DNA of 64,000 nt from NCBI RefSeq assembly GCF_000373245.1, contig NZ_KB890756.1, positions 1 to 64,000 on the forward strand, in the 5' to 3' direction. The stretch comes from Echinicola pacifica DSM 19836. Lineage in GTDB: Bacteria; Bacteroidota; Bacteroidia; Cytophagales; Cyclobacteriaceae. The notes under the pieces are model-generated. The model made no database searches. It was not told the origin of the DNA and was given only the letters and a program-made list of their open reading frames with translations. Within the stretch, counting starts at the first letter, position 1, and each line of letters starts with the position of its first letter. Shown here one piece after another: positions 1 to 64,000 of this stretch. Made by a program: the position numbers and the translations under genes.

Positions 1-158
<158 letters not shown>

Positions 159-308
159 AAAGTATTATTATTATTGACGAAGTTGTTTTAAAAACAAAAC
201 ACTTCTTGTTCCTTACCGATCTATTTATATCTCGTCTTACAGTACTTCAATGAACTTTTTCTCTAACATTTTAGAGACTTGTTTCAGGCTTTACCCTGAA
301 AGCGAGTG
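159..308 (-). other. rRNA operon leader with boxA-like element and hairpins
   Basis: This is the transcribed leader between the proximal rRNA promoter and the 16S gene. On the minus strand it begins with a hairpin (TTCAGGG and CCTGAA arms, about 283-300), followed by a second one (TCTCTAA/TTAGAGA arms). GTTCATTGAA at 247-256 resembles the boxA-like antitermination element usual in Bacteroidota rRNA leaders. The role is inferred from position and family knowledge. A 69-codon plus-strand reading frame crosses this region and is not considered a gene. Confidence 0.6.
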
Positions 309-340
309 CAAATATGAGAGGTTTATTTTTAAAAACCAAA
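309..340 (-). promoter_or_regulatory. rRNA operon promoter, proximal
   Basis: On the minus strand TTTG (337-340) is followed after exactly 20 nt by CATATTTG (309-316), a 7 of 8 match to the Bacteroidota -7 element TAnnTTTG. The predicted start is near 302, giving a leader of about 145 nt before the 16S gene. Confidence 0.75.
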
Positions 341-437
341 AGAAATTTTTAATTTTTTTCGATCTTTTTTCCACCTTACTTATCTGCTGTCAACTTCCCA
401 AAGCAACCTTTTGTTACCTTGTTTCCGAATGGGAATG

Positions 438-469
438 CAAACATAAGGCTCTTTTTTAAAACTGCCAAA
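438..469 (-). promoter_or_regulatory. rRNA operon promoter, distal
   Basis: On the minus strand TTTG (466-469), a 20-nt spacer and TATGTTTG (438-445) form a perfect match to TTTG-N20-TAnnTTTG. It lies 129 bp upstream of the proximal promoter and has the same spacer length. Tandem promoters are usual for rRNA operons. Confidence 0.8.
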
Positions 470-532
470 TACCCGCTAAACTTTTTGCCTACTTTAGTCA
501 TAAATTCCTCATTTCAAGGAAAATAAAATTCA

Positions 533-1042
533 TTATTCTTTTGGCTTCTTATAAATCGGCACCGTACTACATGGCTCTCCATACATGATAGACTTCGAAA
601 TCCCCTTCAAAACCCTAGTGATTTGACCATAAGCATACATTGGAACAGGTAATTTACTGCAGCCCTTTACCACCACCGGCTTATCCTTATACTCCATTAC
701 ATCCAAACCCATAAGCGCCTTCTGAAATAAAGCCTGCTCCAAACCATCTAAATCTCCTACCACTAGCTCCTTAGCCACTCCCTCCAAATAGGAAACCACC
801 AACATATAAGCCCAAGTAGGGATGATCGCATCAGTACTACAGGTCACCGCTACCAGCTTCCCCTCATACTCCTCCCAGCTCATCTCCTTTAAGGCCTTCC
901 GGAAATCCTTCTCCCTAAGAACTAAGCCTTGAAACAAATATTCTTTCAAATCAAATACCGCTCTTTCCCCCGGAACATATAATTCCTCTAGGTCTATCGT
1001 CACCAATGGGCTATTCGCTACTCTATTTATTATCTCAGTCAT
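533..1042 (-). CDS. DUF2480 family protein
   Basis: A 169-residue protein with no signal peptide or membrane segment. It matches by recognition the DUF2480 family, a Bacteroidota-restricted cytosolic family of unknown function and about this length. The start codon overlaps the tsaB stop by 4 nt (ATGA), so the two genes are translationally coupled and share a transcript. Nothing in the sequence indicates a catalytic site; CSTD and GCSKLP segments hold the only notable cysteines. Linkage to tRNA modification is an inference from position only. Confidence 0.8.
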   Translation of the reverse strand: MTEIINRVANSPLVTIDLEELYVPGERAVFDLKEYLFQGLVLREKDFRKALKEMSWEEYEGKLVAVTCSTDAIIPTWAYMLVVSYLEGVAKELVVGDLDGLEQALFQKALMGLDVMEYKDKPVVVKGCSKLPVPMYAYGQITRVLKGISKSIMYGEPCSTVPIYKKPKE

Positions 1043-1728
1043 TGTGCTAATGGATTTTTCTTCGACTTTAAAACCTTAAATTCTTTCAAGTAGTTCGGCT
1101 CAAAATAAGCAAGATCCACAAATTGCCCCTTTTTATATTTCTCAAATGCCAATTCACCTATAGCCACTGCTGAATTGGTAAGTGGTAAATATCGGGCATG
1201 ATCATGCCTTAATACCTCCTGAACCTTTGCTACTCCATCCCCCACAAAGAATACCCTTCCTACTGCCAGGTATTCAGCGAAGGAATTTTCATCTATTATA
1301 ACTGGTGCCAATGGCTCGAGTTCCTGAAGTGCTGCATCGACTACCTTGGCATACACTTCCATCCTTCTAGCATCTATCATGGGGATCACCACATCCCCCT
1401 CCTCCAAAAAAGGTCTGGCCCTCTGAGCCAGGCCTTCCAGCGTCCCCACTCCTATCAAGGGCAAGCCATGAGCAAATGCCAGTCCCTTTGCGGTGGACAC
1501 TCCTATTCTTAGCCCCGTATAGGACCCAGGACCCTCTGAGACAGCAATAGCACTCAGCTCCTTCACAGTAAGCCCCAGACCTGTCAATAAACTGTCTATC
1601 AGAGGTAGCAATTTCTGCGCATGGATATTGGCTTGATGCACCTCCAACAGACCTTCCAGCTGCCCATCCTTATGCACCGCTACTGAGCATACAGACACAG
1701 CAGTTTCTATAGACAATATTAATCCCAT
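1039..1728 (-). CDS. tsaB: tRNA threonylcarbamoyladenosine biosynthesis protein TsaB
   Basis: A 229-residue TsaB (YeaZ) protein, the non-catalytic partner of TsaD and TsaE in making the t6A modification at position 37 of ANN-decoding tRNAs in the cytoplasm. The N-terminus (MGLILSIETA) is the ASKHA-fold phosphate 1 strand, and GPGSYTGLRIG near residues 67-77 is the family signature. Length is normal. It lies downstream of the ctp terminator, so it should have its own promoter in 1730-1774, where I see no perfect TAnnTTTG. DUF2480 follows with a 4-nt overlap. Confidence 0.93.
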   Translation of the reverse strand: MGLILSIETAVSVCSVAVHKDGQLEGLLEVHQANIHAQKLLPLIDSLLTGLGLTVKELSAIAVSEGPGSYTGLRIGVSTAKGLAFAHGLPLIGVGTLEGLAQRARPFLEEGDVVIPMIDARRMEVYAKVVDAALQELEPLAPVIIDENSFAEYLAVGRVFFVGDGVAKVQEVLRHDHARYLPLTNSAVAIGELAFEKYKKGQFVDLAYFEPNYLKEFKVLKSKKNPLAQ

Positions 1729-1774
1729 ATCTCTTTATTTTTTCTATATACAAACACTGAACGCACCAAAAGTA

Positions 1775-1813
1775 AAAAACTCCTCCCTAAACAAAATATC
1801 AGGAAGGAGTTTC
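1775..1813 (-). terminator. Terminator of the rpmH-rnpA-ctp operon
   Basis: On the minus strand the arms AAACTCCTTCCT (1801-1813) and AGGGAGGAGTTT (about 1778-1788) flank an AT-rich loop and are followed by a T run. It stands 80 nt after the ctp stop and just before tsaB. Confidence 0.75.
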
Positions 1814-1890
1814 ATGAAAATATCTTCAATATCATTTTAAGGATTCCTCCTACACGATCACCAAGGTATCCCTATACCTTGCCTGAACGA

Positions 1891-3555
1891 TTACTTAGAA
1901 GCATGTCTAGGATCAAGGATAGAATGGTACTCTGAAGTGGACTGGAGAATCTCCACCGCCTTAGCTATCTCGGCATCCTGATCTAATGAAGCCTCTATCA
2001 CCCCTCCCTCATAATAATACCTTGAAACTACCTCATCCTTGATCGCTTCTCTAATTTCCTCTTTGAAAGATATCAAATCTTGCTCCTTATTATGGCTTAC
2101 GCTTTTCTTTAGGGAATCAATCTCATTTTTGATATCATCAAAATACTTCTCCTCCTTGGCATAAGCCTCCAGATCCTCAATGGTCTTTTCTACTCTTGTG
2201 ATATAATCATATTCTTTCCCATCTAGCCAATTCACAAATTCCGAATACATCTTATCATCCACCTCAAATTCCCTGGGTGAAGGAATGGACTCATGCTGAT
2301 AATAGAAGTCATTTACAAACTCAAACACAAGGCTTCTTGCGACCAAACTATAGGTAATAGGTGCGTAGCTTTTGGCCTCTACTATTTCATCCGGCATAAT
2401 CCCCTCCCCATCATAAACGGTTCGGCCATTTTTGGTGGAAAATTTCTGCCTTAATGAATCCGCCATGGTGGTGGCATTCCCAAGGTCATCACGATGGCTA
2501 TAATCCAACTCCTGAATACACCTCCCACTTGGGATATAATACTTGGCCGTGGTGACTTTCACCTGAGCATTATATGAAAGTGGCACGGTACTTTGGACTA
2601 GGCCTTTTCCGAAGGTCTTCCTCCCCACCAATACTGCACGATCATAATCCTGGAGAGCGCCAGAGACGATCTCCGAGGCGGAGGCGGAGCGTTCATTTAC
2701 TAACACTGCTATTGGAATATTCTTATCCACCGGCGAGCTATTGGTTTTATAGGTGGTATTAGCATCTTCAAGCTTACCTTTGGTCTGCACCACTTCTTTT
2801 CCTTTAGGAATAAAAAGACCTACTATATCAATGGCTTCATTTAGGATCCCTCCTGGATTATCTCTGATATCCAGAATTAATTTCTTAGCTCCCTTTTCCT
2901 TTAACTGGATAAGGGCTTTGCGAACATCATCCCCTGCATTAGTAGTGAAGTCGGAGAGCTTGATATAGCCTACCTCCTGATTGATCATGCCATAATATGG
3001 CACATTGCCGATGACGATTTTCCTTCGGGTAATATCAAAGGTGAGGGTATCCTGATTACGCTTTACCTTAACGGAGACCTCTGTATTGGCAGGGCCTTTT
3101 AGCAGGGCAGAAATATCCGAGGTGGCCAGGTCTATCACATTTGTGGTATCCACAGTAAGCAGCTCATCCCCGATCCTAAGGCCTGAGCTTTCGGCAGGAA
3201 AGTCTTTATAAGGCATTAAAATCATATTCTTCCCAAGCCTATTACCTATAAGGGCGCCCACACCACCATACTCACCAGTGGTCATGGTTCTGAAATCTTC
3301 CGATTCTTCCTCAGGAATATAAGTGGTATAAGGGTCGAGCTTTTGCAGCATGGCATTGATACCGACGGTCACGAGCTCATCAGGGTCTATTTCATCCACA
3401 TAAAAGGAATCTAGCTCTCGTATGAGCGAGGCGAAAATATCCAGGTTTTTGGCAATAAGGAAAAGCTTATCGTTTTTGGTGGTAAATGAAACCAATAATC
3501 CGCCAGCTACAATTAGCGCCACAAAAAAAGCTGCTATTTTAGTTCTATTCTTCAT
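1891..3555 (-). CDS. S41 family carboxy-terminal processing peptidase (CtpA/Prc-like)
   Basis: An envelope serine protease of 554 residues from this start (563 from an ATG at 3582; numbering below uses the longer form). It has one N-terminal membrane anchor or signal segment (residues 14-33), a PDZ domain at about 85-175 and an S41 catalytic domain at about 190-400. The Ser-Lys dyad is visible: S301 in NERSASASE and K326 in FGKGLVQ. A charged C-terminal extension of about 130 residues, partly coiled-coil-like, exceeds the basic CtpA core. The start at 3555 is preferred because it has AAGGA just upstream and overlaps rnpA by 11 nt rather than 38. It is the last gene of rpmH-rnpA-ctp. Confidence 0.93.
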   Translation of the reverse strand: MKNRTKIAAFFVALIVAGGLLVSFTTKNDKLFLIAKNLDIFASLIRELDSFYVDEIDPDELVTVGINAMLQKLDPYTTYIPEEESEDFRTMTTGEYGGVGALIGNRLGKNMILMPYKDFPAESSGLRIGDELLTVDTTNVIDLATSDISALLKGPANTEVSVKVKRNQDTLTFDITRRKIVIGNVPYYGMINQEVGYIKLSDFTTNAGDDVRKALIQLKEKGAKKLILDIRDNPGGILNEAIDIVGLFIPKGKEVVQTKGKLEDANTTYKTNSSPVDKNIPIAVLVNERSASASEIVSGALQDYDRAVLVGRKTFGKGLVQSTVPLSYNAQVKVTTAKYYIPSGRCIQELDYSHRDDLGNATTMADSLRQKFSTKNGRTVYDGEGIMPDEIVEAKSYAPITYSLVARSLVFEFVNDFYYQHESIPSPREFEVDDKMYSEFVNWLDGKEYDYITRVEKTIEDLEAYAKEEKYFDDIKNEIDSLKKSVSHNKEQDLISFKEEIREAIKDEVVSRYYYEGGVIEASLDQDAEIAKAVEILQSTSEYHSILDPRHASK

Positions 3556-3934
3556 TATCCTTGATGTTTTTTTTAGACCCATCTGTAAGCTTAACGAGGA
3601 CCTTCTGGATTTTCTTTTGAATGGTAGGGAAATCCTCTATATCAGATGACACATACACGAAAGCTATTACTTTTTTCCCGCTTTTGCCATCTTGCAACAA
3701 GGATTTATTAAGCCTGTAGGCTTCACGAATCCGCCGCTTGAGGAGATTCCTGCTCACTGCCTTGCGGTGTTTTCTTTTGGACACAGAAAAAAGTACCTGA
3801 TTCACAGTCGCTTCAGGTTGGTCCAGGCTTATAACCTTAAATGGATATAAAAAAAAAGAGGAACCTTTATCAAAAAGTTCCTTTATTAACTTTTTAGAAT
3901 GTAATCGTTCATTCTTTGGAAGCCTATAATTCAT
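3545..3934 (-). CDS. rnpA: Ribonuclease P protein component
   Basis: The small basic protein subunit of RNase P, which binds the RNA subunit and helps 5' maturation of tRNAs. The RNR signature SRNLLKRRIREAYR is present, with the FSVSKRKHRKAV strand before it. The start at 3934 (MNYRLPKNERL, 129 residues) fits the family N-terminus better than an ATG at 3958. It lies directly after rpmH, the classical order, and its end overlaps the ctp start. Confidence 0.92.
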   Translation of the reverse strand: MNYRLPKNERLHSKKLIKELFDKGSSFFLYPFKVISLDQPEATVNQVLFSVSKRKHRKAVSRNLLKRRIREAYRLNKSLLQDGKSGKKVIAFVYVSSDIEDFPTIQKKIQKVLVKLTDGSKKNIKDNEE

Positions 3935-3964
3935 ATTGAGCAAGGCATCAAAAGGCAAAACGAA

Positions 3965-4123
3965 TTACTTCTTAAGTGTTTTCTCAGAAGATACAGATAG
4001 CTTATGTCTACCTTTAGCTCTTCTGGCCTTTAGTACTTTTCTACCATTAGGAGACGCCATTCTCTCCCTGAATCCGTGCTTATTTCTTCTTTTTCTGCGA
4101 GAAGGTTGGAATGTTCTTTTCAT
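3965..4123 (-). CDS. rpmH: 50S ribosomal protein L34
   Basis: A 52-codon gene found by translating the minus strand between rnpA and the divergent M61 gene. The product begins [20 protein letters not shown] and ends SEKTLKK, the diagnostic L34 sequence. L34 is a small basic protein of the large subunit. It is first in the rpmH-rnpA-ctp operon; the rnpA reading frame starts within 6-30 nt of its stop. A strong promoter lies at 4261-4291. Confidence 0.97.
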
Positions 4124-4260
4124 GATCGTTTAATTTTTAACCAGCTGACCGAGTAACCTAAATGCCGTTAGCATTCTCTTACGCCTTCACTACTGACTTA
4201 TGAATACTTTTTTTACCGCTTTTCTTATTTCCCTTTTTCAGTAACATCCGAAAAGGACTG

Positions 4261-4291
4261 CAAAGATAACTACGTTTTTTTTATTTACAAA
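4261..4291 (-). promoter_or_regulatory. Promoter of rpmH-rnpA-ctp
   Basis: On the minus strand TTTG (4288-4291), 19 nt and TATCTTTG (4261-4268) match the Bacteroidota consensus perfectly. The predicted start is near 4254, leaving about 130 nt of leader before rpmH. It sits back to back with the -7 element of the divergent M61 gene. Confidence 0.8.
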
Positions 4292-4300
4292 TCAGTGGCT

Positions 4301-4308
4301 TACTTTTG
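4301..4308 (+). promoter_or_regulatory. -7 element for the M61 peptidase gene
   Basis: TACTTTTG is a perfect TAnnTTTG; 20 nt upstream there is only TTTT in place of TTTG. The predicted start is near 4315, 17 nt before the ATG at 4332. The region up to 4291 is shared with the divergent rpmH promoter. Confidence 0.6.
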
Positions 4309-4331
4309 TTTAAAGCAAAGCACCAAACTAT

Positions 4332-5996
4332 ATGAAATATCTGATCTCTAGAAATAATCCCGCAAGCCAATTTGTCCAGCTCCAGCTTAGCCTTATCTGC
4401 CAAAAAGACGAGAAGATAAGCCTCACGCTCCCCTCTTGGAGGCCTGGAAGGTACGAAATAACCGATTACGCTCAAAAAATTAGAGGCTTCAAAATCTCCT
4501 TCCTAAATAAAAATATCCCCTCAAAAAAAATTAGTAAAAATAGATGGGAATTTCACGCCCCTCAGGAAGGCCTCTATTCCATAAGCTATGAATTCCATGC
4601 TTCCCAAATGGATGCCGGTGGATCCTGGTCTGATGATCAGCAATTGTACCTGAATTTTATCAACTGCATTTACTCCATCTCTGGAAGGGAAACTATGCCT
4701 ATAGCCATAGACTTTGAGCTGCCTGCGGAAATGGAAATCGCCACCGCCCTCCCTAGAACTGCACTCCATCAATTTACCGCAAGGGACTTCCAACATCTGG
4801 TGGATAGCCCGGTCATTGCCTCCAGCCACCTTCAGCATTATAGCTATCAAGTCGCTAATAGCAATTTCCACCTGTGGTTTTTGGGCGAAATTCATTTTGA
4901 TGTCCCCACATTAATTAATCAATTTGAAGCGTTTACTAAGCGACAGATTGAAGCTTTCGGAGAATTCCCCTCCACCGATTATCATTTCCTATACCAACTG
5001 CTGCCTTATAAGCATTATCATGGTGTGGAGCATCAGCATTCCACGGTGATTACCTTTGGCCCGGCCAAATCATTAAGCCAAAAAGACCAAATCGACGAAC
5101 TGTTTGGCGTGAGTTGCCATGAATTATACCACTTTTGGAATGTCTGTAGAATCAGACCAGTAGAAATGCTTCCCTATGATTTTAGCAAAGAGGTATATTT
5201 CGACACAGGATTTGTGGCGGAAGGTGTCACTACTTATTTGGGTGATTTATACCTTTTGAAATCTGGCTATTTCTCCCTCCGTGACTACCTGAAAAATATG
5301 GAAGCCCAGCTGCAGCGAGAATTTGAGGCTTATGGCTGGCAGAACTACTCCATCGCGGAATCCAGCTTTGACCTTTGGCTGGATGGGTATAAGCAGGGTA
5401 TTCCCGACCGTAAGGTCAGTATTTATAATCGTGGCGCCCTCCTGGCCATTACGCTTGATCTGATGCTTCTGGAACAGGGTAGCTCGCTGGAGCAGGTGAT
5501 GAAGTCTATGTGGGAGAATTATGGCAAGGTAAATCAAGGCTATTCCATGGAGGATTTTAAGCAGATTGTTTCCAAGGCCTATCGGGATGACCGGACGATA
5601 GACCAGTTTTTTGATAAGTTTATTTATGGGACCGACGATATTTTACCCCAGCTCTGCACGGGTTTAGATAGTTTAAATATTAGCTTGAAAATTCAAGCTC
5701 ATCCAGATCGTTGGGCTTCCTCTTATGGCCTGAAAATCTCTGCTGAGGGCCAGGTCCTGAAAATCCATCCGCAGTCTCCTGCTTACAAACTATTGATGCA
5801 GGGGGATATCATCACCACTGTAAATGGAGAAGCTTTCTCAGAGGCAACCGCCATCTCTGAGGACCTCTCTATGGAGGTATTGCGCTATGGAAGACACATT
5901 CAACTCCAGCTCCCCACTTCTTCGGAGGTTTATTATCATGAATATCTACTCATCGATGGACCTATAAACGAAAAAAGGGCATTATGGCAAAAGTAA
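4332..5996 (+). CDS. M61 family metallopeptidase with PDZ domain
   Basis: A 554-residue zinc peptidase of the M61 (glycyl aminopeptidase) family. An N-terminal beta domain (about 1-165) precedes the gluzincin catalytic domain. HELYH places zinc ligands at H263 and H267 and the general base at E264; E297 in VAEGVTTYLGD is the expected third ligand. A PDZ-like domain occupies about 470-535. No signal peptide is visible, so the protein appears cytosolic, which is worth noting for an aminopeptidase of this family. It stands alone, divergent from rpmH. Confidence 0.9.
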   Translation: MKYLISRNNPASQFVQLQLSLICQKDEKISLTLPSWRPGRYEITDYAQKIRGFKISFLNKNIPSKKISKNRWEFHAPQEGLYSISYEFHASQMDAGGSWSDDQQLYLNFINCIYSISGRETMPIAIDFELPAEMEIATALPRTALHQFTARDFQHLVDSPVIASSHLQHYSYQVANSNFHLWFLGEIHFDVPTLINQFEAFTKRQIEAFGEFPSTDYHFLYQLLPYKHYHGVEHQHSTVITFGPAKSLSQKDQIDELFGVSCHELYHFWNVCRIRPVEMLPYDFSKEVYFDTGFVAEGVTTYLGDLYLLKSGYFSLRDYLKNMEAQLQREFEAYGWQNYSIAESSFDLWLDGYKQGIPDRKVSIYNRGALLAITLDLMLLEQGSSLEQVMKSMWENYGKVNQGYSMEDFKQIVSKAYRDDRTIDQFFDKFIYGTDDILPQLCTGLDSLNISLKIQAHPDRWASSYGLKISAEGQVLKIHPQSPAYKLLMQGDIITTVNGEAFSEATAISEDLSMEVLRYGRHIQLQLPTSSEVYYHEYLLIDGPINEKRALWQK

Positions 5997-6008
5997 AAAA
6001 CATATCCC

Positions 6009-6041
6009 TTTGAATAGCAATGATATAAGAGTTTAATTTTG
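6009..6041 (+). promoter_or_regulatory. Promoter of the DoxX-family gene
   Basis: TTTG (6009-6012), 21 nt, then TAATTTTG (6034-6041): a perfect Bacteroidota promoter just after the M61 stop. Predicted start near 6048, about 77 nt before the DoxX ATG. Confidence 0.72.
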
Positions 6042-6124
6042 TAAATTAACTGAACGCTTTCTTTACAGGGGAATCTCTGTGGAGTGAGTTTTCATTTAAA
6101 TTTCCAATTCTAAACCCAAAAGCC

Positions 6125-6568
6125 ATGGAATACATCACAAAATTAGAAATGTGGGCGGATAGTCATCATCCTCGATGGATTGACTTTATTCGAATTGCGC
6201 TTGGACTATTTATATTTTATAAGGGGATTTTGTTCATTTCTAATACAGGGGCTTTAATGGAGCTTATGAGCAATAATGATTTGCAGTTCTTCAATTTGGC
6301 GTTAGCTCATTATGTCGCTTTTGCACACCTGGTAGGAGGTATTATGATCGCCACTGGCCTATTGACCCGATTTGCGATTATCTTCCAAATCCCCATACTA
6401 CTGGGAGCGGTGTTCTTTATCAATATCAATTCAGGATTCCTTTCAGCTTCCAATAATCTGGAGTTTGAGCTTTCTTTATCAGTACTGATTCTCTTGTGTG
6501 TATTCTTATTTTATGGCTCAGGCAAGTTTTCCATGGACCATTGGATGAGTGAGCATCCCAACTGGTAA
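6125..6568 (+). CDS. DoxX family membrane protein
   Basis: A 147-residue protein with four hydrophobic helices, at roughly residues 20-38, 55-80, 85-105 and 112-132. The FIRIALGLFIFYKGILFI start and the GG motif in helix 2 are typical of the DoxX/DoxD family of inner-membrane proteins, many of which are poorly characterised. The gene is monocistronic, between its own promoter and a bidirectional terminator. Confidence 0.8.
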   Translation: MEYITKLEMWADSHHPRWIDFIRIALGLFIFYKGILFISNTGALMELMSNNDLQFFNLALAHYVAFAHLVGGIMIATGLLTRFAIIFQIPILLGAVFFININSGFLSASNNLEFELSLSVLILLCVFLFYGSGKFSMDHWMSEHPNW

Positions 6569-6575
6569 TAAACAT

Positions 6576-6612
6576 AAAAAGGGCTGCAGATCAATAATCC
6601 GCAGCCCTTTTC
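6576..6612. terminator. Bidirectional terminator between DoxX and the LolA-like gene
   Basis: AAAAGGGCTGC and GCAGCCCTTTT form a perfect 11-bp stem around a 13-nt loop, with A and T runs on both sides. It ends the plus-strand DoxX transcript and can end the minus-strand M16 operon. Confidence 0.88.
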
Positions 6613-6685
6613 TTAGATGGTAATCACGAATTGCCTCTTTTCAAAATCCTTCAATTGACACTTTGAAAATTCGGCAAAGCAGTGA

Positions 6686-7411
6686 TTATTCAAACATTTC
6701 GTCTGTCAATTCCTGATTGAATTTCACCGTCTGAATGAAAGCCTCCATAGGCATAGGCATCATGGAATTGGAAATAACCATTTTGGTAGGAATCATCAGT
6801 CCTTCTCTTTCTTCGTAATTCAGGTACTCGATGGTGCCCGCAAGCTCAGAAACGGTCTTGATTTTCAAACCGGTCTCTTCACTGTAATATTCGTAGGTTT
6901 CGGTTCCATTCCCATCCTCGATCAATAACTTATGGGATTTCACGCCTTCCTCTTCCTCTAAACCAGCGTAGGTAACGGTATAGCCCAGATCTTCATAATA
7001 AAGCTCTGGAAACACATAGGTTTGGCTCTTCATGGTCTTCAACTGGTCTTCAGTCAAAGCCTGCTCTTGCCCCATACTTATGATTTTACCTTTACCATCC
7101 TTGATGATGGTCTTTGCTACTTGGTCACCATTCATTTCAGTGACATTGAGCAGCCTGTTATTTTCCTGATCCGTCACTGATTTGACGATCAACTTCATAC
7201 CTTGGATTTCGGTCTCCATGGTCATCTGCATGTTTTTAATAGCAGAAACTCTTTCTAAGCCTCCTGCGGCTTTTATATACTTATCCACCACAGACTTCAC
7301 GGTCGCCTCCTGGCGGTATTCTATAGTCGCTGAATTATACTCAAACCCCTCCTTTGCCTGCACTGAGCTGATCATCAGCGCCGCAGTCATTGTGAAAATC
7401 ACCTTCTTCAT
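6686..7411 (-). CDS. LolA-like periplasmic protein, stand-alone copy of the M16 C-terminal domain
   Basis: A 241-residue exported protein with a signal peptide (about 1-19). The mature part from about residue 38 (VVDKYIKAAGGLERVSAIKN) resembles LolA/LolB-type lipoprotein-binding beta folds often annotated as outer membrane lipoprotein-sorting protein in Bacteroidota. It is clearly homologous to the last 206 residues of the upstream M16 protein: shared blocks include Y-x-A-x-GG, EIQG, D-x-KGKI-x-MGQE, T-YVFPE or F-FPE, ETGLKIK or ESGLKIK and the MPMP/IPMP end. It starts 9 nt after that gene, the third member of the operon. Its ligand is unknown. Confidence 0.8.
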   Translation of the reverse strand: MKKVIFTMTAALMISSVQAKEGFEYNSATIEYRQEATVKSVVDKYIKAAGGLERVSAIKNMQMTMETEIQGMKLIVKSVTDQENNRLLNVTEMNGDQVAKTIIKDGKGKIISMGQEQALTEDQLKTMKSQTYVFPELYYEDLGYTVTYAGLEEEEGVKSHKLLIEDGNGTETYEYYSEETGLKIKTVSELAGTIEYLNYEEREGLMIPTKMVISNSMMPMPMEAFIQTVKFNQELTDEMFE

Positions 7412-7420
7412 ATTTATTAA

Positions 7421-9469
7421 TTATTTAAAATTTTCATCATTCATTTCCACATTCAGTTCCAGGCTCTCCACTGTGGTATTGAGTGGCATTGGAATCATGG
7501 ACGTCTTCACCACCATGCTCATTGGATAGCGTATCCCTTGGCGCTCTTGGTAGTCATTATAATTGATATCGCCTGTTTTTTCATTTTCACTCTTTATCTT
7601 CAGGCCAGACTCCACACTGTAATAGTTCACCGTGGTCGCCCCAGTAGGATTATTCACGATCACCTTATAGGCATCCTGTCCATCCACATCCTTCACCCCA
7701 TCCAGTGTCAAGGTGTACATCAAGGACTCATAGTGAGCTTCGGGAAAGACAAACATATTCATTTTCACTTCTTCAAATTGCTCGTCGGTAAGCTCTTTTT
7801 CCTGGCCCATCCCTGAGATCTTTCCTTTATTATCGGCCAAGGTGGTGGTCGATACCACATTCCCTAACATCTCTACGGTCTGAGCATAGCGACTTTTTGC
7901 TTCATCATGGTAAGAAGTCATTTTGATTTTCTGACCTTGGATCTCCGCATTCATCACAACTTTTGCCGTCTTAATAGCTTCCACAGCCTCCTGACCTCCT
8001 ATGGCTGTCAGATAGTTTGAGATGACTTTTTCGGCCGTCATATCAGCATCCACCATCTCCATCTCACGAGCAGGATCACCCCAGATATCATATTCCTGAA
8101 CGGCCCCTATAGCTTCCAGCTTATCTTTGATCTCAGCGCCATTGCCCACCACAGTTATATACATATTATCCGGGTGAATATACTTCGACGCTGCGGCATT
8201 GATATCCTCTACCGAAAGTGCACTTAAACGCTGCAAATAGGTCTTATAGAAATCCTTTGGCAGACCATATCGCTCAATATTTATAGCAAAATTGGCTAAA
8301 GTCGATGGGCTCTCCAGCGATCGACCAAAACTACCACTCAAACTGGCTTTGGCAGATTCCAGCTCATGCGCTGTAACTCCTGAAGCCTTGATTTTTGCAA
8401 TCTCGCTTACTAATTCATTTACTGCTGAGTCGGTGACTTCTGTACGTACCGAGGCTTCTGCGGAGAAACTAGTCACATATCGATCAGTGCCAATGCTACT
8501 GTATGCGCCATAAGTGTATCCCTTGTCTTCCCGAAGATTCATAAATAGTCGTGAAGAAGATCCACCACCCAGGATATAATTCAATACACGGGCTTTTAGG
8601 TAGTCAGGATTATCAATGCTCATCTCCACCGGATAGGTGATATTGATCACCGACTGAACAGAGGATGACCGATCAACCAAGGCGACCTGACGTCCCTCTG
8701 GTGAGGCAGGAATTGGAACATCCTTTTGAGATACTTCACCCTTTTCCCATCCAGAAAAATGAGCTTTCACTACTTTCTCTGCTTCTTCTTTGGTAATATC
8801 GCCCACGATGGCCAGATAAGAGATATTAGGCTTAAAGTAAGTTTCATAATACTCTCTGATATCATTGACATTCACATTCTGCAAACTAGCTTCAGTTTCT
8901 ATTTCTCCATAGGGATGATCCGCTCCGAAATCCAGCTTAGCTGCCAATCGGCTACTTATGGCATCAGGATTATCCTTGCTTGTAGCTAGCGCAGTTAGCG
9001 ACTGCTTCTTTAGCTTGTCGAGCTCCTCCTCAGGGAAGACCGGGTTAAACATCACATCTGACATCAAGGTCAATATCTTTTCTTGGTGCTTCTTCAGCGA
9101 GGAGCCATACATGGAAGTAGAGCCCGCGCGCAAGGTAGCTCCAATGAAATCTACCTCTTCATCTAATTCTTCTTTGGTTCTATTGGTCGTCCCCGCCATC
9201 AGCATCTGACCAACGAAGCCGGTCATACCTGCTTTATCCTTTTCAAGTATTGGTTTTCTATCAATGACCAGAGAAAAAGTCACGCGTGGTAGCTTGTGAT
9301 TTTCCACTACAAAAACCTTAAGACCATTATCCAAGGTAAAGGTCGCTGGATCATCCAGCTCAATGGTCGGTGCCGGTCCAGGTTCAGGATAATTGCTCCT
9401 ATCCACCTGAGCCATACTCACAGCCGATATGGCCATGCAAAACATAAAATATATAAGTATCTTTTTCAT
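7421..9469 (-). CDS. M16 (insulinase) family inactive subunit fused to a LolA-like domain
   Basis: A 682-residue exported protein (signal peptide about 1-20). Residues 40-470 are an M16 peptidase in which the HxxEH zinc motif is replaced by GFVGQ (84-88), so it should be catalytically silent. It keeps the R/Y segment SSSRLFMNLREDKGYTYGAY that beta subunits supply to heterodimeric M16 enzymes. Residues 477-682 form an extra LolA-like domain homologous to the separate downstream protein. It lies 27 nt after the active M16 gene. I infer a periplasmic alpha-beta M16 protease in which the fused domain binds substrate or a hydrophobic ligand. Confidence 0.85.
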   Translation of the reverse strand: MKKILIYFMFCMAISAVSMAQVDRSNYPEPGPAPTIELDDPATFTLDNGLKVFVVENHKLPRVTFSLVIDRKPILEKDKAGMTGFVGQMLMAGTTNRTKEELDEEVDFIGATLRAGSTSMYGSSLKKHQEKILTLMSDVMFNPVFPEEELDKLKKQSLTALATSKDNPDAISSRLAAKLDFGADHPYGEIETEASLQNVNVNDIREYYETYFKPNISYLAIVGDITKEEAEKVVKAHFSGWEKGEVSQKDVPIPASPEGRQVALVDRSSSVQSVINITYPVEMSIDNPDYLKARVLNYILGGGSSSRLFMNLREDKGYTYGAYSSIGTDRYVTSFSAEASVRTEVTDSAVNELVSEIAKIKASGVTAHELESAKASLSGSFGRSLESPSTLANFAINIERYGLPKDFYKTYLQRLSALSVEDINAAASKYIHPDNMYITVVGNGAEIKDKLEAIGAVQEYDIWGDPAREMEMVDADMTAEKVISNYLTAIGGQEAVEAIKTAKVVMNAEIQGQKIKMTSYHDEAKSRYAQTVEMLGNVVSTTTLADNKGKISGMGQEKELTDEQFEEVKMNMFVFPEAHYESLMYTLTLDGVKDVDGQDAYKVIVNNPTGATTVNYYSVESGLKIKSENEKTGDINYNDYQERQGIRYPMSMVVKTSMIPMPLNTTVESLELNVEMNDENFK

Positions 9470-9496
9470 GAGTCTGTTCTTAATCAGGGTTCAAAA

Positions 9497-10828
9497 TTAC
9501 TGCTTCGATTCTGCAGGTTTAGGCAAATAATATAAAACAACTCTGCCATCAAGAGTTAAATACTTATTCGCAACCCTCTTCAAGTCATCACGGGTCACTT
9601 CTCTGTATTTTTCTAGCTCCATATTGATCTGATTGGTATTTCCATAAAAAACATAGGACTGAGCCAGGTTCCCTGCGATCCCATCCAAAGAGGAATTACC
9701 ACTCACCACATCATTTTCAATAATATTCTGAAGTTTCTGAAAATCCTCCTCAGAAACTCCCTCCTGCTGAACCTGTCTGATTAGTACATCAATTTCTTTT
9801 TCCAAGTCTTCGGCTTGTACGCCCATATTGGCGATTCCATACATGATGAAAATACCACCATCTTCCAAATCTAGAGGAATAGCTGCCACCGCCAACGCCT
9901 TCTGCTGCTTATCGACCAGCTCTTTGGTCATCAGGGAGGAGTTGCCACCAGTAAGGTAGGTACTCAACATATCCATGGCATAGGAATCCTTATCGGTTTT
10001 AGGAGGTAAATTATACGCTTGGATAACTGCTGGAATCTGGATATTATCATAGATCACATCTCTAATTTCCGCCGTCTTCTTAGGCTCCACTATACTTGGG
10101 CGATAGATTTCCTTCTGTCCTTTAGGAATATCAGCAAAATACTCCTTCACCCATTCCTCCGTTTGCTTATAATCTATATCTCCGGCTATCGTCAGTGTGG
10201 CGTTATTCGGTACATAAAACTCCTTATAGAAATCCATAAACTCCTGCAAAGAAGCCGCGTTTAGGTGATCGAGTGAGCCGATAGGGGCCCATTGGTATGG
10301 GTGCTCCGAATAAGCTCTTAAGAGGGTCTCAGGCAAAATCGTCCCGTACGGCTGATTGTCATAGCGCTGGCGCTTCTCTTCCTTCACCACTTCTCTTTGG
10401 GTATCCACGCCGATCTGATCAATCTTGGCATGCAGCATTCGTTCACTTTCCATATATAGAGCTATTTCCAACTTATTGGACGGAAGCGTCTCGTAATAAT
10501 AGGTGATATCATTGCTGGTATAGGCATTGAGCGTGCCTCCTTCAGATTGGATTTTCTTCATATATTCACCTCTGCCAATATTCTCACTTCCTTCAAATAA
10601 TAAATGCTCAAAGAAGTGGGCAAAGCCTGTTCTCTCCGGATCCTCATTCTTTGATCCTACATGATAGAGAACTGAGGTGACCACGATAGGCGTGGTATTG
10701 TCCTTATGCATGATCACATGCAGCCCGTTGTCTAGCGTAAACTCCTTGAATTCAATGGAGTTTTGGGCTATTGCTGGCACTGACAACATTCCAGCAAAGG
10801 CCAATGCCAAAAAACTAGATTTTTTCAT
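9497..10828 (-). CDS. M16 (insulinase) family zinc peptidase, active subunit
   Basis: A 443-residue exported protease (signal peptide about 1-21). HFFEH gives zinc ligands H71 and H75 and base E74; E151 in REVVKEEKRQR is the third ligand at the usual distance. The C-terminal M16 half lacks the R/Y pair, which is found in the neighbouring inactive subunit instead. This split is the hallmark of heterodimeric M16 enzymes. First gene of a three-gene operon; the best promoter match is at 11139-11172, which would give a leader of about 300 nt. Confidence 0.92.
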   Translation of the reverse strand: MKKSSFLALAFAGMLSVPAIAQNSIEFKEFTLDNGLHVIMHKDNTTPIVVTSVLYHVGSKNEDPERTGFAHFFEHLLFEGSENIGRGEYMKKIQSEGGTLNAYTSNDITYYYETLPSNKLEIALYMESERMLHAKIDQIGVDTQREVVKEEKRQRYDNQPYGTILPETLLRAYSEHPYQWAPIGSLDHLNAASLQEFMDFYKEFYVPNNATLTIAGDIDYKQTEEWVKEYFADIPKGQKEIYRPSIVEPKKTAEIRDVIYDNIQIPAVIQAYNLPPKTDKDSYAMDMLSTYLTGGNSSLMTKELVDKQQKALAVAAIPLDLEDGGIFIMYGIANMGVQAEDLEKEIDVLIRQVQQEGVSEEDFQKLQNIIENDVVSGNSSLDGIAGNLAQSYVFYGNTNQINMELEKYREVTRDDLKRVANKYLTLDGRVVLYYLPKPAESKQ

Positions 10829-11138
10829 ACTTGGGTTGTTTAATTTTTTAGGTGGGTCAATAGATAGTATAAACCCACTAAAAGAAATTTAGTTTTATAA
10901 TTATAATTCTTAATACCTATTGCCATTGCTTACAGGCCATGACTTCTGCTTAAGCTTGCTCCCAAAGATAAGGGAGGAAAGCCTATTTAATAATTAATAA
11001 AAATTGTAAGGTACCCTGCAAGGCTAGATTCTCTGCCAGGAAACCCTGCTTCTGGACGTACTATTTATCCATTGCCTTCTGAGCAATACCCTAGAAGAGA
11101 CTTCTATTCTTTACTTTTATTTATTGTGTTAAGTTCGC

Positions 11139-11172
11139 CAAAGATAAATGTATTTTTTCTTACCTAAACAAA
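11139..11172 (-). promoter_or_regulatory. Promoter upstream of the M16 operon
   Basis: On the minus strand TTTG (11169-11172), 22 nt, then TATCTTTG (11139-11146). Predicted start near 11132, about 300 nt before the M16 start codon. Either the operon has a long leader or a small RNA starts here. Confidence 0.6.
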
Positions 11173-11398
11173 CAAGTTTATTGAATGATAAATGATTGCA
11201 CTCAGAATTCCCTGTGGTATTTCAGATATTATTTACCAAAAACAAACATTAATATATAGGACAAGGCGGTAAATCCTTAGTATCGCTAGACTCGAAAACT
11301 ATAGAGAAATCATATGGAAGAGGGTCGGATATAAGATGTAAAGGAAATGAGAAGGATTTTGAAAGGGCTATTTTATATCCACTGGGTGGACAAAAAGA

Positions 11399-11425
11399 AA
11401 GGGATACACCACACATGTATCCCTT
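11399..11425. repeat. Perfect 10-bp inverted repeat (terminator-like on the minus strand)
   Basis: AAGGGATACA (11399-11408) and TGTATCCCTT (11416-11425) flank a 7-nt loop. On the minus strand the stem is followed by TTCTTTTTG, so it could end a minus-strand transcript, yet no annotated gene ends here. Confidence 0.5.
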
Positions 11426-11520
11426 CTGACGTTAATCAACACGAGAATAAAAAAATCACCAACATAGTAATGAAAAAATAAAATCTTGATCTAAATCAGT
11501 TAGGCATTTTAACAATATTG

Positions 11521-11652
11521 ATGCCAAAGCCTACTTTCGATTTACAAAGCTTTTCGTTCTATCAATTCCAATATGCAAATCGAATTATCAGTCCTTATTC
11601 GGGTACGCTAATGATACTTGCTGGTCTGCTATTTTATTATATGGTTGAATAA
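11521..11652 (+). other. Possible micro-ORF, 43 codons
   Basis: ATG to TAA frame beginning MPKPTFDLQSF and ending with one hydrophobic stretch, GTLMILAGLLFYYMVE, that could be a membrane helix. No homologue is recognised, no ribosome binding site is evident, and the surrounding sequence is AT-rich. It may be chance or a gene remnant. Confidence 0.2.
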
Positions 11653-12023
11653 CAATTGCAATGAACAATAAAAATTAAAATAAAACAAGTAAAAAAGAAA
11701 CAAACATCTCATTATCGTAAATAAACAACTCAAATAACGAGTGAGGTGGATTTACAATCATGACTGAGTAAAAAGAAAAACTCAGATCAGAGTATGAGCT
11801 GCTCAGCAGGTACAAAAATTGGGAAATTTAAAGCACGCCGAATACACTCTCACCAAGTGGTGGGACCATTCCCTAATTTCACTCTCTAAAAAATTATGAT
11901 CCATGGATCTAATTATAAAGCGGACAGAAAGAACCATAAAATCCTATATGCGATCGGGAAGCGCTATTACAGTAGATACGGATAGGGCTATAATCCTCAA
12001 AAATCAAGAAGAGTAAAACAACA

Positions 12024-12058
12024 AAAAGCCGTCCCCAATAAAGGAGACGGCTTTTTTT
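12024..12058. terminator. Terminator downstream of rpmA, bidirectional
   Basis: AAAAGCCGTC and GACGGCTTTT arms around a short loop, with a T7 run on the plus side and an A5 run on the other. It serves rplU-rpmA on the minus strand. The longer T run is on the plus strand, although no recognised plus-strand gene precedes it. Confidence 0.85.
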
Positions 12059-12082
12059 GTAATAACAAATATTGTTAAAATC

Positions 12083-12343
12083 TTATGCTTCTGCAGGAAC
12101 TACACTTACATAAGATCTACCATCATGTCTTTTTTTGAATTCCACGTTGCCATCAGCTACAGCGAACAAAGTATGGTCTTTACCAACTTTCACGTTAAGT
12201 CCAGCGTGATGTTTGGTTCCTCTTTGTCTTACGATGATGTTTCCAGAAATTACAGCTTCTCCACCGAATTTCTTCACACCAAGACGCTTACTATGGGATT
12301 CTCTACCGTTTTTAGAACTACCTACACCTTTCTTGTGAGCCAT
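12083..12343 (-). CDS. rpmA: 50S ribosomal protein L27
   Basis: An 86-residue L27, whose N-terminus reaches the peptidyl transferase centre. It begins [20 protein letters not shown], the family signature, with no N-terminal extension of the kind cleaved in Firmicutes. It follows rplU by 27 nt in the standard rplU-rpmA operon and is closed by the hairpin at 12024-12058. Confidence 0.97.
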
Positions 12344-12370
12344 AATTGTAATGTTTTAGACTGTAAATAA

Positions 12371-12682
12371 TTACAGTGCGATGTTTTCAATAAGTAATTT
12401 AGTAAACTCTTGTCTGTGACCGTTTTTCTTTTTGTAACCTTTTCTTCTTTTCTTTTTGAAGACGATTACTTTGTCACCTTTTACGTGGCCAAGAATTTTT
12501 CCTGTCACCGTAGCACCTGATAATAATGGTGCTCCTACCGATATGGTACCGTTGTCATCTGCCAACAATACTTGATCGAACTCAACGGAAGCGTCAATAT
12601 CGCCTTGCAACTTAGGTGCATAAACGTACTGATCTTTAGTTACTTTGAACTGCTTTCCTGCTATGTTAACTATTGCGTACAT
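12371..12682 (-). CDS. rplU: 50S ribosomal protein L21
   Basis: A 103-residue L21, a 23S rRNA-binding protein of the large subunit. The start at 12682 (MYAIVNIAGKQFKV) is the conserved family start; a further ATG at 12700 would add MIKVLS and is less likely. The basic KKKRRKGYKKKNGHRQEFT segment near the C-terminus is typical. First gene of rplU-rpmA, with two promoter candidates upstream. Confidence 0.96.
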   Translation of the reverse strand: MYAIVNIAGKQFKVTKDQYVYAPKLQGDIDASVEFDQVLLADDNGTISVGAPLLSGATVTGKILGHVKGDKVIVFKKKRRKGYKKKNGHRQEFTKLLIENIAL

Positions 12683-12711
12683 ACTAAGAACTTTTATCAA
12701 ATTTTGAGGTG

Positions 12712-12719
12712 CAAATATA
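12712..12719 (-). promoter_or_regulatory. -7 element of the proximal rplU promoter
   Basis: TATATTTG on the minus strand, a perfect TAnnTTTG, with GTTT in place of TTTG 20 nt upstream. Predicted start near 12705, about 23 nt before the rplU ATG. Confidence 0.6.
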
Positions 12720-12808
12720 CGGAGCTTTTTTATAAGTAAAAACTTTCACTTATAAATATTAATGAAATTCATCAAATCACCCCCCATACCCGCTGATATA
12801 TTAGCCTG

Positions 12809-12816
12809 CAAAAGTA
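12809..12816 (-). promoter_or_regulatory. -7 element of a distal rplU promoter
   Basis: TACTTTTG on the minus strand with CTTG 20 nt upstream (3 of 4 to TTTG). A start near 12802 would give a leader of about 120 nt for rplU. Confidence 0.45.
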
Positions 12817-13352
12817 CGACACAGTTCCTTCATAAACAAGCATTTACCCCTAAACTCTACCTATATGCCTGCCTTTATCCATGACCCGCCCTACCCTTTG
12901 GTCTCTAAGGGCAGGGGGCTATTTCTTACTATATATATATGTGTACTCCATCTCTACCTATATAGAATAAACCCCAGATTACTGCCAGTTGCGGGTAGGC
13001 GGGTAACGATTCTAATCTCTGTCAGGCATTGCCTCTGCTGGTACAGGTCAGGTAAACCATAAGGCTTAAGGAAATAAATCGTTTTTCAGTCCTTCCGACT
13101 GTCTCAGACTGATAAGGCAAACCAAGATAAGCCATGGCCTAAGCTAACGCCGGAGAAGTGGGTAGCTTATGGCTAGATTCCACCAATAAGGAAAGAGCAG
13201 TTGCTAGAGCCTGAGGCATTTTGACACAATTAATAATATTTCAGATAATCCTTGGATTTGTTTAGAATTTGAAAATCAAACAGTTGATTGCTTTCCACTA
13301 TGATAATGAATTAAGTCATTGAATATCAGCCAATTTGATCCCTATACAAGTA
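12817..13352. other. Gene-free region with RNA-like secondary structure
   Basis: No convincing gene. The stretch at about 12860-13230 looks richer in G and C than its flanks and holds several inverted repeats. These are a GCCCTACCCTT/AAGGGCAGGGGGC pair near 12890-12925, TCAGTC/GACTGA at 13086-13112, and a 12-bp two-part stem at 13130-13174. It may encode a structured RNA or be decayed sequence; a 65-codon plus-strand frame here has no protein-like character. Confidence 0.4.
13130..13174. repeat. Inverted repeat forming a 12-bp bulged stem
   Basis: AGCCAT (13130-13135) pairs with ATGGCT (13169-13174), and AAGCTA (13141-13146) with TAGCTT (13163-13168). The two helices stack with a 5-nt bulge on one side only and a 16-nt loop. 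There is no T run, so it is not a terminator. Confidence 0.5.
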
Positions 13353-13367
13353 TTGACTATTGGTCAA
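13353..13367. promoter_or_regulatory. Palindromic site 1 upstream of nrdB
   Basis: TTGACTATTGGTCAA, a perfect 5-bp palindrome (TTGAC-N5-GTCAA), 343 bp before nrdB. A near-identical copy lies 156 bp downstream. The form suits a dimeric repressor or activator; the protein is unknown. Confidence 0.5.
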
Positions 13368-13508
13368 AAATCACTTGAATAAGGGTCGTGGGAAAATAAT
13401 TCAAGTTTTTTCACCCCCTCTCAGGAGGCCTATTATGGCTGTTTTAATAGAATATTAACTTTAATTTAACATAGGTTACCTATTGGTTTATAGATTATTA
13501 TGCGTAAT

Positions 13509-13523
13509 TTGACTATCGGTCAA
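13509..13523. promoter_or_regulatory. Palindromic site 2 upstream of nrdB
   Basis: TTGACTATCGGTCAA, identical to site 1 except one base in the spacer. It lies 51 bp upstream of the candidate -7 element at 13574-13581, a position suited to control of nrdBA. Confidence 0.55.
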
Positions 13524-13573
13524 TGAGCCAGGTAACTAAGGATTTGGGGTTTCATTTTTACAAAATTGTTGGT

Positions 13574-13581
13574 CATCTTTG
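13574..13581 (+). promoter_or_regulatory. Candidate -7 element of nrdBA
   Basis: CATCTTTG, 7 of 8 to TAnnTTTG; no TTTG at the right distance. A start near 13588 would give a leader of about 120 nt. That leader has a short GGTGAAACC hairpin (about 13603-13611), not matched to any riboswitch I know. Confidence 0.4.
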
Positions 13582-13709
13582 TTGTACGGCTCTGAAAAAA
13601 AGTGGTGAAACCATCAAGGAAATAACCTAGTCACAAAGTTACAAGAAAGTGATTAAGGGCCTAAAAATTGATAATAAGTAATAGTTAAATAAAAAACTTA
13701 AACGACATA

Positions 13710-14693
13710 ATGCAAAAACCGGAACCTATATTAGAACAAGGAGATAATAGCAGATTTGTTTTATTTCCGATTCAGCACGATGACATTTGGGAATATTATA
13801 AGAAGGCAGAGGCGAGTTTTTGGACAGCAGAGGAGATTGACCTGGGTCAGGATCTCAAGGACTGGAAGAACCTTACCAATGATGAGAGGCACTTCATATC
13901 ACATGTATTGGCGTTTTTTGCGGCAAGTGATGGGATTGTAAACGAAAACCTCGCCGAACACTTCGTAGCTGAGGTTCAATATACCGAGGCCAAATTCTTT
14001 TATGGCTTCCAGATTGCGATGGAAAACATCCATTCCGAAACCTACAGTCTCCTAATTGACACTTATATCAAGGACTCCAAGGAGCGTGACACTTTATTCA
14101 ATGCCATCGAGCATTTGGATTGTGTAAAGAAGAAGGCAGATTGGGCATTACGTTGGATAGATGAAGGAAACTTCCAAGAGAGACTTATAGCATTTGCAGC
14201 AGTAGAGGGAATTTTCTTTTCCGGTTCATTCTGTTCTATATTCTGGCTAAAGAAGCGAGGCCTAATGCCAGGTCTTACTTTCTCCAATGAGTTAATCTCC
14301 CGTGACGAAGGCTTACACTGTGACTTTGCATGTCACCTTTACACTAGGCACGTGGCCAACACATTACCAAAAGAAACAGTATCGATGATTATTCAGGATG
14401 CTGTAAATATTGAAAAAGAATTTGTTACAGACGCATTGCCTGTAAGGTTGATCGGCATGAATGCTGATTTAATGTGTCAATATATAGAATTTGTAGCCGA
14501 CAGGCTATTACTAGAATTAGGCTGTGAGAAGGTATGGAACAGTACTAATCCGTTTGATTTTATGGACATGATCTCTCTACAGGGCAAAACCAACTTCTTC
14601 GAAAAGCGTGTTGGCGACTATCAAAAAGCTGGGGTCATGAAGGGCAAAGATGCCTCAGATTCATCGAAGTTCTCTGTTGAAGAGGACTTTTAA
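13710..14693 (+). CDS. nrdB: Class Ia ribonucleoside-diphosphate reductase, beta subunit
   Basis: A 327-residue R2 subunit that houses the diiron-tyrosyl radical cofactor. Expected ligands are all present: D74 (ASDGIV), E105 and H108 (ENIHSE), E166 (VEGIFF), E200 and H203 (RDEGLH), with radical tyrosine Y112. The sequence is strikingly like eukaryotic R2, for example in the segments around [20 protein letters not shown] and [20 protein letters not shown], as known for several Bacteroidota NrdB. It is followed 30 nt later by nrdA. Confidence 0.97.
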
Positions 14694-14723
14694 CTATTCA
14701 TCACCACCAAAATCCAAGTTAGC

Positions 14724-17120
14724 ATGTTAGTAATTAAAAGAGACGGAAGAAGAGAGTCTGTCCGATTTGACAAAATCACCACCCGAATAGAGAATCTCTG
14801 TGAGAACCTAGACGGAAGATATATACACCCTATCGAAGTCGCCAAGAAGGTGATTGACGGCTTATACGATGGTGTGACCACGACTGAGCTAGACAATCTT
14901 GCTGCTGAAGTATCCGCGTCCATGACCGTTCAGCATCCGGATTATGCTATTCTAGCCGCCCGTATCGCTATTTCGAACCTACATAAGACCACAAGTAAGT
15001 CTTTTTCTAATACCATGAAAAGGCTTTATACTTATGTAAATCCTAAGACTGGCGACAATGCAGCCCTGATCGCACCTGACGTGTATGGTGTAGTAAAGAA
15101 GCATGCCGCTCAGTTAGATGCAGCTATAGATTATAAAAAAGATTTCAACTACGATTTCTTTGGCTTCAAGACATTGGAGAGAAGTTATCTTATCAAACTT
15201 GATGATAAAGTAGTAGAAAGACCTCAACATATGTTGATGAGAGTGGCCATTGGTATTCACAAAGAGGATATTGATGCCGCTATCGAAACTTACAATTTAC
15301 TATCCGAAAAGTGGTTTACACATGCCACTCCTACCCTCTTCAATGCGGGTACGCCTAAACCGCAGCTATCTTCTTGCTTCCTGCTAACGATGAAAGATGA
15401 TAGTATCGACGGCATCTATGATACCCTAAAGCAATGTGCTAAAATATCTCAGTCTGCTGGTGGAATCGGACTATCTATCCATAATGTAAGAGCAAAAGGT
15501 TCCTATATCCGTGGCACCAATGGAGTTTCCAACGGAATTGTCCCTATGCTTAGAAACTTTGACATGACCGCAAGGTATGTCGATCAGGGTGGTGGAAAGA
15601 GAAAAGGAAGCTTTGCCATCTATCTGGAACCATGGCATGCAGACATCAAGGACTTCTTAGAATTGAAGAAGAACCATGGTAAGGAAGAGATGCGGGCAAG
15701 AGATTTATTCTATGCGTTATGGATTTCGGATTTATTCATGAAGCGAGTAGAAGCCAATGAAGATTGGTCACTTTTCTGCCCTCACGAAGCTCCCGGCCTT
15801 TCGGATTGCTATGGTGAAGAGTTCGAGAAATTGTATGTAAAATACGAGAAAGAAGGAAGAGCTAGAGAAACGATCAAAGCTCAAGAGCTATGGTTTGAAG
15901 TGCTGGAATCTCAAATTGAGACTGGCACACCGTATATGCTCTATAAGGATGCAGCCAATGGCAAGTCCAACCAGAAAAACTTAGGTACTATCAAGTCTTC
16001 CAACCTCTGTACAGAGATCATGGAATACACTGCTCCTGATGAAGTGGCAGTATGTAACCTCGCTTCTATCGCCTTACCGAAGTTCATCAAGGTGGACAGC
16101 AGTGGTAAGAGGTCTTTTGATCACCAGAAGCTATATGAAATCACCAAGGTGGTAACGAGAAACCTGAATAAGGTAATCGATATCAACTATTATCCAGTGG
16201 AAGAAGCCAAAAAGTCTAACTTCCGTCACCGACCTATTGGTATAGGTGTACAGGGTTTGGCTGATGCCTTTATCCTTTTAAGGATGCCGTTTGACTCCGA
16301 CGAAGCAGCACAGCTGAACGAGGATATATTCGAGACCATCTATTATGGATCTATGGAAACCTCCATGGAGCTAGCCAAGGTCAATGGAACCTACGAGACC
16401 TACGAAGGTTCTCCAGTTTCTCAAGGCCAATTCCAGTTTGACTTATGGAATGTGACTCCTAAGTCCAATCGATGGAACTGGTCAGAGCTGAAAGAGAAGG
16501 TAGCTAAATATGGCGTTAGGAATTCACTTCTAGTGGCTCCAATGCCAACTGCGTCCACCTCTCAGATTCTGGGTAATAATGAATGTTTCGAACCTTATAC
16601 TTCAAACATCTACACCAGAAGAACACTTTCAGGAGAATTTGTGGTGGTGAATAAGCACCTGATGAAAGACCTCATCAGACTTGGCCTATGGACAGACACG
16701 ATGAAAAATAGATTGATCGCTGCCAATGGATCTGTACAGGACATGCCGGATGTTCCTCAAAACATCAAGGACCTGTATAAGACGGTATGGGAGATTTCTC
16801 AGAAAGTAGTCATCAATATGGCCGCAGATCGTGGTGCATACATCTGCCAATCTCAAAGTATGAACGTATTCATGCAAGAGCCTAATTTTGGAAAACTTAC
16901 CTCTATGCATTTCTATGCTTGGAAAAAGGGTCTCAAAACAGGGATGTATTACCTTAGGTCTAAAGCCGCTACCAGTGCGATCCAATTTACAGTGGATAAA
17001 TCAAACCTTCAGAGCTCGCAGCCTGCGCAAATTGAAGACAAGCCGGTAAAATCTCAGAATCAAGACGCTATAGCTTGCTCCCTCGACAATCCTGATGATT
17101 GTGAAATGTGTGGAAGTTAA
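14724..17120 (+). CDS. nrdA: Class Ia ribonucleoside-diphosphate reductase, alpha subunit
   Basis: A 798-residue R1 subunit that reduces ribonucleoside diphosphates to deoxy forms with NrdB. An N-terminal ATP cone (about 1-90, [16 protein letters not shown]) suggests dATP feedback control. Active-site elements are visible: the SSCFLL cysteine, NLCTEI (Asn, Cys, Glu) and the VAVCNLAS cysteine. The C-terminal CEMCGS pair is the thioredoxin-reducible shuttle. Second gene of nrdBA, closed by the terminator at 17145-17182. Confidence 0.97.
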
Positions 17121-17144
17121 TGAGTCACAACTCATAAATAGACG

Positions 17145-17182
17145 AAGCCCAGGAAGATATTTCTGGGCTTTTTCTTTTTTTC
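17145..17182 (+). terminator. Terminator of nrdBA
   Basis: AGCCCAG (17146-17152) and CTGGGCT (17163-17169) form the stem, followed by long T-rich sequence. It lies 25 nt after the nrdA stop. Confidence 0.88.
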
Positions 17183-17328
17183 GCCCTCCTGGAGGGCAAA
17201 AGCAAGTATAGCATAAAAAATAAATTTACATTAATCAACACTTTATATAAAAATGCTATATTACTTCCCAAAACCTAAAAGAAGTAAATAATACCTGTAG
17301 GGGACGTGTAAGGAGGATCAAAAACAAG

Positions 17329-17937
17329 ATGAGAGCGAGAATAATATACCTATTATTACTTTTGGTGATAGCAGTAGATGCATTTGGGCAGAAGGAGGAG
17401 CAGCGCCTATATAAACCCTTCAAGGTAGATGTGGGAATCAACCTCACCTTCCCAACGGACTCAAAGCTCACCACTGGAGGAGGGTTCCTGATAGAGCCAC
17501 GTTATGGCTTGAATGACCATTTCCATATTGGAGTGCAGCTAGCGAGTAATATATTGGGGGAGGGAGAATCCATCTTCAATCATCAGGAAGCCACTTATCG
17601 GGCGCAGGCGATCAGCAATGCCTCCTTGACGGGCGAATACCAGTTTGGACTGGAAAACACCCGCCCATTTATTGGCTTAATGGCAGGAATGTACCGCAGA
17701 AGTGACTATGAAATCGTAGATGCAGGAGACGGCACCATCATCAATCGACAGGCTCATGATTTAGATTTTGGTCTGGCACCGCGAATCGGGGTGATCTCGG
17801 GTAAATTCCGCATGAACGTCACCTACCATATTACAGGAACTGAAATCAGTGATTTTTTTAGCTTAGGCTTTGGAATACAATTCGGAGGAGGAAAGATCAA
17901 GGACAAGGACAAAGACCGCTTTCCGAGTTGGGAGTAA
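17329..17937 (+). CDS. Outer membrane beta-barrel protein, unknown function
   Basis: A 202-residue exported protein with a signal peptide (about 1-20, cut near FGQ-KEE). Alternating polar and hydrophobic strands (FHIGVQLASNIL, RPFIGLMAGMY, GLAPRIGVI, FFSLGFGIQFGGG) suggest an eight-stranded OmpA/OmpX-like barrel. The C-terminus is a short charged KDKDKDRFPSWE rather than a barrel-ending aromatic. It stands alone between the nrd terminator and dnaK. Confidence 0.7.
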   Translation: MRARIIYLLLLLVIAVDAFGQKEEQRLYKPFKVDVGINLTFPTDSKLTTGGGFLIEPRYGLNDHFHIGVQLASNILGEGESIFNHQEATYRAQAISNASLTGEYQFGLENTRPFIGLMAGMYRRSDYEIVDAGDGTIINRQAHDLDFGLAPRIGVISGKFRMNVTYHITGTEISDFFSLGFGIQFGGGKIKDKDKDRFPSWE

Positions 17938-18094
17938 ATAGGCCGGGCTAACGGCTGAAGAAGAAATCCCCTTCTCCCTGTCAGGCCAGGCAAAGGTGGC
18001 AGAAAAAGCCAAAGCCTGTCAGAAAAATACCTATTTGAATTTTTTTACTGTCATAATTGCTGCCAATCTGACACGATGAAAGATGTTTTTTGTC

Positions 18095-18112
18095 TTGGCA
18101 CATGAGTTGATA
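18095..18112 (+). promoter_or_regulatory. Candidate sigma-54-like promoter of dnaK
   Basis: TTGGCACATGAGTTGATA resembles the -24/-12 sigma-54 consensus TGGCAC-N5-TTGC. The GG and GA doublets are 10 nt apart, but the -12 element reads TTGA rather than TTGC. TGCCAA at 18061-18066 is the inverse of TTGGCA at 18095-18100, so the site could instead be a heat-shock operator. The start would be near 18122, about 45 nt before dnaK. Confidence 0.4.
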
Positions 18113-18166
18113 ACTATGATTCCGTAAAGAAGAATTTAAAGATATCAAATAAGAATAATAACAGTT

Positions 18167-20101
18167 ATGGGAAAAATTATCGGTATAGACTTGGGCACAA
18201 CCAACTCTTGCGTAGCCGTAATGGAAGGTAATGAGCCAGTGGTTATCCAAAACAGTGAAGGAAGAAGAACCACACCATCCATTGTTGCGTTTTTGGATAA
18301 TGGAAATGGAGAGCGTAAGGTAGGTGATCCTGCTAAAAGACAAGCCATCACCAATCCGGCAAACACCATCTCTTCTGTAAAGAGATTTATGGGCAAGAGA
18401 TTCTCCGAAATATCTGACGAGAAGAAACATGCTTCATATAAAGTAGAACAAGGATCAAATGACACTGTAGCCGTAAAAATCGGAGACAGATCATATACTC
18501 CTCAGGAATTGTCTGCCATGATCCTTCAAAAAATGAAGTCAACAGCAGAGGATTTTCTGGGACAAGAAGTAACAGAAGCGGTGATCACCGTACCCGCTTA
18601 CTTCAACGATGCAGAAAGACAAGCGACAAAAGAAGCCGGTCAAATCGCTGGATTGGAAGTAAAGCGTATCATCAATGAGCCTACCGCTGCGGCATTGGCT
18701 TATGGGATGGACAAGAAAGATCAAGACATGAAGATCGCTGTGTATGACCTTGGTGGTGGTACCTTTGATATCTCCATCCTTGAGCTTGGTGACGGTGTAT
18801 TCGAGGTGAAATCTACCAACGGTGATGTACACCTCGGTGGTGATGATTTTGATCAGGTGGTGATCAACTGGCTAGCAGACGAATTCAAATCAGAAGAGAC
18901 CATAGACCTTAAGCAAGATCCGATGGCCCTTCAACGTCTAAAAGAAGCCGCTGAGAAAGCTAAAATTGAGCTATCAAGTTCATCTTCTACTGAGATCAAC
19001 TTGCCATATATTACCGCTACACAGACTGGTCCTAAGCACTTGGTAAGAAACCTTACCAGAGCTAAGTTTGAGCAGCTTTCTGAGGATTTGATACGTAGAT
19101 CTTTAGATCCTTGCAAAAAGGCTCTATCTGATGCGGGTCTTTCTCCATCAGATATTGATGAGGTAATCCTTGTAGGTGGATCCACACGTATTCCTAAAAT
19201 CCAGGAAGAAGTAGAGAAGTTCTTTGGCAAAAAACCTTCCAAAGGGGTAAACCCAGATGAGGTGGTAGCGGTAGGAGCAGCCATTCAAGGTGGTGTATTG
19301 ACAGGAGAGGTAAAAGATGTACTTCTTTTGGATGTGACTCCTTTGTCTTTGGGTATCGAAACCATGGGCGGAGTATTCACCAAACTTATTGAGTCAAACA
19401 CAACTATTCCTTCGAAGAAATCCGAGGTATTCTCTACTGCTGCTGACAACCAGCCAGCGGTGGACATCCACGTATTGCAAGGAGAGCGACCATTGGCCAA
19501 GGACAACAGAAGTATTGGTAGGTTCCAACTGACGGATATCCCACCAGCACAGAGAGGTGTTCCTCAGATCGAAGTGACTTTCGATATTGATGCCAACGGT
19601 ATCCTTCATGTATCCGCTAAGGACAAAGGAACTGGCAAAGAGCAGAAAATTAAAATTGAAGCTTCTTCCGGACTTTCTGATGAGGAAATCGACAGAATGA
19701 AAAAAGAAGCCGAAGCCAATGCAAGCTCAGATAAGGAAGAAAAAGAGAAAATCGAAAAGCTTAACCAAGCGGATAGCCTCGTTTTCCAAACTGAGAAGCA
19801 GCTAAAAGAGTTTGGTGACAAGCTTTCTGATGGCAATAAGACCACTATCAATGGAGCACTTGAGAAGCTTAAAGCAGCTCATCAGGCGCAAGACCTGGAA
19901 GCGATCAGCCCAGCGATAGAGGAGCTTAACAAGGCATGGGAAGCAGCCTCTACAGAGATGTACAACGCGACTCAAGGTGGACCTGAAGGTGCTGCTGGAG
20001 CTGGCGCAGGTGCAGGTGCTGAAGCAGGTGCAGGCGAGAGCGCTGGAGACGGCGTATCCGATGTTGATTACGAAGAAGTAAACGAAGAAGATAAGAAATA
20101 A
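18167..20101 (+). CDS. dnaK: Molecular chaperone DnaK (Hsp70)
   Basis: A 644-residue Hsp70. The N-terminal ATPase domain opens with [16 protein letters not shown] and contains the phosphate loop [11 protein letters not shown]. The substrate-binding domain follows the hydrophobic linker [16 protein letters not shown], and the helical lid ends in a Gly/Ala-rich tail closing [13 protein letters not shown]. It folds and refolds cytosolic proteins with DnaJ and GrpE, neither of which is adjacent here. Its own terminator follows, so the nearby GroES-like gene is probably a separate unit. Confidence 0.98.
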
Positions 20102-20125
20102 TCTCCTTCCCAATCCAATAGATTT

Positions 20126-20163
20126 AAAAGCATCTCGAGCCATTCGAGGTGCTTTTTCCTTTT
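20126..20163 (+). terminator. Terminator of dnaK
   Basis: AAAGCATCTCGA and TCGAGGTGCTTT form a 12-bp stem (one G-U pair) with a 5-nt loop, followed by TTTCCTTTTC. It is 25 nt after the dnaK stop. Confidence 0.9.
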
Positions 20164-20191
20164 CTACCCTCACATTTTAGGTATTGAAAAT

Positions 20192-20566
20192 ATGCGATTA
20201 ACTGAAGATAATAAAATCAAAAACTTGGTGGTGGTAGGCGACAGAGTGCTTATCAGACCCAAAATGGCAAGTGAAAAAACCTCCAGCGGGCTGTATCTAC
20301 CTCCTGGAGTCCAACAAAAAGAAAAGGTCCAGCAAGGCTATATCGTAAAAACAGGCCCGGGATATCCTATCCCTATGCATGTGGAAGACAATGAGCCCTG
20401 GAAAGAAAAAGAAGAAACGGTAAAATATATTCCACTACAAGCGAAAGAAGGTGATCTGGCCATATTCCTTATGAACGGAGCCCACGAGGTGATCTACGAG
20501 GAGGAGAAATATTATATTGTTTCTCAAAATTCCATCCTAATGCTGGAAAGAGAAGAGGAATTATAG
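20192..20566 (+). CDS. GroES-like (Cpn10 fold) protein
   Basis: A 124-residue protein with a Cpn10-type core: VVVGDRVLIRPKMASEKTSSGLYLPPG at about residues 12-38 includes the mobile-loop region, and the end YYIVSQNSILMLERE resembles the GroES C-terminus. It is about 30 residues longer than canonical GroES owing to an acidic insertion near residues 60-80 (VEDNEPWKEKEETVKY). No groL follows, so it is a paralogue outside the groESL operon. It may be a specialised co-chaperonin; the role is inferred. Confidence 0.75.
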   Translation: MRLTEDNKIKNLVVVGDRVLIRPKMASEKTSSGLYLPPGVQQKEKVQQGYIVKTGPGYPIPMHVEDNEPWKEKEETVKYIPLQAKEGDLAIFLMNGAHEVIYEEEKYYIVSQNSILMLEREEEL

Positions 20567-20756
20567 GCAAGAAATGGAGGCATAATTCCTCCCAAAAAGT
20601 CGGGAAGATGAGAGCCGTCAGGCATGGAAGTCCATTAAGAAACTTGATGAAGCCATAATAATCCATTATCTTTCAGGCCAATAAGGGAGTATAAGCGATA
20701 AAAAAGCAAAAAATCATGCTATTTTTCAGACTCTCTAAATAATTCATTGATAAAGA

Positions 20757-20788
20757 TTTGGACGCTTTTACAAAAAAGAATAACTTTG
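20757..20788 (+). promoter_or_regulatory. Promoter of rpmE2
   Basis: TTTG (20757-20760), 20 nt, TAACTTTG (20781-20788), a perfect consensus match. Predicted start near 20795, about 39 nt before the rpmE2 ATG. Confidence 0.82.
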
Positions 20789-20833
20789 TGCCTCCATTTG
20801 AAAAAGCGATATTAAATATAAATAGGGAATACC

Positions 20834-21079
20834 ATGAAAAAAGACATTCATCCAAACTACAGAGAGGTGGTTTTCTATGACACTTCCAGTGAGTATAAAT
20901 TCATTACTAAGTCAACTATTGAGACTAATGAAACAGTAACTTGGGAAGACGGAAACGATTATCCTCTATACAAAATCGAGGTTAGCTCAAACTCTCACCC
21001 ATTCTATACTGGCAAGAAAATGTTGCTAGATACTGCTGGTAGAGTTGAGAAATTCAACAGAAGATACAAGAAGAAATAA
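20834..21079 (+). CDS. rpmE2: 50S ribosomal protein L31 type B
   Basis: An 81-residue L31 beginning [20 protein letters not shown], with the [12 protein letters not shown] block typical of type B. It lacks the zinc-binding cysteines of type A L31, so it does not need zinc. Monocistronic, between a perfect promoter and a strong terminator. Confidence 0.96.
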
Positions 21080-21106
21080 TTTCTATTATCTCTGTAAAAA
21101 GCATTT

Positions 21107-21149
21107 TAAAAAGTCTCTCGGAAATTGTATTCCGAGAGACTTTTCTATT
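21107..21149 (+). terminator. Terminator of rpmE2, overlapping the next promoter
   Basis: AAAAGTCTCTCGG (about 21108-21120) and CCGAGAGACTTTT (21132-21144) form a 13-bp stem followed by CTATTTTTG. The T run of the terminator is also part of the -7 element of the next gene. Confidence 0.9.
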
Positions 21150-21153
21150 TTTG
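21146..21153 (+). promoter_or_regulatory. -7 element of the GlmU-like operon, nested in the terminator
   Basis: TATTTTTG, perfect TAnnTTTG, ends 4 nt before the ATG at 21158, with TTG 18 nt upstream inside the hairpin loop. It predicts a leaderless mRNA for the seven-gene run that follows. Confidence 0.65.
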
Positions 21154-21157
21154 TACC

Positions 21158-22360
21158 ATGGACAACTTTATATTATTTGACGACCCCTCCTATCGGGGAT
21201 CCTTATTGCCATTTACTTTTACCCGCCCGGTGGGCGAAATACGTGTAGGTATCCTAAGGCTGCGCGAAAAATGGGAGAAGCATCTTGATGCCAAGGCTGG
21301 CTACCATACCCAGGCCTATCTTCAGGAGAAATTCCCAGGCCTAGCTGGAGCTAATCTATATATCAACGGGGGTCTTTGTCCAGACCACGGTTTATTGACT
21401 GCCCTCCATGCCCTTGGGCAAGGTCAGAGTTTAGTAAAGGAGAACGTATTATTAGCCACGAAATGGGAAAGTGAAGAGAGCTTCAGCACAGACCTGATCA
21501 AAGAGCAAACAGAGCCAATCGAATACGAAGGAGAGATCACCTTGATCCATCGAAACTGGCATATATTTCAATACAATTCTTTGGAGATCCGCAGGGATTT
21601 TGCGCTCATCACGGCCAACCGCATTTCCGCAGGGGTAAATGACGAGCATACCAAAGTATATAACCCTGACATGATCTTCGTGGAGGAAGGCGCCAAAATA
21701 CGCGCTGCAGTCCTCAACGCTGAAAATGGTCCTATCTATATCGGCAAGAATGCTGAGATACAAGAAGGAGCACTCATCAGAGGGCCCTTTTCACTGGGTG
21801 AAGAGTCCACCGTCAATATGGGGGCAAAGATCCGTGGAGACACCACCGTGGGGCCGCACTCTAAAGTAGGCGGAGAAGTCTCTAATTCGGTGATCTTCGG
21901 CTACTCTAATAAGGGTCATGATGGATTTATGGGTAATAGCGTAATTGGAGAATGGTGTAATTTCGGTGCAGACAGTAATATTTCCAATCTTAAAAATAAT
22001 TATGCTGCCGTAAAAATTTGGGATTATACCAAAGGAGGATTTGCCCCAACAGGCTTACAATTCTGCGGACTGATGATGGGGGACCATTCAAAGTGCGGCA
22101 TCAACACCATGTTTAATACCGGCACAGTGGTCGGAGTCGGTGCCAATGTCTTCGGCGCTGGATTTCCGCGTAATTTCATCCCAAGTTTTGCTTGGGGAGG
22201 AGCGTCCAGCCTCAGCACCTTCCAGATTAGGAAATTTGCAGAGACGGCCGAGATGGTCATGACAAGACGCGGCATCCCTTATGATGAAACTGAGCAAAAT
22301 ATCCTTAAAAAAGTCTTTGAAATGACCAAGGCTTATCGAATTTGGGACAAAGAAGTCTAA
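21158..22360 (+). CDS. GlmU-like sugar nucleotidyltransferase family protein
   Basis: A 400-residue protein with an N-terminal nucleotidyltransferase-like half and a C-terminal left-handed beta-helix of hexapeptide repeats from about 170 (for example IYIGKNAEIQEGALIRG, VNMGAKIRGDTTVG). The usual N-terminal pyrophosphorylase loop G-x-G-T-R is absent; the protein starts MDNFILFDDPSYRGSLLPFT, so the first domain may bind rather than convert nucleotides. The ATG at 21158 is chosen over a TTG at 21125 because the promoter ends at 21153. First gene of the 21158-27556 operon. Confidence 0.82.
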   Translation: MDNFILFDDPSYRGSLLPFTFTRPVGEIRVGILRLREKWEKHLDAKAGYHTQAYLQEKFPGLAGANLYINGGLCPDHGLLTALHALGQGQSLVKENVLLATKWESEESFSTDLIKEQTEPIEYEGEITLIHRNWHIFQYNSLEIRRDFALITANRISAGVNDEHTKVYNPDMIFVEEGAKIRAAVLNAENGPIYIGKNAEIQEGALIRGPFSLGEESTVNMGAKIRGDTTVGPHSKVGGEVSNSVIFGYSNKGHDGFMGNSVIGEWCNFGADSNISNLKNNYAAVKIWDYTKGGFAPTGLQFCGLMMGDHSKCGINTMFNTGTVVGVGANVFGAGFPRNFIPSFAWGGASSLSTFQIRKFAETAEMVMTRRGIPYDETEQNILKKVFEMTKAYRIWDKEV

Positions 22361-22375
22361 GAAAAAGAATTACCC

Positions 22376-23521
22376 ATGTTATTTTCATCTATACCCGGCC
22401 TTACAGAAACTAAGGACCGGTTAGTCACAGCGATCAAAAACAACCATTTGGCTCACGCCTTATTGTTTCATGGTCCAGAAGGTTCCGCAAATTTAAAAAT
22501 GGCCTTAGCACTGGCCACTTATGTCAACTGCGCAAACCCTGGCGAAAACGATTCCTGTGGCACCTGCAGCTCCTGTCAAAAGATGGCCAAGCTGGTCCAC
22601 CCCGATCTCAGCTTCACCTTTCCCCTACCGGGCAGCATGATCAAGGAGGAAGATGGGGACAAAGCTAAAAAAGGGGATATTCTCGTTCCTTGGCGCGACT
22701 TTGTAATTAACAAGCCTTATGCAAACCTTCAGGACTGGATCTATCATAACGGCTTCGAAAAGAAGCAGCTTAATATCTCCAAGGCAGCCGCTAAGCAAAT
22801 CATCCAGACACTATCTTTGAAATCCTTTGAGGGAGGCTATAAAACCATCCTGGTATGGATGCCAGAGTTTTTGAATTCCTCTGCGGCCAATGCACTATTG
22901 AAAGTTCTGGAGGAGCCCCCGGAAAAGACCTTATTTCTGATGGTGGCCAATCAGCCAGAGCAGCTATTGACGACGATCCTGTCGCGGACCCAAAAAGTCC
23001 TCGTACGGGCATTTACTGATACCGAAATAGAGGAGCATCTCGTCGCTCAGGGTCTTTCCAGCCCGGCAGCCGCCCAGCAGATCGCTCCACTTGCCGATGG
23101 CAATATGAGGGATGCTTACAGGCTTATGGATCAGGTGGTGGATGAAAATACTGCCAAATTCAGAGATTGGATGAGAATTTGCTTTACTTTAGATATAAAC
23201 AAGGTTACCCAGTGGGCAGATCAATATCAATTACAGGACAAAGAAGGGCAAAAAGCGCTCTTACTTACCGGATTAAACATCCTTCGTGAAAGCCTGCTAA
23301 AAAGAAGTCAGTTGGAAGAACTGATGAGGTCCAGCCCCAGTGACAGAGATTTTGTTGAAAACTTCAGCACAAAAGCACTTACCGAAAATAAAATAACCGA
23401 TCTGTATAAGTTGTTAAATGACGCACATTACCATTTGGAAAGAAATGCAAGTGCAAAAATTCTATTTGCTAATTTGTCCTTCAATATGGCTCGGGTACTC
23501 CGCAGAAAAGAAAGCGTATGA
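22376..23521 (+). CDS. holB: DNA polymerase III subunit delta'
   Basis: A 381-residue clamp-loader subunit. It has the AAA+ start FSSIPGLTETKDRLVTAIKNNHLAHALLFHG, a degenerate P-loop (GPEGSANLK) as in other delta' proteins that do not hydrolyse ATP, and a four-cysteine zinc module (NCANPGENDSCGTCSSC). The sensor region LLKVLEEPPEKTLFLMVANQPEQLLTTILSR is intact. It starts 15 nt after the GlmU-like gene and overlaps the next start by 4 nt. Confidence 0.93.
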   Translation: MLFSSIPGLTETKDRLVTAIKNNHLAHALLFHGPEGSANLKMALALATYVNCANPGENDSCGTCSSCQKMAKLVHPDLSFTFPLPGSMIKEEDGDKAKKGDILVPWRDFVINKPYANLQDWIYHNGFEKKQLNISKAAAKQIIQTLSLKSFEGGYKTILVWMPEFLNSSAANALLKVLEEPPEKTLFLMVANQPEQLLTTILSRTQKVLVRAFTDTEIEEHLVAQGLSSPAAAQQIAPLADGNMRDAYRLMDQVVDENTAKFRDWMRICFTLDINKVTQWADQYQLQDKEGQKALLLTGLNILRESLLKRSQLEELMRSSPSDRDFVENFSTKALTENKITDLYKLLNDAHYHLERNASAKILFANLSFNMARVLRRKESV

Positions 23522-23961
23522 AAAAGAACATTATAGGCCGGCGAGAAAAAATCAGCTTACCAGAATGGGGACTTCATATGATTTCTGCCAAAGTGGACAC
23601 CGGCGCTTATACCAATTCCATACATTGTGAATGGCTAGAAGAAAAGCTCATCGACGGGCAGGAGACTTTAGAGTTTATCTTGCTCTCGCCTGGCCACAGG
23701 CTCTATACAGGGAAGGTGATGAGTACAGAAAATTATACCTTAAAAAAAGTAAAAAGCTCAATAGGTAAATCGCAACTCCGCTATAAAGTAAGCACGCTGG
23801 TCAAGATATTTGATGAGACCTTAATGGTAGAGTTTACCCTTACTGACAGGTCAAAAATGCGAAATTCCATCCTTCTCGGACGCAAGATGCTCATCGGGCG
23901 CTTCGTTGTTGATGTAGAGGAAACCAATCTTTCTAAAAAATCTAAAGTCCCAAAACCATGA
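23518..23961 (+). CDS. Retropepsin-like ATP-dependent zinc protease family protein (RimK-associated)
   Basis: A 147-residue protein of the family annotated as ATP-dependent zinc protease (PF05618 type), which has a retroviral aspartic protease-like fold. The motif [14 protein letters not shown] supplies the candidate catalytic D27, and [16 protein letters not shown] is the second family block. These proteins are commonly encoded beside RimK-type ligases. Here both junctions are 4-nt overlaps, with holB before and rimK after, so coupling with RimK is strict. Whether it removes glutamate tails or processes RimK targets is not known from sequence. Confidence 0.85.
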
Positions 23962-24866
23962 AAATAGCCGTACTTTCTCGTAATCAAAACCTGTATTCCA
24001 CTAAGAGGATAAAGGAAGCCATCATCGCTGCTGGCCATGAAGCCATGATCATTGACCACTCTCTATGTGACCTGGTCATTGAGCAAGAGGGGCCTTCCAT
24101 TCTTTATAGAGGCGAAAAAATCACAGGAATTGATGCGATCATTCCTCGTATAGGCGCATCTGTAACCTTCTATGGCACGGCTGTAGTAAGGCAATTTGAA
24201 CTAATGGGGTCTTTTTCGGTGGTGGAGTCGCAAGCCATCGTCCGCAGCAGGGACAAGCTCCGCAGCCTGCAGATCCTCTCCCGAGAAGGATTAGGCATGC
24301 CAAAAACTGCCTTCACCAATTTTTCTAAAGGTGGCGAGAAGCAGCTTATTGATCAGGTAGGTGGCGCACCATTGATCATCAAATTACTGGAAGGCACTCA
24401 GGGACTAGGCGTGGTGCTTGCCGAAACCCGCAAAGCAGGTCAATCGGTAATCGAAGCCTTCCACGGCTTAAAAGCGAGGGTCATCGTTCAGGAATTTATC
24501 AAAGAAGCTAAAGGAGCCGATATCAGGGCATTTATTGTAAATGGCAAGGTGGTCGGCGCCATGAAGCGTCAAGGTGAGGAAGGTGAATTCCGCTCCAACC
24601 TCCACCGAGGAGGTAAAGCTACCATTATAAAACTCAGCCCCGCAGAGCGTAAAGCTGCCTTAGGCGCCGCAAAGGCCCTTGGACTTGCTGTAGCTGGCGT
24701 GGACTTATTACAGTCGGCCCGTGGTCCACTCATCCTTGAGGTGAATAGCTCGCCAGGACTCGAAGGCATCGAAAAAGCAACAGGGGTGGATATCGCCGGA
24801 AAAATCGTCGAATTCATCGAGCTTTCGGTCAATAAAAAAACTACAAAAAGAAAAATTAAAGAATAA
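23958..24866 (+). CDS. rimK: RimK-type alpha-L-glutamate ligase
   Basis: A 302-residue ATP-grasp enzyme expected to add glutamates to a protein C-terminus, ribosomal S6 in E. coli. Visible parts are a pre-ATP-grasp domain (1-95), the nucleotide-binding stretch [38 protein letters not shown], and the metal-binding end [17 protein letters not shown]. Length is that of E. coli RimK. It overlaps the protease gene by 4 nt and hemC by 1 nt. The actual acceptor in this organism is unproven. Confidence 0.92.
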
Positions 24867-25798
24867 TGCAACCCATTCGGATAGGAACCAGAGGAAGTAA
24901 ACTGGCATTGTATCAAGCTTATCATATCGCTGACCTCCTCAAAAATGCTGGCTTAGAATCAGAAATCGTCACTATAGAAACCAAAGGGGACAAAATACTG
25001 GATGTTTCCATCTCCAAAATTGGCAGCAAGGGGGTCTTCACCGAAGAGCTCGAAGAGCAGCTCGCCAATGGTGATATTGACATTGCCGTGCATAGTGCCA
25101 AGGATATGCCTTCTTCGCTGCCTGCGGGCTTTGAACTAATTTCGTTTACTGAGCGGGAGAAGGTGAATGACATTATCCTAAGTCATAAGGCCATTGACTA
25201 TAAGAATCCCGACCAAGCCTTGCTATTGGGGACTTCCTCCACTCGTCGGGTGGCCACATTGAAGCACTTTTATCCTCATATCAAGACTGTTGAGGTGCGC
25301 GGCAACCTGCAAACCCGCATTGGAAAGATGGAGTCTGGCGTATGCGATGCCTTATTATTGGCCTATGCCGGAGCCCACCGAATGGGATATGATAGCATGA
25401 TCAAGCATGAACTTTCTCTGGATGAGTTTACCCCAGCGGTAGGGCAAGGCTGTATCGCTGTGGAAGCCTATGAATCTCTCGATCCCCAATTGCGGGACGC
25501 CATCATTCAGGCGACTCATCATGAGCCCTCCGGCTACAGGCTTATTGCAGAAAGAAGCTTTCTCAAGGTTCTTGAGGGAGGTTGCAGCATTCCTGTATTT
25601 TGCCTGGCAGAGCTGGAAGGGGACGATCTTCAGCTGAAGGCTGGAATAGTAAGCCTAGACGGTCAGGAAAGAATCCAGCACCAGTCCAGCGGAAAAACCC
25701 ACGATGCTAAGGCACTTGGCGAGCAGCTAGCTCAAAAAGTTCTCCAATCAGGTGGCGACCGTATTTTGGCTGAAATCAAAAAGAATCTTAATCAATAA
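24866..25798 (+). CDS. hemC: Hydroxymethylbilane synthase (porphobilinogen deaminase)
   Basis: A 310-residue cytosolic enzyme joining four porphobilinogens into hydroxymethylbilane for heme. D80 in HSAKDMP is the catalytic aspartate and C240 in EGGCSIPVF carries the dipyrromethane cofactor; the RIGTRGSKLALYQ start is typical. hemC sits inside an otherwise unrelated run, and hemE lies elsewhere in the window (34394-35434), so heme genes are dispersed. The start codon shares a base with the rimK stop. Confidence 0.97.
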   Translation: MQPIRIGTRGSKLALYQAYHIADLLKNAGLESEIVTIETKGDKILDVSISKIGSKGVFTEELEEQLANGDIDIAVHSAKDMPSSLPAGFELISFTEREKVNDIILSHKAIDYKNPDQALLLGTSSTRRVATLKHFYPHIKTVEVRGNLQTRIGKMESGVCDALLLAYAGAHRMGYDSMIKHELSLDEFTPAVGQGCIAVEAYESLDPQLRDAIIQATHHEPSGYRLIAERSFLKVLEGGCSIPVFCLAELEGDDLQLKAGIVSLDGQERIQHQSSGKTHDAKALGEQLAQKVLQSGGDRILAEIKKNLNQ

Positions 25799-25800
25799 GC

Positions 25801-26643
25801 ATGAAATCAAAATTATTTTTCCTAGCAATTGCATTCCCACTTTTGTTTTCCTGTGCCTCAGAAAAGGACGCTTTGATTACCATTCATACCAGACATGGGG
25901 ACATCTATGCGATACTATATGATGAGACGCCTATTCATAAAGAGAATTTTATCAAGCTGGCGGAGGAAGGTCGATTCGACAGCACGGAATTTCATCGGGT
26001 TATCGAGGAATTTATGATTCAAGGTGGAGATGTTTTCAGTAAGGAACAACTCCCAATGTCTGAATGGTACACTATTCCAGCGGAGCTGAATGACAAATTA
26101 CTTCATGAGAAAGGTGCTATTGCGGCAGCAAGACAAGGCGATAATATCAACCCGGAAAAAAGATCCAGCGGCTGCCAATTCTATATCGTCGAAGGCAAGG
26201 TATATACCGAAGAGGAGCTGACCACAGACATCCGCAAGCTCCAGAAGAGCTTCATGAAGTTCATCACATTGGACAGCCAAAGGGACCTCGCTAAGCAATA
26301 TATGGAGCTATATCAGGAAGAAAAGTACGAGGAGATGACCAATCTTATGCTTACTAAGAAAGTGGAGATGGAGGAATTTTTACACATCAATCTGTCCAAG
26401 CCTATGGCTGCGGAGGCCATTGAGGTATTTACCACTAGCGGGGGCACGCCCCATTTGGACGAAGGCGGATACACTGTTTTTGGCAAGGTCATCAAAGGAA
26501 TGGAGGTAGTAAATCAGATTTCTGCCGAAAAGACCAATGCGATGGACAAGCCGGTGGATCCTGTATATATCACTGTGGAAGTAGAGAATTTATCAAAAAA
26601 GAAAATCACCAAGGAATATGGTTTCGAATACACCAAGGAATAA
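25801..26643 (+). CDS. Cyclophilin-type peptidylprolyl isomerase, lipoprotein with helical insertion
   Basis: A 280-residue prolyl isomerase with a lipoprotein signal (FPLLFSC, lipidated C18). Cyclophilin elements are present: FHRVI (64-68), MIQGGD (72-77), GCQFYI (124-129) and the end GGYTVFGKVIKGMEVVNQI. Between FYIVEGK and GGTPHLDEGG there is a charged, predicted helical insertion of about 80 residues (about 134-212) that ordinary cyclophilins lack. It probably acts on periplasmic or outer-membrane clients. It starts 2 nt after hemC; the next gene overlaps its end by 26 nt. Confidence 0.9.
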   Translation: MKSKLFFLAIAFPLLFSCASEKDALITIHTRHGDIYAILYDETPIHKENFIKLAEEGRFDSTEFHRVIEEFMIQGGDVFSKEQLPMSEWYTIPAELNDKLLHEKGAIAAARQGDNINPEKRSSGCQFYIVEGKVYTEEELTTDIRKLQKSFMKFITLDSQRDLAKQYMELYQEEKYEEMTNLMLTKKVEMEEFLHINLSKPMAAEAIEVFTTSGGTPHLDEGGYTVFGKVIKGMEVVNQISAEKTNAMDKPVDPVYITVEVENLSKKKITKEYGFEYTKE

Positions 26644-27556
26644 TCCCGGCCCCATCCTGGTTACAGGCGCCAATGGCCTGCTAGGACAGAAACTTATCAA
26701 GCGCCTTCTCGAGCAGCAGCAATATGAGATCATCGCCACTGGCCGTGGAGCCTGCAGACTCCCCGAATCGTGGAAAGGATATACTTATGCCAGCATGGAC
26801 ATCACGGATGAGTCGGCGGTCATGGAGGTATTCGGGAAATATGCGCCTAAGCTAGTGATCCATGGCGCGGCCATGACCAATGTGGACCAGTGTGAAACCG
26901 AGCGTGAGGACTGCTACGCACAGAATGTCAGGGCGGTTAGCCATATACTCAATGGCTGCGAGGCCCAGGGTGCTTACCTGGTGCATGTATCCACGGATTT
27001 CATCTTTGATGGAGCGGAAGGCCCTTATGACGAACAGGCGGTTCCGAATCCTATCAATTATTATGGAGAGACCAAATTACAGGCTGAGAAGCTCATATTA
27101 GATTCCAGAGTAAAGGCGGGAATAGCCCGGACGGTTTTGGTTTATGGCATTTCTCATGATATGAGTCGCTCCAATATTGTCTTGTGGGTAAAGGACTCGA
27201 TCGAAAAAGGCAAGACGCTACAGCTGGTGGATGATCAGCTCCGCACACCTACTTTAGCGGAGGATTTGGCCGAAGGCTGCCTGCTAATGGCTGCAAATCA
27301 AGCGGAAGGAATTTACAATATCTCTGGCGAAGAGGTATTGACACCTTACGAAATGGCAATGCAAACGGTAGATTTTTTCAAATTGGATAAAACAAAGATC
27401 ACCAAAACCGATTCTACGGCATTTCAACAAACTGCAAAACGACCCCTGAAAACAGGTTTTATCATTCAAAAAGCTAAAGATCAGCTTAATTATAAACCAA
27501 AAAGTTTTAAAAAAGGGATTGAAATTCTAGCAAAACAGCTTAATTTAGCCAATTGA
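26618..27556 (+). CDS. NAD(P)-dependent sugar reductase, RmlD (dTDP-4-dehydrorhamnose reductase)-like
   Basis: A 312-residue extended short-chain dehydrogenase. The Rossmann motif is VTGANGLLGQ, the catalytic pair is in YGETKLQAEK, and VHVSTDFIFDGAEGPYDE is typical of RmlD. Without other rhamnose genes nearby the substrate cannot be fixed; many such paralogues act on other sugar nucleotides. The start used gives a 26-nt overlap with the cyclophilin gene; no internal ATG restores the full Rossmann strand. Last gene of the seven-gene run. Confidence 0.85.
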   Translation: MVSNTPRNNPGPILVTGANGLLGQKLIKRLLEQQQYEIIATGRGACRLPESWKGYTYASMDITDESAVMEVFGKYAPKLVIHGAAMTNVDQCETEREDCYAQNVRAVSHILNGCEAQGAYLVHVSTDFIFDGAEGPYDEQAVPNPINYYGETKLQAEKLILDSRVKAGIARTVLVYGISHDMSRSNIVLWVKDSIEKGKTLQLVDDQLRTPTLAEDLAEGCLLMAANQAEGIYNISGEEVLTPYEMAMQTVDFFKLDKTKITKTDSTAFQQTAKRPLKTGFIIQKAKDQLNYKPKSFKKGIEILAKQLNLAN

Positions 27557-27644
27557 TAAAATCAACTTAACACGGTATAATTACAATTTTGTCTCTTTCT
27601 AACATGATATTCACCCCAAAAATTAGCTATATGCTTTGCTATAA

Positions 27645-27696
27645 GGGATGTATCCCCAATCAGGGCGTGCATGCCCTAAAGCTGTAAAATCACAGC
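27645..27696. repeat. Three small inverted repeats in tandem
   Basis: GGGAT/ATCCC (27645-27656), AGGGC/GCCCT (27662-27677) and GCTGT/ACAGC (27681-27696) follow one another in the 252-bp gap before the AGCS symporter gene. They could fold as successive short hairpins of a terminator region or leader. No known riboswitch is recognised. Confidence 0.4.
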
Positions 27697-27808
27697 ATTA
27701 AGGGTGTAGAAGGTTAGTTATGGAGGCATTTTGGGTTTTTCGTGGATCGAGTAAGGATTCCAGATTGAAATATACAACTCAAATATAATTAACAAACAAA
27801 ATTACATT

Positions 27809-29428
27809 ATGTATAAAAAACTTCTATCCCTCCTAATATTTCTTTTTCCATTATCCCTCCTAGCTCAAGAGGCTATTCCATCGGAAGAATTGAGCGTAGG
27901 ACAAAAGATCGATCGTTCCTTTCAGCCCTTCGCCGATGTATGGGAAAGCCTGGTGCTTTATCCTATCACTTTGGGAGGATATGAAATCCCAATTATTCTG
28001 ATTTTGCTGGTCAGTGGTGCCACCTTTTTCACGGTATATTTTGGAGTACCGGGCATTACTAAGCTCCCGCTATCTCTCAATACAGTAAGAGGGAAATACG
28101 ATGATCTGGAAAGAAATTACCGGGATCCTGAGAATCCAGATGTAATTCCAGACGAGGCAAAAGGAGGAGAAGTAAGTCACTTTCAAGCATTGGCCACTGC
28201 GGTATCAGGCACGGTAGGCTTAGGGAATATCGCCGGTGTGGCAGTTGCCATAGCCTTAGGTGGACCTGGAGCGACCTTTTGGATGATTATCTGCGGTCTT
28301 CTTGGCATGAGTACCAAATTCGTAGAATGTACCCTAGGAGTAAAATATAGAGATATAGAAGATGATGGCACCGTACACGGCGGTCCAATGTATTATTTAT
28401 CAAGAGGCCTTACCGATCTTAAAAAAGGTCGATTAGGTCAGTTTTTAGGAGGGCTGTTTGCCGTACTTTGTGTGGGAGCATCCTTTGGAGGAGGCAATGC
28501 CTTCCAATCCAATCAAGCAGCCTCCCAGCTATCGAGCTTAATGGGAATAAACTTCCAAACGAATGGCTTCTATATAGGAATTGCTCTTGCCGTATTAGTA
28601 GCGATCGTAATTATTGGAGGGATTAAGAGAATCGCCAATATCACTGAGAAAATTGTTCCTTTTATGGCTGGGGTATATGTATTAGCCTCTCTTATTATTT
28701 TAGGAGCGCACTATGACTATATCGATGATGCGTTAGGGTTGATTCTTGAAGGTGCATTTACACCCATGGCCGGCCTTGGGGGTCTTGTTGGGGTATTGAT
28801 CGTTGGCTTCCAGAGAGCGGCCTTCTCCAATGAGGCGGGTGCAGGATCGGCTGCCATCGCTCATGCAGCGGTAAAAACGAAGTTCCCAGCCAGTGAAGGT
28901 GTGGTAGCTTTACTTGAGCCACTTATCGATACCGTGATCGTGTGTACCATGACCGCTTTGGTAATTATCTTTTTTAATATTGATGGAGGACTTAAAAATG
29001 TGGAAAGTATCTTTACTTACGGTGGAGACGGCAGCGGCAATGTCACGCTAAAAGCCACTGGAGAATCTGTCGGAGGCGTGGAGCTTACCACCATGGCTTA
29101 TGATGCGGTGATCCCCCACTTCAGCTATGTGTTGACAGTAGCCATCATATTGTTTGCATTTTCCACAATGATCTCTTGGTCTTACTATGGGCTTCAATCC
29201 TGGAAATACCTTTTTGGAAGAAGTAAAGCAGCTGACCTTACCTATAAACTGTTATTCTTAGTATTCATCGTAATAGGAGCTTCCACCACCCTAAATGCCG
29301 TGGTGAAGTTCTCTGATGCCATGATTCTAGCCTTGGTTTTCCCGAATATGATCGGTTTATTCTTCTTATACCCGAAGGTAAAACTGGAGCTAAAACGTTA
29401 TACAAATGCTATCAAATCACAGATGTGA
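27809..29428 (+). CDS. Alanine/glycine:cation symporter (AGCS) family protein
   Basis: A 539-residue inner-membrane transporter that imports alanine or glycine with sodium or protons. Family blocks are visible: FQALATAVSGTVGLGNIAGVAVAIALGGPGATFWM near residues 130-165, GGPMYYLSRGL, and FQRAAFSNEAGAGSAAIAHAA. A signal-like N-terminus (LLSLLIFLFPLSLLAQE) and a soluble loop of about 50 residues near 90-130 extend it relative to shorter AGCS proteins. No obvious promoter match lies upstream; the gap holds three small hairpins. Confidence 0.93.
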   Translation: MYKKLLSLLIFLFPLSLLAQEAIPSEELSVGQKIDRSFQPFADVWESLVLYPITLGGYEIPIILILLVSGATFFTVYFGVPGITKLPLSLNTVRGKYDDLERNYRDPENPDVIPDEAKGGEVSHFQALATAVSGTVGLGNIAGVAVAIALGGPGATFWMIICGLLGMSTKFVECTLGVKYRDIEDDGTVHGGPMYYLSRGLTDLKKGRLGQFLGGLFAVLCVGASFGGGNAFQSNQAASQLSSLMGINFQTNGFYIGIALAVLVAIVIIGGIKRIANITEKIVPFMAGVYVLASLIILGAHYDYIDDALGLILEGAFTPMAGLGGLVGVLIVGFQRAAFSNEAGAGSAAIAHAAVKTKFPASEGVVALLEPLIDTVIVCTMTALVIIFFNIDGGLKNVESIFTYGGDGSGNVTLKATGESVGGVELTTMAYDAVIPHFSYVLTVAIILFAFSTMISWSYYGLQSWKYLFGRSKAADLTYKLLFLVFIVIGASTTLNAVVKFSDAMILALVFPNMIGLFFLYPKVKLELKRYTNAIKSQM

Positions 29429-29510
29429 TGGCAATGAAATATCTAAAAATAGGCTTGGCAAGGTATTTGAATCCGCAGGGATAGCAATAATCTTAAACAC
29501 TCAACTTAAC

Positions 29511-30101
29511 ATGAAAAATATCTGGATTCTGGTAGTCGCTCTTATAGGAATGAGTACCGCAGCACAAGCTCAAGATTTTAGCATAGGCCCAAAATTCGGC
29601 GTATCTCAAGGAAATATCAAAGTCAATGGTGACGGATATGAAAGCGGAAGTGACAAACTAGGGTACCATATTGGTGCTTTTGTAAGAATGGGCGGAAACT
29701 CCCTGTATGTGCAACCAGAATTTCTATATGTCAATACGGGTGGAGAAATAAAGCAAACTACGGGCACAAACGAAATGTCCTATGAGGCTTCTTTTAACCG
29801 CTTTGATATTCCTATTCTTCTTGGATTTAAACTGGGGCAAGTCTTTAGAATCCAAGCTGGACCTGTGGCTAGCTTCTTGATCAATTCTAAGTTTACCGAT
29901 CAAGTCATCCCCACCCCGGAGCCGGAGTACAATGATGCCACCGTGGGATACCAGGCTGGGATTGGCTTCGATATCGGCAATATGATTTTGGACCTGAAAT
30001 ATGAGGGATCATTAAGCAAGCAATCAGATGCTATTGCTGGATTTGACACGGATCAAAGACAGAATCAACTGATTCTTTCTCTAGGTTTGAGATTATTCTA
30101 A
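29511..30101 (+). CDS. Outer membrane beta-barrel protein (PorT-like/OMP_b-brl family)
   Basis: A 196-residue exported protein with signal peptide MKNIWILVVALIGMSTAAQA. The body is made of barrel-like strands (FSIGPKFGVSQG, LGYHIGAFVRMG, SLYVQPEFLYVN, VGYQAGIGFDIG, LILDL-type strands), ending QLILSLGLRLF with the terminal Phe typical of outer membrane barrels. The ATG at 29511 is chosen because it opens the signal peptide; a longer frame from 29406 overlaps the symporter. Function unknown. Confidence 0.8.
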   Translation: MKNIWILVVALIGMSTAAQAQDFSIGPKFGVSQGNIKVNGDGYESGSDKLGYHIGAFVRMGGNSLYVQPEFLYVNTGGEIKQTTGTNEMSYEASFNRFDIPILLGFKLGQVFRIQAGPVASFLINSKFTDQVIPTPEPEYNDATVGYQAGIGFDIGNMILDLKYEGSLSKQSDAIAGFDTDQRQNQLILSLGLRLF

Positions 30102-30170
30102 GCTGAAATCCAATTTGAATAACCACTAACAGAGTATATACCTACGATTATTACCTGGTAAGATCGTATC

Positions 30171-30209
30171 AAAAAAGCGTTTTGGGATCCCAAAACGCTT
30201 TTTTTTATT
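30171..30209. terminator. Bidirectional terminator
   Basis: AAAAGCGTTTTGG and CCAAAACGCTTTT form a near-perfect long stem with a minimal loop, with A and T runs on both sides. It separates the barrel gene (plus) from the regulator gene (minus). Confidence 0.92.
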
Positions 30210-30235
30210 CCTTCTAATATGAGTACCTGGGAAAA

Positions 30236-30805
30236 TTATACAGCGTCTAAGCCTATGCGAGGTTTATCAGGCAATTTCTTGAAGGCAGAAGGGGTCATTC
30301 CTATCACCTTCTTAAACTGTGCCGAGAGGTGCTGCACGCTAGCATAACCAAGCCTATAGGCGATCTCACTTAGTTGCAACTCCTGATAGGTAAGTAATTC
30401 CTTTACTTTCTCCAGCTTTAGATTGATAAAATACTTCTCGATGGTCAAAGCCTGAGTCTGACTAAAAACATGACTGAGATTGCTATAATCTTCTGCCAAC
30501 TCCTGCTGCAAAAACCCACTTAGGCTGAAGGCGTCGGGTATTTCCTCCTGGCTCACCAGAACCTGAAGCTTGGTTTTTATCTGCTCCACAATCTTCTCCT
30601 CCTTGCTATGCAGTACTTCAAAACCAATTTCATTTAGGGAGTGGCTCAAATCTTTCAGCTGAGTCTTGGAGGGCGACTCTGAAAGAATAGCATGCCCTAG
30701 CTCCACAGATTCATAGCCAAGGTTATTCTTTGATAAGACTTCCTTTACGGCCGTCACACAACGTGGGCAGACCATATTTTTGATCAGGATTTCTGTGTTT
30801 TTCAT
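30236..30805 (-). CDS. AraC-type regulator with N-terminal heavy-metal-associated (HMA)-like domain
   Basis: A 189-residue protein with two parts. Residues 1-70 look like an HMA (copper-chaperone-like) domain, with MVCPRC giving C13 and C16 at the metal-loop position. Residues 100-185 are an AraC helix-turn-helix pair (ELQLSEIAYRLGYASVQHLSAQFKKVIGMTPSAFKK). Such fusions plausibly sense copper-like metals and act on export genes, but no metal ATPase or chaperone gene is adjacent. It is divergent from the E1 dehydrogenase gene. Confidence 0.8.
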   Translation of the reverse strand: MKNTEILIKNMVCPRCVTAVKEVLSKNNLGYESVELGHAILSESPSKTQLKDLSHSLNEIGFEVLHSKEEKIVEQIKTKLQVLVSQEEIPDAFSLSGFLQQELAEDYSNLSHVFSQTQALTIEKYFINLKLEKVKELLTYQELQLSEIAYRLGYASVQHLSAQFKKVIGMTPSAFKKLPDKPRIGLDAV

Positions 30806-30864
30806 ATTCCTTTATACTGATTGAGGAAGGCGAAGGTTGGCAAAGGCAGGTCATTTATATCACT

Positions 30865-30899
30865 TTTGTTGGCCATTTGCCGGGGACGGTGTAGATTTG
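30865..30899 (+). promoter_or_regulatory. Promoter of the E1 dehydrogenase gene
   Basis: TTTG (30865-30868), 23 nt, TAGATTTG (30892-30899, perfect). Predicted start near 30906, about 23 nt before the ATG at 30929. The spacer is at the long end of the accepted range. Confidence 0.55.
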
Positions 30900-30928
30900 T
30901 TTAATTCCAATAAACCAATTCCTCGCCT

Positions 30929-32911
30929 ATGAACTTTGACCGAAAACATCTTAGTGACCATGAGTTAATTAGCATTTATAGGCACCTTTTATTACCTCGA
31001 AAGATAGAAGAGAAAATGCTACTATTACTTCGGCAAGGTAAGATTTCCAAATGGTTTAGCGCCTGGGGCCAGGAGGCCATTAGTGTGGCGGCGGTTTTAG
31101 CATTGGAAGAAGAGGAATTTATCCTACCCATGCATCGAAACCTAGGGGTGTTTACCGCAAGGGAATTACCCCTAGCGCAGTTGTTTGCCCAGTTTCAAGG
31201 CAAGAAGGAAGGTTTCACAAAAGGACGAGACCGGTCTTTCCATTTTGGCAGCATTCCCCACCATATTGTAGGGATGATTTCTCATCTGGGTCCCCAGCTA
31301 GCCATAGCGGACGGCATTGCATTAGCCAATAAGCTGTCTCAAAAAAAACAGGTCACCCTGGCTTTTTCTGGCGATGGTGCCAGCTCAGAAGGGGACTTCC
31401 ATGAAGCCCTCAATATCGCCGCTGTATGGCAGCTCCCCGTTATCTTTGTAATCGAACACAATGGGTATGGGCTCTCCACTCCTTCCACGGAGCAATACCA
31501 CAACCCCTCATTTCAGGACAAAGCCAAAGCTTATGGAATAGATTCTGTGGTGTTGGACGGAAATAATATTCTGGAGATGCTCCTAGGCCTCAGGGCTGTG
31601 GCAGAGGATATTCGTGAGCATGCTCGCCCCTTTCTCGTAGAAGCTATAACCTATAGAATGCGAGGTCATGAGGAGGCATCCGGCACGGATTATATCCCTG
31701 GTGAATACCTAGAAGAAGGTCGTAAAAAAGATCCAATTCTAAATTTTGAGAATTTCCTGCTCAGCACCGGCATCCTGAGCCAGGATGAAAAGGATAAAAT
31801 AGGCCTGGAAATAAAAAGCCAGGTGGATCAAGCCTGGCAAATTGCTGACGCTTATCCGCAGCGGATTGCCAATGTAGCGGATGAACTAGAAGACATCTAT
31901 AAGCCACTCACAATCTCCACTTCCTCCCAAAGCAACAGCCCTGGCAAAGCCAAAAATATGCGCATGGTGGATGCCATCTCAGAATCACTTGCTCAATCTA
32001 TGGAGAAGTGGCCTCAGCTAATCCTGATGGGCCAGGATATTGCCGATTATGGAGGGGTGTTTAAGGTTACGAAGGGATTTGTGGAAACCTATGGCAAGGA
32101 CAGGGTACGGAACACTCCACTGTGTGAAAGTGCGGTCATCGGTACAGCTTTAGGACTATCCATCCAAGGGTATAAGGCTATGGTGGAGATGCAATTTGCT
32201 GACTTTGTAAGCTGTGGCTTCAATCAAATCGTCAACAACCTAGCAAAGCTGCATTATCGCTGGGGCCAGCATGCGGATGTGGTGATCCGATTACCTACGG
32301 GAGCGGGAGTTGGTGCAGGGCCTTTTCATTCCCAATCCACCGAGGCCTGGTTTTTCCATATCCCAGGCCTGAAGATCATTTATCCCTCCACTCCTGCGGA
32401 GGCCAAGGGCCTACTTGCAGCAGCAATTGAGGACCCCAATCCATGCTTATTTTTTGAGCATAAAGCATTGTACCGATCCCTTCAGGGAATGGTTCCTACT
32501 GAACTCATCCCTATCCCTATTGGCAAGGGAAACCTGGTAAGGACAGGCTCAGAGCTCACCATAATCACCTACGGCATGGGCGTACATTGGGCGATGGAGG
32601 CACTGGACCAAGCTGGTATAGAAGCTGACTTAATTGACTTAAGGACATTATTGCCTTGGGACAAGGATATGGTTTCTGATTCCATAAAGAAAACCAATAA
32701 GGCAATTGTCCTTCATGAGGATAGCCTGACGGGAGGAATAGGGGCGGAAATAGCCGCTTGGATCAGCGAAAACTGCTTTGAGCAGCTGGATGCTCCAGTA
32801 ATGCGTGAGGCGAGCATAGACAGCCCAGTCCCTTTTGCCACTGCCCTTGAAGGTGCCTATTTACCCATAGATCGATTTAAGAAAAAACTGCTCGCCCTTA
32901 GAGACTATTGA
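30929..32911 (+). CDS. 2-oxoacid dehydrogenase E1 component, fused alpha and beta subunits
   Basis: A 660-residue thiamine diphosphate enzyme. Residues 1-325 are the alpha part, with the cofactor motif GDGASSEGDFHEALN through EHNGYGLSTP. Residues 345-660 are the beta part (VDAISESLAQSMEKWPQLILMGQDIADYGGVFKVT and a C-terminal transketolase-like domain). In separate form these are branched-chain or pyruvate E1 subunits; the fused form is common in Bacteroidota. No E2 or E3 gene is adjacent, so the substrate (branched-chain 2-oxoacid most likely) is inferred. The phosphorylation-loop-like segment KGRDRSFHFGS is near residue 98. Confidence 0.9.
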   Translation: MNFDRKHLSDHELISIYRHLLLPRKIEEKMLLLLRQGKISKWFSAWGQEAISVAAVLALEEEEFILPMHRNLGVFTARELPLAQLFAQFQGKKEGFTKGRDRSFHFGSIPHHIVGMISHLGPQLAIADGIALANKLSQKKQVTLAFSGDGASSEGDFHEALNIAAVWQLPVIFVIEHNGYGLSTPSTEQYHNPSFQDKAKAYGIDSVVLDGNNILEMLLGLRAVAEDIREHARPFLVEAITYRMRGHEEASGTDYIPGEYLEEGRKKDPILNFENFLLSTGILSQDEKDKIGLEIKSQVDQAWQIADAYPQRIANVADELEDIYKPLTISTSSQSNSPGKAKNMRMVDAISESLAQSMEKWPQLILMGQDIADYGGVFKVTKGFVETYGKDRVRNTPLCESAVIGTALGLSIQGYKAMVEMQFADFVSCGFNQIVNNLAKLHYRWGQHADVVIRLPTGAGVGAGPFHSQSTEAWFFHIPGLKIIYPSTPAEAKGLLAAAIEDPNPCLFFEHKALYRSLQGMVPTELIPIPIGKGNLVRTGSELTIITYGMGVHWAMEALDQAGIEADLIDLRTLLPWDKDMVSDSIKKTNKAIVLHEDSLTGGIGAEIAAWISENCFEQLDAPVMREASIDSPVPFATALEGAYLPIDRFKKKLLALRDY

Positions 32912-32937
32912 ATGAGGCGATTGGCCTTACACTGTAT

Positions 32938-32968
32938 AACAAAAAAAGGCTGCCCTTACGGACAGCCC
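32938..32968 (-). terminator. Terminator of the small secreted-protein gene
   Basis: On the minus strand GGCTGTCC-GTAA-GGGCAGCC (one wobble pair) is followed by TTTTTTTG. It lies 26 nt after the stop of the gene at 32994-33590. Confidence 0.85.
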
Positions 32969-32993
32969 AACCCAACCTATGCTATAAGTGGAT

Positions 32994-33590
32994 TTAGAAA
33001 TAGATGTATTTTTGTCTTCCTTTCGTATCTTTGATTCGTAGATACAGGCCCTCCACATTTCTGTAAGGCAATTTATAGTTTCTCTCAAAGCCTTCTTTTT
33101 GCATCACAAAATCGGTAGCGATCACCTCATTTGCTTCGTTTAAAATATCCACTTTGGTACCTGCTTCCTCGATTCCTAACACTTTGAGGTTAATGGTGTG
33201 GCGGTTCAGTTCTTTGCCATAGGCAACGATAGGCATATTTAAAATGATGGTTTTTTCTACTGTTTTCACCTCATACATCACTTCCTCGTCCTTGTTTTTG
33301 ACCTTCACAAAATAGGCGCCGGAAGGCATTTGCTTAAAGCTATAAGGAATCTTGAGCGGCTGATTGGCCATATACTGATTGCGACCCAATAATTTCTTAT
33401 CGGCATCATAAATGCACACCGTAACTTTACCTACAGCGGCAGCAAAATTTATGTTCATATGATCATCAAGTACCTCCACTTGAGTAGAAGACAGTAGGCT
33501 AGCCTTGGTCGCCAAGGTATCAGGAGCATCGGTTGCATTGGCAAAAAAGATTGCAGCAAAAACTAAAAGGGTTGTGAATAAAGATTTCAT
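32994..33590 (-). CDS. Small secreted protein with two beta-sandwich-like repeats
   Basis: A 198-residue exported protein (signal peptide about 1-19). Two successive domains of about 75 residues share the plan V-V-I-D-x-x-x-x-L... then a Tyr-rich turn and G-x-Y-x-x-x-V-K-x-K: GKVTVCIYDADKKLLG with SGAYFVKVKNKD, and GTKVDILNEANEVIAT with EGLYLRIKDTKG. The pattern recalls Ig-like/type IX sorting-tail folds, but no protein is attached. It is a distant paralogue of the product at 53934-54536. Function unknown. Confidence 0.7.
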   Translation of the reverse strand: MKSLFTTLLVFAAIFFANATDAPDTLATKASLLSSTQVEVLDDHMNINFAAAVGKVTVCIYDADKKLLGRNQYMANQPLKIPYSFKQMPSGAYFVKVKNKDEEVMYEVKTVEKTIILNMPIVAYGKELNRHTINLKVLGIEEAGTKVDILNEANEVIATDFVMQKEGFERNYKLPYRNVEGLYLRIKDTKGRQKYIYF

Positions 33591-34276
33591 GACGGTATTA
33601 TTTAAATGATTTGGAACAATTTTAAAAACTAAGAATCTATCGCGATTACACTTTCCTCTATCCCAAATACATACCAGTTCCAGAAATCAATAATTTCATC
33701 GGCTATTTCAATCTATTCAAAATAAAATTATTGTTATTTTTCTCTTTAAAGTAAACTATTGGCATGGTGTTGATTTTCTAAAAGTGTCCTAAGTCGGCTA
33801 CTCTGTCCGCCTAAATGACCGTTTTTAATACAGGTTTTAGGCAAAAAATACGCAGTTGACTTTTCGAGCTTATAGAAATAACGAATGAAATTAATTTCAA
33901 AAAAAATAAAATTATTTCTTAACTACCTCCGCTATACAGAAGCCTTCTCCCAAAGGTGTCCCATACCGAACAGTCGCTTGTTCCATATCGACACAAAAAC
34001 AGTACAATATCGGTATCTTCGATCCTCATAAGCCAAATATTTTGGCACATTAAAATAAGAAGTTAGAGTTGGCATAATACCACATAGTCATATACATCCT
34101 AGAAAATACTATAAAAAGCTTAGGTTTATCCTAAAAAAAACCCTCACCTTTTAGTCCTCCCACGAAGAGCTAGTGCTCCAAGCACGGCGTACGAAGAACT
34201 ATATAGGGAATAAGAAATTTAATATTTACCCATAAAAACTAGAGACCTATAGGCCTCCTGACCACAAAAATATGAA
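33591..34276. other. Gene-free region between a secreted-protein gene and hemE
   Basis: About 690 bp with no reading frame of protein-like character and no recognised RNA gene. A TGTATTTG on the minus strand (33664-33671, 7 of 8) may be the -7 element of the secreted-protein gene, without a matching TTTG. The rest is AT-rich with no repeat that I can support. Confidence 0.45.
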
Positions 34277-34351
34277 AAGCCTCCAACCCTCCCGAAGCCC
34301 TCTGCCTGATGCAATTTTCAGGAACAAGAGAATCCGGGGGGTTGGAGGCTT
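34277..34351 (-). terminator. Large nested hairpin downstream of hemE
   Basis: AAGCCTCCAACCC (34277-34289) pairs perfectly with GGGTTGGAGGCTT (34339-34351). Inside lies a second hairpin CCTGA/TCAGG (34305-34322). On the minus strand the outer stem is followed by TTCATATTTTTG. It stands 42 nt after the hemE stop. Its 49-nt interior is much larger than an ordinary terminator loop. Confidence 0.65.
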
Positions 34352-34393
34352 GAATAAACCTTGGTTAATAAAGGCTAAAATTTTAAATAAGTG

Positions 34394-35434
34394 TTAAGCA
34401 CGAAGCTTGCTGCTATATTCTTTTACGGTATTGATAAATACCTTTACTTTTTCGGGATTAATATCTGGATATACGCCATGACCCAGGTTAGCGATATGTC
34501 TTCCAGTGCCAAATTGGTCGAGCATCCTTTTGGTAGCTGCTTCGACCTCACTGTCAGAGCCGTACAGGGCAGCTGGATCCAAATTCCCTTGGAGGGTTTT
34601 TCCTTCTCCGATCAACCTTCTGGACTCCTGGATTCCCATATTCCAGTCCAGGCCGATGGTTTCACAATTTAGCTTGGCCATTTCCTCTCTTGCAAAGAAG
34701 GCGCCTTTGGCGAATACCGTAACAGGCACCTCGGTGATGGCATCACAGATGCGAGAGATATATTTTAGGGAGAATTTCTTATAATGATCAGGAGGAAGTA
34801 TCCCAGCCCAGCTATCGAATAGCTGCACTATATCTGCTCCTGCGGCGATTTGTGCCTTGAGATAATTAATCGTGGACTGCGTGATCATCTCCAGAAGCTC
34901 CTCAGCCAATTCTGGATCTTGATACAGCATCGCACGAGATTTGGAGAAGGTCTTGGAACCAGAACCTTCGACCATATAGGCGAAGATGGTCCAAGGAGCT
35001 CCAGCAAATCCTATCAAGGGTACTCGGCCATTGAGTGCTTTTTTGGAGATTTTTATCGCTTCTATAACATAGCTGAGGTCATTCACCCCATCTGCCACTC
35101 TCAGGTTCTTCAGATCCGCCGCACTCGCCACGGTATTAGGAAAGCGAGGACCACGCTTCTCTATCATTTCATAGGGAAGTCCCATCGCTTCTGGAATCAC
35201 GAGGATATCCGAAAAAATAATCGCCGCATCCACGCCGAGCAAATCCACGGGCTGGATGGTCACCTCTGCAGCCAAGGCAGGAGTCTGCGCTAGCTCGATA
35301 AAACCACTAACGCTATTTCGTACCGCACGATATTCAGGCAATATCCTGCCGGCTTGTCGCATCAGCCAAACGGGGGTCCGCTCTACTTTCTCGCCCCGGG
35401 CAGCTCTTAATAGTAAATCATTTTTCAATTGCAT
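34394..35434 (-). CDS. hemE: Uroporphyrinogen decarboxylase
   Basis: A 346-residue cytosolic enzyme converting uroporphyrinogen III to coproporphyrinogen III in heme synthesis. The signature [16 protein letters not shown] opens the protein, and [16 protein letters not shown] and the end [15 protein letters not shown] are family blocks. The start at 35434 ([14 protein letters not shown]) is chosen over 35479 because a perfect -7 element lies at 35439-35446, inside the longer frame. The mRNA is therefore predicted to be leaderless. Confidence 0.97.
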
Positions 35435-35438
35435 GGCA

Positions 35439-35446
35439 CAAAGATA
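35439..35446 (-). promoter_or_regulatory. -7 element of hemE, 4 nt from the start codon
   Basis: TATCTTTG on the minus strand, perfect TAnnTTTG, with TTCG 20 nt upstream (3 of 4). It ends 4 nt before the ATG, so transcription would begin at or about the start codon. Confidence 0.65.
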
Positions 35447-35624
35447 GTTTATTGCTATAAATAATACGAACCGCAACAAGGAATTGGATCAAGCTTTTGG
35501 TGGAATTGGCTATAATAAATAGCTTAATACCTCTATTATTATTTACCAGTATCAAATCCCTTATTTATCAATAACAAAGCCCTGCGGCCAGACGTTATTC
35601 TGTCTTAATGATGAACATTATATC

Positions 35625-35659
35625 ATAAAAAAACCACCGAAAATCGATTCCCGGTGGTT
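35625..35659 (-). terminator. Terminator of the collagen-motif lipoprotein gene
   Basis: On the minus strand AACCACCG and CGGTGGTT form the stem, followed by TTTTTTATG. It is 24 nt after the stop at 35683. Confidence 0.88.
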
Positions 35660-35682
35660 CTCTATATACTTTTTACTATATA

Positions 35683-36198
35683 TTATTTTTTAGAGAAATC
35701 TTCCTCAGTGATTCCAAAGTGAGCCATGGTAGCCTCATAATCTGTGAAATCCATCCTTGCATTCATAAGATCAGAAGGCAAAACCACCACCCTAAAAAGC
35801 AGGTTATTAGTCCAATACGGATCCAGTGAACTCAAATCAATTGGCGAAATATCCATGAAAATTGTAAAATCCTGAGGGGTATAATCGTAATTATACACCA
35901 ATACCCCTTCATCGAAATAGAAGGTTTGAGGAACTAATCTCCAGGCAGTACGCCCTTCAATGAACACAGACTCCTCATTCATATATACCAAAACAACATC
36001 TCCATCAAAAAGTGGAGTGGTGAAATCGAAGCTTTCCCCATAATTATTGGCCTCATTAAATGACACTTCGAGCTCAAAGGTCTCTCCTATAAAGCTATCT
36101 CCAGGCTCCCCCTGAGGACCCTGAGGGCCTATTGGTCCCTCGCAACTTTGGATAACTAATGCTGCTAATAGTATAAGTGGTAAAAACAGTTGCTTCAT
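35683..36198 (-). CDS. Lipoprotein with short collagen-like segment
   Basis: A 171-residue lipoprotein starting MKQLFLPLILLAALVIQSC. Directly after the lipidated cysteine comes a short Gly-X-Y run (GPIGPQGPQGEPGD), then a roughly 140-residue beta-rich domain of unknown family. The start at 36198 is chosen for the signal peptide; 29 further upstream residues of an open frame from 36285 have no export character. Short collagen-like linkers after the lipobox are common in Bacteroidota lipoproteins. Function unknown. Confidence 0.75.
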   Translation of the reverse strand: MKQLFLPLILLAALVIQSCEGPIGPQGPQGEPGDSFIGETFELEVSFNEANNYGESFDFTTPLFDGDVVLVYMNEESVFIEGRTAWRLVPQTFYFDEGVLVYNYDYTPQDFTIFMDISPIDLSSLDPYWTNNLLFRVVVLPSDLMNARMDFTDYEATMAHFGITEEDFSKK

Positions 36199-36318
36199 CT
36201 TCTTCGAGTTTTGGTTTATCAATAGTTCTATTACACGCACATTTTTGTATTTGGGTTGTAATAATTGGTTTCCCAACAAATTCACCTACTCCAAAATCAT
36301 ACCAGAAAACAGCGATTA

Positions 36319-36825
36319 TTAATCCTTCGCTAAGGGCGCCCAAACCTGGATATGCTCTTCTCCTAAAATTTTATCAATATATACATCGGTGAGTATCAGG
36401 CTATTTTCCTTAGCAAATTCCTGTATATCTTTCTTTACTGATTCAGGGCGCGGCATTACCATTTTATGATAGTGCAAATCCGCCACGATAAACCGCTTAG
36501 CGTCTATCGTCTTTGTTTCCCAGGATGGAGGTATGGCACTCAGCCTATCCAGCCCCACAAAGACCTTCATGGTGTCCAGCTTTCCTGCTGGCTCCACCAT
36601 ATAGATCGTATGAAGGATCGCCCCATCCTCCTTTTGTGCCTCCACCTGCTCAAAGGTCTGCTTCAAACCCTCGTCCTGTGGCGTCCCCCGATAAGTGAGC
36701 CCATAAAGGTCCATGGATGCATTTTCCCGAATTTCTATAGGATAATCCTCATAGCCTCCAAGGTAAACGAATACCCCAAAACCAATAAGAGCTAATACAG
36801 CCACGACAATTGCAGTTATTTTCAT
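36319..36825 (-). CDS. GyrI-like (SOUL/BRO ligand-binding) domain protein, membrane anchored
   Basis: A 168-residue protein with one N-terminal hydrophobic helix (ITAIVVAVLALIGFGVFVYLGG, 3-24) and a domain resembling the GyrI-like small-molecule-binding fold (RGTPQDEGLKQTFEQV, AGKLDTMKVFVGLDRL, HIQVWAPLAKD at the end). GyrI-like domains usually bind toxic small molecules in multidrug regulators; here the domain is anchored in the envelope. The ligand is unknown. Confidence 0.65.
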   Translation of the reverse strand: MKITAIVVAVLALIGFGVFVYLGGYEDYPIEIRENASMDLYGLTYRGTPQDEGLKQTFEQVEAQKEDGAILHTIYMVEPAGKLDTMKVFVGLDRLSAIPPSWETKTIDAKRFIVADLHYHKMVMPRPESVKKDIQEFAKENSLILTDVYIDKILGEEHIQVWAPLAKD

Positions 36826-36886
36826 TAGTACTTTACTTTTATGCTTTGGCCTATTGAAACTATAGGATCATGTGCATTCTAGAAAA

Positions 36887-37468
36887 TTAAAAAAGATACC
36901 TCACTCCGATGCCGCCCTGCATTTTGACATGTCCAGGTCGATCCACAAGTTCCAAGAGAAGTCCCAATTCACCATACACAGACACAGGCCAGTCCTCAAA
37001 ATAATATTCTCCACCGCCAAATACTTCCGGGCCAAGATCTATATTACTTTTACTTTCGTACCGAAGGGTCTGCATAGTGGGAGATTCTTCATAGGCGTAC
37101 TCCACTCGAATACTTCTAAGCTGAAGACCTGCGCCTCCATAAGCCATTAATTTACCCTCGGTAATATCAAATTCGGCCGTAATATCCTGGTGATAGGCCA
37201 CTCGCGCATTTATAGAAACCCCGCCACTGGAGTTTTCATTGACGTATAGGGCATTGGGCGAAGGCTTATTATTATTAAATACATTACGATAATAGGCGGA
37301 ACTGTTGGCACTTCCACGTCCAAACATCGCCTCGATACTTACCTTATCTTCCAACCAAGTCCGATAGGTGATGCTCAATGGCTCCCCTATACGTAATCCG
37401 ACCGCCTGATCCTGAGCTGCTGCCATCATGGGCAGGCCAATAAGCATTAGCAATAATAGCTTTTTCAT
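36887..37468 (-). CDS. Outer membrane beta-barrel protein
   Basis: A 193-residue exported protein with signal peptide MKKLLLLMLIGLPMMAAAQ. Barrel-type strands (AVGLRIGEPLSITYRTW, GVSINARVAYHQDI, GKLMAYGGAGLQLRSI, PVSVYGELGLLLELV) and the end GGIGVRYLF with terminal Phe indicate a small outer-membrane barrel. The ATG at 37468 is chosen because 24 extra upstream residues from 37540 would bury the signal peptide. Confidence 0.78.
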   Translation of the reverse strand: MKKLLLLMLIGLPMMAAAQDQAVGLRIGEPLSITYRTWLEDKVSIEAMFGRGSANSSAYYRNVFNNNKPSPNALYVNENSSGGVSINARVAYHQDITAEFDITEGKLMAYGGAGLQLRSIRVEYAYEESPTMQTLRYESKSNIDLGPEVFGGGEYYFEDWPVSVYGELGLLLELVDRPGHVKMQGGIGVRYLF

Positions 37469-37559
37469 TTTTACTCTTGAAATAATAGTTGTTAGCACTG
37501 TTGAATAGATTTGCATTAGCGGACTCATTTGATGGACCACTATATTTTTTTTAACGGCG

Positions 37560-37567
37560 CAAAATTA
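37560..37567 (-). promoter_or_regulatory. Candidate -7 element for the barrel gene
   Basis: TAATTTTG on the minus strand, perfect TAnnTTTG, without a clear TTTG partner. A start near 37553 would leave about 85 nt of leader. Confidence 0.4.
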
Positions 37568-37682
37568 AAGCCTATTATCGAAAAGTAAAGATTTAATATC
37601 AGCTAAAATCCTGCAAATAGTATTGTAAGTGATTCCCTGCTTCTTGAAGGAACACAAAATCAGCCCTCCCAGGGAGCTAGGA

Positions 37683-39455
37683 TCAGCTCACCATGGACTT
37701 CAGCTGCATCTGATGTAGCTGAGCATAATAGCCGCCTTCCTGCAGCAACTTATCATGTGTACCCATTTCTTTGATCTCGCCTTTATGAAGGACGATGATA
37801 TTATGAGCCTTTTGGATGGTGGAGAGCCTATGGGCAATAACAATGGAAGTCCTTCCCGTCATCATTTTTTCAATGGCATTTTGGATCATCTCCTCGGTCT
37901 CAGTATCCACAGAAGAAGTCGCCTCATCCAATATCAGGATTTCAGGATTATAGACCATTGCTCGGACAAAGGAAATCAACTGGCGCTGGCCCACTGACAA
38001 GGTCGCGCCTCTTTCCTTCACATTATAATCCAGGCCTCCCGGAAGTCTTTCGATAAATTTGGCAGCGCCTACCAGCTCCGCAGCTTCCATCACTTGCTCT
38101 CTGCTAATGTCAGGATTGCCAAGGGTAATATTGAAATAAATGGTATCTGAAAACAAGAACACATCCTGCAACACCACGCCAATATGCTTACGCAATGTCC
38201 CCAGTTCGTATTCCTTGATATCTTTCCCATCTACACGGATACTGCCCCTATTGATTTCATAAAACCTGCTAATCAAGTTAATTATAGAAGACTTCCCTGC
38301 GCCGGTAGCTCCCACCAAGGCGACTGTTTCTCCATGCCTGACGTGGAAATTAATATCTTTCAGCACCCATTCCTCATCATTATAGGCAAACCACACCTGG
38401 TCCAAATCAATTTTGCCTTGAATTTTGGCGGGCTGATAGTGGCCCTCATTGGCAATATGCTCCGTACTTTCGAGCAATTTGAAGATCCGTGAAGAACTTA
38501 CCACTCCCATCTGTAGCGTATTAAATCGATCTGCCAGCATCCGAATAGGCCTAAAAAACAATTGCAGGTACATAATAAAGGAGATTAGCACCCCTACTTT
38601 AAGATCCAGCCCAAATACGCCTGTGGCTCCATACCATACCACCAATCCTATACCAATGGCCTGGATAATCTCCGCCACTGGATAATAGATCGAATAATAC
38701 ATTACCGATTTGATATTGGCTTTCTTATGATCCTGGTTAATGGCATCGAATTTCTTAAACTCACTTTTCTCCCGATTGAAAACCTGTACTATATTCATCC
38801 CTGTGATATGTTCCTGGAGGAAGGAATTCAAATTAGATACTGCATTTCTCACATCGTTAAAGGCTACTTTTACCTTTTCCTTGAAAATATAGGTAGATAT
38901 TATCAGTAGGGGAAGAGTGGAAAGACTCACGAGAGTCAGCTTCCAATCGACCCAGAACATCACTGCCAGAATGGTCACTAGCTGCAGCAGGTCGCCGATG
39001 ATGGCGGCAAGTCCTTCGCTAAAAACGTTGGCCAAGGTCTCTATATCCGATATATTCCGGGTCACCAGCCTTCCGATGGGAGTATTATCAAAAAACTTAA
39101 GTTTCATTTTCAATAAATGGCGATACAATTTGACCCGAATGTCACGGATAATCACCTGCCCAATCCATCCTGACAGGTAAGTATGTGCAAACTGGATCAC
39201 CGCCTGCAAGACCAGGAGGCCTACCAACAGATAAATAATGCGTACCAACCCATCCACATCGCCCGTAGCGACATGCTCATCAATAGCCTTCTGAATAAAC
39301 AAAGGTTTGGTAGGTGCAAGGGCCGCCAAGCCAACAGTGAGAACTATCAAAAATATAAACCGTCCTTGGTAGGGCTTGACAAACTGGTATAATTTCTTAA
39401 GGACTTGGGTATCGATGATATCCCCACTTTTTACATTTTCTTTGTCCAGACTCAA
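37683..39455 (-). CDS. ABC transporter, fused permease and ATPase (exporter, multidrug/lipid type)
   Basis: A 590-residue half-transporter of the MsbA/MdlB type. Six membrane helices span about residues 30-320. The nucleotide-binding domain has Walker A VGATGAGKSS, the signature LSVGQRQLI (a variant of LSGGQ), Walker B ILILDEATSS and the H-loop IAHRLS. It starts 15 nt after truA, so the two are co-transcribed. It probably works as a homodimer or with another half-transporter; the substrate is unknown. Confidence 0.93.
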   Translation of the reverse strand: MSLDKENVKSGDIIDTQVLKKLYQFVKPYQGRFIFLIVLTVGLAALAPTKPLFIQKAIDEHVATGDVDGLVRIIYLLVGLLVLQAVIQFAHTYLSGWIGQVIIRDIRVKLYRHLLKMKLKFFDNTPIGRLVTRNISDIETLANVFSEGLAAIIGDLLQLVTILAVMFWVDWKLTLVSLSTLPLLIISTYIFKEKVKVAFNDVRNAVSNLNSFLQEHITGMNIVQVFNREKSEFKKFDAINQDHKKANIKSVMYYSIYYPVAEIIQAIGIGLVVWYGATGVFGLDLKVGVLISFIMYLQLFFRPIRMLADRFNTLQMGVVSSSRIFKLLESTEHIANEGHYQPAKIQGKIDLDQVWFAYNDEEWVLKDINFHVRHGETVALVGATGAGKSSIINLISRFYEINRGSIRVDGKDIKEYELGTLRKHIGVVLQDVFLFSDTIYFNITLGNPDISREQVMEAAELVGAAKFIERLPGGLDYNVKERGATLSVGQRQLISFVRAMVYNPEILILDEATSSVDTETEEMIQNAIEKMMTGRTSIVIAHRLSTIQKAHNIIVLHKGEIKEMGTHDKLLQEGGYYAQLHQMQLKSMVS

Positions 39456-39470
39456 AATCGTATAATTTAT

Positions 39471-40226
39471 TTAAATAAATATTTCTTCAGCATACTCCAC
39501 CTTACTCAGGTATAGGCCTCTCGGAGGAGCGGACGATCCAGCTTTGGCGCGCTGCTGGCTATCCAGAATAGCCTGAAAATCCGCCAAATCTATCTTTCCT
39601 GTCCCCACTTCCACCAAAGTCCCCACGATCGCCCGTACCATTCCCCGCAAAAAACGGTTGGCCGTTATATGGAAAATCAAATGTCGGTCTTTTTGTTCCC
39701 AAAAAGCTGTTTTTATTTCACATTCAAAATGGTTTACCTTGGTTTTTACCCTGCTAAAACACTCGAAATCTCGATGAACAATTAGCAATTGTGCCGCCTC
39801 ATTCATCTTGGTTAGGTCTAGCTGGTAATAGCAGTGCCAGGAAAACTCCTCCTCAAAAGGGTCTTTTCGTAAGGTAATATAATATTCGTAACTCCGCCAC
39901 TGGGCATTAAAGCGAGCATGAGCATGGGGCAATACTTCCCGCAGGGAATATACGCTAATATCCTTGGGCAGTACCGCATTGACTTTCTTCAGGAAGGTCC
40001 TGGCATCTGCAATTTCCTCATGATCAAAATGCACAAACTGCTGCTTACCATGCACCCCCGTGTCCGTCCTTCCGCTCCCCATGGTGTCTATAGGCTTCCG
40101 CAGGATCGTTTGGAGGGCCTTATTAAGCTCTTCCTGCACCGACACTGCATTGAGCTGAATTTGCCATCCATGATAATGCGTCCCATTATAGGCTAGCTCT
40201 AGAAAATATCGCTTCATCTTATCCAT
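39471..40226 (-). CDS. truA: tRNA pseudouridine(38-40) synthase TruA
   Basis: A 251-residue enzyme that makes pseudouridine in the tRNA anticodon stem-loop. The catalytic aspartate is D55 in GSGRTDTGVHG; the start RYFLELAYNGTHYHGWQ and FLRGMVRAIVGTLVEVGTG are family blocks. A perfect -7 element ends 7 nt before the ATG at 40226, so the message should have almost no leader. An in-frame ATG at 40217 (MKRYFL) is an alternative start. The ABC exporter follows. Confidence 0.96.
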   Translation of the reverse strand: MDKMKRYFLELAYNGTHYHGWQIQLNAVSVQEELNKALQTILRKPIDTMGSGRTDTGVHGKQQFVHFDHEEIADARTFLKKVNAVLPKDISVYSLREVLPHAHARFNAQWRSYEYYITLRKDPFEEEFSWHCYYQLDLTKMNEAAQLLIVHRDFECFSRVKTKVNHFECEIKTAFWEQKDRHLIFHITANRFLRGMVRAIVGTLVEVGTGKIDLADFQAILDSQQRAKAGSSAPPRGLYLSKVEYAEEIFI

Positions 40227-40233
40227 TGCTTTG

Positions 40234-40241
40234 CAAAGATA
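40234..40241 (-). promoter_or_regulatory. -7 element of truA, 7 nt from the start codon
   Basis: TATCTTTG on the minus strand, perfect TAnnTTTG. The predicted transcript starts at or within a few nt of the ATG at 40226. Confidence 0.6.
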
Positions 40242-40451
40242 AATGATTCACCCGCCTATACAACGCTCAAGATTGGATACCGCCTCTTGCTTATCAGAAA
40301 TCGCTTAGGAAGCCCTAAAATAATAAGTGCCTACCCCCGATAATAAAAGGATCCTCACCACCAAAAGCCCCAATTATTCCCAAAGCTATGGCCCTTTCTT
40401 GCTATTGATCAAATTACCCTGTTTCTTTGTCAAAAGTTTTAAATCAGAACA

Positions 40452-40931
40452 ATGATACAACGCGTACAAACCATTTTCTTATTGCTGGTAGCCATTGCGA
40501 TGCTACTCGTAACTTATTTTCCTATTTGGACCCAGGTAAATATCGATCAGACAGAAATGCTGAAACTTACCGGATGGAATCTCTCTAAGGTATATGTAGA
40601 TTCTGGGGAAGTCTCGGAGCTGATGCCCACTTTTTATATCGGCATTCTGGCGATTATCGCCGCAGTAGTGGCCATCTATAGCCTCAGCCAATTTAAGAAC
40701 CGCACCAAACAGATGTTCCTGAATATGATCAACTCCATCATTATGGTGGTCAATCTAGGCATCATCGTTTACCTTACTTATAGCAAAAACCTCGACTTCA
40801 ACCCCACCGCCAGTGGCGCGTTTATGATTGGGTTTTACTGCATTATTGCGGCGATGGTATTCAATATTGTGGCCAATAGATTTATCAGAAAAGATGAACT
40901 ATTGATAAAATCAGTAGATCGTATTCGCTAA
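40452..40931 (+). CDS. DUF4293 family membrane protein
   Basis: A 159-residue protein with four predicted membrane helices (about 7-24, 54-74, 85-107 and 119-139). It opens MIQRVQTIFLLLVAIAMLLV, characteristic of DUF4293, a Bacteroidota family of unknown function. TTTCTTTG at 40422-40429 (7 of 8) may be its -7 element. It is monocistronic and ends at a strong terminator. Confidence 0.85.
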   Translation: MIQRVQTIFLLLVAIAMLLVTYFPIWTQVNIDQTEMLKLTGWNLSKVYVDSGEVSELMPTFYIGILAIIAAVVAIYSLSQFKNRTKQMFLNMINSIIMVVNLGIIVYLTYSKNLDFNPTASGAFMIGFYCIIAAMVFNIVANRFIRKDELLIKSVDRIR

Positions 40932-40956
40932 ATACGGCTGTTTACAAGTTATTTTG

Positions 40957-41004
40957 CCGCTATGCAGAGACCATTCATATGGTTCTCCGCATAGCGGTTT
41001 TTTT
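40957..41004 (+). terminator. Terminator of the DUF4293 gene
   Basis: CCGCTATGC (40957-40965) and GCATAGCGG (40989-40997) form the base, with a further GAGA/TCTC and CCAT/ATGG helix above, then T7. Confidence 0.92.
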
Positions 41005-41089
41005 ATGCGCTATTCCACTAGCCCTCCACAAGGGTAATTATATTGGTGGATTACTACAATATTGCTTAATTTAGAACCAAAACTACCCT

Positions 41090-42199
41090 ATGAAATTCGA
41101 GACTTTAGCCATACATGGAGGCAATTCAATTTCGGACAGCCATCGCCCCGTGGTACAGCCCATTACGCTTTCGACGACTTTTGAGCATCAGGAAAACTCC
41201 CTTATATATTCTCGAGCCAATAACCCTAACCGGATGGCATTGGAGAATCTTCTTGCCAGGATGGAGAGAGGACAGGCGGCAGCGGCATTTTCCTCTGGCA
41301 ATGCTGCGGGGATGAGCGTGTTTCAGGCCCTGCCAAAAGGCAGCCATATAATCGCTCCCGATGATATGTACCACGGCCTCAAAAAGCAACTATTGGAGAT
41401 TTTTGTCGATCAGCTGGAAGTGAGTTTTGTCGATATGAGTAAAGTCGAAACCCTGGCCGCCGCCAAAACACCAAGGACCCGGCTGATATGGATAGAAACG
41501 CCCTCCAACCCACTATTGAAAATATCTGATATTCGGGAAATTTCCCACTGGGCAAAAAGTCAAGGCCTCATGGTGGTCTGCGACAATACTTTTGCCAGCC
41601 CAGTGTTTCAAAATCCGCTGGCCTTAGGAGCGGATTTGGTCATGCATAGCTCTACCAAATACTTTGGGGGCCACAGTGATATTCTTGGCGGAGCACTCAT
41701 CACTGCCGTGAAAGATGAATTTTGGGATAAAATCGTAAACATCCAGCAGACCGGAGGAGCCGTCCCTTCCCCATTTGACTGCTATATGCTGACCAGAAGT
41801 ATAAAGACGCTGGCCTATCGTATGAAAGGCCATGCTGAGCATGCTGGCCTTATCGCTAGCTTCCTCGACCAGCATCCCAAAATAGAGAAAGTTTACTACC
41901 CCGGGCTAAAAAATCATCCAGGCCATGAGGTGGCTAGTAAGCAGATGACTGGATTTGGAGGGATACTTTCCTTTTTGGTCAAAGGAGGTGCTGAGAATGC
42001 CGATAAATTAATATCCCATCTAAAATATTACAGCAATGCTACCAGCCTTGGTGGGGTAGAAAGCCTCATCGAAAGGAGAGCTGCCGTGGAAGGACCAAAC
42101 ACCAAAACCCCTCAAAATTTAATTCGCCTTTCCGTAGGATTAGAGCACCTAGAAGACTTGCTGGAGGATTTGGATCAGGCATTAAATCAGCTTCGCTAA
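41090..42199 (+). CDS. Cystathionine gamma-synthase/lyase-type PLP enzyme
   Basis: A 369-residue Cys/Met metabolism PLP-dependent enzyme. K190 in SSTKYFGGHSDILGG binds the cofactor; D165 (CDNTFASPVFQNPL) contacts the pyridine nitrogen; YSRANNPN is the phosphate-binding segment from the partner subunit. The end RLSVGLEHLEDLLEDLDQAL is typical. Sequence alone does not separate gamma-synthase, gamma-lyase and beta-lyase activity. Monocistronic, ending at a perfect terminator. Confidence 0.9.
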   Translation: MKFETLAIHGGNSISDSHRPVVQPITLSTTFEHQENSLIYSRANNPNRMALENLLARMERGQAAAAFSSGNAAGMSVFQALPKGSHIIAPDDMYHGLKKQLLEIFVDQLEVSFVDMSKVETLAAAKTPRTRLIWIETPSNPLLKISDIREISHWAKSQGLMVVCDNTFASPVFQNPLALGADLVMHSSTKYFGGHSDILGGALITAVKDEFWDKIVNIQQTGGAVPSPFDCYMLTRSIKTLAYRMKGHAEHAGLIASFLDQHPKIEKVYYPGLKNHPGHEVASKQMTGFGGILSFLVKGGAENADKLISHLKYYSNATSLGGVESLIERRAAVEGPNTKTPQNLIRLSVGLEHLEDLLEDLDQALNQLR

Positions 42200-42215
42200 A
42201 TCGTCTTAAAAGCAT

Positions 42216-42247
42216 AAAAGGCCTTCCGAATGCACGGAAGGCCTTTT
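42216..42247. terminator. Terminator between convergent genes
   Basis: AAAAGGCCTTCCG and CGGAAGGCCTTTT form a 13-bp perfect stem with a 6-nt loop, with A and T runs on both sides. It ends the gene at 41090-42199 and could also serve comM. Confidence 0.92.
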
Positions 42248-42418
42248 GCTTAACTGACTTCTAGTATTCCAAAAAGTGTGTAATTAAGTTGGACTGATTT
42301 AAATTTTAGGGTGATCACAACTTTTGTCAACAAATAAACGCATTACTTCATTATTTCACAAAAATAAGCCCTAAAAAAAGTGCAATAGCCCTTATATAAA
42401 TAATTCAATTGAAATATT

Positions 42419-42449
42419 TTAAGTTAATATTATATTAAGTTAATATTAT
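42419..42449. repeat. Two 15-bp AT-rich direct repeats
   Basis: TTAAGTTAATATTAT occurs at 42419-42433 and again at 42435-42449 (16-bp period). The pair is bracketed by TTGAAATA on the left and TATTTCAA on the right, so the whole block is roughly palindromic. It lies in the 317-bp gap between convergent genes, which otherwise holds only the terminator at 42216-42247. Confidence 0.6.
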
Positions 42450-42516
42450 TTCAATATATACTAGGTTTAATGAACATGTTGACGCAAACATGCACTGGTC
42501 TATAAGCCCTTTCACC

Positions 42517-44055
42517 TTAACCTGCCCAGCCATCCCGGTCCAGACTTCTATATTGGATGGCTTCTGCCAAATGCTCGACTCTGATTACATCCGAATCGCT
42601 AAGATCGGCGATGGTCCTGGCCACTTTTAGAATTCGATCATAAGCACGTGCTGAAAGACCTAATCTTTCCATGGCAGTCTTCAACAGAGCCTTCCCCGCC
42701 TCATTGATTTGACAGATTTCCTTGACCATATGGGAAGGCATCATGGCATTGCAGAAGATTTCTTTATGCTCATTAAAGCGTCTCAGCTGCCTATCGCGGC
42801 CGATGACCACCCGCTTACGGATCTCCGAACTTCGTTCCGCCTTCCGAGTGGAAGTCATTTCGTCAAACTTAACGGGAGTCACCTCCACATGAAGATCTAT
42901 TCTATCCAAAAGTGGCCCACTGACCTTATTCAGGTAGCGCTGCACCACCCCCGGACCGCAGACGCATTCCTTGTCAGGATGATTATAATAGCCACATGGA
43001 CATGGATTCATGCTGGCAATCAGCATAAAATTGGCAGGGTAATCCACGGAAATCTTCGCTCTGCTGATGGTCACGTGTCGCTCCTCTAAGGGCTGCCTCA
43101 TCACCTCCAGCACGGTGCGCTTGAACTCCGGTAGCTCGTCCAAAAACAATACTCCATTATGAGAAAGTGAAATCTCGCCGGGCTGAGGATTCCCTCCACC
43201 CCCTACGAGCGCCACATCACTGATGGTATGGTGGGGAGACCTGAAGGGTCGCTGAGCGATCAGGGATGCCTCACGGCCCAGCTTACCTGCTACCGAGTGG
43301 ATTTTGGTGGTCTCTAGGGCCTCCTGCAAGGTCAGTGGCGGCAATATCCCAGGAAGCCGCTTTGCCAACATCGTCTTACCCGCTCCTGGAGGTCCCACCA
43401 TGATCACATTATGGCCGCCAGCAGCAGCGATCTCCATCGCCCTCTTTATATTCTCCTGACCCTGGACATCAGAAAAATCAAATTCATAATCTTCCAGAGA
43501 ATTATAGAAGATATCTCGAGTATCAGTAACCAAGGGAGCGATATCCAGCTCCCCTTCCATAAAACCAATGGCCTCTTCCAGATTTTGTACTCCTATTATA
43601 TCGAGGTTATTGACGATGGAAGCTTCAAGGGCATTGTCTTTGGGTACAATAATTCCTTTAAAACCGCGCTTTCGAGCTTCGATGGCTATAGGGAGCGCGC
43701 CCTTGATAGGCCGCAGCTGACCATCCAGCGATAGCTCTCCCATAATGACATACTGTTCCAAATCGGGAAATGACACCTGCTCCGAGGATTTTAATATGCC
43801 CATAGCGATGGGTAAATCATAGGCCGAACCCTCCTTTCGGATATCTGCTGGCGCAAGATTCACCACCACCTTTTGACGAGGCATTCTATAGCCGTAATAT
43901 TTCAATGCTGACTCCACACGCTGCTGGCTTTCCTTCACGGCACTATCCGGAAGCCCCACCATAAAGAACTTCGTTCCCTGCCCCACATTCACCTCAATGG
44001 TTATCAGAATAGCATCAACTCCAGAAACTGTACTACCAAACGTCTTAGTTACCAT
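42517..44055 (-). CDS. comM: YifB/ComM family Mg chelatase-like AAA ATPase
   Basis: A 512-residue protein with an N-terminal Lon-protease-like S5 fold (about 1-170), an AAA+ module (Walker A GPPGAGKTM; Walker B LFLDELPEF) with a zinc-type insert (CPCGYYNHPDKECVCG), and a C-terminal Mg-chelatase lid. In naturally competent bacteria ComM is a helicase promoting branch migration during transformation; many non-competent bacteria keep it. The upstream hairpin at 44081-44111 separates it from the next gene. Confidence 0.92.
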   Translation of the reverse strand: MVTKTFGSTVSGVDAILITIEVNVGQGTKFFMVGLPDSAVKESQQRVESALKYYGYRMPRQKVVVNLAPADIRKEGSAYDLPIAMGILKSSEQVSFPDLEQYVIMGELSLDGQLRPIKGALPIAIEARKRGFKGIIVPKDNALEASIVNNLDIIGVQNLEEAIGFMEGELDIAPLVTDTRDIFYNSLEDYEFDFSDVQGQENIKRAMEIAAAGGHNVIMVGPPGAGKTMLAKRLPGILPPLTLQEALETTKIHSVAGKLGREASLIAQRPFRSPHHTISDVALVGGGGNPQPGEISLSHNGVLFLDELPEFKRTVLEVMRQPLEERHVTISRAKISVDYPANFMLIASMNPCPCGYYNHPDKECVCGPGVVQRYLNKVSGPLLDRIDLHVEVTPVKFDEMTSTRKAERSSEIRKRVVIGRDRQLRRFNEHKEIFCNAMMPSHMVKEICQINEAGKALLKTAMERLGLSARAYDRILKVARTIADLSDSDVIRVEHLAEAIQYRSLDRDGWAG

Positions 44056-44080
44056 TTTTAATCATTTTGTACCAGTACAC

Positions 44081-44111
44081 AAAAAAGGAAATCGCCTTTC
44101 AGGATTTCCTA
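44081..44111 (-). terminator. Terminator of the gene at 44149-44523
   Basis: On the minus strand AGGAAATC and GATTTCCT form the stem, followed by TTTTTTG. It falls between the coiled-coil membrane protein gene and comM. Confidence 0.85.
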
Positions 44112-44148
44112 TCTTTTTAATTTTTCCAATATCTACTGATCAGTATGC

Positions 44149-44523
44149 TCATTTGATGTTTTGACGAGGTCTGATGCCAGAGCTTTCGGGATCATCATCA
44201 TCGGGGCTTTGTATGGCTCCGGAAGGCTTGATGCCACCCACTTTAGTCTGTTGTTCGAAATCATAAAGCCTGGCTTTCAGCTTATCATTTTCGCCCTCCA
44301 GTCTTTTGATTCTTTTATTTAGGCTGGAGGTAAACATGGACTGAAGCATCCACGCGACTAGATAAACCACCAAACCAATTAAAAGCCAAATCACCACCTT
44401 GCCAGCGGTTAGTTCTTGAATGCCAAATCCATTTTTGACACTATCGAACACCAGGAAAAAAACCAGTGCCACACCAAAAAATAGTGCCACTAAAAGCTGA
44501 AATACATTTGTTACCTTTTTCAT
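44149..44523 (-). CDS. Small membrane protein with coiled coil (LapA-like), unknown function
   Basis: A 124-residue protein with two membrane helices (about 8-28 and 42-64), a short coiled coil (SLNKRIKRLEGENDKLKARLYDFEQQ, 71-95) and a disordered acidic tail with PDDDDPESSG. The plan resembles LapA/YciS-type proteins but no family can be asserted. It lies 30 nt after the MsbA-like gene in the same direction, so it is probably in that operon. Confidence 0.65.
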   Translation of the reverse strand: MKKVTNVFQLLVALFFGVALVFFLVFDSVKNGFGIQELTAGKVVIWLLIGLVVYLVAWMLQSMFTSSLNKRIKRLEGENDKLKARLYDFEQQTKVGGIKPSGAIQSPDDDDPESSGIRPRQNIK

Positions 44524-44553
44524 ATTCCTAAAATTATAATTTATCTCAATATA

Positions 44554-46389
44554 CTAAACTGATTGCATTGTGGAAAGTTTCTTATATAAACCTTCTTGCG
44601 CCAGCAATTCTTCATGATTTCCTCGCTCCACGATCTGTCCATGCTGCACCACGAGTATTTCATCGGCATGCTGAATGGTGCTCAATCGGTGAGCGATCAC
44701 CAAGGTGGTGCGGTTTGACATCAGGTTCGTTAGTGCCTCTTGCACGAGACGCTCAGACTCTGAATCCAAGGCAGAAGTAGCCTCATCTAATATTAATATC
44801 GGCGGGTTTTTTAATACGGCCCTAGCGATACTCAGCCGCTGCCGCTGTCCCCCGGACAGCTTGCTTCCTCGCTCCCCGATATTCGTCTGATATCCCTGCT
44901 CCAGATCGCTGATAAACCCATGCGCATTGGCTATTCTGGCCGCTTCCTCCACCTTTTCCTCAGATACATCATCTATGCCAAAAGCGATATTATTGAATAC
45001 CGTATCGTTAAATAAGATGGACTCCTGGGTCACTATTCCGATGAGGCTGCGAAGATCCTTAGAGGCGAAATCCCTGATATCCACCCCATCCAGGCATATG
45101 GAGCCTCTGGTAGGATCATAAAACCTCGGCAATAAATCAGCGATGGTGGACTTCCCTCCTCCTGAGGGCCCTACCAAAGCGATGGTCTTGCCTTTTTCCA
45201 AGTCAAAATCAATATCCTTCAACACCCAGTTTTCATCCGTATAGGCAAAAGCTACCTGCAGAAAATTCACCGCAGAATTGAAGCCATTAAGGGCCTTAGG
45301 ATTGTCCGGCTCCAGCACAGTGGTTTTGGTGTCGATCACTTTGAATATCCGATCGGCGGAGGCCAATCCCCGCTGCACCGCCCCCATGGCCCTGGAGATC
45401 TCCTTGGCCGGGTTCAGCACTTGGGTAAATAATATAATATAGGCCAAAAACTCACTAGCCGATAGATCTGATTCATTATTGAGCACCAAAGTCCCACCAT
45501 AGAGTAGAATCCCGGCGACCACAAACACTCCAAGGAACTGAGATATAGGAGAGGCCAATTCGTTTCTCTTGGCCATGGACACATTTATCTTCGAATAATT
45601 ATCCGTCTCCTGGTCAAATTTCCCGAAAATATATTTATCAGCACCAAAAGCCCGAACCACCCGCATACCTCCAATGGTCTCATCGAGGATATTGACAATT
45701 CTCCCTAAGGACTCCTGGCTCGCCACAGCCCTCTTTTTAAGCCGCTTGGTAATACCCCCTATGATCGCACCAGAGATGGGAATAATGAGAATGGTAAATA
45801 GAGTCAATTTCACCGACATGAAGAACAAGGCTCCGAAATACAGAATAATAGTCACTGGCTCTCTAAACACCACCCTTAAGGATTGGACAATGCTATTTTC
45901 CACTTCCTGCACATCATTGGTCATTTTTGAGATCAGGTCACCCTTGCGCTCATTCGTAAAATACCCCAGGTGCAGCTGGCTTACCTGACCAAAAATATGG
46001 ATCCGCATGCCTTTGATCACATCCGCTTTGACCTTAGCGAGGGTTACTCCTGCCAAATAGGTAAAGAGATTGGAGAAGAATACGGAGACCACTATGATGA
46101 TACAGACGTACATCAGCGTCCCCAGCTTACCATATTCTGCCGCCACCTGCATGAAATAATAGTTGAACAGATGCATGATATACCTTATAGAAACGGCAAA
46201 GTCTGGTTTATTGGCATACTGCTGCAGCTCTGCAGGATCGACCTGCTCGAAGATGACATCGAATAAGGGCTTGAGCAAGGTAAAATTGATCAAACCAAAA
46301 ATTATAGCCAGCAGCGCATACATAATATAGGCTGGCATATATCGCCGGTAAGGCTTTGCGTAGGATAAAATCCTAAGGTAGGTATTCAT
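44554..46389 (-). CDS. ABC transporter, fused permease and ATPase (MsbA-like)
   Basis: A 611-residue half-transporter. Six helices lie within about 20-330. The ATPase has Walker A GPSGGGKST, signature LSGGQRQRL, Walker B ILILDEATSA and IAHRLST. The architecture fits lipid A-core flippase MsbA; placement next to a Wzi-type envelope gene agrees with a lipid or surface glycan role but does not prove it. It is the second ABC exporter in the window and differs from the first in its canonical signature motif. Confidence 0.9.
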   Translation of the reverse strand: MNTYLRILSYAKPYRRYMPAYIMYALLAIIFGLINFTLLKPLFDVIFEQVDPAELQQYANKPDFAVSIRYIMHLFNYYFMQVAAEYGKLGTLMYVCIIIVVSVFFSNLFTYLAGVTLAKVKADVIKGMRIHIFGQVSQLHLGYFTNERKGDLISKMTNDVQEVENSIVQSLRVVFREPVTIILYFGALFFMSVKLTLFTILIIPISGAIIGGITKRLKKRAVASQESLGRIVNILDETIGGMRVVRAFGADKYIFGKFDQETDNYSKINVSMAKRNELASPISQFLGVFVVAGILLYGGTLVLNNESDLSASEFLAYIILFTQVLNPAKEISRAMGAVQRGLASADRIFKVIDTKTTVLEPDNPKALNGFNSAVNFLQVAFAYTDENWVLKDIDFDLEKGKTIALVGPSGGGKSTIADLLPRFYDPTRGSICLDGVDIRDFASKDLRSLIGIVTQESILFNDTVFNNIAFGIDDVSEEKVEEAARIANAHGFISDLEQGYQTNIGERGSKLSGGQRQRLSIARAVLKNPPILILDEATSALDSESERLVQEALTNLMSNRTTLVIAHRLSTIQHADEILVVQHGQIVERGNHEELLAQEGLYKKLSTMQSV

Positions 46390-46459
46390 TTTGCAAGGTA
46401 TCTATTCGGGTATCTAACGACCATTGCGTTATCCGAGTTGACCAAATATGTTATTACAA

Positions 46460-48142
46460 TTAATAGTTATAGCGCTCACGCGCAATATTGAGCCGTAAGG
46501 CGACAGAAGTCATCTGCGTGGAAGTCGTCTCGGCTTCCTCTATCTTATTTCGCCGATAACTGTGCCCCAAATCTACAAACAGATTATGCTTTAGCATATA
46601 TGTGGCAGTAAAAGTACCCATAAACAGTTCGTTTTTTATGCCTTGGCCAATCTTATGTCCATAAAGCCCAAAATCATCATTGCCTTCCAGGCGATTTTTG
46701 AGGATATCTCCGCCCCTATTGGTATCCTCATTCGGATCCTCCCCATACAGGTGATAGACGCCCGTGAAGTCAAAGCTCAGCTTAGGCAAAGGCTGATATT
46801 TCAACACCGCAATTAACTCCCGGAAATTCGCTCCCAATGGGTGAGTGATCGGCGTGAGATAATTGGTATAGGATTGATGTTCAAATTTCTCCTGAAAGGT
46901 ATAAGGTCGGACTTGGTTGTACTCGACTTGCAGATCCAGATTAGACACTTTAAACATATCGATATACTTATACCCAAGCTGAATGGCGTGCTTATTCCTC
47001 TTGGAGTTTTTGCCATCTATGCCAAAAAACTCTCCAAATACAAATTCATCCAGGGCAAATTGCCCGTACCATTGCATATTACGGTTCATATTCCACTTGA
47101 AATCAGTCCCCAGCATGACCTTATCGGGTGTTCCCAGCTGATGCTCTGCCCATCTATAAAAAATGACGGGATTGAAATAAGACCAATCCGCCTGACTCGC
47201 CATGACGGACTCAAACACCCCTATATTGAGTCGCTTTCCTATATTGGCCGACAGGCGATGAAGAGAAAACCACTTCTGCGGATACCTACCATCCTCAGGC
47301 CTATTGCGAGCATTGAGGAATACATCCGCGGTCATCTGCGCCCATATGCTGGTGTATTGCAGTTTCCATATATTGACATCCAGCTTCAGGAACATATACG
47401 GATTGGAAAAATCAGATAGGATCATGGATCGATAGCCATTCCCAATAAAATTGCGGTCATGGCCTACCTGCGCAGCGATATGCTTAGAGACCTGAAAGGT
47501 CAAATAGCCTCTTGCAGCAAAATAACTATAGCCGTGATCACCATAAGGCTTCCAAAAACCCTGGCCAGGTACCGCGCCATGATCATCTATATAATCCTCG
47601 ATCCAGGAAGGGAAAATGGCTTCATTACTACTGAGGTAGGTGTAAAATCCCACCTTCCGATCAATACTTCCTCGTATCTCTATCCCCCGGGTATTTCGGA
47701 AATTCATCTCCTCGACGGCAGACTCCGTGCCTCCACGGAAGTAGATTACAGGATTGATATGAACATCAAAATCCTTATTCCTGAAATAATAAAAATCAGA
47801 AGGGCGTTGATATATGGTCTTCCATAAAGACTTCTTAGAAAGGGTGCTGTCCTGGGAAAATTCCCAGTTGTCTTGTCTTAGGTATTGTCTGTTAAATGCA
47901 TCCACCCTACTGGAGGTCGGCACATTTACGCTATCAAGAAACTCCACTAGTCTATCGCGACGCAGGGGTTTGGTATTTAGAGAAAGCTCTGGTACCATCT
48001 GTCCATTCCTTATCTCCAGCCTATCTAAGAGATGATAGTATTCGCGGTCAAAAGAGACATAAGCACTCTGAGCTTGCAGACATAAAGGGGTCAACAGACC
48101 GACCATCATCAAGGCATTCATCACTACTATTTTCCACTTCAT
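46460..48142 (-). CDS. Capsule assembly Wzi family outer membrane protein
   Basis: A 560-residue exported protein (signal peptide about 1-24). The start YVSFDREYYHLLDRLEIRNGQM and the many amphipathic strands ending VDLGHSYRRNK...SVALRLNIARERYNY match Bacteroidota Wzi-like proteins, which help anchor capsule or polysaccharide at the outer membrane. A perfect -7 element ends 4 nt before the ATG, predicting a leaderless mRNA. An MsbA-like exporter gene follows after 70 nt. Confidence 0.78.
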   Translation of the reverse strand: MKWKIVVMNALMMVGLLTPLCLQAQSAYVSFDREYYHLLDRLEIRNGQMVPELSLNTKPLRRDRLVEFLDSVNVPTSSRVDAFNRQYLRQDNWEFSQDSTLSKKSLWKTIYQRPSDFYYFRNKDFDVHINPVIYFRGGTESAVEEMNFRNTRGIEIRGSIDRKVGFYTYLSSNEAIFPSWIEDYIDDHGAVPGQGFWKPYGDHGYSYFAARGYLTFQVSKHIAAQVGHDRNFIGNGYRSMILSDFSNPYMFLKLDVNIWKLQYTSIWAQMTADVFLNARNRPEDGRYPQKWFSLHRLSANIGKRLNIGVFESVMASQADWSYFNPVIFYRWAEHQLGTPDKVMLGTDFKWNMNRNMQWYGQFALDEFVFGEFFGIDGKNSKRNKHAIQLGYKYIDMFKVSNLDLQVEYNQVRPYTFQEKFEHQSYTNYLTPITHPLGANFRELIAVLKYQPLPKLSFDFTGVYHLYGEDPNEDTNRGGDILKNRLEGNDDFGLYGHKIGQGIKNELFMGTFTATYMLKHNLFVDLGHSYRRNKIEEAETTSTQMTSVALRLNIARERYNY

Positions 48143-48146
48143 CTTA

Positions 48147-48154
48147 CAAATTTA
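48147..48154 (-). promoter_or_regulatory. -7 element of the Wzi gene, 4 nt from the start codon
   Basis: TAAATTTG on the minus strand, perfect TAnnTTTG, ends 4 nt before the ATG. No clear TTTG at the -33 position, so the call rests on the -7 element and spacing. Confidence 0.5.
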
Positions 48155-48332
48155 CATTAATCTATTGATCCTTCTGGCACGAAATTTCCATAAAGCGTAA
48201 AAAGTCAAGAATTTCGGAGGCAAAAATCAAGGTTAAATACCGAGGAAATATCCGATTTATAAAAGTCAAATTAGCCTAAACTAAAGATTTTCCCTAAATT
48301 ATAAAGATAAAATCTACAACCAACCACAACCC

Positions 48333-49901
48333 ATGAACAGAACTCAAAACCTAGAACAATTAGACAATCAAAAAACTTGGGACATCGCAATAATTGGAGG
48401 GGGATCATCGGGTCTGGGAGTGGCGTTGGATGCATTATCAAGAGGACTGAGTGTGGTCTTACTTGAGCGCGCGGATTTTGCGACGGGCACCTCCAGCAGG
48501 AGCACCAAATTGGTCCATGGCGGCGTGCGCTATCTAGCCCAAGGTGATTTATTTCTCGTCTGGGAAGCCCTACGAGAGCGTGGAAGAATCCTCAGCAACG
48601 CCCCACACCTGGCCAATACCCAGCCCTTTATCATCCCTATTTACAGCCATTCGACCAAGTATTTCTATACTGTAGGCCTCAAATTTTACGATTGGATGTC
48701 GGGCTGGCTAAGCTTGGGAGACTCTTACTTCATTCCCAAGAAGGAAGCCGTGGCCAGGTTGCCACAGATCCAGAGCAAAGGTCTTCTCGGGGGCGTGGTC
48801 TATCATGATGGGGGATTTGATGATGCCAGGCTGGCCCTGAGCATTGCCCAGACCTGTGATGATATGGGAGGCGCCATACTGAATTATACGAAGGTCACCT
48901 CCCTTACCAAGGATGAATCCGGCAAGGTATCAGGCCTGAAAGTCCGAGATCTGATCAATAGAAAAAACTATGAGATCAAGGCCAAGATGGTGGTCAATGC
49001 AACAGGGGTATTTGCCGATAAGATCCTCAAAATGGATAAAGAGGATAGCCCTAGAATGATCCAGCCCAGCCAAGGCGTACATATTGTCCTGCCAAAAGAA
49101 TTTTTAGGAGGCAGCGATGCCTTGATGATCCCCAAGACCTCCGACGGCAGAGTGCTATTTGCAGTACCATGGAAAGACAAGCTAGTGGTGGGCACCACGG
49201 ATACGATCCGGGAAAAGGCCAAAATGGAACCCGAAGCCTTGGCCAGAGAGGTGAATTTTATATTGAACACCGCCGGCTTATACCTCAGCAAGAAACCCAC
49301 CAGGGAGGATGTGCTATCTGTTTACGCAGGTTTGCGTCCCTTGGCCGCACCCTCTAAAGGCAGCGTAAAAACCAAAGAAATATCCAGAAACCATAAAGTA
49401 ATCCTGTCTGACACTGGCTTGGTAACCCTGACCGGTGGCAAGTGGACCACTTTCCGAAAAATGGGAGAAGATACCGTGGACCATTTCCCTCGGCTAACAG
49501 GAGAAAAGATCCCCGACAGCAAATCATGGGAACTCAAGCTGCATGGCTATGATCTGGCGATGCTGGATGATCCACATTGGAAAAAATACGGCAGTGATGC
49601 GGTAAAGATCCTCACTATGATCAAGAAAAATCACGAGCTCGCCCGACTGCTCCATCCCAATTATCCCTTCACCGCTGGCGAGGTGGTCTGGGCAGTAAGA
49701 GAAGAAATGGCCTTGAAAGTGGAGGATGTCCTTTCCCGCAGGATGCGAATACTACTAATGGACGCCCGGGCATCCATAGAAATGGCCCCAAAAGTGGCCG
49801 AGCTAATGGCTAAGGAGCTAGAATATGATCAGGAATGGATAGACAAGGAGATTGCTGAATTTACCAATTTGGCGAATAAATATATATTAAAAACCCATTA
49901 A
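48333..49901 (+). CDS. glpD: Aerobic glycerol-3-phosphate dehydrogenase
   Basis: A 522-residue membrane-associated FAD enzyme oxidising glycerol 3-phosphate to dihydroxyacetone phosphate and feeding electrons to quinone. [19 protein letters not shown] is the FAD-binding motif and [15 protein letters not shown] the GlpD signature. First gene of glpD-glpK-glpF, 2 nt before glpK. No clear TAnnTTTG promoter is seen in the 190-bp divergent region with the Wzi gene. Confidence 0.96.
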
Positions 49902-49903
49902 TA

Positions 49904-51406
49904 ATGACCCAGGAGAAGCAATACATCATGGCTTTGGACCAAGGAACTACGAGTTCAAGAGCCATAATTTTTGATCACGGCGGAAAGCCCATTGCAATAG
50001 CCCAAAAAGATTTTAAACAGCATTTTCCAAAAAGTGGATGGGTGGAGCATGACCCTGCGGAGATCTGGAGCTCGCAGGCTTCGGTGATCCTGGAGGCCAT
50101 TGCCAAGGTGGAAATCAAGCCTAAGCAGCTGGCGGCAATAGGAATTACCAACCAGCGCGAAACAACAATCATGTGGGATCGGGACACTGGCAAGCCCGTA
50201 TATAAGGCCATAGTATGGCAGGACAGGCGTACCAGCTCCTACTGTCACCAGCTCAAGAAGCAAGGTCATGAGGAAATGGTCACCAAAAAAACAGGGCTTA
50301 TCATTGACTCTTACTTTTCGGCTACCAAGATCAAGTGGATACTAGACAATGTGGATGGGGTGCGGGAGAAAGCCGAGCAAGGAAAAATCTGTTTTGGCAC
50401 CGTGGACAGCTGGTTGATCTGGAAGCTTACACGTGGACAGGAGCATATCACCGATATCACGAATGCTAGCCGTACGATGCTTTATAATATTCACGAGCAG
50501 CAGTGGGATGAGGAACTGCTTGAGTTGATGGATATCCCAAGATCAATTTTGCCAGAAGTAAAGTCCAGCAGCGAGCAATACTGCACCACTGCAGGCGATG
50601 TACTATCAGCCAAGATCCCCATAGCAGGAATCGCAGGCGACCAGCAGGCGGCCTTATTTGGCCAGAGATGTACCTCCCCGGGAATGGCAAAAACCACTTA
50701 TGGCACAGGCTGCTTCCTGGTAATGAACACAGGGTCTAGCCCGGTAAGCTCCGAGAACAAACTGCTGACGACCATTGCCTGGAAGATTGGCGATGAAGTC
50801 ACCTACGCATTGGAAGGCAGCGTATTCATCGGTGGAGCGGCTATCCAATGGCTTAGAGATGGCTTAGAAATTTTCAACCATGCCAAAGACACAGAGAAGC
50901 TCGCCACCAGTTTGGATGGCAATGAAGGGGTGTATTTTGTACCTGCACTTACGGGCTTAGGTGCTCCACACTGGAATCAGGAGGCAAGGGGAGCATTTTT
51001 TGGCATCACCAGAGGCACCACTCAGGCGCATTTTGCGCGGGCTGCGCTGGAGGCCATCGCCTATCAGGTGTATGATGTGCTCCATGCCATGGAAAAAGAT
51101 GCCGGCGACAAAACCCTCGAGATGCGGGTGGATGGCGGCGCCTCCGCCAATGACTTCCTCATGCAGTTCCAGGCGGACCTCATCCGCAGCAAGGTACGAA
51201 GGCCAAAAATCACCGAAACCACCGCCCTGGGTGCTGCCTATCTCGCCGGACTGGCAGTCGGCTACTGGAAAAGCACCGAAGAGCTTCATGATTTATGGGA
51301 GGAAGACGCTTCCTTCGAACCAAAATCAGAGGAAAAAGAAATGAAAGATAAGCTTCATTTCTGGCACAAAGCCGTAAAAAGAAGTATGGATTGGGTGGAA
51401 GAATAA
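49904..51406 (+). CDS. glpK: Glycerol kinase
   Basis: A 500-residue FGGY-family kinase that phosphorylates glycerol with ATP. The N-terminal phosphate motif is [27 protein letters not shown] and the ATP-site block [16 protein letters not shown] with [17 protein letters not shown] are typical. Intracellular glycerol entering through GlpF becomes the GlpD substrate. The junction with glpD is 2 nt, with glpF 40 nt. Confidence 0.97.
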
Positions 51407-51446
51407 TTTACCCAATCCATTCCCATCATAGCCCAAAAACACCATT

Positions 51447-52175
51447 ATGAACATTTATATTGCTGAGTTTATAGGCACCGGCCTGCTGATATTAATCGGT
51501 TCGGGGGTGGTAGCCAATGTAGTATTAAACCAGACCAAAGGCCATCAAGGTGGCTGGATGGTAATCACAACCGCCTGGGCACTGGGAGTATTTATTGGGG
51601 TGGTGGTCGCTGGTCCCCATAGTGGCGCTCACCTGAATCCTGCCGTAAGCATAGGCTTGGCAATTGCCGGAATTTTTGACTGGGCGCTGGTCCCAGGCTA
51701 TACCCTCGCCCAGGTGGCAGGCGCTGCGGCTGGTGCATGCATCTCTTGGCTCATCTATAAGGATCATTTTGATGCTACCGACGACCCCAACCTGAAATTT
51801 GCGCCCTTTGCCACCGCGCCAGCAATCAGAAATTTATCCTCCAACTTCTTTTCAGAGGTGGTGGGCACCTTCGTTTTGATCTTAGTCATCCTCTATTCTA
51901 CTGGAGCAAACCTTGAGGACCTCAATAATACGCCGATAGGCCTCGGCGCCTTGGGGGCAGTACCGGTAGCCTTTCTGGTATGGGCCATCGGTCTGGCATT
52001 AGGAGGCACCACCGGATATGCGATCAACCCTGCGCGTGATCTCGGTCCACGCCTCGCTCATCAATTATTACCCATCAAGGGTAAGGGTAGCAGCGACTGG
52101 GCTTATAGCTGGGTACCCATTGCCGGACCATTACTTGGAGCTTCCCTGGCCGCAGGGTTATTCCTGGTTTTATAG
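51447..52175 (+). CDS. glpF: Glycerol uptake facilitator (aquaglyceroporin)
   Basis: A 242-residue MIP-family channel with six helices. Two pore motifs are present: GAHLNPAVS and INPARDLGPR. The Asp after the second NPAR is the residue that widens the pore in glycerol facilitators as opposed to strict water channels. Last gene of the glp operon; glycerol diffuses in and is trapped by GlpK. Confidence 0.95.
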   Translation: MNIYIAEFIGTGLLILIGSGVVANVVLNQTKGHQGGWMVITTAWALGVFIGVVVAGPHSGAHLNPAVSIGLAIAGIFDWALVPGYTLAQVAGAAAGACISWLIYKDHFDATDDPNLKFAPFATAPAIRNLSSNFFSEVVGTFVLILVILYSTGANLEDLNNTPIGLGALGAVPVAFLVWAIGLALGGTTGYAINPARDLGPRLAHQLLPIKGKGSSDWAYSWVPIAGPLLGASLAAGLFLVL

Positions 52176-52327
52176 AAGGCAATAGTATTGTTTCATCTAC
52201 TAATCATCATCCTCAGGAAGGGGAGGTAATTATTTAGGTGAATATCAATAGTTGTGAATGTCCTTAATTATATGATATCCGGGGCAAATAATTTTCCCGT
52301 AAAGGATACAGGAAGCATATTGCTCGC

Positions 52328-52335
52328 TATATTTG
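52328..52335 (+). promoter_or_regulatory. Candidate -7 element of the lipoprotein gene
   Basis: TATATTTG, perfect TAnnTTTG, 57 nt before the ATG at 52392; no TTTG partner is visible upstream. Confidence 0.4.
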
Positions 52336-52391
52336 GTTTGAAATCTGATAAACCAGATAAGGCACCTTATCCTTAATTAGTAAAAATCACC

Positions 52392-53588
52392 ATGCGCAAT
52401 TATACTTACTTCACACTTACGAGCATTTGCATCTTTGGCTTATTGGCACAGGGATGTGGAAATTCCACCCAACAATCCGATCAAGGACCTGAGCATGAAG
52501 TGGAACTGGAGTTGGTAGATTCCATTATGGTGGACAAGCTGGAGCCATTGGTTATCGATGATTATAGAAGTGATTTAGGCTACTTTTTGTTTCGTGAAAC
52601 TAAATCCAGGAAGCCCATCCTGACGGATGAAAAAGGCACTATTCTGAAGGAATTTGATATTCTGAACGAGGGTCCCGACGGAATGGGGAGCTATGGCACA
52701 GGTTACCGACTGATGGATGAGCAGCAATGGGTAGCGCAAAACCTGATGACAGGATTCTTTACCTATGACTACCAAGGCCATCAACTCGGAAAATTTGCGC
52801 CAGAAACAGCTGGGTTATTTTCCATTTCAGTTTTCTCAGGTCGGACCAAGTTCACTCCTATCAAAAAAAATGGAGACTGGCATTTATTGGCGGAGGAGCC
52901 AAATGTCTTTGACCATAAGGCCATCGACGCAGAGCAGCTAGGTGCAGTATTTTATGACCAAGCCAAGTCACTCATTGATATGAACCTAAGCTCCGGAGAG
53001 CAAAAGCTTCTGACGAGCTATCCGGATGGCTGGGAGCCCAAGGTCTCCCAACGCTATATCGGAAATGCTTTTCCATTGTTGGCCATCAACCAGCACAGCC
53101 TTAAGATGGGGGTGCTTCCCACTGCGGGCAACCAACTCTTTATATTTGATTACTCTGGCGAGGAGCCCATCCTTAGGGATACGGTGATGCTAAGTCACAG
53201 GCATCGCCCGGAGCAGGCTCCGAAGGCAGCCTCCTCTGAGGATCGCTGGCAGGATGATTACCCTGTATTCACCGATCTCAGAGTATGGAAGGATGGATTC
53301 CTGGTGGGTTTTCATACCCGCATCCCCGCAGAGGTCATGAAATCCCTCAGAGCTAAGAGTGAAGAATACTATAAACTCCCCGAATTCAAGGTGGCTTCAA
53401 AGCAGTACGCAAAGCCTTATTATATCGTAATAAGGGACGGAAAACAATTTGGGGTAATAAATAAACTACCAATTGATGGAAATGTAGATTTCATGGATGA
53501 AGAGGGTTTTATTTATATCAATAATAACAGTTCTCCCGAAATTGAGCGAGATTATAATGTTTTTTACAAGCTGAAAATAAAAAATTAA
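52392..53588 (+). CDS. DUF4221-like lipoprotein (putative beta-propeller)
   Basis: A 398-residue lipoprotein with signal segment SICIFGLLAQGC (lipidated C22). The body has repeated strand-turn units (LTDEKGTILKEFDILNEGPDGMGSYGTGYRL; NQLFIFDYSGEEPILRDTVML; YIVIRDGKQFGVI) and resembles DUF4221 lipoproteins with a predicted propeller, common in Cytophagales and of unknown function. The family call is by resemblance and moderate in certainty. It stands apart from the glp operon. Confidence 0.65.
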   Translation: MRNYTYFTLTSICIFGLLAQGCGNSTQQSDQGPEHEVELELVDSIMVDKLEPLVIDDYRSDLGYFLFRETKSRKPILTDEKGTILKEFDILNEGPDGMGSYGTGYRLMDEQQWVAQNLMTGFFTYDYQGHQLGKFAPETAGLFSISVFSGRTKFTPIKKNGDWHLLAEEPNVFDHKAIDAEQLGAVFYDQAKSLIDMNLSSGEQKLLTSYPDGWEPKVSQRYIGNAFPLLAINQHSLKMGVLPTAGNQLFIFDYSGEEPILRDTVMLSHRHRPEQAPKAASSEDRWQDDYPVFTDLRVWKDGFLVGFHTRIPAEVMKSLRAKSEEYYKLPEFKVASKQYAKPYYIVIRDGKQFGVINKLPIDGNVDFMDEEGFIYINNNSSPEIERDYNVFYKLKIKN

Positions 53589-53933
53589 AAAAAATTATAT
53601 TCATTTTTTCAGGTATCAAAATATCAAATTTGTAAAGAATGGCACCGATCTAAGGCTCTTACTGATGGAATTGGCAGTCGCAAACGGTTTCGGGTTTCAA
53701 AAGATTAAAACAAGGGTAAAATTGCGGGTATTTTGCCAAATTGTTAACAAATGATATTTTTTATTAATGTATTTGCAATTACAACTAGCTTTCTTTACGT
53801 TTGAGGTATAATCACGTGATCTACTAATTAATAGTACCTGCCCAAAATAATTAGCCTCAGAAAAACCGGGATCAAAATGATGAACGGGAGGTTTGTAAAG
53901 TGTTAAATTCTTAACCCTTCAAACAACAAAACC
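53589..53933. other. Intergenic region with promoter and long leader
   Basis: 345 bp without a gene. It contains the perfect promoter at 53772-53803; the transcript would carry a leader of about 124 nt before the ATG at 53934. CGGGAGGTTTG about 50 nt before the ATG is purine-rich but too far to act as a ribosome binding site. No riboswitch is recognised. Confidence 0.5.
53772..53803 (+). promoter_or_regulatory. Promoter of the second small secreted-protein gene
   Basis: TTTG (53772-53775), 20 nt, TACGTTTG (53796-53803): perfect consensus with the same spacer as the rRNA and rpmE2 promoters. Predicted start near 53810. Confidence 0.82.
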
Positions 53934-54536
53934 ATGAGATTAATTATTGCAACTCTAATCGCGGTGTGCATTTCAGCAACTGTCACTGCCCGCCCAGCAG
54001 GTCAAAAAGACCTCAACAAAGAAAAAGAAGCTAAAGCTGTTCTCGAAAACTTAGGAGACAACAAAGTACAATTGAAATTTTTGACCCAGCCACACGGAAA
54101 AGTTTTGGTAAGGATCAAAAACGCCAACAGCAATGTGATTTTCAAAGAAATCATCAGCACAGAAAAGGAGTTCAAAAAGAACTATGACCTTTCTGCTCTT
54201 GCAAAGGGCGACTACGAATTGGAAGTATTCACCCGTCAGGATGGTACAATCGGCAATTTTGACATCAGCCTTGGCGAAGAGAAGTCTGCTGGATCCAATT
54301 ATTTCACCAAAGTAAAAGTACTAAGCGACGATAAAATCGCATTGCTTATCAAGGCTAATGGTGCAAACAAAAAGTACGTTAGAATCCTGGATCAAGGACA
54401 TGTGATTTTCGAAGATTCATTCGAGGGCAATAAGTATGGAAAGCTTTTCAATTTTGAAAAAGTGAGCTCTGTAAAAGACCTTGTATTCGAAGTAAGAGAC
54501 GAAAAAGGAGACGGGAAATACCTTTCTGCTCTTTAA
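53934..54536 (+). CDS. Small secreted protein with two beta-sandwich-like repeats
   Basis: A 200-residue exported protein (signal peptide about 1-19), rich in Lys and acidic residues. Two beta-rich halves share the motif plan seen in the product at 32994-33590: HGKVLVRIKNANSNVIF with KGDYELEVFTRQDG, then KYVRILDQGHVIFED with DLVFEVRDEKGDGKY. A perfect promoter suggests strong expression. It has no attached catalytic domain. Function unknown. Confidence 0.7.
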   Translation: MRLIIATLIAVCISATVTARPAGQKDLNKEKEAKAVLENLGDNKVQLKFLTQPHGKVLVRIKNANSNVIFKEIISTEKEFKKNYDLSALAKGDYELEVFTRQDGTIGNFDISLGEEKSAGSNYFTKVKVLSDDKIALLIKANGANKKYVRILDQGHVIFEDSFEGNKYGKLFNFEKVSSVKDLVFEVRDEKGDGKYLSAL

Positions 54537-54741
54537 TCCTGAAAGTAAGCATTATCTTATTGCGCCGCGGCGCAAAGGAATAGGAGCTGAAATAGGCAGG
54601 AGATCAACCATATTCACTTTAGTCCAAGAATGCGCCATAGTGGTGCCTGGCTAAAGTTTCCAAAAAATCTGGTTTTCATATTCTTCTACCTGCTCCTAAT
54701 AGCAGCTTCAGGAAACAAAAAACAACCACTATTAACTTACT

Positions 54742-54770
54742 AAAAAAGGCTGCCTTCGGGCAGCCTTTTT
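54742..54770. terminator. Bidirectional terminator
   Basis: AAAAAGGCTGCC-TTCG-GGCAGCCTTTTT, a perfect stem with a UUCG tetraloop, between the secreted-protein gene (plus) and the esterase gene (minus). Confidence 0.94.
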
Positions 54771-54780
54771 CTATTTTATA

Positions 54781-56202
54781 TTACCACTCATCTGTACGGA
54801 AAGAACTTAGAGGCAATCCTCCGGTGCTAAACACCTGGCCCTCCACAAAATTCTTAAAGCCATACCGAACCGCCACCGGCTTTTCGACCGATGGAGAAGA
54901 GAGGGTAATGGACTCCCTACCTAGCAGGGCATTGGCAGGATAAAACTTCTTATTTTCTCCTGCGATCTCGAATATAGTCACCTCTTTGCTATAAGAAGTA
55001 ATTCCATTTGGCGCCGAATCAAATGAAAGAATGGCCGTGCTTCCCTTATATTCTACACCAGAGAGCTCAGGACTTTCATATTCAAATCCTTCGATACCAT
55101 ATGTTTTTGCCAGTGCCAAATAAGCCAACCGCAGGCTGCCAGTTTTTTTATCAGCTGGGTGAATAAGTGTTTTTTCTCCAATATCCATCAAGACAGCCAT
55201 TCCACTATTAGGTATCCGCTTATTGGCCTTACGCTGAGCATCTCTCAAATAAGCTGAATTCCTTTTCTCCACATACTGATTATCAGTAAGATCACCATAA
55301 TCAAAAGGGGCAATTTGGGCATAATAAAAAGGAAATTCTCCTAGCGCCCAGGATTGACGCCACTCTTTCAGCATGGTCACCATTAGCTCCTCATATTGCT
55401 CTGGACGCCCATTATTGGACTCCCCTTGATACCATATCATGCCCTTGATCCCAAATCCCATTACTGGGCTGATCATCCCATTATACAAGGCTGTCGCGGT
55501 ACGATTTGGTACTTTTATCTCCTCCTCACTTTGAGGAATCGTGATTTCATCCTTGAAGTCGGCCAACATCTGCTCGCTCATCCAGGCCTCTATATTAGAA
55601 CCTCCCCAAGACACATGAACTAGGCCAATGGGCACATCCAAACTTTGCTGAAGCTGCTTACCAAAGAACCAAGCGGTGGCACTAAAGCCAGAAGCTACCG
55701 CTGGAGAAGCTTCCTCCCATTGCCCTTCAAAGTTCTTTTGCTCCTCCACACTTCCCTTTCTAGGCACTGTGATCAACCTGATTTGGTCATTTTTGGCATT
55801 GACAATGGCCTCATTGCCTCCCAATATCGGCTGCCCTGAGAAACCCTTCAGCGGCATCTCCATATTCGACTGTCCCGAGCAGAGCCATACCTCTCCTATA
55901 AGCACATTCTCCAATTTCACCTCATCACCATCAGAAATGGTAATCTGATACGGGCCCCCAGCCTTTGGGGTATTCAACTTTAATTGCCATTCTCCCTCCT
56001 GATTGGCCTTTACCTGATGTGAATTTCCATCCCATGAGGCCGTAATGGTCACCTCCGCACCCGGACTTGCCCAGCCCCAGATGGGCGCTGGGATCTGCTG
56101 CTGCAGGACCATATTATCCGAAAAAATAGAGGGTAAACGCACCTCCGCATAGCTTATCAAACTAGCTGATAAAAAAGCCACGGACATTATAAATTTCTTC
56201 AT
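54781..56202 (-). CDS. Sialate O-acetylesterase-type SGNH carbohydrate esterase
   Basis: A 473-residue exported enzyme (signal peptide about 1-19). An N-terminal beta domain (LPSIFSDNMVLQQQIPAPIWGWA) is followed by the SGNH hydrolase core with nucleophile S112 in CSGQSNMEMPL; DIGEKTLIHPADK supplies the candidate Asp/His pair. The family removes O-acetyl groups from sialic acids but also from plant-type glycans. Next to GH106-type and propeller glycosidase genes, deacetylation of a rhamnose-containing polysaccharide is a reasonable inference. Confidence 0.88.
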   Translation of the reverse strand: MKKFIMSVAFLSASLISYAEVRLPSIFSDNMVLQQQIPAPIWGWASPGAEVTITASWDGNSHQVKANQEGEWQLKLNTPKAGGPYQITISDGDEVKLENVLIGEVWLCSGQSNMEMPLKGFSGQPILGGNEAIVNAKNDQIRLITVPRKGSVEEQKNFEGQWEEASPAVASGFSATAWFFGKQLQQSLDVPIGLVHVSWGGSNIEAWMSEQMLADFKDEITIPQSEEEIKVPNRTATALYNGMISPVMGFGIKGMIWYQGESNNGRPEQYEELMVTMLKEWRQSWALGEFPFYYAQIAPFDYGDLTDNQYVEKRNSAYLRDAQRKANKRIPNSGMAVLMDIGEKTLIHPADKKTGSLRLAYLALAKTYGIEGFEYESPELSGVEYKGSTAILSFDSAPNGITSYSKEVTIFEIAGENKKFYPANALLGRESITLSSPSVEKPVAVRYGFKNFVEGQVFSTGGLPLSSFRTDEW

Positions 56203-56385
56203 TTTAGCTACTGGTTATCTTTAAAGATTTATTGAATTATAAATATAAACTCCACAATATATAATTATATGATCGATTAAAAGAATATTTAACCTTATCC
56301 CCCCCTATTCTCAAAAGAATAAGTAGCTCCACCCTTCCGCTCCACCCACCAGCCTATCTGGATATATCCACTTAAAATGGGCCAT

Positions 56386-59300
56386 TTAGTATTCCTTCAG
56401 GATCCTCAGCGGTCCTATCAGTCCAGCTGGCAATAAGGCCTTACCCTCCAGCCGCTCCAGATCTGCAATGGTCGAGGTAATTCGCTCCTCCGCTGGCAAA
56501 AGCTGATCTCCCATCAGGCGGTTTGCCCAGGTATTACTCACTTCGATTTCCAGTAGATTCTCCTCTTCCTCTATTGCCTCCGAAATGTACACTTGATACG
56601 GGAAAGTCCAGGCTACACCACAGTCCTTTCCATTTATCCGTACCGAGGCAATATTATTCACCTCTCCCAGATATAACCACAAGCGCTCCTTATCCCCAGA
56701 GGCCAAGGTAAATTTCTTTCGGTAAATAGCCGTCCCTGAATAGTACTTTATAGAGGGCTCAGGCCTCTCAGTCCACGACACCAGATGCTCAAAGGTCATT
56801 ATGGACTCAGGTCCGCCATACTCAGGGTCAAACTCCAGCTTCCAAGCCCCATCCAAAGCCATCACTTCTTTATATTCATACCAATTTCGACCAAATGGCC
56901 CCTCCTTCTCCGTCTCTTGATCTCTGAAATGCACAAATAAGGACCCATTTGGTGGAAACTTGAGGCTGATAATAGTCCTGTCCTCTTCCTCTATCCACTG
57001 TCCGATGGCATATTCCCTATCCACCACAGGATCATACAGCACAGGTTTTCTGCCCATAATTCTAAAAGAAAGTGTTAGCAGCCTTTCTTTAGGCGCTTGG
57101 TTGGAGAGGAAATAAAGGTCCTCCTCCTCCGTCCGGCGATGCGCAAAAGCAAAATCCTGATTGAGAGCATGCTCATCATCAGTCACCAGGACATCTGCTG
57201 GGATCTCAAGCATTGAAAAATCCGGCTGCTCAAAAGGCAGCGCATACACCCTCCCCCTACCAACCGGCCAAGACGAAGGCTCCGTATCCTCAGCATAACT
57301 CCCCGCAAACAACTGAGTAAAAATCTCCTTTAGCCCAGCTTCATCAGCCTTGAAGCCAAGCGTTTTATAGTCGAGCTTCTCCATAAAAACCGTAGCACCA
57401 TCTTTCACTATTTCTAATATCTTCGCTGCCACCTCCACAGACATTCTTTCCGCATTGGGGTTCATTTTTCGCTTTCCCGGAAATACCAATACCTCATAGG
57501 AACTGCCATCTGCAAACCGTACTTTTCCCTCCTCCACATACGCCAGCCGCAATAGCGCATCCTTATTAAACGAATCATAATGGTATCCCCGCAATGGATC
57601 GGTCCAGTTTTCAGCATCCGCGATATTGGCGGAATGCTTCACTCCGGCAGGCTTTTCCCTAGTGGGCTGCCCCTCATTTCGCCAGCGAATAACTTCCTCC
57701 CTGACCCGATCCTCCCCAAAAAGCCCGGGCAAAACAGGCAGCAGCCGCTCTGGAAGCAGTGCCCGGGAAGGCAGCCCCTCACCCGTAAACACCGCTATGT
57801 CTATTACGGGACTGCCCTTTTGCAAATTATGCTGCACTCGTTCGGCATAATCCACCCAGGCTCGGCCAGGCTTCCACCATGTCTGGTCACGCTGAAAATA
57901 AAGTCCTATCCCATCCAGCGTCATCCCTGGCTTCCTATCCACCCATGGATTATGGACAAATACATGGTAAAAAAAACGATTCACCCCAAGGGCGTAATTT
58001 CGGTCTCCAAGCGTCTTTAACATCCCAGGGTATTCATTCCAGTCCATCCGAAGCTGAGTAAATGCCTCCGCCTGAATGATCTGTTTACCATAAATATGCC
58101 CGGCAGATACCGCATCACGCATATCATTTGGCTTATCATGAGTAGGGCTGTTCAGCCAAAACTCCCCTGCTGGCAGGTCCGTAAACCTAAAATGCTCCAT
58201 CCCATCAGTCACCATAGTGGGCGCCACATTCTCTGCACTAAAAAGCACCCCATTCTTATGCGCCTCCTCCTGTAATGTCCCAAAAAAACTATCCATCACC
58301 AGCTCCGAAATAGTCAGCCGCAGATCATATAACAAGCGCTCAGACTGATCTGCACTGATCAGCGGAACCCCGGCTAGGACGGGCAGGAAATCCATAATAT
58401 CATATCCTCGGCGTGCTAGAAACTCCTTCTCGAACCCTGGAGACCAATTCTGACTCCCTGCTTCCCAGCTGTCGATATGAAATATCTTAAGTACTTCCTC
58501 TGCAAGTTCTGGCCCTGCCCTTCGCAAAGCTTCACCATACCATTTGTCAAATTGCAGCCTTACTGCCTTCGCATTAAACTTGTCCACCTCCAAGCCCTTT
58601 GCTCCTCCACCCGTATAGTTGGTATGGCCAGTGGAAGTATAGCCAAATCGCATAATCCGCCATTTCCCCCCTGCCCCTACCCATTTTAGGCGGCCATTTT
58701 CATCCATTTGCTGGCTTATATTTTTTAATTCTGCAAGTGACACACAGTTTTCTATTGGCAATAAGTCCTGCCCCAGCTCCTCACTTATGCGCCATACCGC
58801 TGCCGATTTCCCCTCGTACTGGTCGATCACTGGTCTGGAGGAAAGCGCTATGGTGCTTACCTTAAAGGAAGGCTTCCATTTAGCAGCATCCAAGTCCTCC
58901 GCTCCAGGCTCTGTCCCCTGCTTATCATAAACAAATCGATAATATTTTGCGGTGGTTTCCGGGATAGCATGACTATAATCATAATCCCAATCCTGCCACC
59001 CATGCCTAGGTGCTTTCAACCTATACACCTCCCTAAAACCCTCCCCATCATCACACACCAACACCCTCAGTCTATGGGCTTGATAGCTATTTCCATGAGT
59101 TTTGATCCTAATGGACCTGCAAGTAAAGGCCTTTTCAAATTCATATTGCACCCATCCTTCCTCATTGGTGGCCAAATAATCAGGGCTTCTATCATCCAAT
59201 AAAAAGTCCAAATCCTCCGAGCTGATATCACTGCTTACGGTGGGTCTATCTATTTCTGAGCTCCGCTCAAAATCATCCCTTACAGGAAATGCAAATACTG

Positions 59301-59820
59301 CCAAATCCCGATAATAACCCTCATAATTTTCGGGCAGGGCGAGTCTCATATTTTCTCCCGCATGGATATTCACTACGGTGTCTGTCCAAACCACTTTTTG
59401 CATGGATAGCTCCGGGCTAATCCACGGCCCACCCGCTACCGCAAACCCATCACAGGCATGCATGGCTAATTTCAAACCGAGTCGATCCGCCTCTTCCATT
59501 GCGAAGCGCACCATCTCCCACCATTCTTCTGAGCCTTGCAGAGTGGGAGGGTCTATATGGGCGGGCTCTGCGGGACCTTTGATAGACATCAGATAAGCCC
59601 CCGCCAGCCCCGCCTCTCTCATGGCTTCCAGGTCAGCGGTGATCCCCTCTCGAGAGTAGGCCGAATACATCCAATACCAATACACCCAGGGTTTTGCAGG
59701 ATCATAGTCTTCTTCGCAATCCACTGTGGCGGAGAGCTGACTTACCTGGAAGGCAAAACTGCCCCAAGGAAGGAACGCTAAGACTAGCAAAACAAGAAAA
59801 AACACTTTCTGTGCTGACAT
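56386..59820 (-). CDS. GH106-type glycoside hydrolase (putative alpha-L-rhamnosidase)
   Basis: A 1144-residue exported enzyme (signal peptide about 1-23). The catalytic part opens PAKPWVYWYWMYSAYSREGITADLEAMREAGLAGAYL, as in GH106 enzymes, and contains a beta domain inserted near 185-290 (FTCRSIRIKTHGNSYQAHRLRVL). The C-terminal 150 residues form a galactose-binding or sugar-binding-like sandwich (YYSGTAIYRKKFTL, RINGKDCGVAWTFPYQVYI). GH106 enzymes release L-rhamnose from pectin-type or similar glycans; activity here is inferred from family. Middle gene of the carbohydrate group. Confidence 0.82.
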   Translation of the reverse strand: MSAQKVFFLVLLVLAFLPWGSFAFQVSQLSATVDCEEDYDPAKPWVYWYWMYSAYSREGITADLEAMREAGLAGAYLMSIKGPAEPAHIDPPTLQGSEEWWEMVRFAMEEADRLGLKLAMHACDGFAVAGGPWISPELSMQKVVWTDTVVNIHAGENMRLALPENYEGYYRDLAVFAFPVRDDFERSSEIDRPTVSSDISSEDLDFLLDDRSPDYLATNEEGWVQYEFEKAFTCRSIRIKTHGNSYQAHRLRVLVCDDGEGFREVYRLKAPRHGWQDWDYDYSHAIPETTAKYYRFVYDKQGTEPGAEDLDAAKWKPSFKVSTIALSSRPVIDQYEGKSAAVWRISEELGQDLLPIENCVSLAELKNISQQMDENGRLKWVGAGGKWRIMRFGYTSTGHTNYTGGGAKGLEVDKFNAKAVRLQFDKWYGEALRRAGPELAEEVLKIFHIDSWEAGSQNWSPGFEKEFLARRGYDIMDFLPVLAGVPLISADQSERLLYDLRLTISELVMDSFFGTLQEEAHKNGVLFSAENVAPTMVTDGMEHFRFTDLPAGEFWLNSPTHDKPNDMRDAVSAGHIYGKQIIQAEAFTQLRMDWNEYPGMLKTLGDRNYALGVNRFFYHVFVHNPWVDRKPGMTLDGIGLYFQRDQTWWKPGRAWVDYAERVQHNLQKGSPVIDIAVFTGEGLPSRALLPERLLPVLPGLFGEDRVREEVIRWRNEGQPTREKPAGVKHSANIADAENWTDPLRGYHYDSFNKDALLRLAYVEEGKVRFADGSSYEVLVFPGKRKMNPNAERMSVEVAAKILEIVKDGATVFMEKLDYKTLGFKADEAGLKEIFTQLFAGSYAEDTEPSSWPVGRGRVYALPFEQPDFSMLEIPADVLVTDDEHALNQDFAFAHRRTEEEDLYFLSNQAPKERLLTLSFRIMGRKPVLYDPVVDREYAIGQWIEEEDRTIISLKFPPNGSLFVHFRDQETEKEGPFGRNWYEYKEVMALDGAWKLEFDPEYGGPESIMTFEHLVSWTERPEPSIKYYSGTAIYRKKFTLASGDKERLWLYLGEVNNIASVRINGKDCGVAWTFPYQVYISEAIEEEENLLEIEVSNTWANRLMGDQLLPAEERITSTIADLERLEGKALLPAGLIGPLRILKEY

Positions 59821-59950
59821 TATGATGTTTATGGTTTACGATTCTGATGGGTTTAGCTTCCCTGTGGTGACAGGGATTTTATAGCGAAGAAATAGTGATT
59901 GGTCTGGCTGGAATATGAAAATCAAAGTAAATACACCTCCCATCATCACC

Positions 59951-61087
59951 TCATTCCTCTATCGGCAAAAAGTGCTGTTCACTGGTCCCTAAATCCTTGG
60001 AAGTAGCCACTGCGATGCCTCTTTGCTCTTTATTATTTACTGCGCAATAAAAATGATATACGACTCCCTCATGCTTCACCACGAAAGATTTATGAGCAAA
60101 CAGCTCATCATAAGTCTCGGAAGGACGGATCAAATCAGGGCCTGACCAATCTGTCCAATGAATCAGATCTTTAGAAAGCGCAAACCTATTAAAGGCTGAA
60201 ATCTCCTCCCGGTCTGGCCAGAAGGCCCCAAAATAAAACATGATATAATAGTCTCCCCATTGCTGAATATATGCATCCCCGGATATACCCTTATGATGAT
60301 TGATGAGGGGCGCATCGCCATACCTCTTCCAGACCTTCATATCATCTGAGACAGCCATGGCGATTCGTTCCGCTCCTTTGGCGGGATGGATGCTATCTCC
60401 CCTCGCATTATAATACATGATAAATGGATGCCCCGTATGTCTTTCCTTATCCCAGATCACCGAGCTTTTGTACTGAGTACTATTGTCCCACCATCTTACA
60501 TCCTGATCTTTTGGACTCAATACAGGTGTCTGAAGGCGGTCCCACTCATGGGCTGTACTTGGATCCCCGGCAGTATAGGCCATGCCTATAGACAGCATCC
60601 CTGCCTCATAGCCCCTGGAATTGCCTCCAATATAACTCATCCAATACTGCCCCTGATAGGGCTGTAACTCATAGCTGCCACCCCATACCATCTCCTGAAG
60701 CGCTAGGTATCCTGCCTTTTGATTGCTATCCCAATCGGTAGAATCTGAAAAGGACATCACCTTACCCTTATCTTCCCAATGAAGGAGATCCTCACTCTCC
60801 GCAAGCCATGTTTCATACCCTCGCCCACCAAAAATCAAGTACATCATATACCATTTTCCATCCTTTCGAAATACCGTGGGGCAGTCCATCTTTAAATCAT
60901 TTGATGGAGGTACTTTGACTAAACCATACTTAAATGGCGTCTTAATTTCTTCATAGACCTTTTGCAGCTCTGCTTCACTAATGCTGGTCTCAGGCCCTGG
61001 CGTAGTAGAAATCTCCTTGCTCCCTGAGCTACAACCTAATGCGAAGAGCAATAGAAAATAGAGGGTGAGGGGTTTTATAATGGTCAT
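59951..61087 (-). CDS. Five-bladed beta-propeller glycosidase lipoprotein (GH43/GH117/GH130-like)
   Basis: A 378-residue lipoprotein (lipobox FALGCSSG, C19). Repeated blade motifs are visible: DCPTVFRKDGKWYMMYL, MVWGGSYELQPYQGQYWMSYIG, HPFIMYYNARGD, DAYIQQWGDYYIMFYFGAF, FVVKHEGVVYHFYCAVN. This is the five-bladed fold shared by GH43, GH117 and related families; which one applies cannot be settled by eye. Surface-anchored exo-glycosidase acting with the GH106 and esterase neighbours is the likely role. Confidence 0.75.
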   Translation of the reverse strand: MTIIKPLTLYFLLLFALGCSSGSKEISTTPGPETSISEAELQKVYEEIKTPFKYGLVKVPPSNDLKMDCPTVFRKDGKWYMMYLIFGGRGYETWLAESEDLLHWEDKGKVMSFSDSTDWDSNQKAGYLALQEMVWGGSYELQPYQGQYWMSYIGGNSRGYEAGMLSIGMAYTAGDPSTAHEWDRLQTPVLSPKDQDVRWWDNSTQYKSSVIWDKERHTGHPFIMYYNARGDSIHPAKGAERIAMAVSDDMKVWKRYGDAPLINHHKGISGDAYIQQWGDYYIMFYFGAFWPDREEISAFNRFALSKDLIHWTDWSGPDLIRPSETYDELFAHKSFVVKHEGVVYHFYCAVNNKEQRGIAVATSKDLGTSEQHFLPIEE

Positions 61088-61190
61088 GGGCAGTACTCTT
61101 TAGGGCTGTTGAAGGCTGTATATTGGATTATTAAAATTACAAAACCCAGCTTCAATACCTTCCTGTGGTATCATGCCTAAGCCTATAAAC

Positions 61191-61228
61191 AAGAAAAGGA
61201 AGACCCTATTATTAGTCTTCCTTTTCTT
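61191..61228. terminator. Terminator downstream of the GluR0-like gene
   Basis: AAGAAAAGGAAGAC (61191-61204) and GTCTTCCTTTTCTT (61215-61228) form a perfect 14-bp stem with a 10-nt loop; the pyrimidine-rich arm ends in T runs on either strand. It is 26 nt after the channel gene stop. Confidence 0.8.
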
Positions 61229-61253
61229 AGATCATTATGTCGATCAGTATTTC

Positions 61254-62324
61254 TTAATTACTTGTTTGGTTCACCCAATTATCAATGATTTGCTGAATTT
61301 CATCGCTTTCTCTCATTTTCAGAATCTCAATATCGATGAGTTTTTTGAGCTCAGAGGCTTCGGGAAATACAAAACCATAATACTGAGGTAGAATATTCTT
61401 TTTGCTTAGCACATATTGACTTTCATCATGATTGAGGTAGGTATATTCTAGGGGTATCACATCATATACGACCGCATCCACCTGACCCTTGGCTAGCAAA
61501 TCATATCCTTCTCGGGCATTGGGAATGGGTACAGGCCTGCCTCCTACAGTGCTGATATTATCGATGATTTTGGGATTATTTGGCACCGCCACCTTCTTAC
61601 CTTCCAAGTGCAGAATGGAGGTGATCGTCTGATCTTCTCCCTTAATTTGGGAGATAGTGGTCGCAATGCCTGCCACCAAAGAAGTGGCTGTGATCAAGGA
61701 AACTATCATCCAAACACTCACCACCCCTCTTCCTGCGAGAGTCTTAGGCGCCAAGTCCCCATAGCCCACTGTGGTCATGGTTACAATAGCCAGCCATACA
61801 CCATTCCCTATTCCTCTCAAGGTCGATTTCTCCCCTTCCGGTGTAAGTGTTTCCTTCTCCACAAACCATAATATCACTCCCACCAAGGTCAAAGCAAACA
61901 TTAACCCCAACACTCCAAACAGAAAGGTGGCACTAAAGAGTGGCTTCACATAATCCCAAAACCCCATCTCCACACTGGGTGCCAATATTGCCATCTCGGT
62001 TTCAAAAAAGGGCTGAGAAAAAGCCACATGCGCCGCACGGTCCGAATTAATCGTCACCGGCCCAACGAGCACGTCGATTTCCCTGTTCTTTACCGCCTCT
62101 ATTCCCGCAGTGGTATTTTCATATGGCATCAATTCATAGTCCAAGCCGAGGTGATATGCTAAGTCACGCCATAGACTGACCGATATCCCCTTCGGCTCCG
62201 TGCCCTCTATCACAAATGGCTGCGAACCTGTGTAACCCACCCGCAAACTGCTATCTGCGACAGTCTGAGCTTCAGAGGAAAATGTCAAAAACAAATACCC
62301 GACTAATAATAGAATTCTGATCAT
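61254..62324 (-). CDS. GluR0-like ligand-gated potassium channel (periplasmic binding domain split by a K+ channel)
   Basis: A 356-residue protein with signal peptide (1-19). A solute-binding lobe 1 (about 27-115, with R96 in VTINSDRAAHVAFSQPFFE) is followed by helix M1 (130-155), a pore loop with the selectivity filter TTVGYGD (184-190), helix M2 (200-225), and solute-binding lobe 2 (235-350, with D288 in VDAVVYD). This is the plan of prokaryotic ionotropic glutamate receptors such as GluR0. TVGYGD predicts potassium selectivity, and R96 and D288 sit where receptors bind the amino-acid carboxyl and amino groups. It is monocistronic; the ligand is not known. Confidence 0.9.
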   Translation of the reverse strand: MIRILLLVGYLFLTFSSEAQTVADSSLRVGYTGSQPFVIEGTEPKGISVSLWRDLAYHLGLDYELMPYENTTAGIEAVKNREIDVLVGPVTINSDRAAHVAFSQPFFETEMAILAPSVEMGFWDYVKPLFSATFLFGVLGLMFALTLVGVILWFVEKETLTPEGEKSTLRGIGNGVWLAIVTMTTVGYGDLAPKTLAGRGVVSVWMIVSLITATSLVAGIATTISQIKGEDQTITSILHLEGKKVAVPNNPKIIDNISTVGGRPVPIPNAREGYDLLAKGQVDAVVYDVIPLEYTYLNHDESQYVLSKKNILPQYYGFVFPEASELKKLIDIEILKMRESDEIQQIIDNWVNQTSN

Positions 62325-63372
62325 AATATGATTTTTTAACGTTCAAATAATTGAAAAATGGGGAAAGAATTTTCTTTCTGCTTTATGTATTTTCAGCCTG
62401 TCGGCTAATAAAATCTCCCTTAGCTTTACCGTCTGAGTTCCATGACATGATAGGACTTGGAGAGAATATATTTTTTAAATCTGAAAATTGATATATCCTG
62501 AGTTCGTATTCCCCGATACGCAAGGCGTTAGCCTCTCATTTTTATAATCCAGAGCCTAGTAAGCTTCGCGCTTCGCGCAAAAGGCCTATTTATACTTTAA
62601 TACACCAATTATCCTTGGCCAAAAAGGGAAAGTAAATTCACAGAAACTGACCATAAAAGAATGCTAAATCGCCAGGCCTCAAAAGCTAAAACTGTATGGA
62701 AAATGATCGCAAATACATCTCCTCCAAAAAGAGGGTAGTATAGATCTTCAAATTAATTGCAATCAAAAATTTTGCCGCGATTATAAATGAACCTAAAAAA
62801 ACAAAAAATTCACCTTTCTAAAGTCCAATATTAGACCTAGTCCCGAGGTGATGATTAGTATTTGCTGCGGGATTATTTAGTGACATTTTGAAGGGATAGT
62901 GGAGGTAAAATAGATTTCAACTAATGTTAGTTCATGGCTGACCTCCTTCCTCTATCGCCTGATTAGACCCCATAGTTTCCTATGGGAGCAAAAAAAAGGT
63001 AAGATGGGAATTTATCCCCATCCTACCTTAAAACCTAATAAAACCCTATTAAGCCAAAGGTACCGGATAGAAATGGGCTTCGTGTCCTGAACTTACCTGC
63101 TTAGAAATAGTATTGGCTTAAATCATGAAAAAACTATTTTTTCTTTACTTTCACCTAAATTTTCTTTTTTCATTTCTGGAAAATAAAGGATTTACTATTA
63201 AATTGTACAAGTCAAACAATGCTTCATTATTGTATTAAGCGTTTTAGAAATCATACAAACTGATCTTCCTATGCTTATCATTAAATTCATTACCACCTTT
63301 TTTTGATTCCCTTCCTATCGCCTTGCCTAAGGCATTATTTACTATAATTTTTATTTGACAATCCCTCCAACG
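62325..63372. other. Gene-free region with an orphan terminator
   Basis: 1.05 kb with no recognisable gene. It holds two hairpins (62968-62986 and 62996-63029). Just upstream of the second, on the minus strand, is a 22-codon stop-to-stop frame reading SKQVSSGHEAHFYPVPLA before its stop, without a usable ATG. Near 62510-62590 there are small GC-rich inverted repeats (CGTAT/ATACG, GCGCTTCGCGC). No RNA family is recognised. Confidence 0.45.
62996..63029 (-). terminator. Orphan terminator-like hairpin
   Basis: AAGGTA-GATGGG and CCCATC-TACCTT arms (one mismatch each side), followed on the minus strand by a T8 run. No annotated minus-strand gene ends here; a preceding hairpin CCCATA/TATGGG lies at 62968-62986. 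Confidence 0.7.
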
Positions 63373-64000
63373 ATGATCATCACTCACGAAATCAGGCTAA
63401 GCCGAATTGTTCGCGGCACCTGGAAAAACACGATTTTGGTGGCATTCACCTGCTCCATGGCTTATTTTGCCTATTGGCACTTCACTCAGTATCATTTTGA
63501 AATGCCCGGCATCATCCCTTCTATCCTGGGTACGGCCTTGGCCTTTTTTATTGGTTTCAATAATAACCAATCCTACGACAGATGGTGGGAAGCGCGCAAG
63601 ATATGGGGAGTACTTGTCAATAGTTCCCGCACCTGGGCCCGGCTTGTCATCCATCTCCCCAGTGCCAATGAAAAGATCAACGGCCAAAACCTGTTGCTCA
63701 CCAAAGAATATGCAGTGAAGAGGCATATCGCATTTCTCTATTCGCTGAAAGATAATCTTAGAGGTGAGAAAAGTGATCACTACCAAAAATACCTTATCAA
63801 AGCCGACCAGGAGTTAATAAAGGGCGAGGGAAATATCCATAATGCCATCCTTGGATTACAAAATCGGGAACTGAAAAGCTGGAAAAAAGATGGTCTGATC
63901 GATGGTTTCGAATTTCTAGAGCTTAATGCAGAACTCACCAAATTTTGTGATGAAATGGGGAAATCAGAACGTATCAAAAACACCGTCTTCCCCACTACTT
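63373..64000 (+). CDS. Bestrophin family ion channel (partial, cut by window end)
   Basis: 209 codons from ATG 63373 to the window end without a stop. The translation MIITHEIRLSRIVRGTWKNT, then PGIIPSILGTALAFFIGFNNNQSYDRWWEARKIWG, then CDEMGKSERIKNTVFPTT matches the bestrophin family signature, including NNxSYDRWWEAR and ERIxNTxFP. Bacterial bestrophins are pentameric channels; many are cation-selective whereas animal ones carry chloride. The C-terminal part lies outside the window. The gene stands apart, divergent from the GluR0-like channel gene. Confidence 0.92.
   Translation, partial: MIITHEIRLSRIVRGTWKNTILVAFTCSMAYFAYWHFTQYHFEMPGIIPSILGTALAFFIGFNNNQSYDRWWEARKIWGVLVNSSRTWARLVIHLPSANEKINGQNLLLTKEYAVKRHIAFLYSLKDNLRGEKSDHYQKYLIKADQELIKGEGNIHNAILGLQNRELKSWKKDGLIDGFEFLELNAELTKFCDEMGKSERIKNTVFPTT

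Follow-up and report, generated by a model that had tools for sequence, protein, structure and literature searches.

A LolA-fold domain joined to the inactive subunit of a predicted M16B peptidase, and its free duplicate, in Echinicola pacifica

Introduction

Why should a peptidase operon carry the same LolA-like domain twice, once at the end of an inactive subunit and once as the next gene? The question is raised by a three-gene unit of Echinicola pacifica DSM 19836, a member of the Bacteroidota, located in a stretch of 64,000 nucleotides (contig NZ_KB890756.1) that was analysed as a whole and is called the window here. What bacterial M16B enzymes cleave in the living cell is for the most part unknown (PMC12731061). 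Bacteroidota have many outer-membrane lipoproteins, but the sources searched do not describe how the periplasm is rid of their fragments and of other greasy peptides. A LolA-fold arm fixed to an M16B enzyme across the phylum would allow a concrete guess at the substrates.

Results

An M16B-type gene pair followed by a free gene

The three genes lie on the same strand of the window (10828-6686, minus) as an operon in the order active (alpha) subunit, inactive (beta) subunit with the fused domain, hereafter domain D, and free D. Their reading frames, all on the minus strand, encode 443 aa (9497-10828), 682 aa (7421-9469) and 241 aa (6686-7411), with intergenic gaps of 27 and 9 bases. Directly 3' of the third gene, a terminator-like hairpin of 17 pairs with a T-rich tail (6612-6576, minus), which is a pattern match only, would end the three-gene transcript, and no further minus-strand hairpin was found within the unit. 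Upstream of the operon, no RNA element scored above the Rfam gathering score and no tRNA was found.

Both alpha and beta proteins were above the Pfam M16 cut-offs. The alpha subunit (9497-10828) has a signal-peptide-like N-terminus and carries HFFEH at residues 71-75 and the third zinc ligand, E151, 76 positions after the last histidine, a site conserved in 47 of 47 orthologue rows; no R/Y pair was present at the corresponding site. The N-terminal part of the second gene (8066-9469, minus) encodes the inactive subunit, with a signal-peptide-like N-terminus and two M16 domains. Its GFVGQ aligned to the alpha HFFEH, HxxEH was absent from all 47 orthologue rows, and in NLREDKGYTY the Arg and the Tyr, invariant in 27/27, aligned with chain B of 3amj, which is the inactive half of the Sphingomonas heterodimer. 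The orthologues thus bear out the division into an active and an inactive subunit that a preliminary description of the locus had read from these motifs.

The two genes were adjacent and on the same strand in every locus in which both were measured. This is the M16B arrangement, in which neighbouring genes encode two subunits, each of about 50 kDa and with two M16 domains; D comes as an addition in beta. By analogy with homologues, alpha and beta probably form an M16B heterodimeric peptidase, and their N-termini point to a periplasmic location.

Domain D is homologous in both genes and has a predicted LolA-type fold

Fused D (beta residues 477-682, about 206 aa; 7424-8041, minus) was compared with the free protein. 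Residues 478-682 aligned without gaps over 205 residues, with 40% identity and 63% positives (E 5e-52, far above chance). The same domain is therefore present twice, at the end of beta and in the next gene, as had been described, and the proviso that the two might prove unrelated is contradicted by this alignment. In the own genome, a family-profile search recovered these two copies of D only; a weak third match (C16, E 0.18) falls in an unrelated membrane protein and was rejected.

The name LolA-like is the weak point in terms of Pfam, because the matches were sub-threshold only: free D scored 10.8 bits against LolA_like, for which 30 are required, fused D gave no match, and weak matches were found in nine of 39 family members. 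The structure model, in contrast, supports the name strongly. Built from an alignment of four sequences, from the window and L034, the model of free D (pLDDT 88.4) matched Porphyromonas gingivalis LolA3 (Z 16.1, 193 residues aligned), 3buu (Z 16.1) and P. gingivalis LolB (Z 13.3) over 190-193 residues, whereas proven LolA proteins gave Z values of about 8-10 and RseB/MucB of about 7. The matches also included VioE and EPDR1, which are LolA folds with non-lipoprotein ligands. As modelled, free D clearly has the LolA-superfamily fold, a class of open beta-barrels whose helices cover a hydrophobic groove, in agreement with the early assignment, and fused D would share it by homology. A full-length model of beta from a four-sequence alignment (pLDDT 48, pTM 0.39) was set aside, and no placement of D relative to the chamber was drawn from it.

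Searched by sequence against solved structures, the free protein gave only chance-level matches to YdhK (E 0.35-0.65), and an NCBIfam match to GrpE (E 0.0037, 17 bits against 201) was rejected as due to chance. Methionine makes up 5-6% of D, compared with 2-3% of the M16 regions in the proteins concerned, a richness that would fit a flexible hydrophobic groove. Free D (6686-7411, minus) has a signal-peptide-like N-terminus of its own, with no lipobox near the plausible cleavage site and no cysteine in the mature part of any row, so it differs from LolB, which has a lipidated cysteine. The second beta domain of RseB/MucB is absent after D, the free protein comprising 241 aa in all.

The fusion is widespread, and D also occurs elsewhere

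D was fused to beta in 69 of 71 orthologous family loci and in 95 of the 96 orthologue-bearing genomes of the Bacteroidota sample. Judged from this distribution, the fusion is old, ancestral and phylum-wide in Bacteroidota. In three genomes (L179, L180, L181), D was lost and the orthologous pair kept. The reverse, a D retained after loss of the pair, was seen in L125-L134; in families f35, f46 and f3, a D of the fused lineage stood by itself, with neither an M16 pair in its vicinity nor a beta orthologue elsewhere in the genome. D therefore has a use without M16, and losses of either partner argue against an obligate partnership of D and protease.

D also forms the C-terminal end of M1 peptidases whose HEFGH...E is intact, most close M1 paralogues being without it. 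Outside the M16B pair, D was thus added to aminopeptidases predicted from this motif to be active, and this recurrence gives the peptidase link independent support. The free D of family f6, beside a 951-aa single-chain M16 gene (L157), was rejected as a main argument for a further M16 link, since its usual neighbour is a trigger factor gene and an M16 gene is present in three of seven loci (L157, L183, L186). Through such repeated gain, release and loss, D lends itself well to the study of how a binding module moves from enzyme to enzyme.

The free copy is a younger duplicate under purifying selection

A free D neighbour was present in 30 of the 118 sampled family genomes; the three-gene arrangement thus recurs outside this genome, and the absence of co-occurrence that had been named as a counter-argument was not observed. 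Among the adjacent free copies, 22 of 24 grouped in one clade, and those of G045 and G078 were placed among fused domains, so that a single origin of all of them was rejected (AU p 0.006). By these placements, free D arose from the fused domain through tandem duplication and is younger than the fusion.

This origin bears on the statement that D is tied to the protease by both fusion and linkage: the tie by fusion held in nearly all loci, but linkage does not count as a second, independent one, because the free gene arose by tandem duplication of fused D, and its adjacency to the pair may be an effect of its birthplace. The free gene is under purifying selection (dN 0.06-0.12, dS 0.9-3.9 for pairs with estimable dS), and its retention beside the pair under such selection suggests a role shared with it.

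Discussion

A possible role for D in substrate capture

We tentatively propose, with somewhat less than even confidence, that the locus encodes a periplasmic M16B peptidasome, its LolA-fold arm taking up acylated or hydrophobic peptides for delivery to the chamber and free D serving as a soluble carrier. Alpha and beta would form an exported clam-shell peptidase, and the hydrophobic groove of the arm of beta would bind acylated or strongly hydrophobic peptides, such as lipoprotein fragments and shed signal or membrane peptides, and hand them over to the catalytic chamber. The pair would then be a machine that rids the envelope of peptides which otherwise stick to membranes, and free D, exported by its own signal, would carry or feed the same class of ligand, a class suggested by the modelled fold and the methionine content. 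A precedent is MucB, in which a LolA-fold groove binds lipid and thereby controls proteolysis, the filled groove releasing MucA for cleavage (PMC7400510).

The capture of substrates by D is supported by the near-universal fusion to beta, the joining to M1 enzymes, the methionine content, the selection on free D and the shared operon with one terminator-like site. The pairs without D, the occurrence of D without M16 and the non-lipoprotein ligands of some LolA folds weigh against it. A broader claim, that the LolA-fold module is an exchangeable substrate receptor of exported metallopeptidases, M16B pairs as well as some M1 enzymes, across Bacteroidota, supplying them with acylated or membrane-sticking peptides in a dedicated disposal route for lipoprotein fragments and with a soluble feeder in one lineage, is rather doubtful.

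The persistence of D after loss of the pair could also mean that D carries a lipid, pigment or peptide which the peptidase does not cleave, the fusion only fixing co-expression and stoichiometry. A HAD-family gene adjoins or lies near the lone D in eight of nine f35/f46 loci and is found next to two fused versions as well (L143, L153), and the more remote free relatives have many different neighbours, among them a trigger factor gene, a VPS10/BNR protein and a beta-barrel. Free D moreover has a conserved motif of its own, DxENxR, whose R86 is invariant (24/24), compared with a corresponding Arg in 7 of 24 fused copies; in the model, R86 is the first residue of strand 3, after the beta2-beta3 loop, and the conserved arginine of LolA lies in that loop. 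However, near-universal fusion and repeated joining to peptidases exceed what co-expression needs, and we consider an independent carrier unlikely, if still deserving some weight.

It is likewise unlikely, and to us slightly harder to credit, that D anchors the peptidase at the outer membrane or on an assembly machine for lipoproteins or outer-membrane proteins, with free D competing for or occupying the site. A hydrophobic C-terminal loop, PMxPMP, with conserved M and P, would suit docking, as would the free D of family f3 next to outer-membrane beta-barrel genes (L158, L159), and the lipobox-like N-terminus of beta in two genomes (AFASC in L093, FIGSC in L094) favours membrane attachment at least there. 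Most beta and free D copies, however, have ordinary signal-peptide-like N-termini without a lipobox, and a whole Met-rich LolA fold would be unexpected for a simple tether. A paper on the Bacteroidota BAM complex mentions no peptidase or M16, which leaves a link to BAM unsupported.

Finally, a lipid-sensing gate, in which D would cover the chamber and open or close it as lipopolysaccharide or a mislocalised lipoprotein fills the groove, free D tuning the threshold, is improbable: it is modelled on MucB/RseB, fold relatives of D that act on the target of a serine protease (in MucB, lipid in the groove leads to MucA cleavage; PMC7400510), and a mid-domain helix (D562, E566, M570, M572) is conserved in fused copies and not in free ones, but the similarity to RseB/MucB is weaker than that to LolA3 and LolB (Z about 7 against 13-16), their second domain is missing from D, and the operon has no sign of a signalling partner.

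Comparison with known systems

A literature search for M16 combined with LolA returned no paper describing domain D, and a 2025 review of M16 mentions neither LolA nor Bacteroidota (PMC12731061). Lol proteins of the same phylum include LolA1-3 and LolB1-2 of Flavobacterium johnsoniae, which share the LolA/LolB fold and are exported, and the text listing these five contains none of the words 'M16', 'peptidase' and 'fused' (PMC11885536). A canonical LolA is encoded separately in the E. pacifica genome, on a different contig, so D would be an addition to the Lol pathway and not its LolA. P. gingivalis LolA3 (PDB 9tp6), also from Bacteroidota and one of the solved structures nearest in fold to free D, is only 12% identical to it and stands alone, unjoined to a peptidase; its function is unknown, and it has neither the LolA arginine nor the LolB leucine (PMC13103446). 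RseB/MucB likewise have an N-terminal LolA-like half-barrel with a lipid-filled groove that controls proteolysis, but they are two-domain proteins that protect an anti-sigma factor and are not fused to a peptidase.

For the enzyme itself, the closest known system is SPH2681/SPH2682 of Sphingomonas sp. A1 (PDB 3amj, MEROPS M16B), which likewise combines an active HxxEH...E subunit with an inactive R/Y partner. The inactive part of beta has 3amj_B as its best solved-structure match (E 3e-44), and 3amj_C is among the top matches of alpha (E 1e-57). The inactive Sphingomonas subunit, of 424 aa, ends without an extra C-terminal domain, whereas in E. pacifica a predicted LolA-fold domain has been added and a free copy follows.

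Organization of the operon and the M16 pair

Three close-packed genes were read as open frames on the minus strand (10828-6686), coding in this order for an active M16 subunit of 443 aa (alpha), an inactive M16 subunit of 682 aa that is extended at its C-terminus (beta), and an exported protein of 241 aa, with gaps of 27 and then 9 bases. The extension and the third gene product are referred to as the fused and free copies of domain D. A strong terminator-like hairpin was identified by pattern 3' of the third gene (6612-6576, minus strand), and no further minus-strand hairpin of this type was found inside the unit. A non-coding block of ~90 bases lies 5' of the operon (about 11394-11479, minus strand); it is 88% identical among two same-genus genomes, encloses a 12-pair terminator-like hairpin (11426-11398), had no match above threshold in Rfam, and is a possible small RNA.

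The zinc site of alpha, HFFEH (71-75) plus the third ligand E151, was kept in 47/47 orthologue rows. In beta, GFVGQ aligned at the position of the would-be zinc site, and none of 47 rows of beta orthologues showed HxxEH. The R/Y pair of beta was invariant (27/27) and aligned with that of 3amj_B, which is the inactive chain in an M16B heterodimer of known structure. In all fully read loci with both genes measured, alpha was encoded 5' of beta on the same strand. The pair shows the testable features of an M16B heterodimer, and the preliminary description of active and inactive subunits with a fused and a free domain was confirmed. In two genomes, beta-D is probably a lipoprotein, because its N-terminus is lipobox-like (L093, 2328-4484, AFASC; L094, 4266-6422, FIGSC).

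Homology and fold of domain D

The proposed homology between both copies was upheld, as fused D (478-682) aligned with the free protein over 205 residues without gaps (40% identity, E 5e-52). Methionine makes up 5-6% of D, versus 2-3% of the M16 parts. No Pfam gathering score was reached by D, and sequence search revealed no relative of solved structure. An AlphaFold model of free D built from four sequences was good (pLDDT 88.4, pTM 0.82), and its best structural matches were 3bk5, the DUF1329 protein 4z48, Porphyromonas gingivalis LolA3 (9tp6) and 3buu (Z about 16-17 over 190-197 residues), compared with Z 10-13 for LolB and about 8-10 for proven LolA proteins. These matches place the modelled D in the LolA superfamily, so that the earlier label "LolA-like" is right at the level of fold, whereas by sequence D forms a family of its own.

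Spread of the fusion and origin of the free copy

Beta orthologues (at least 489 bits) were present at 71 loci in 70 of the 118 genomes of the family sample. At 69 of these loci the open frame either had the length of the fusion or was cut by a contig end, and the other two were unfused, with 480 aa (G049, G113). In the phylum sample, 96 of 395 genomes had a beta match (E 3e-126 or better), with a fusion-length or contig-end-cut frame in 95 and an unfused one in G268; beyond this threshold, remoter lineages have versions of about 690-800 aa. Therefore, the fusion is ancient and almost fixed on the inactive subunit.

As counted from the match list, 30 of the 118 genomes in the family sample have a free D gene immediately 3' of beta, so the arrangement recurs as the preliminary description had asked to be checked; in the 24 such loci fully read, window included, both were on the same strand. 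A tree of 71 D domains grouped 22 of the 24 free copies into one clade (bootstrap 96, SH-aLRT 90) adjoining fused domains from the same genomes (98/93), so that the free gene goes back to a duplication of fused D inside the family of the window genome. The free copies of Anditalea andensis (G045) and G078 branched within the fused domains, and one clade for all free copies was rejected (AU p 0.006), a pattern suggestive of either gene conversion or another duplication.

Free copies are under purifying selection, with dN/dS pairs such as 0.09/1.45, 0.057/1.36 and 0.061/0.91 (Nei-Gojobori), although these ratios are rough because dS is near saturation. Divergence between free and fused copies is patterned: R86 within DxENxR, which in the model directly follows the beta2-beta3 loop, was found in 24/24 free copies versus 7/24 fused ones, whereas D562, E566, M570 and M572, all on one helix, were conserved in fused copies only. 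As LolA3 is reported without the beta2-beta3 loop arginine typical of LolA proteins (PMC13103446), R86 could be a regained LolA-like feature.

Free D of L059 (G070) and L069 (G085) was 88% identical, compared with only 58-62% for the M16 subunits, which suggests transfer or conversion. In L067 (G001), unlike its same-genus relative G085, the fused gene was kept and the adjacent free copy lost recently; no long open frame was seen at that site.

Domain D away from the M16 pair

At six loci (L136, L137, L138, L140, L141, L142), D was found at the C-terminus of aminopeptidase-like M1 peptidases of 866-891 aa. All have HEFGH...E intact and either an N-terminus of signal type or, further in, a plausible start. 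As the closest M1 paralogues in the class sample mostly have 650-690 aa, with no room for D, the domain was added to M1 proteins. M1-fused D grouped with an M16-fused D (SH-aLRT 96), on long branches.

Three families (f35, f46, f3) have a lone D, with no M16 pair in the 6-10 kb of sequence covered and no beta orthologue found in the genomes; its position in the tree inside the fused lineage implies a loss of the M16 part while D remained. A HAD-family gene adjoins or is near lone D in 8/9 f35/f46 loci, and also neighbours fused D at L143 and L153. Its product, a hydrolase of about 204 aa with VVFDLGNVL, is encoded near D either free or M16-fused (L125-L133, L143, L153). In family f6, a trigger factor gene adjoins free D or is one gene away at six loci (L157, L182-L186). 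Remoter free D genes lie beside genes for proteins of about 1030 aa (L161, L162, L191, L194, L195, L197); one of these proteins, that of L161, was tested and carries VPS10/BNR repeats.

Putative function and comparison with known systems

The preliminary description tied D to the peptidase through both fusion and linkage. Both were observed, but together they carry less weight than at first sight, the linked gene being itself a copy of fused D; better independent evidence for a link to peptidases comes from the M1 fusions. With intact catalytic motifs, export-type N-termini and a fixed LolA-fold arm, the system is most simply read as a peptidase for ligands of the LolA-fold type. A two-subunit M16B peptidasome, exported by virtue of its predicted N-termini, would receive acylated or hydrophobic peptides captured and presented by the D arm, whose candidate ligands are acyl chains or hydrophobic peptides, and free D would be a carrier in soluble form. 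This capture role is favoured tentatively, at somewhat below even chances, and its weakest steps are the ligand of D and its contact with the M16 chamber.

The pair was kept and D lost in three genomes (L179, L180, L181); with lone D retained elsewhere, neither strictly requires the other. The model of full-length beta (pLDDT 48) was too poor to place D relative to the M16 chamber. An independent carrier function and a docking role are alternatives of lower probability than capture, and a MucB-like lipid gate is less probable still.

Literature searches found nothing on an M16 and LolA combination in the open-licence papers covered. The words M16, peptidase and fused are absent from a survey of LolA/LolB in F. 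johnsoniae (PMC11885536), and LolA and Bacteroid- from the text of a 2025 M16 review (PMC12731061). As only open-licence papers were covered, and a great many annotated genomes must display this architecture, the M16B pair with D is regarded as a variant of a known enzyme type and not as a new one. D itself has the fold of the LolA superfamily but lies below the LolA profile cut-off, and it differs from LolB in the absence of the lipid anchor.
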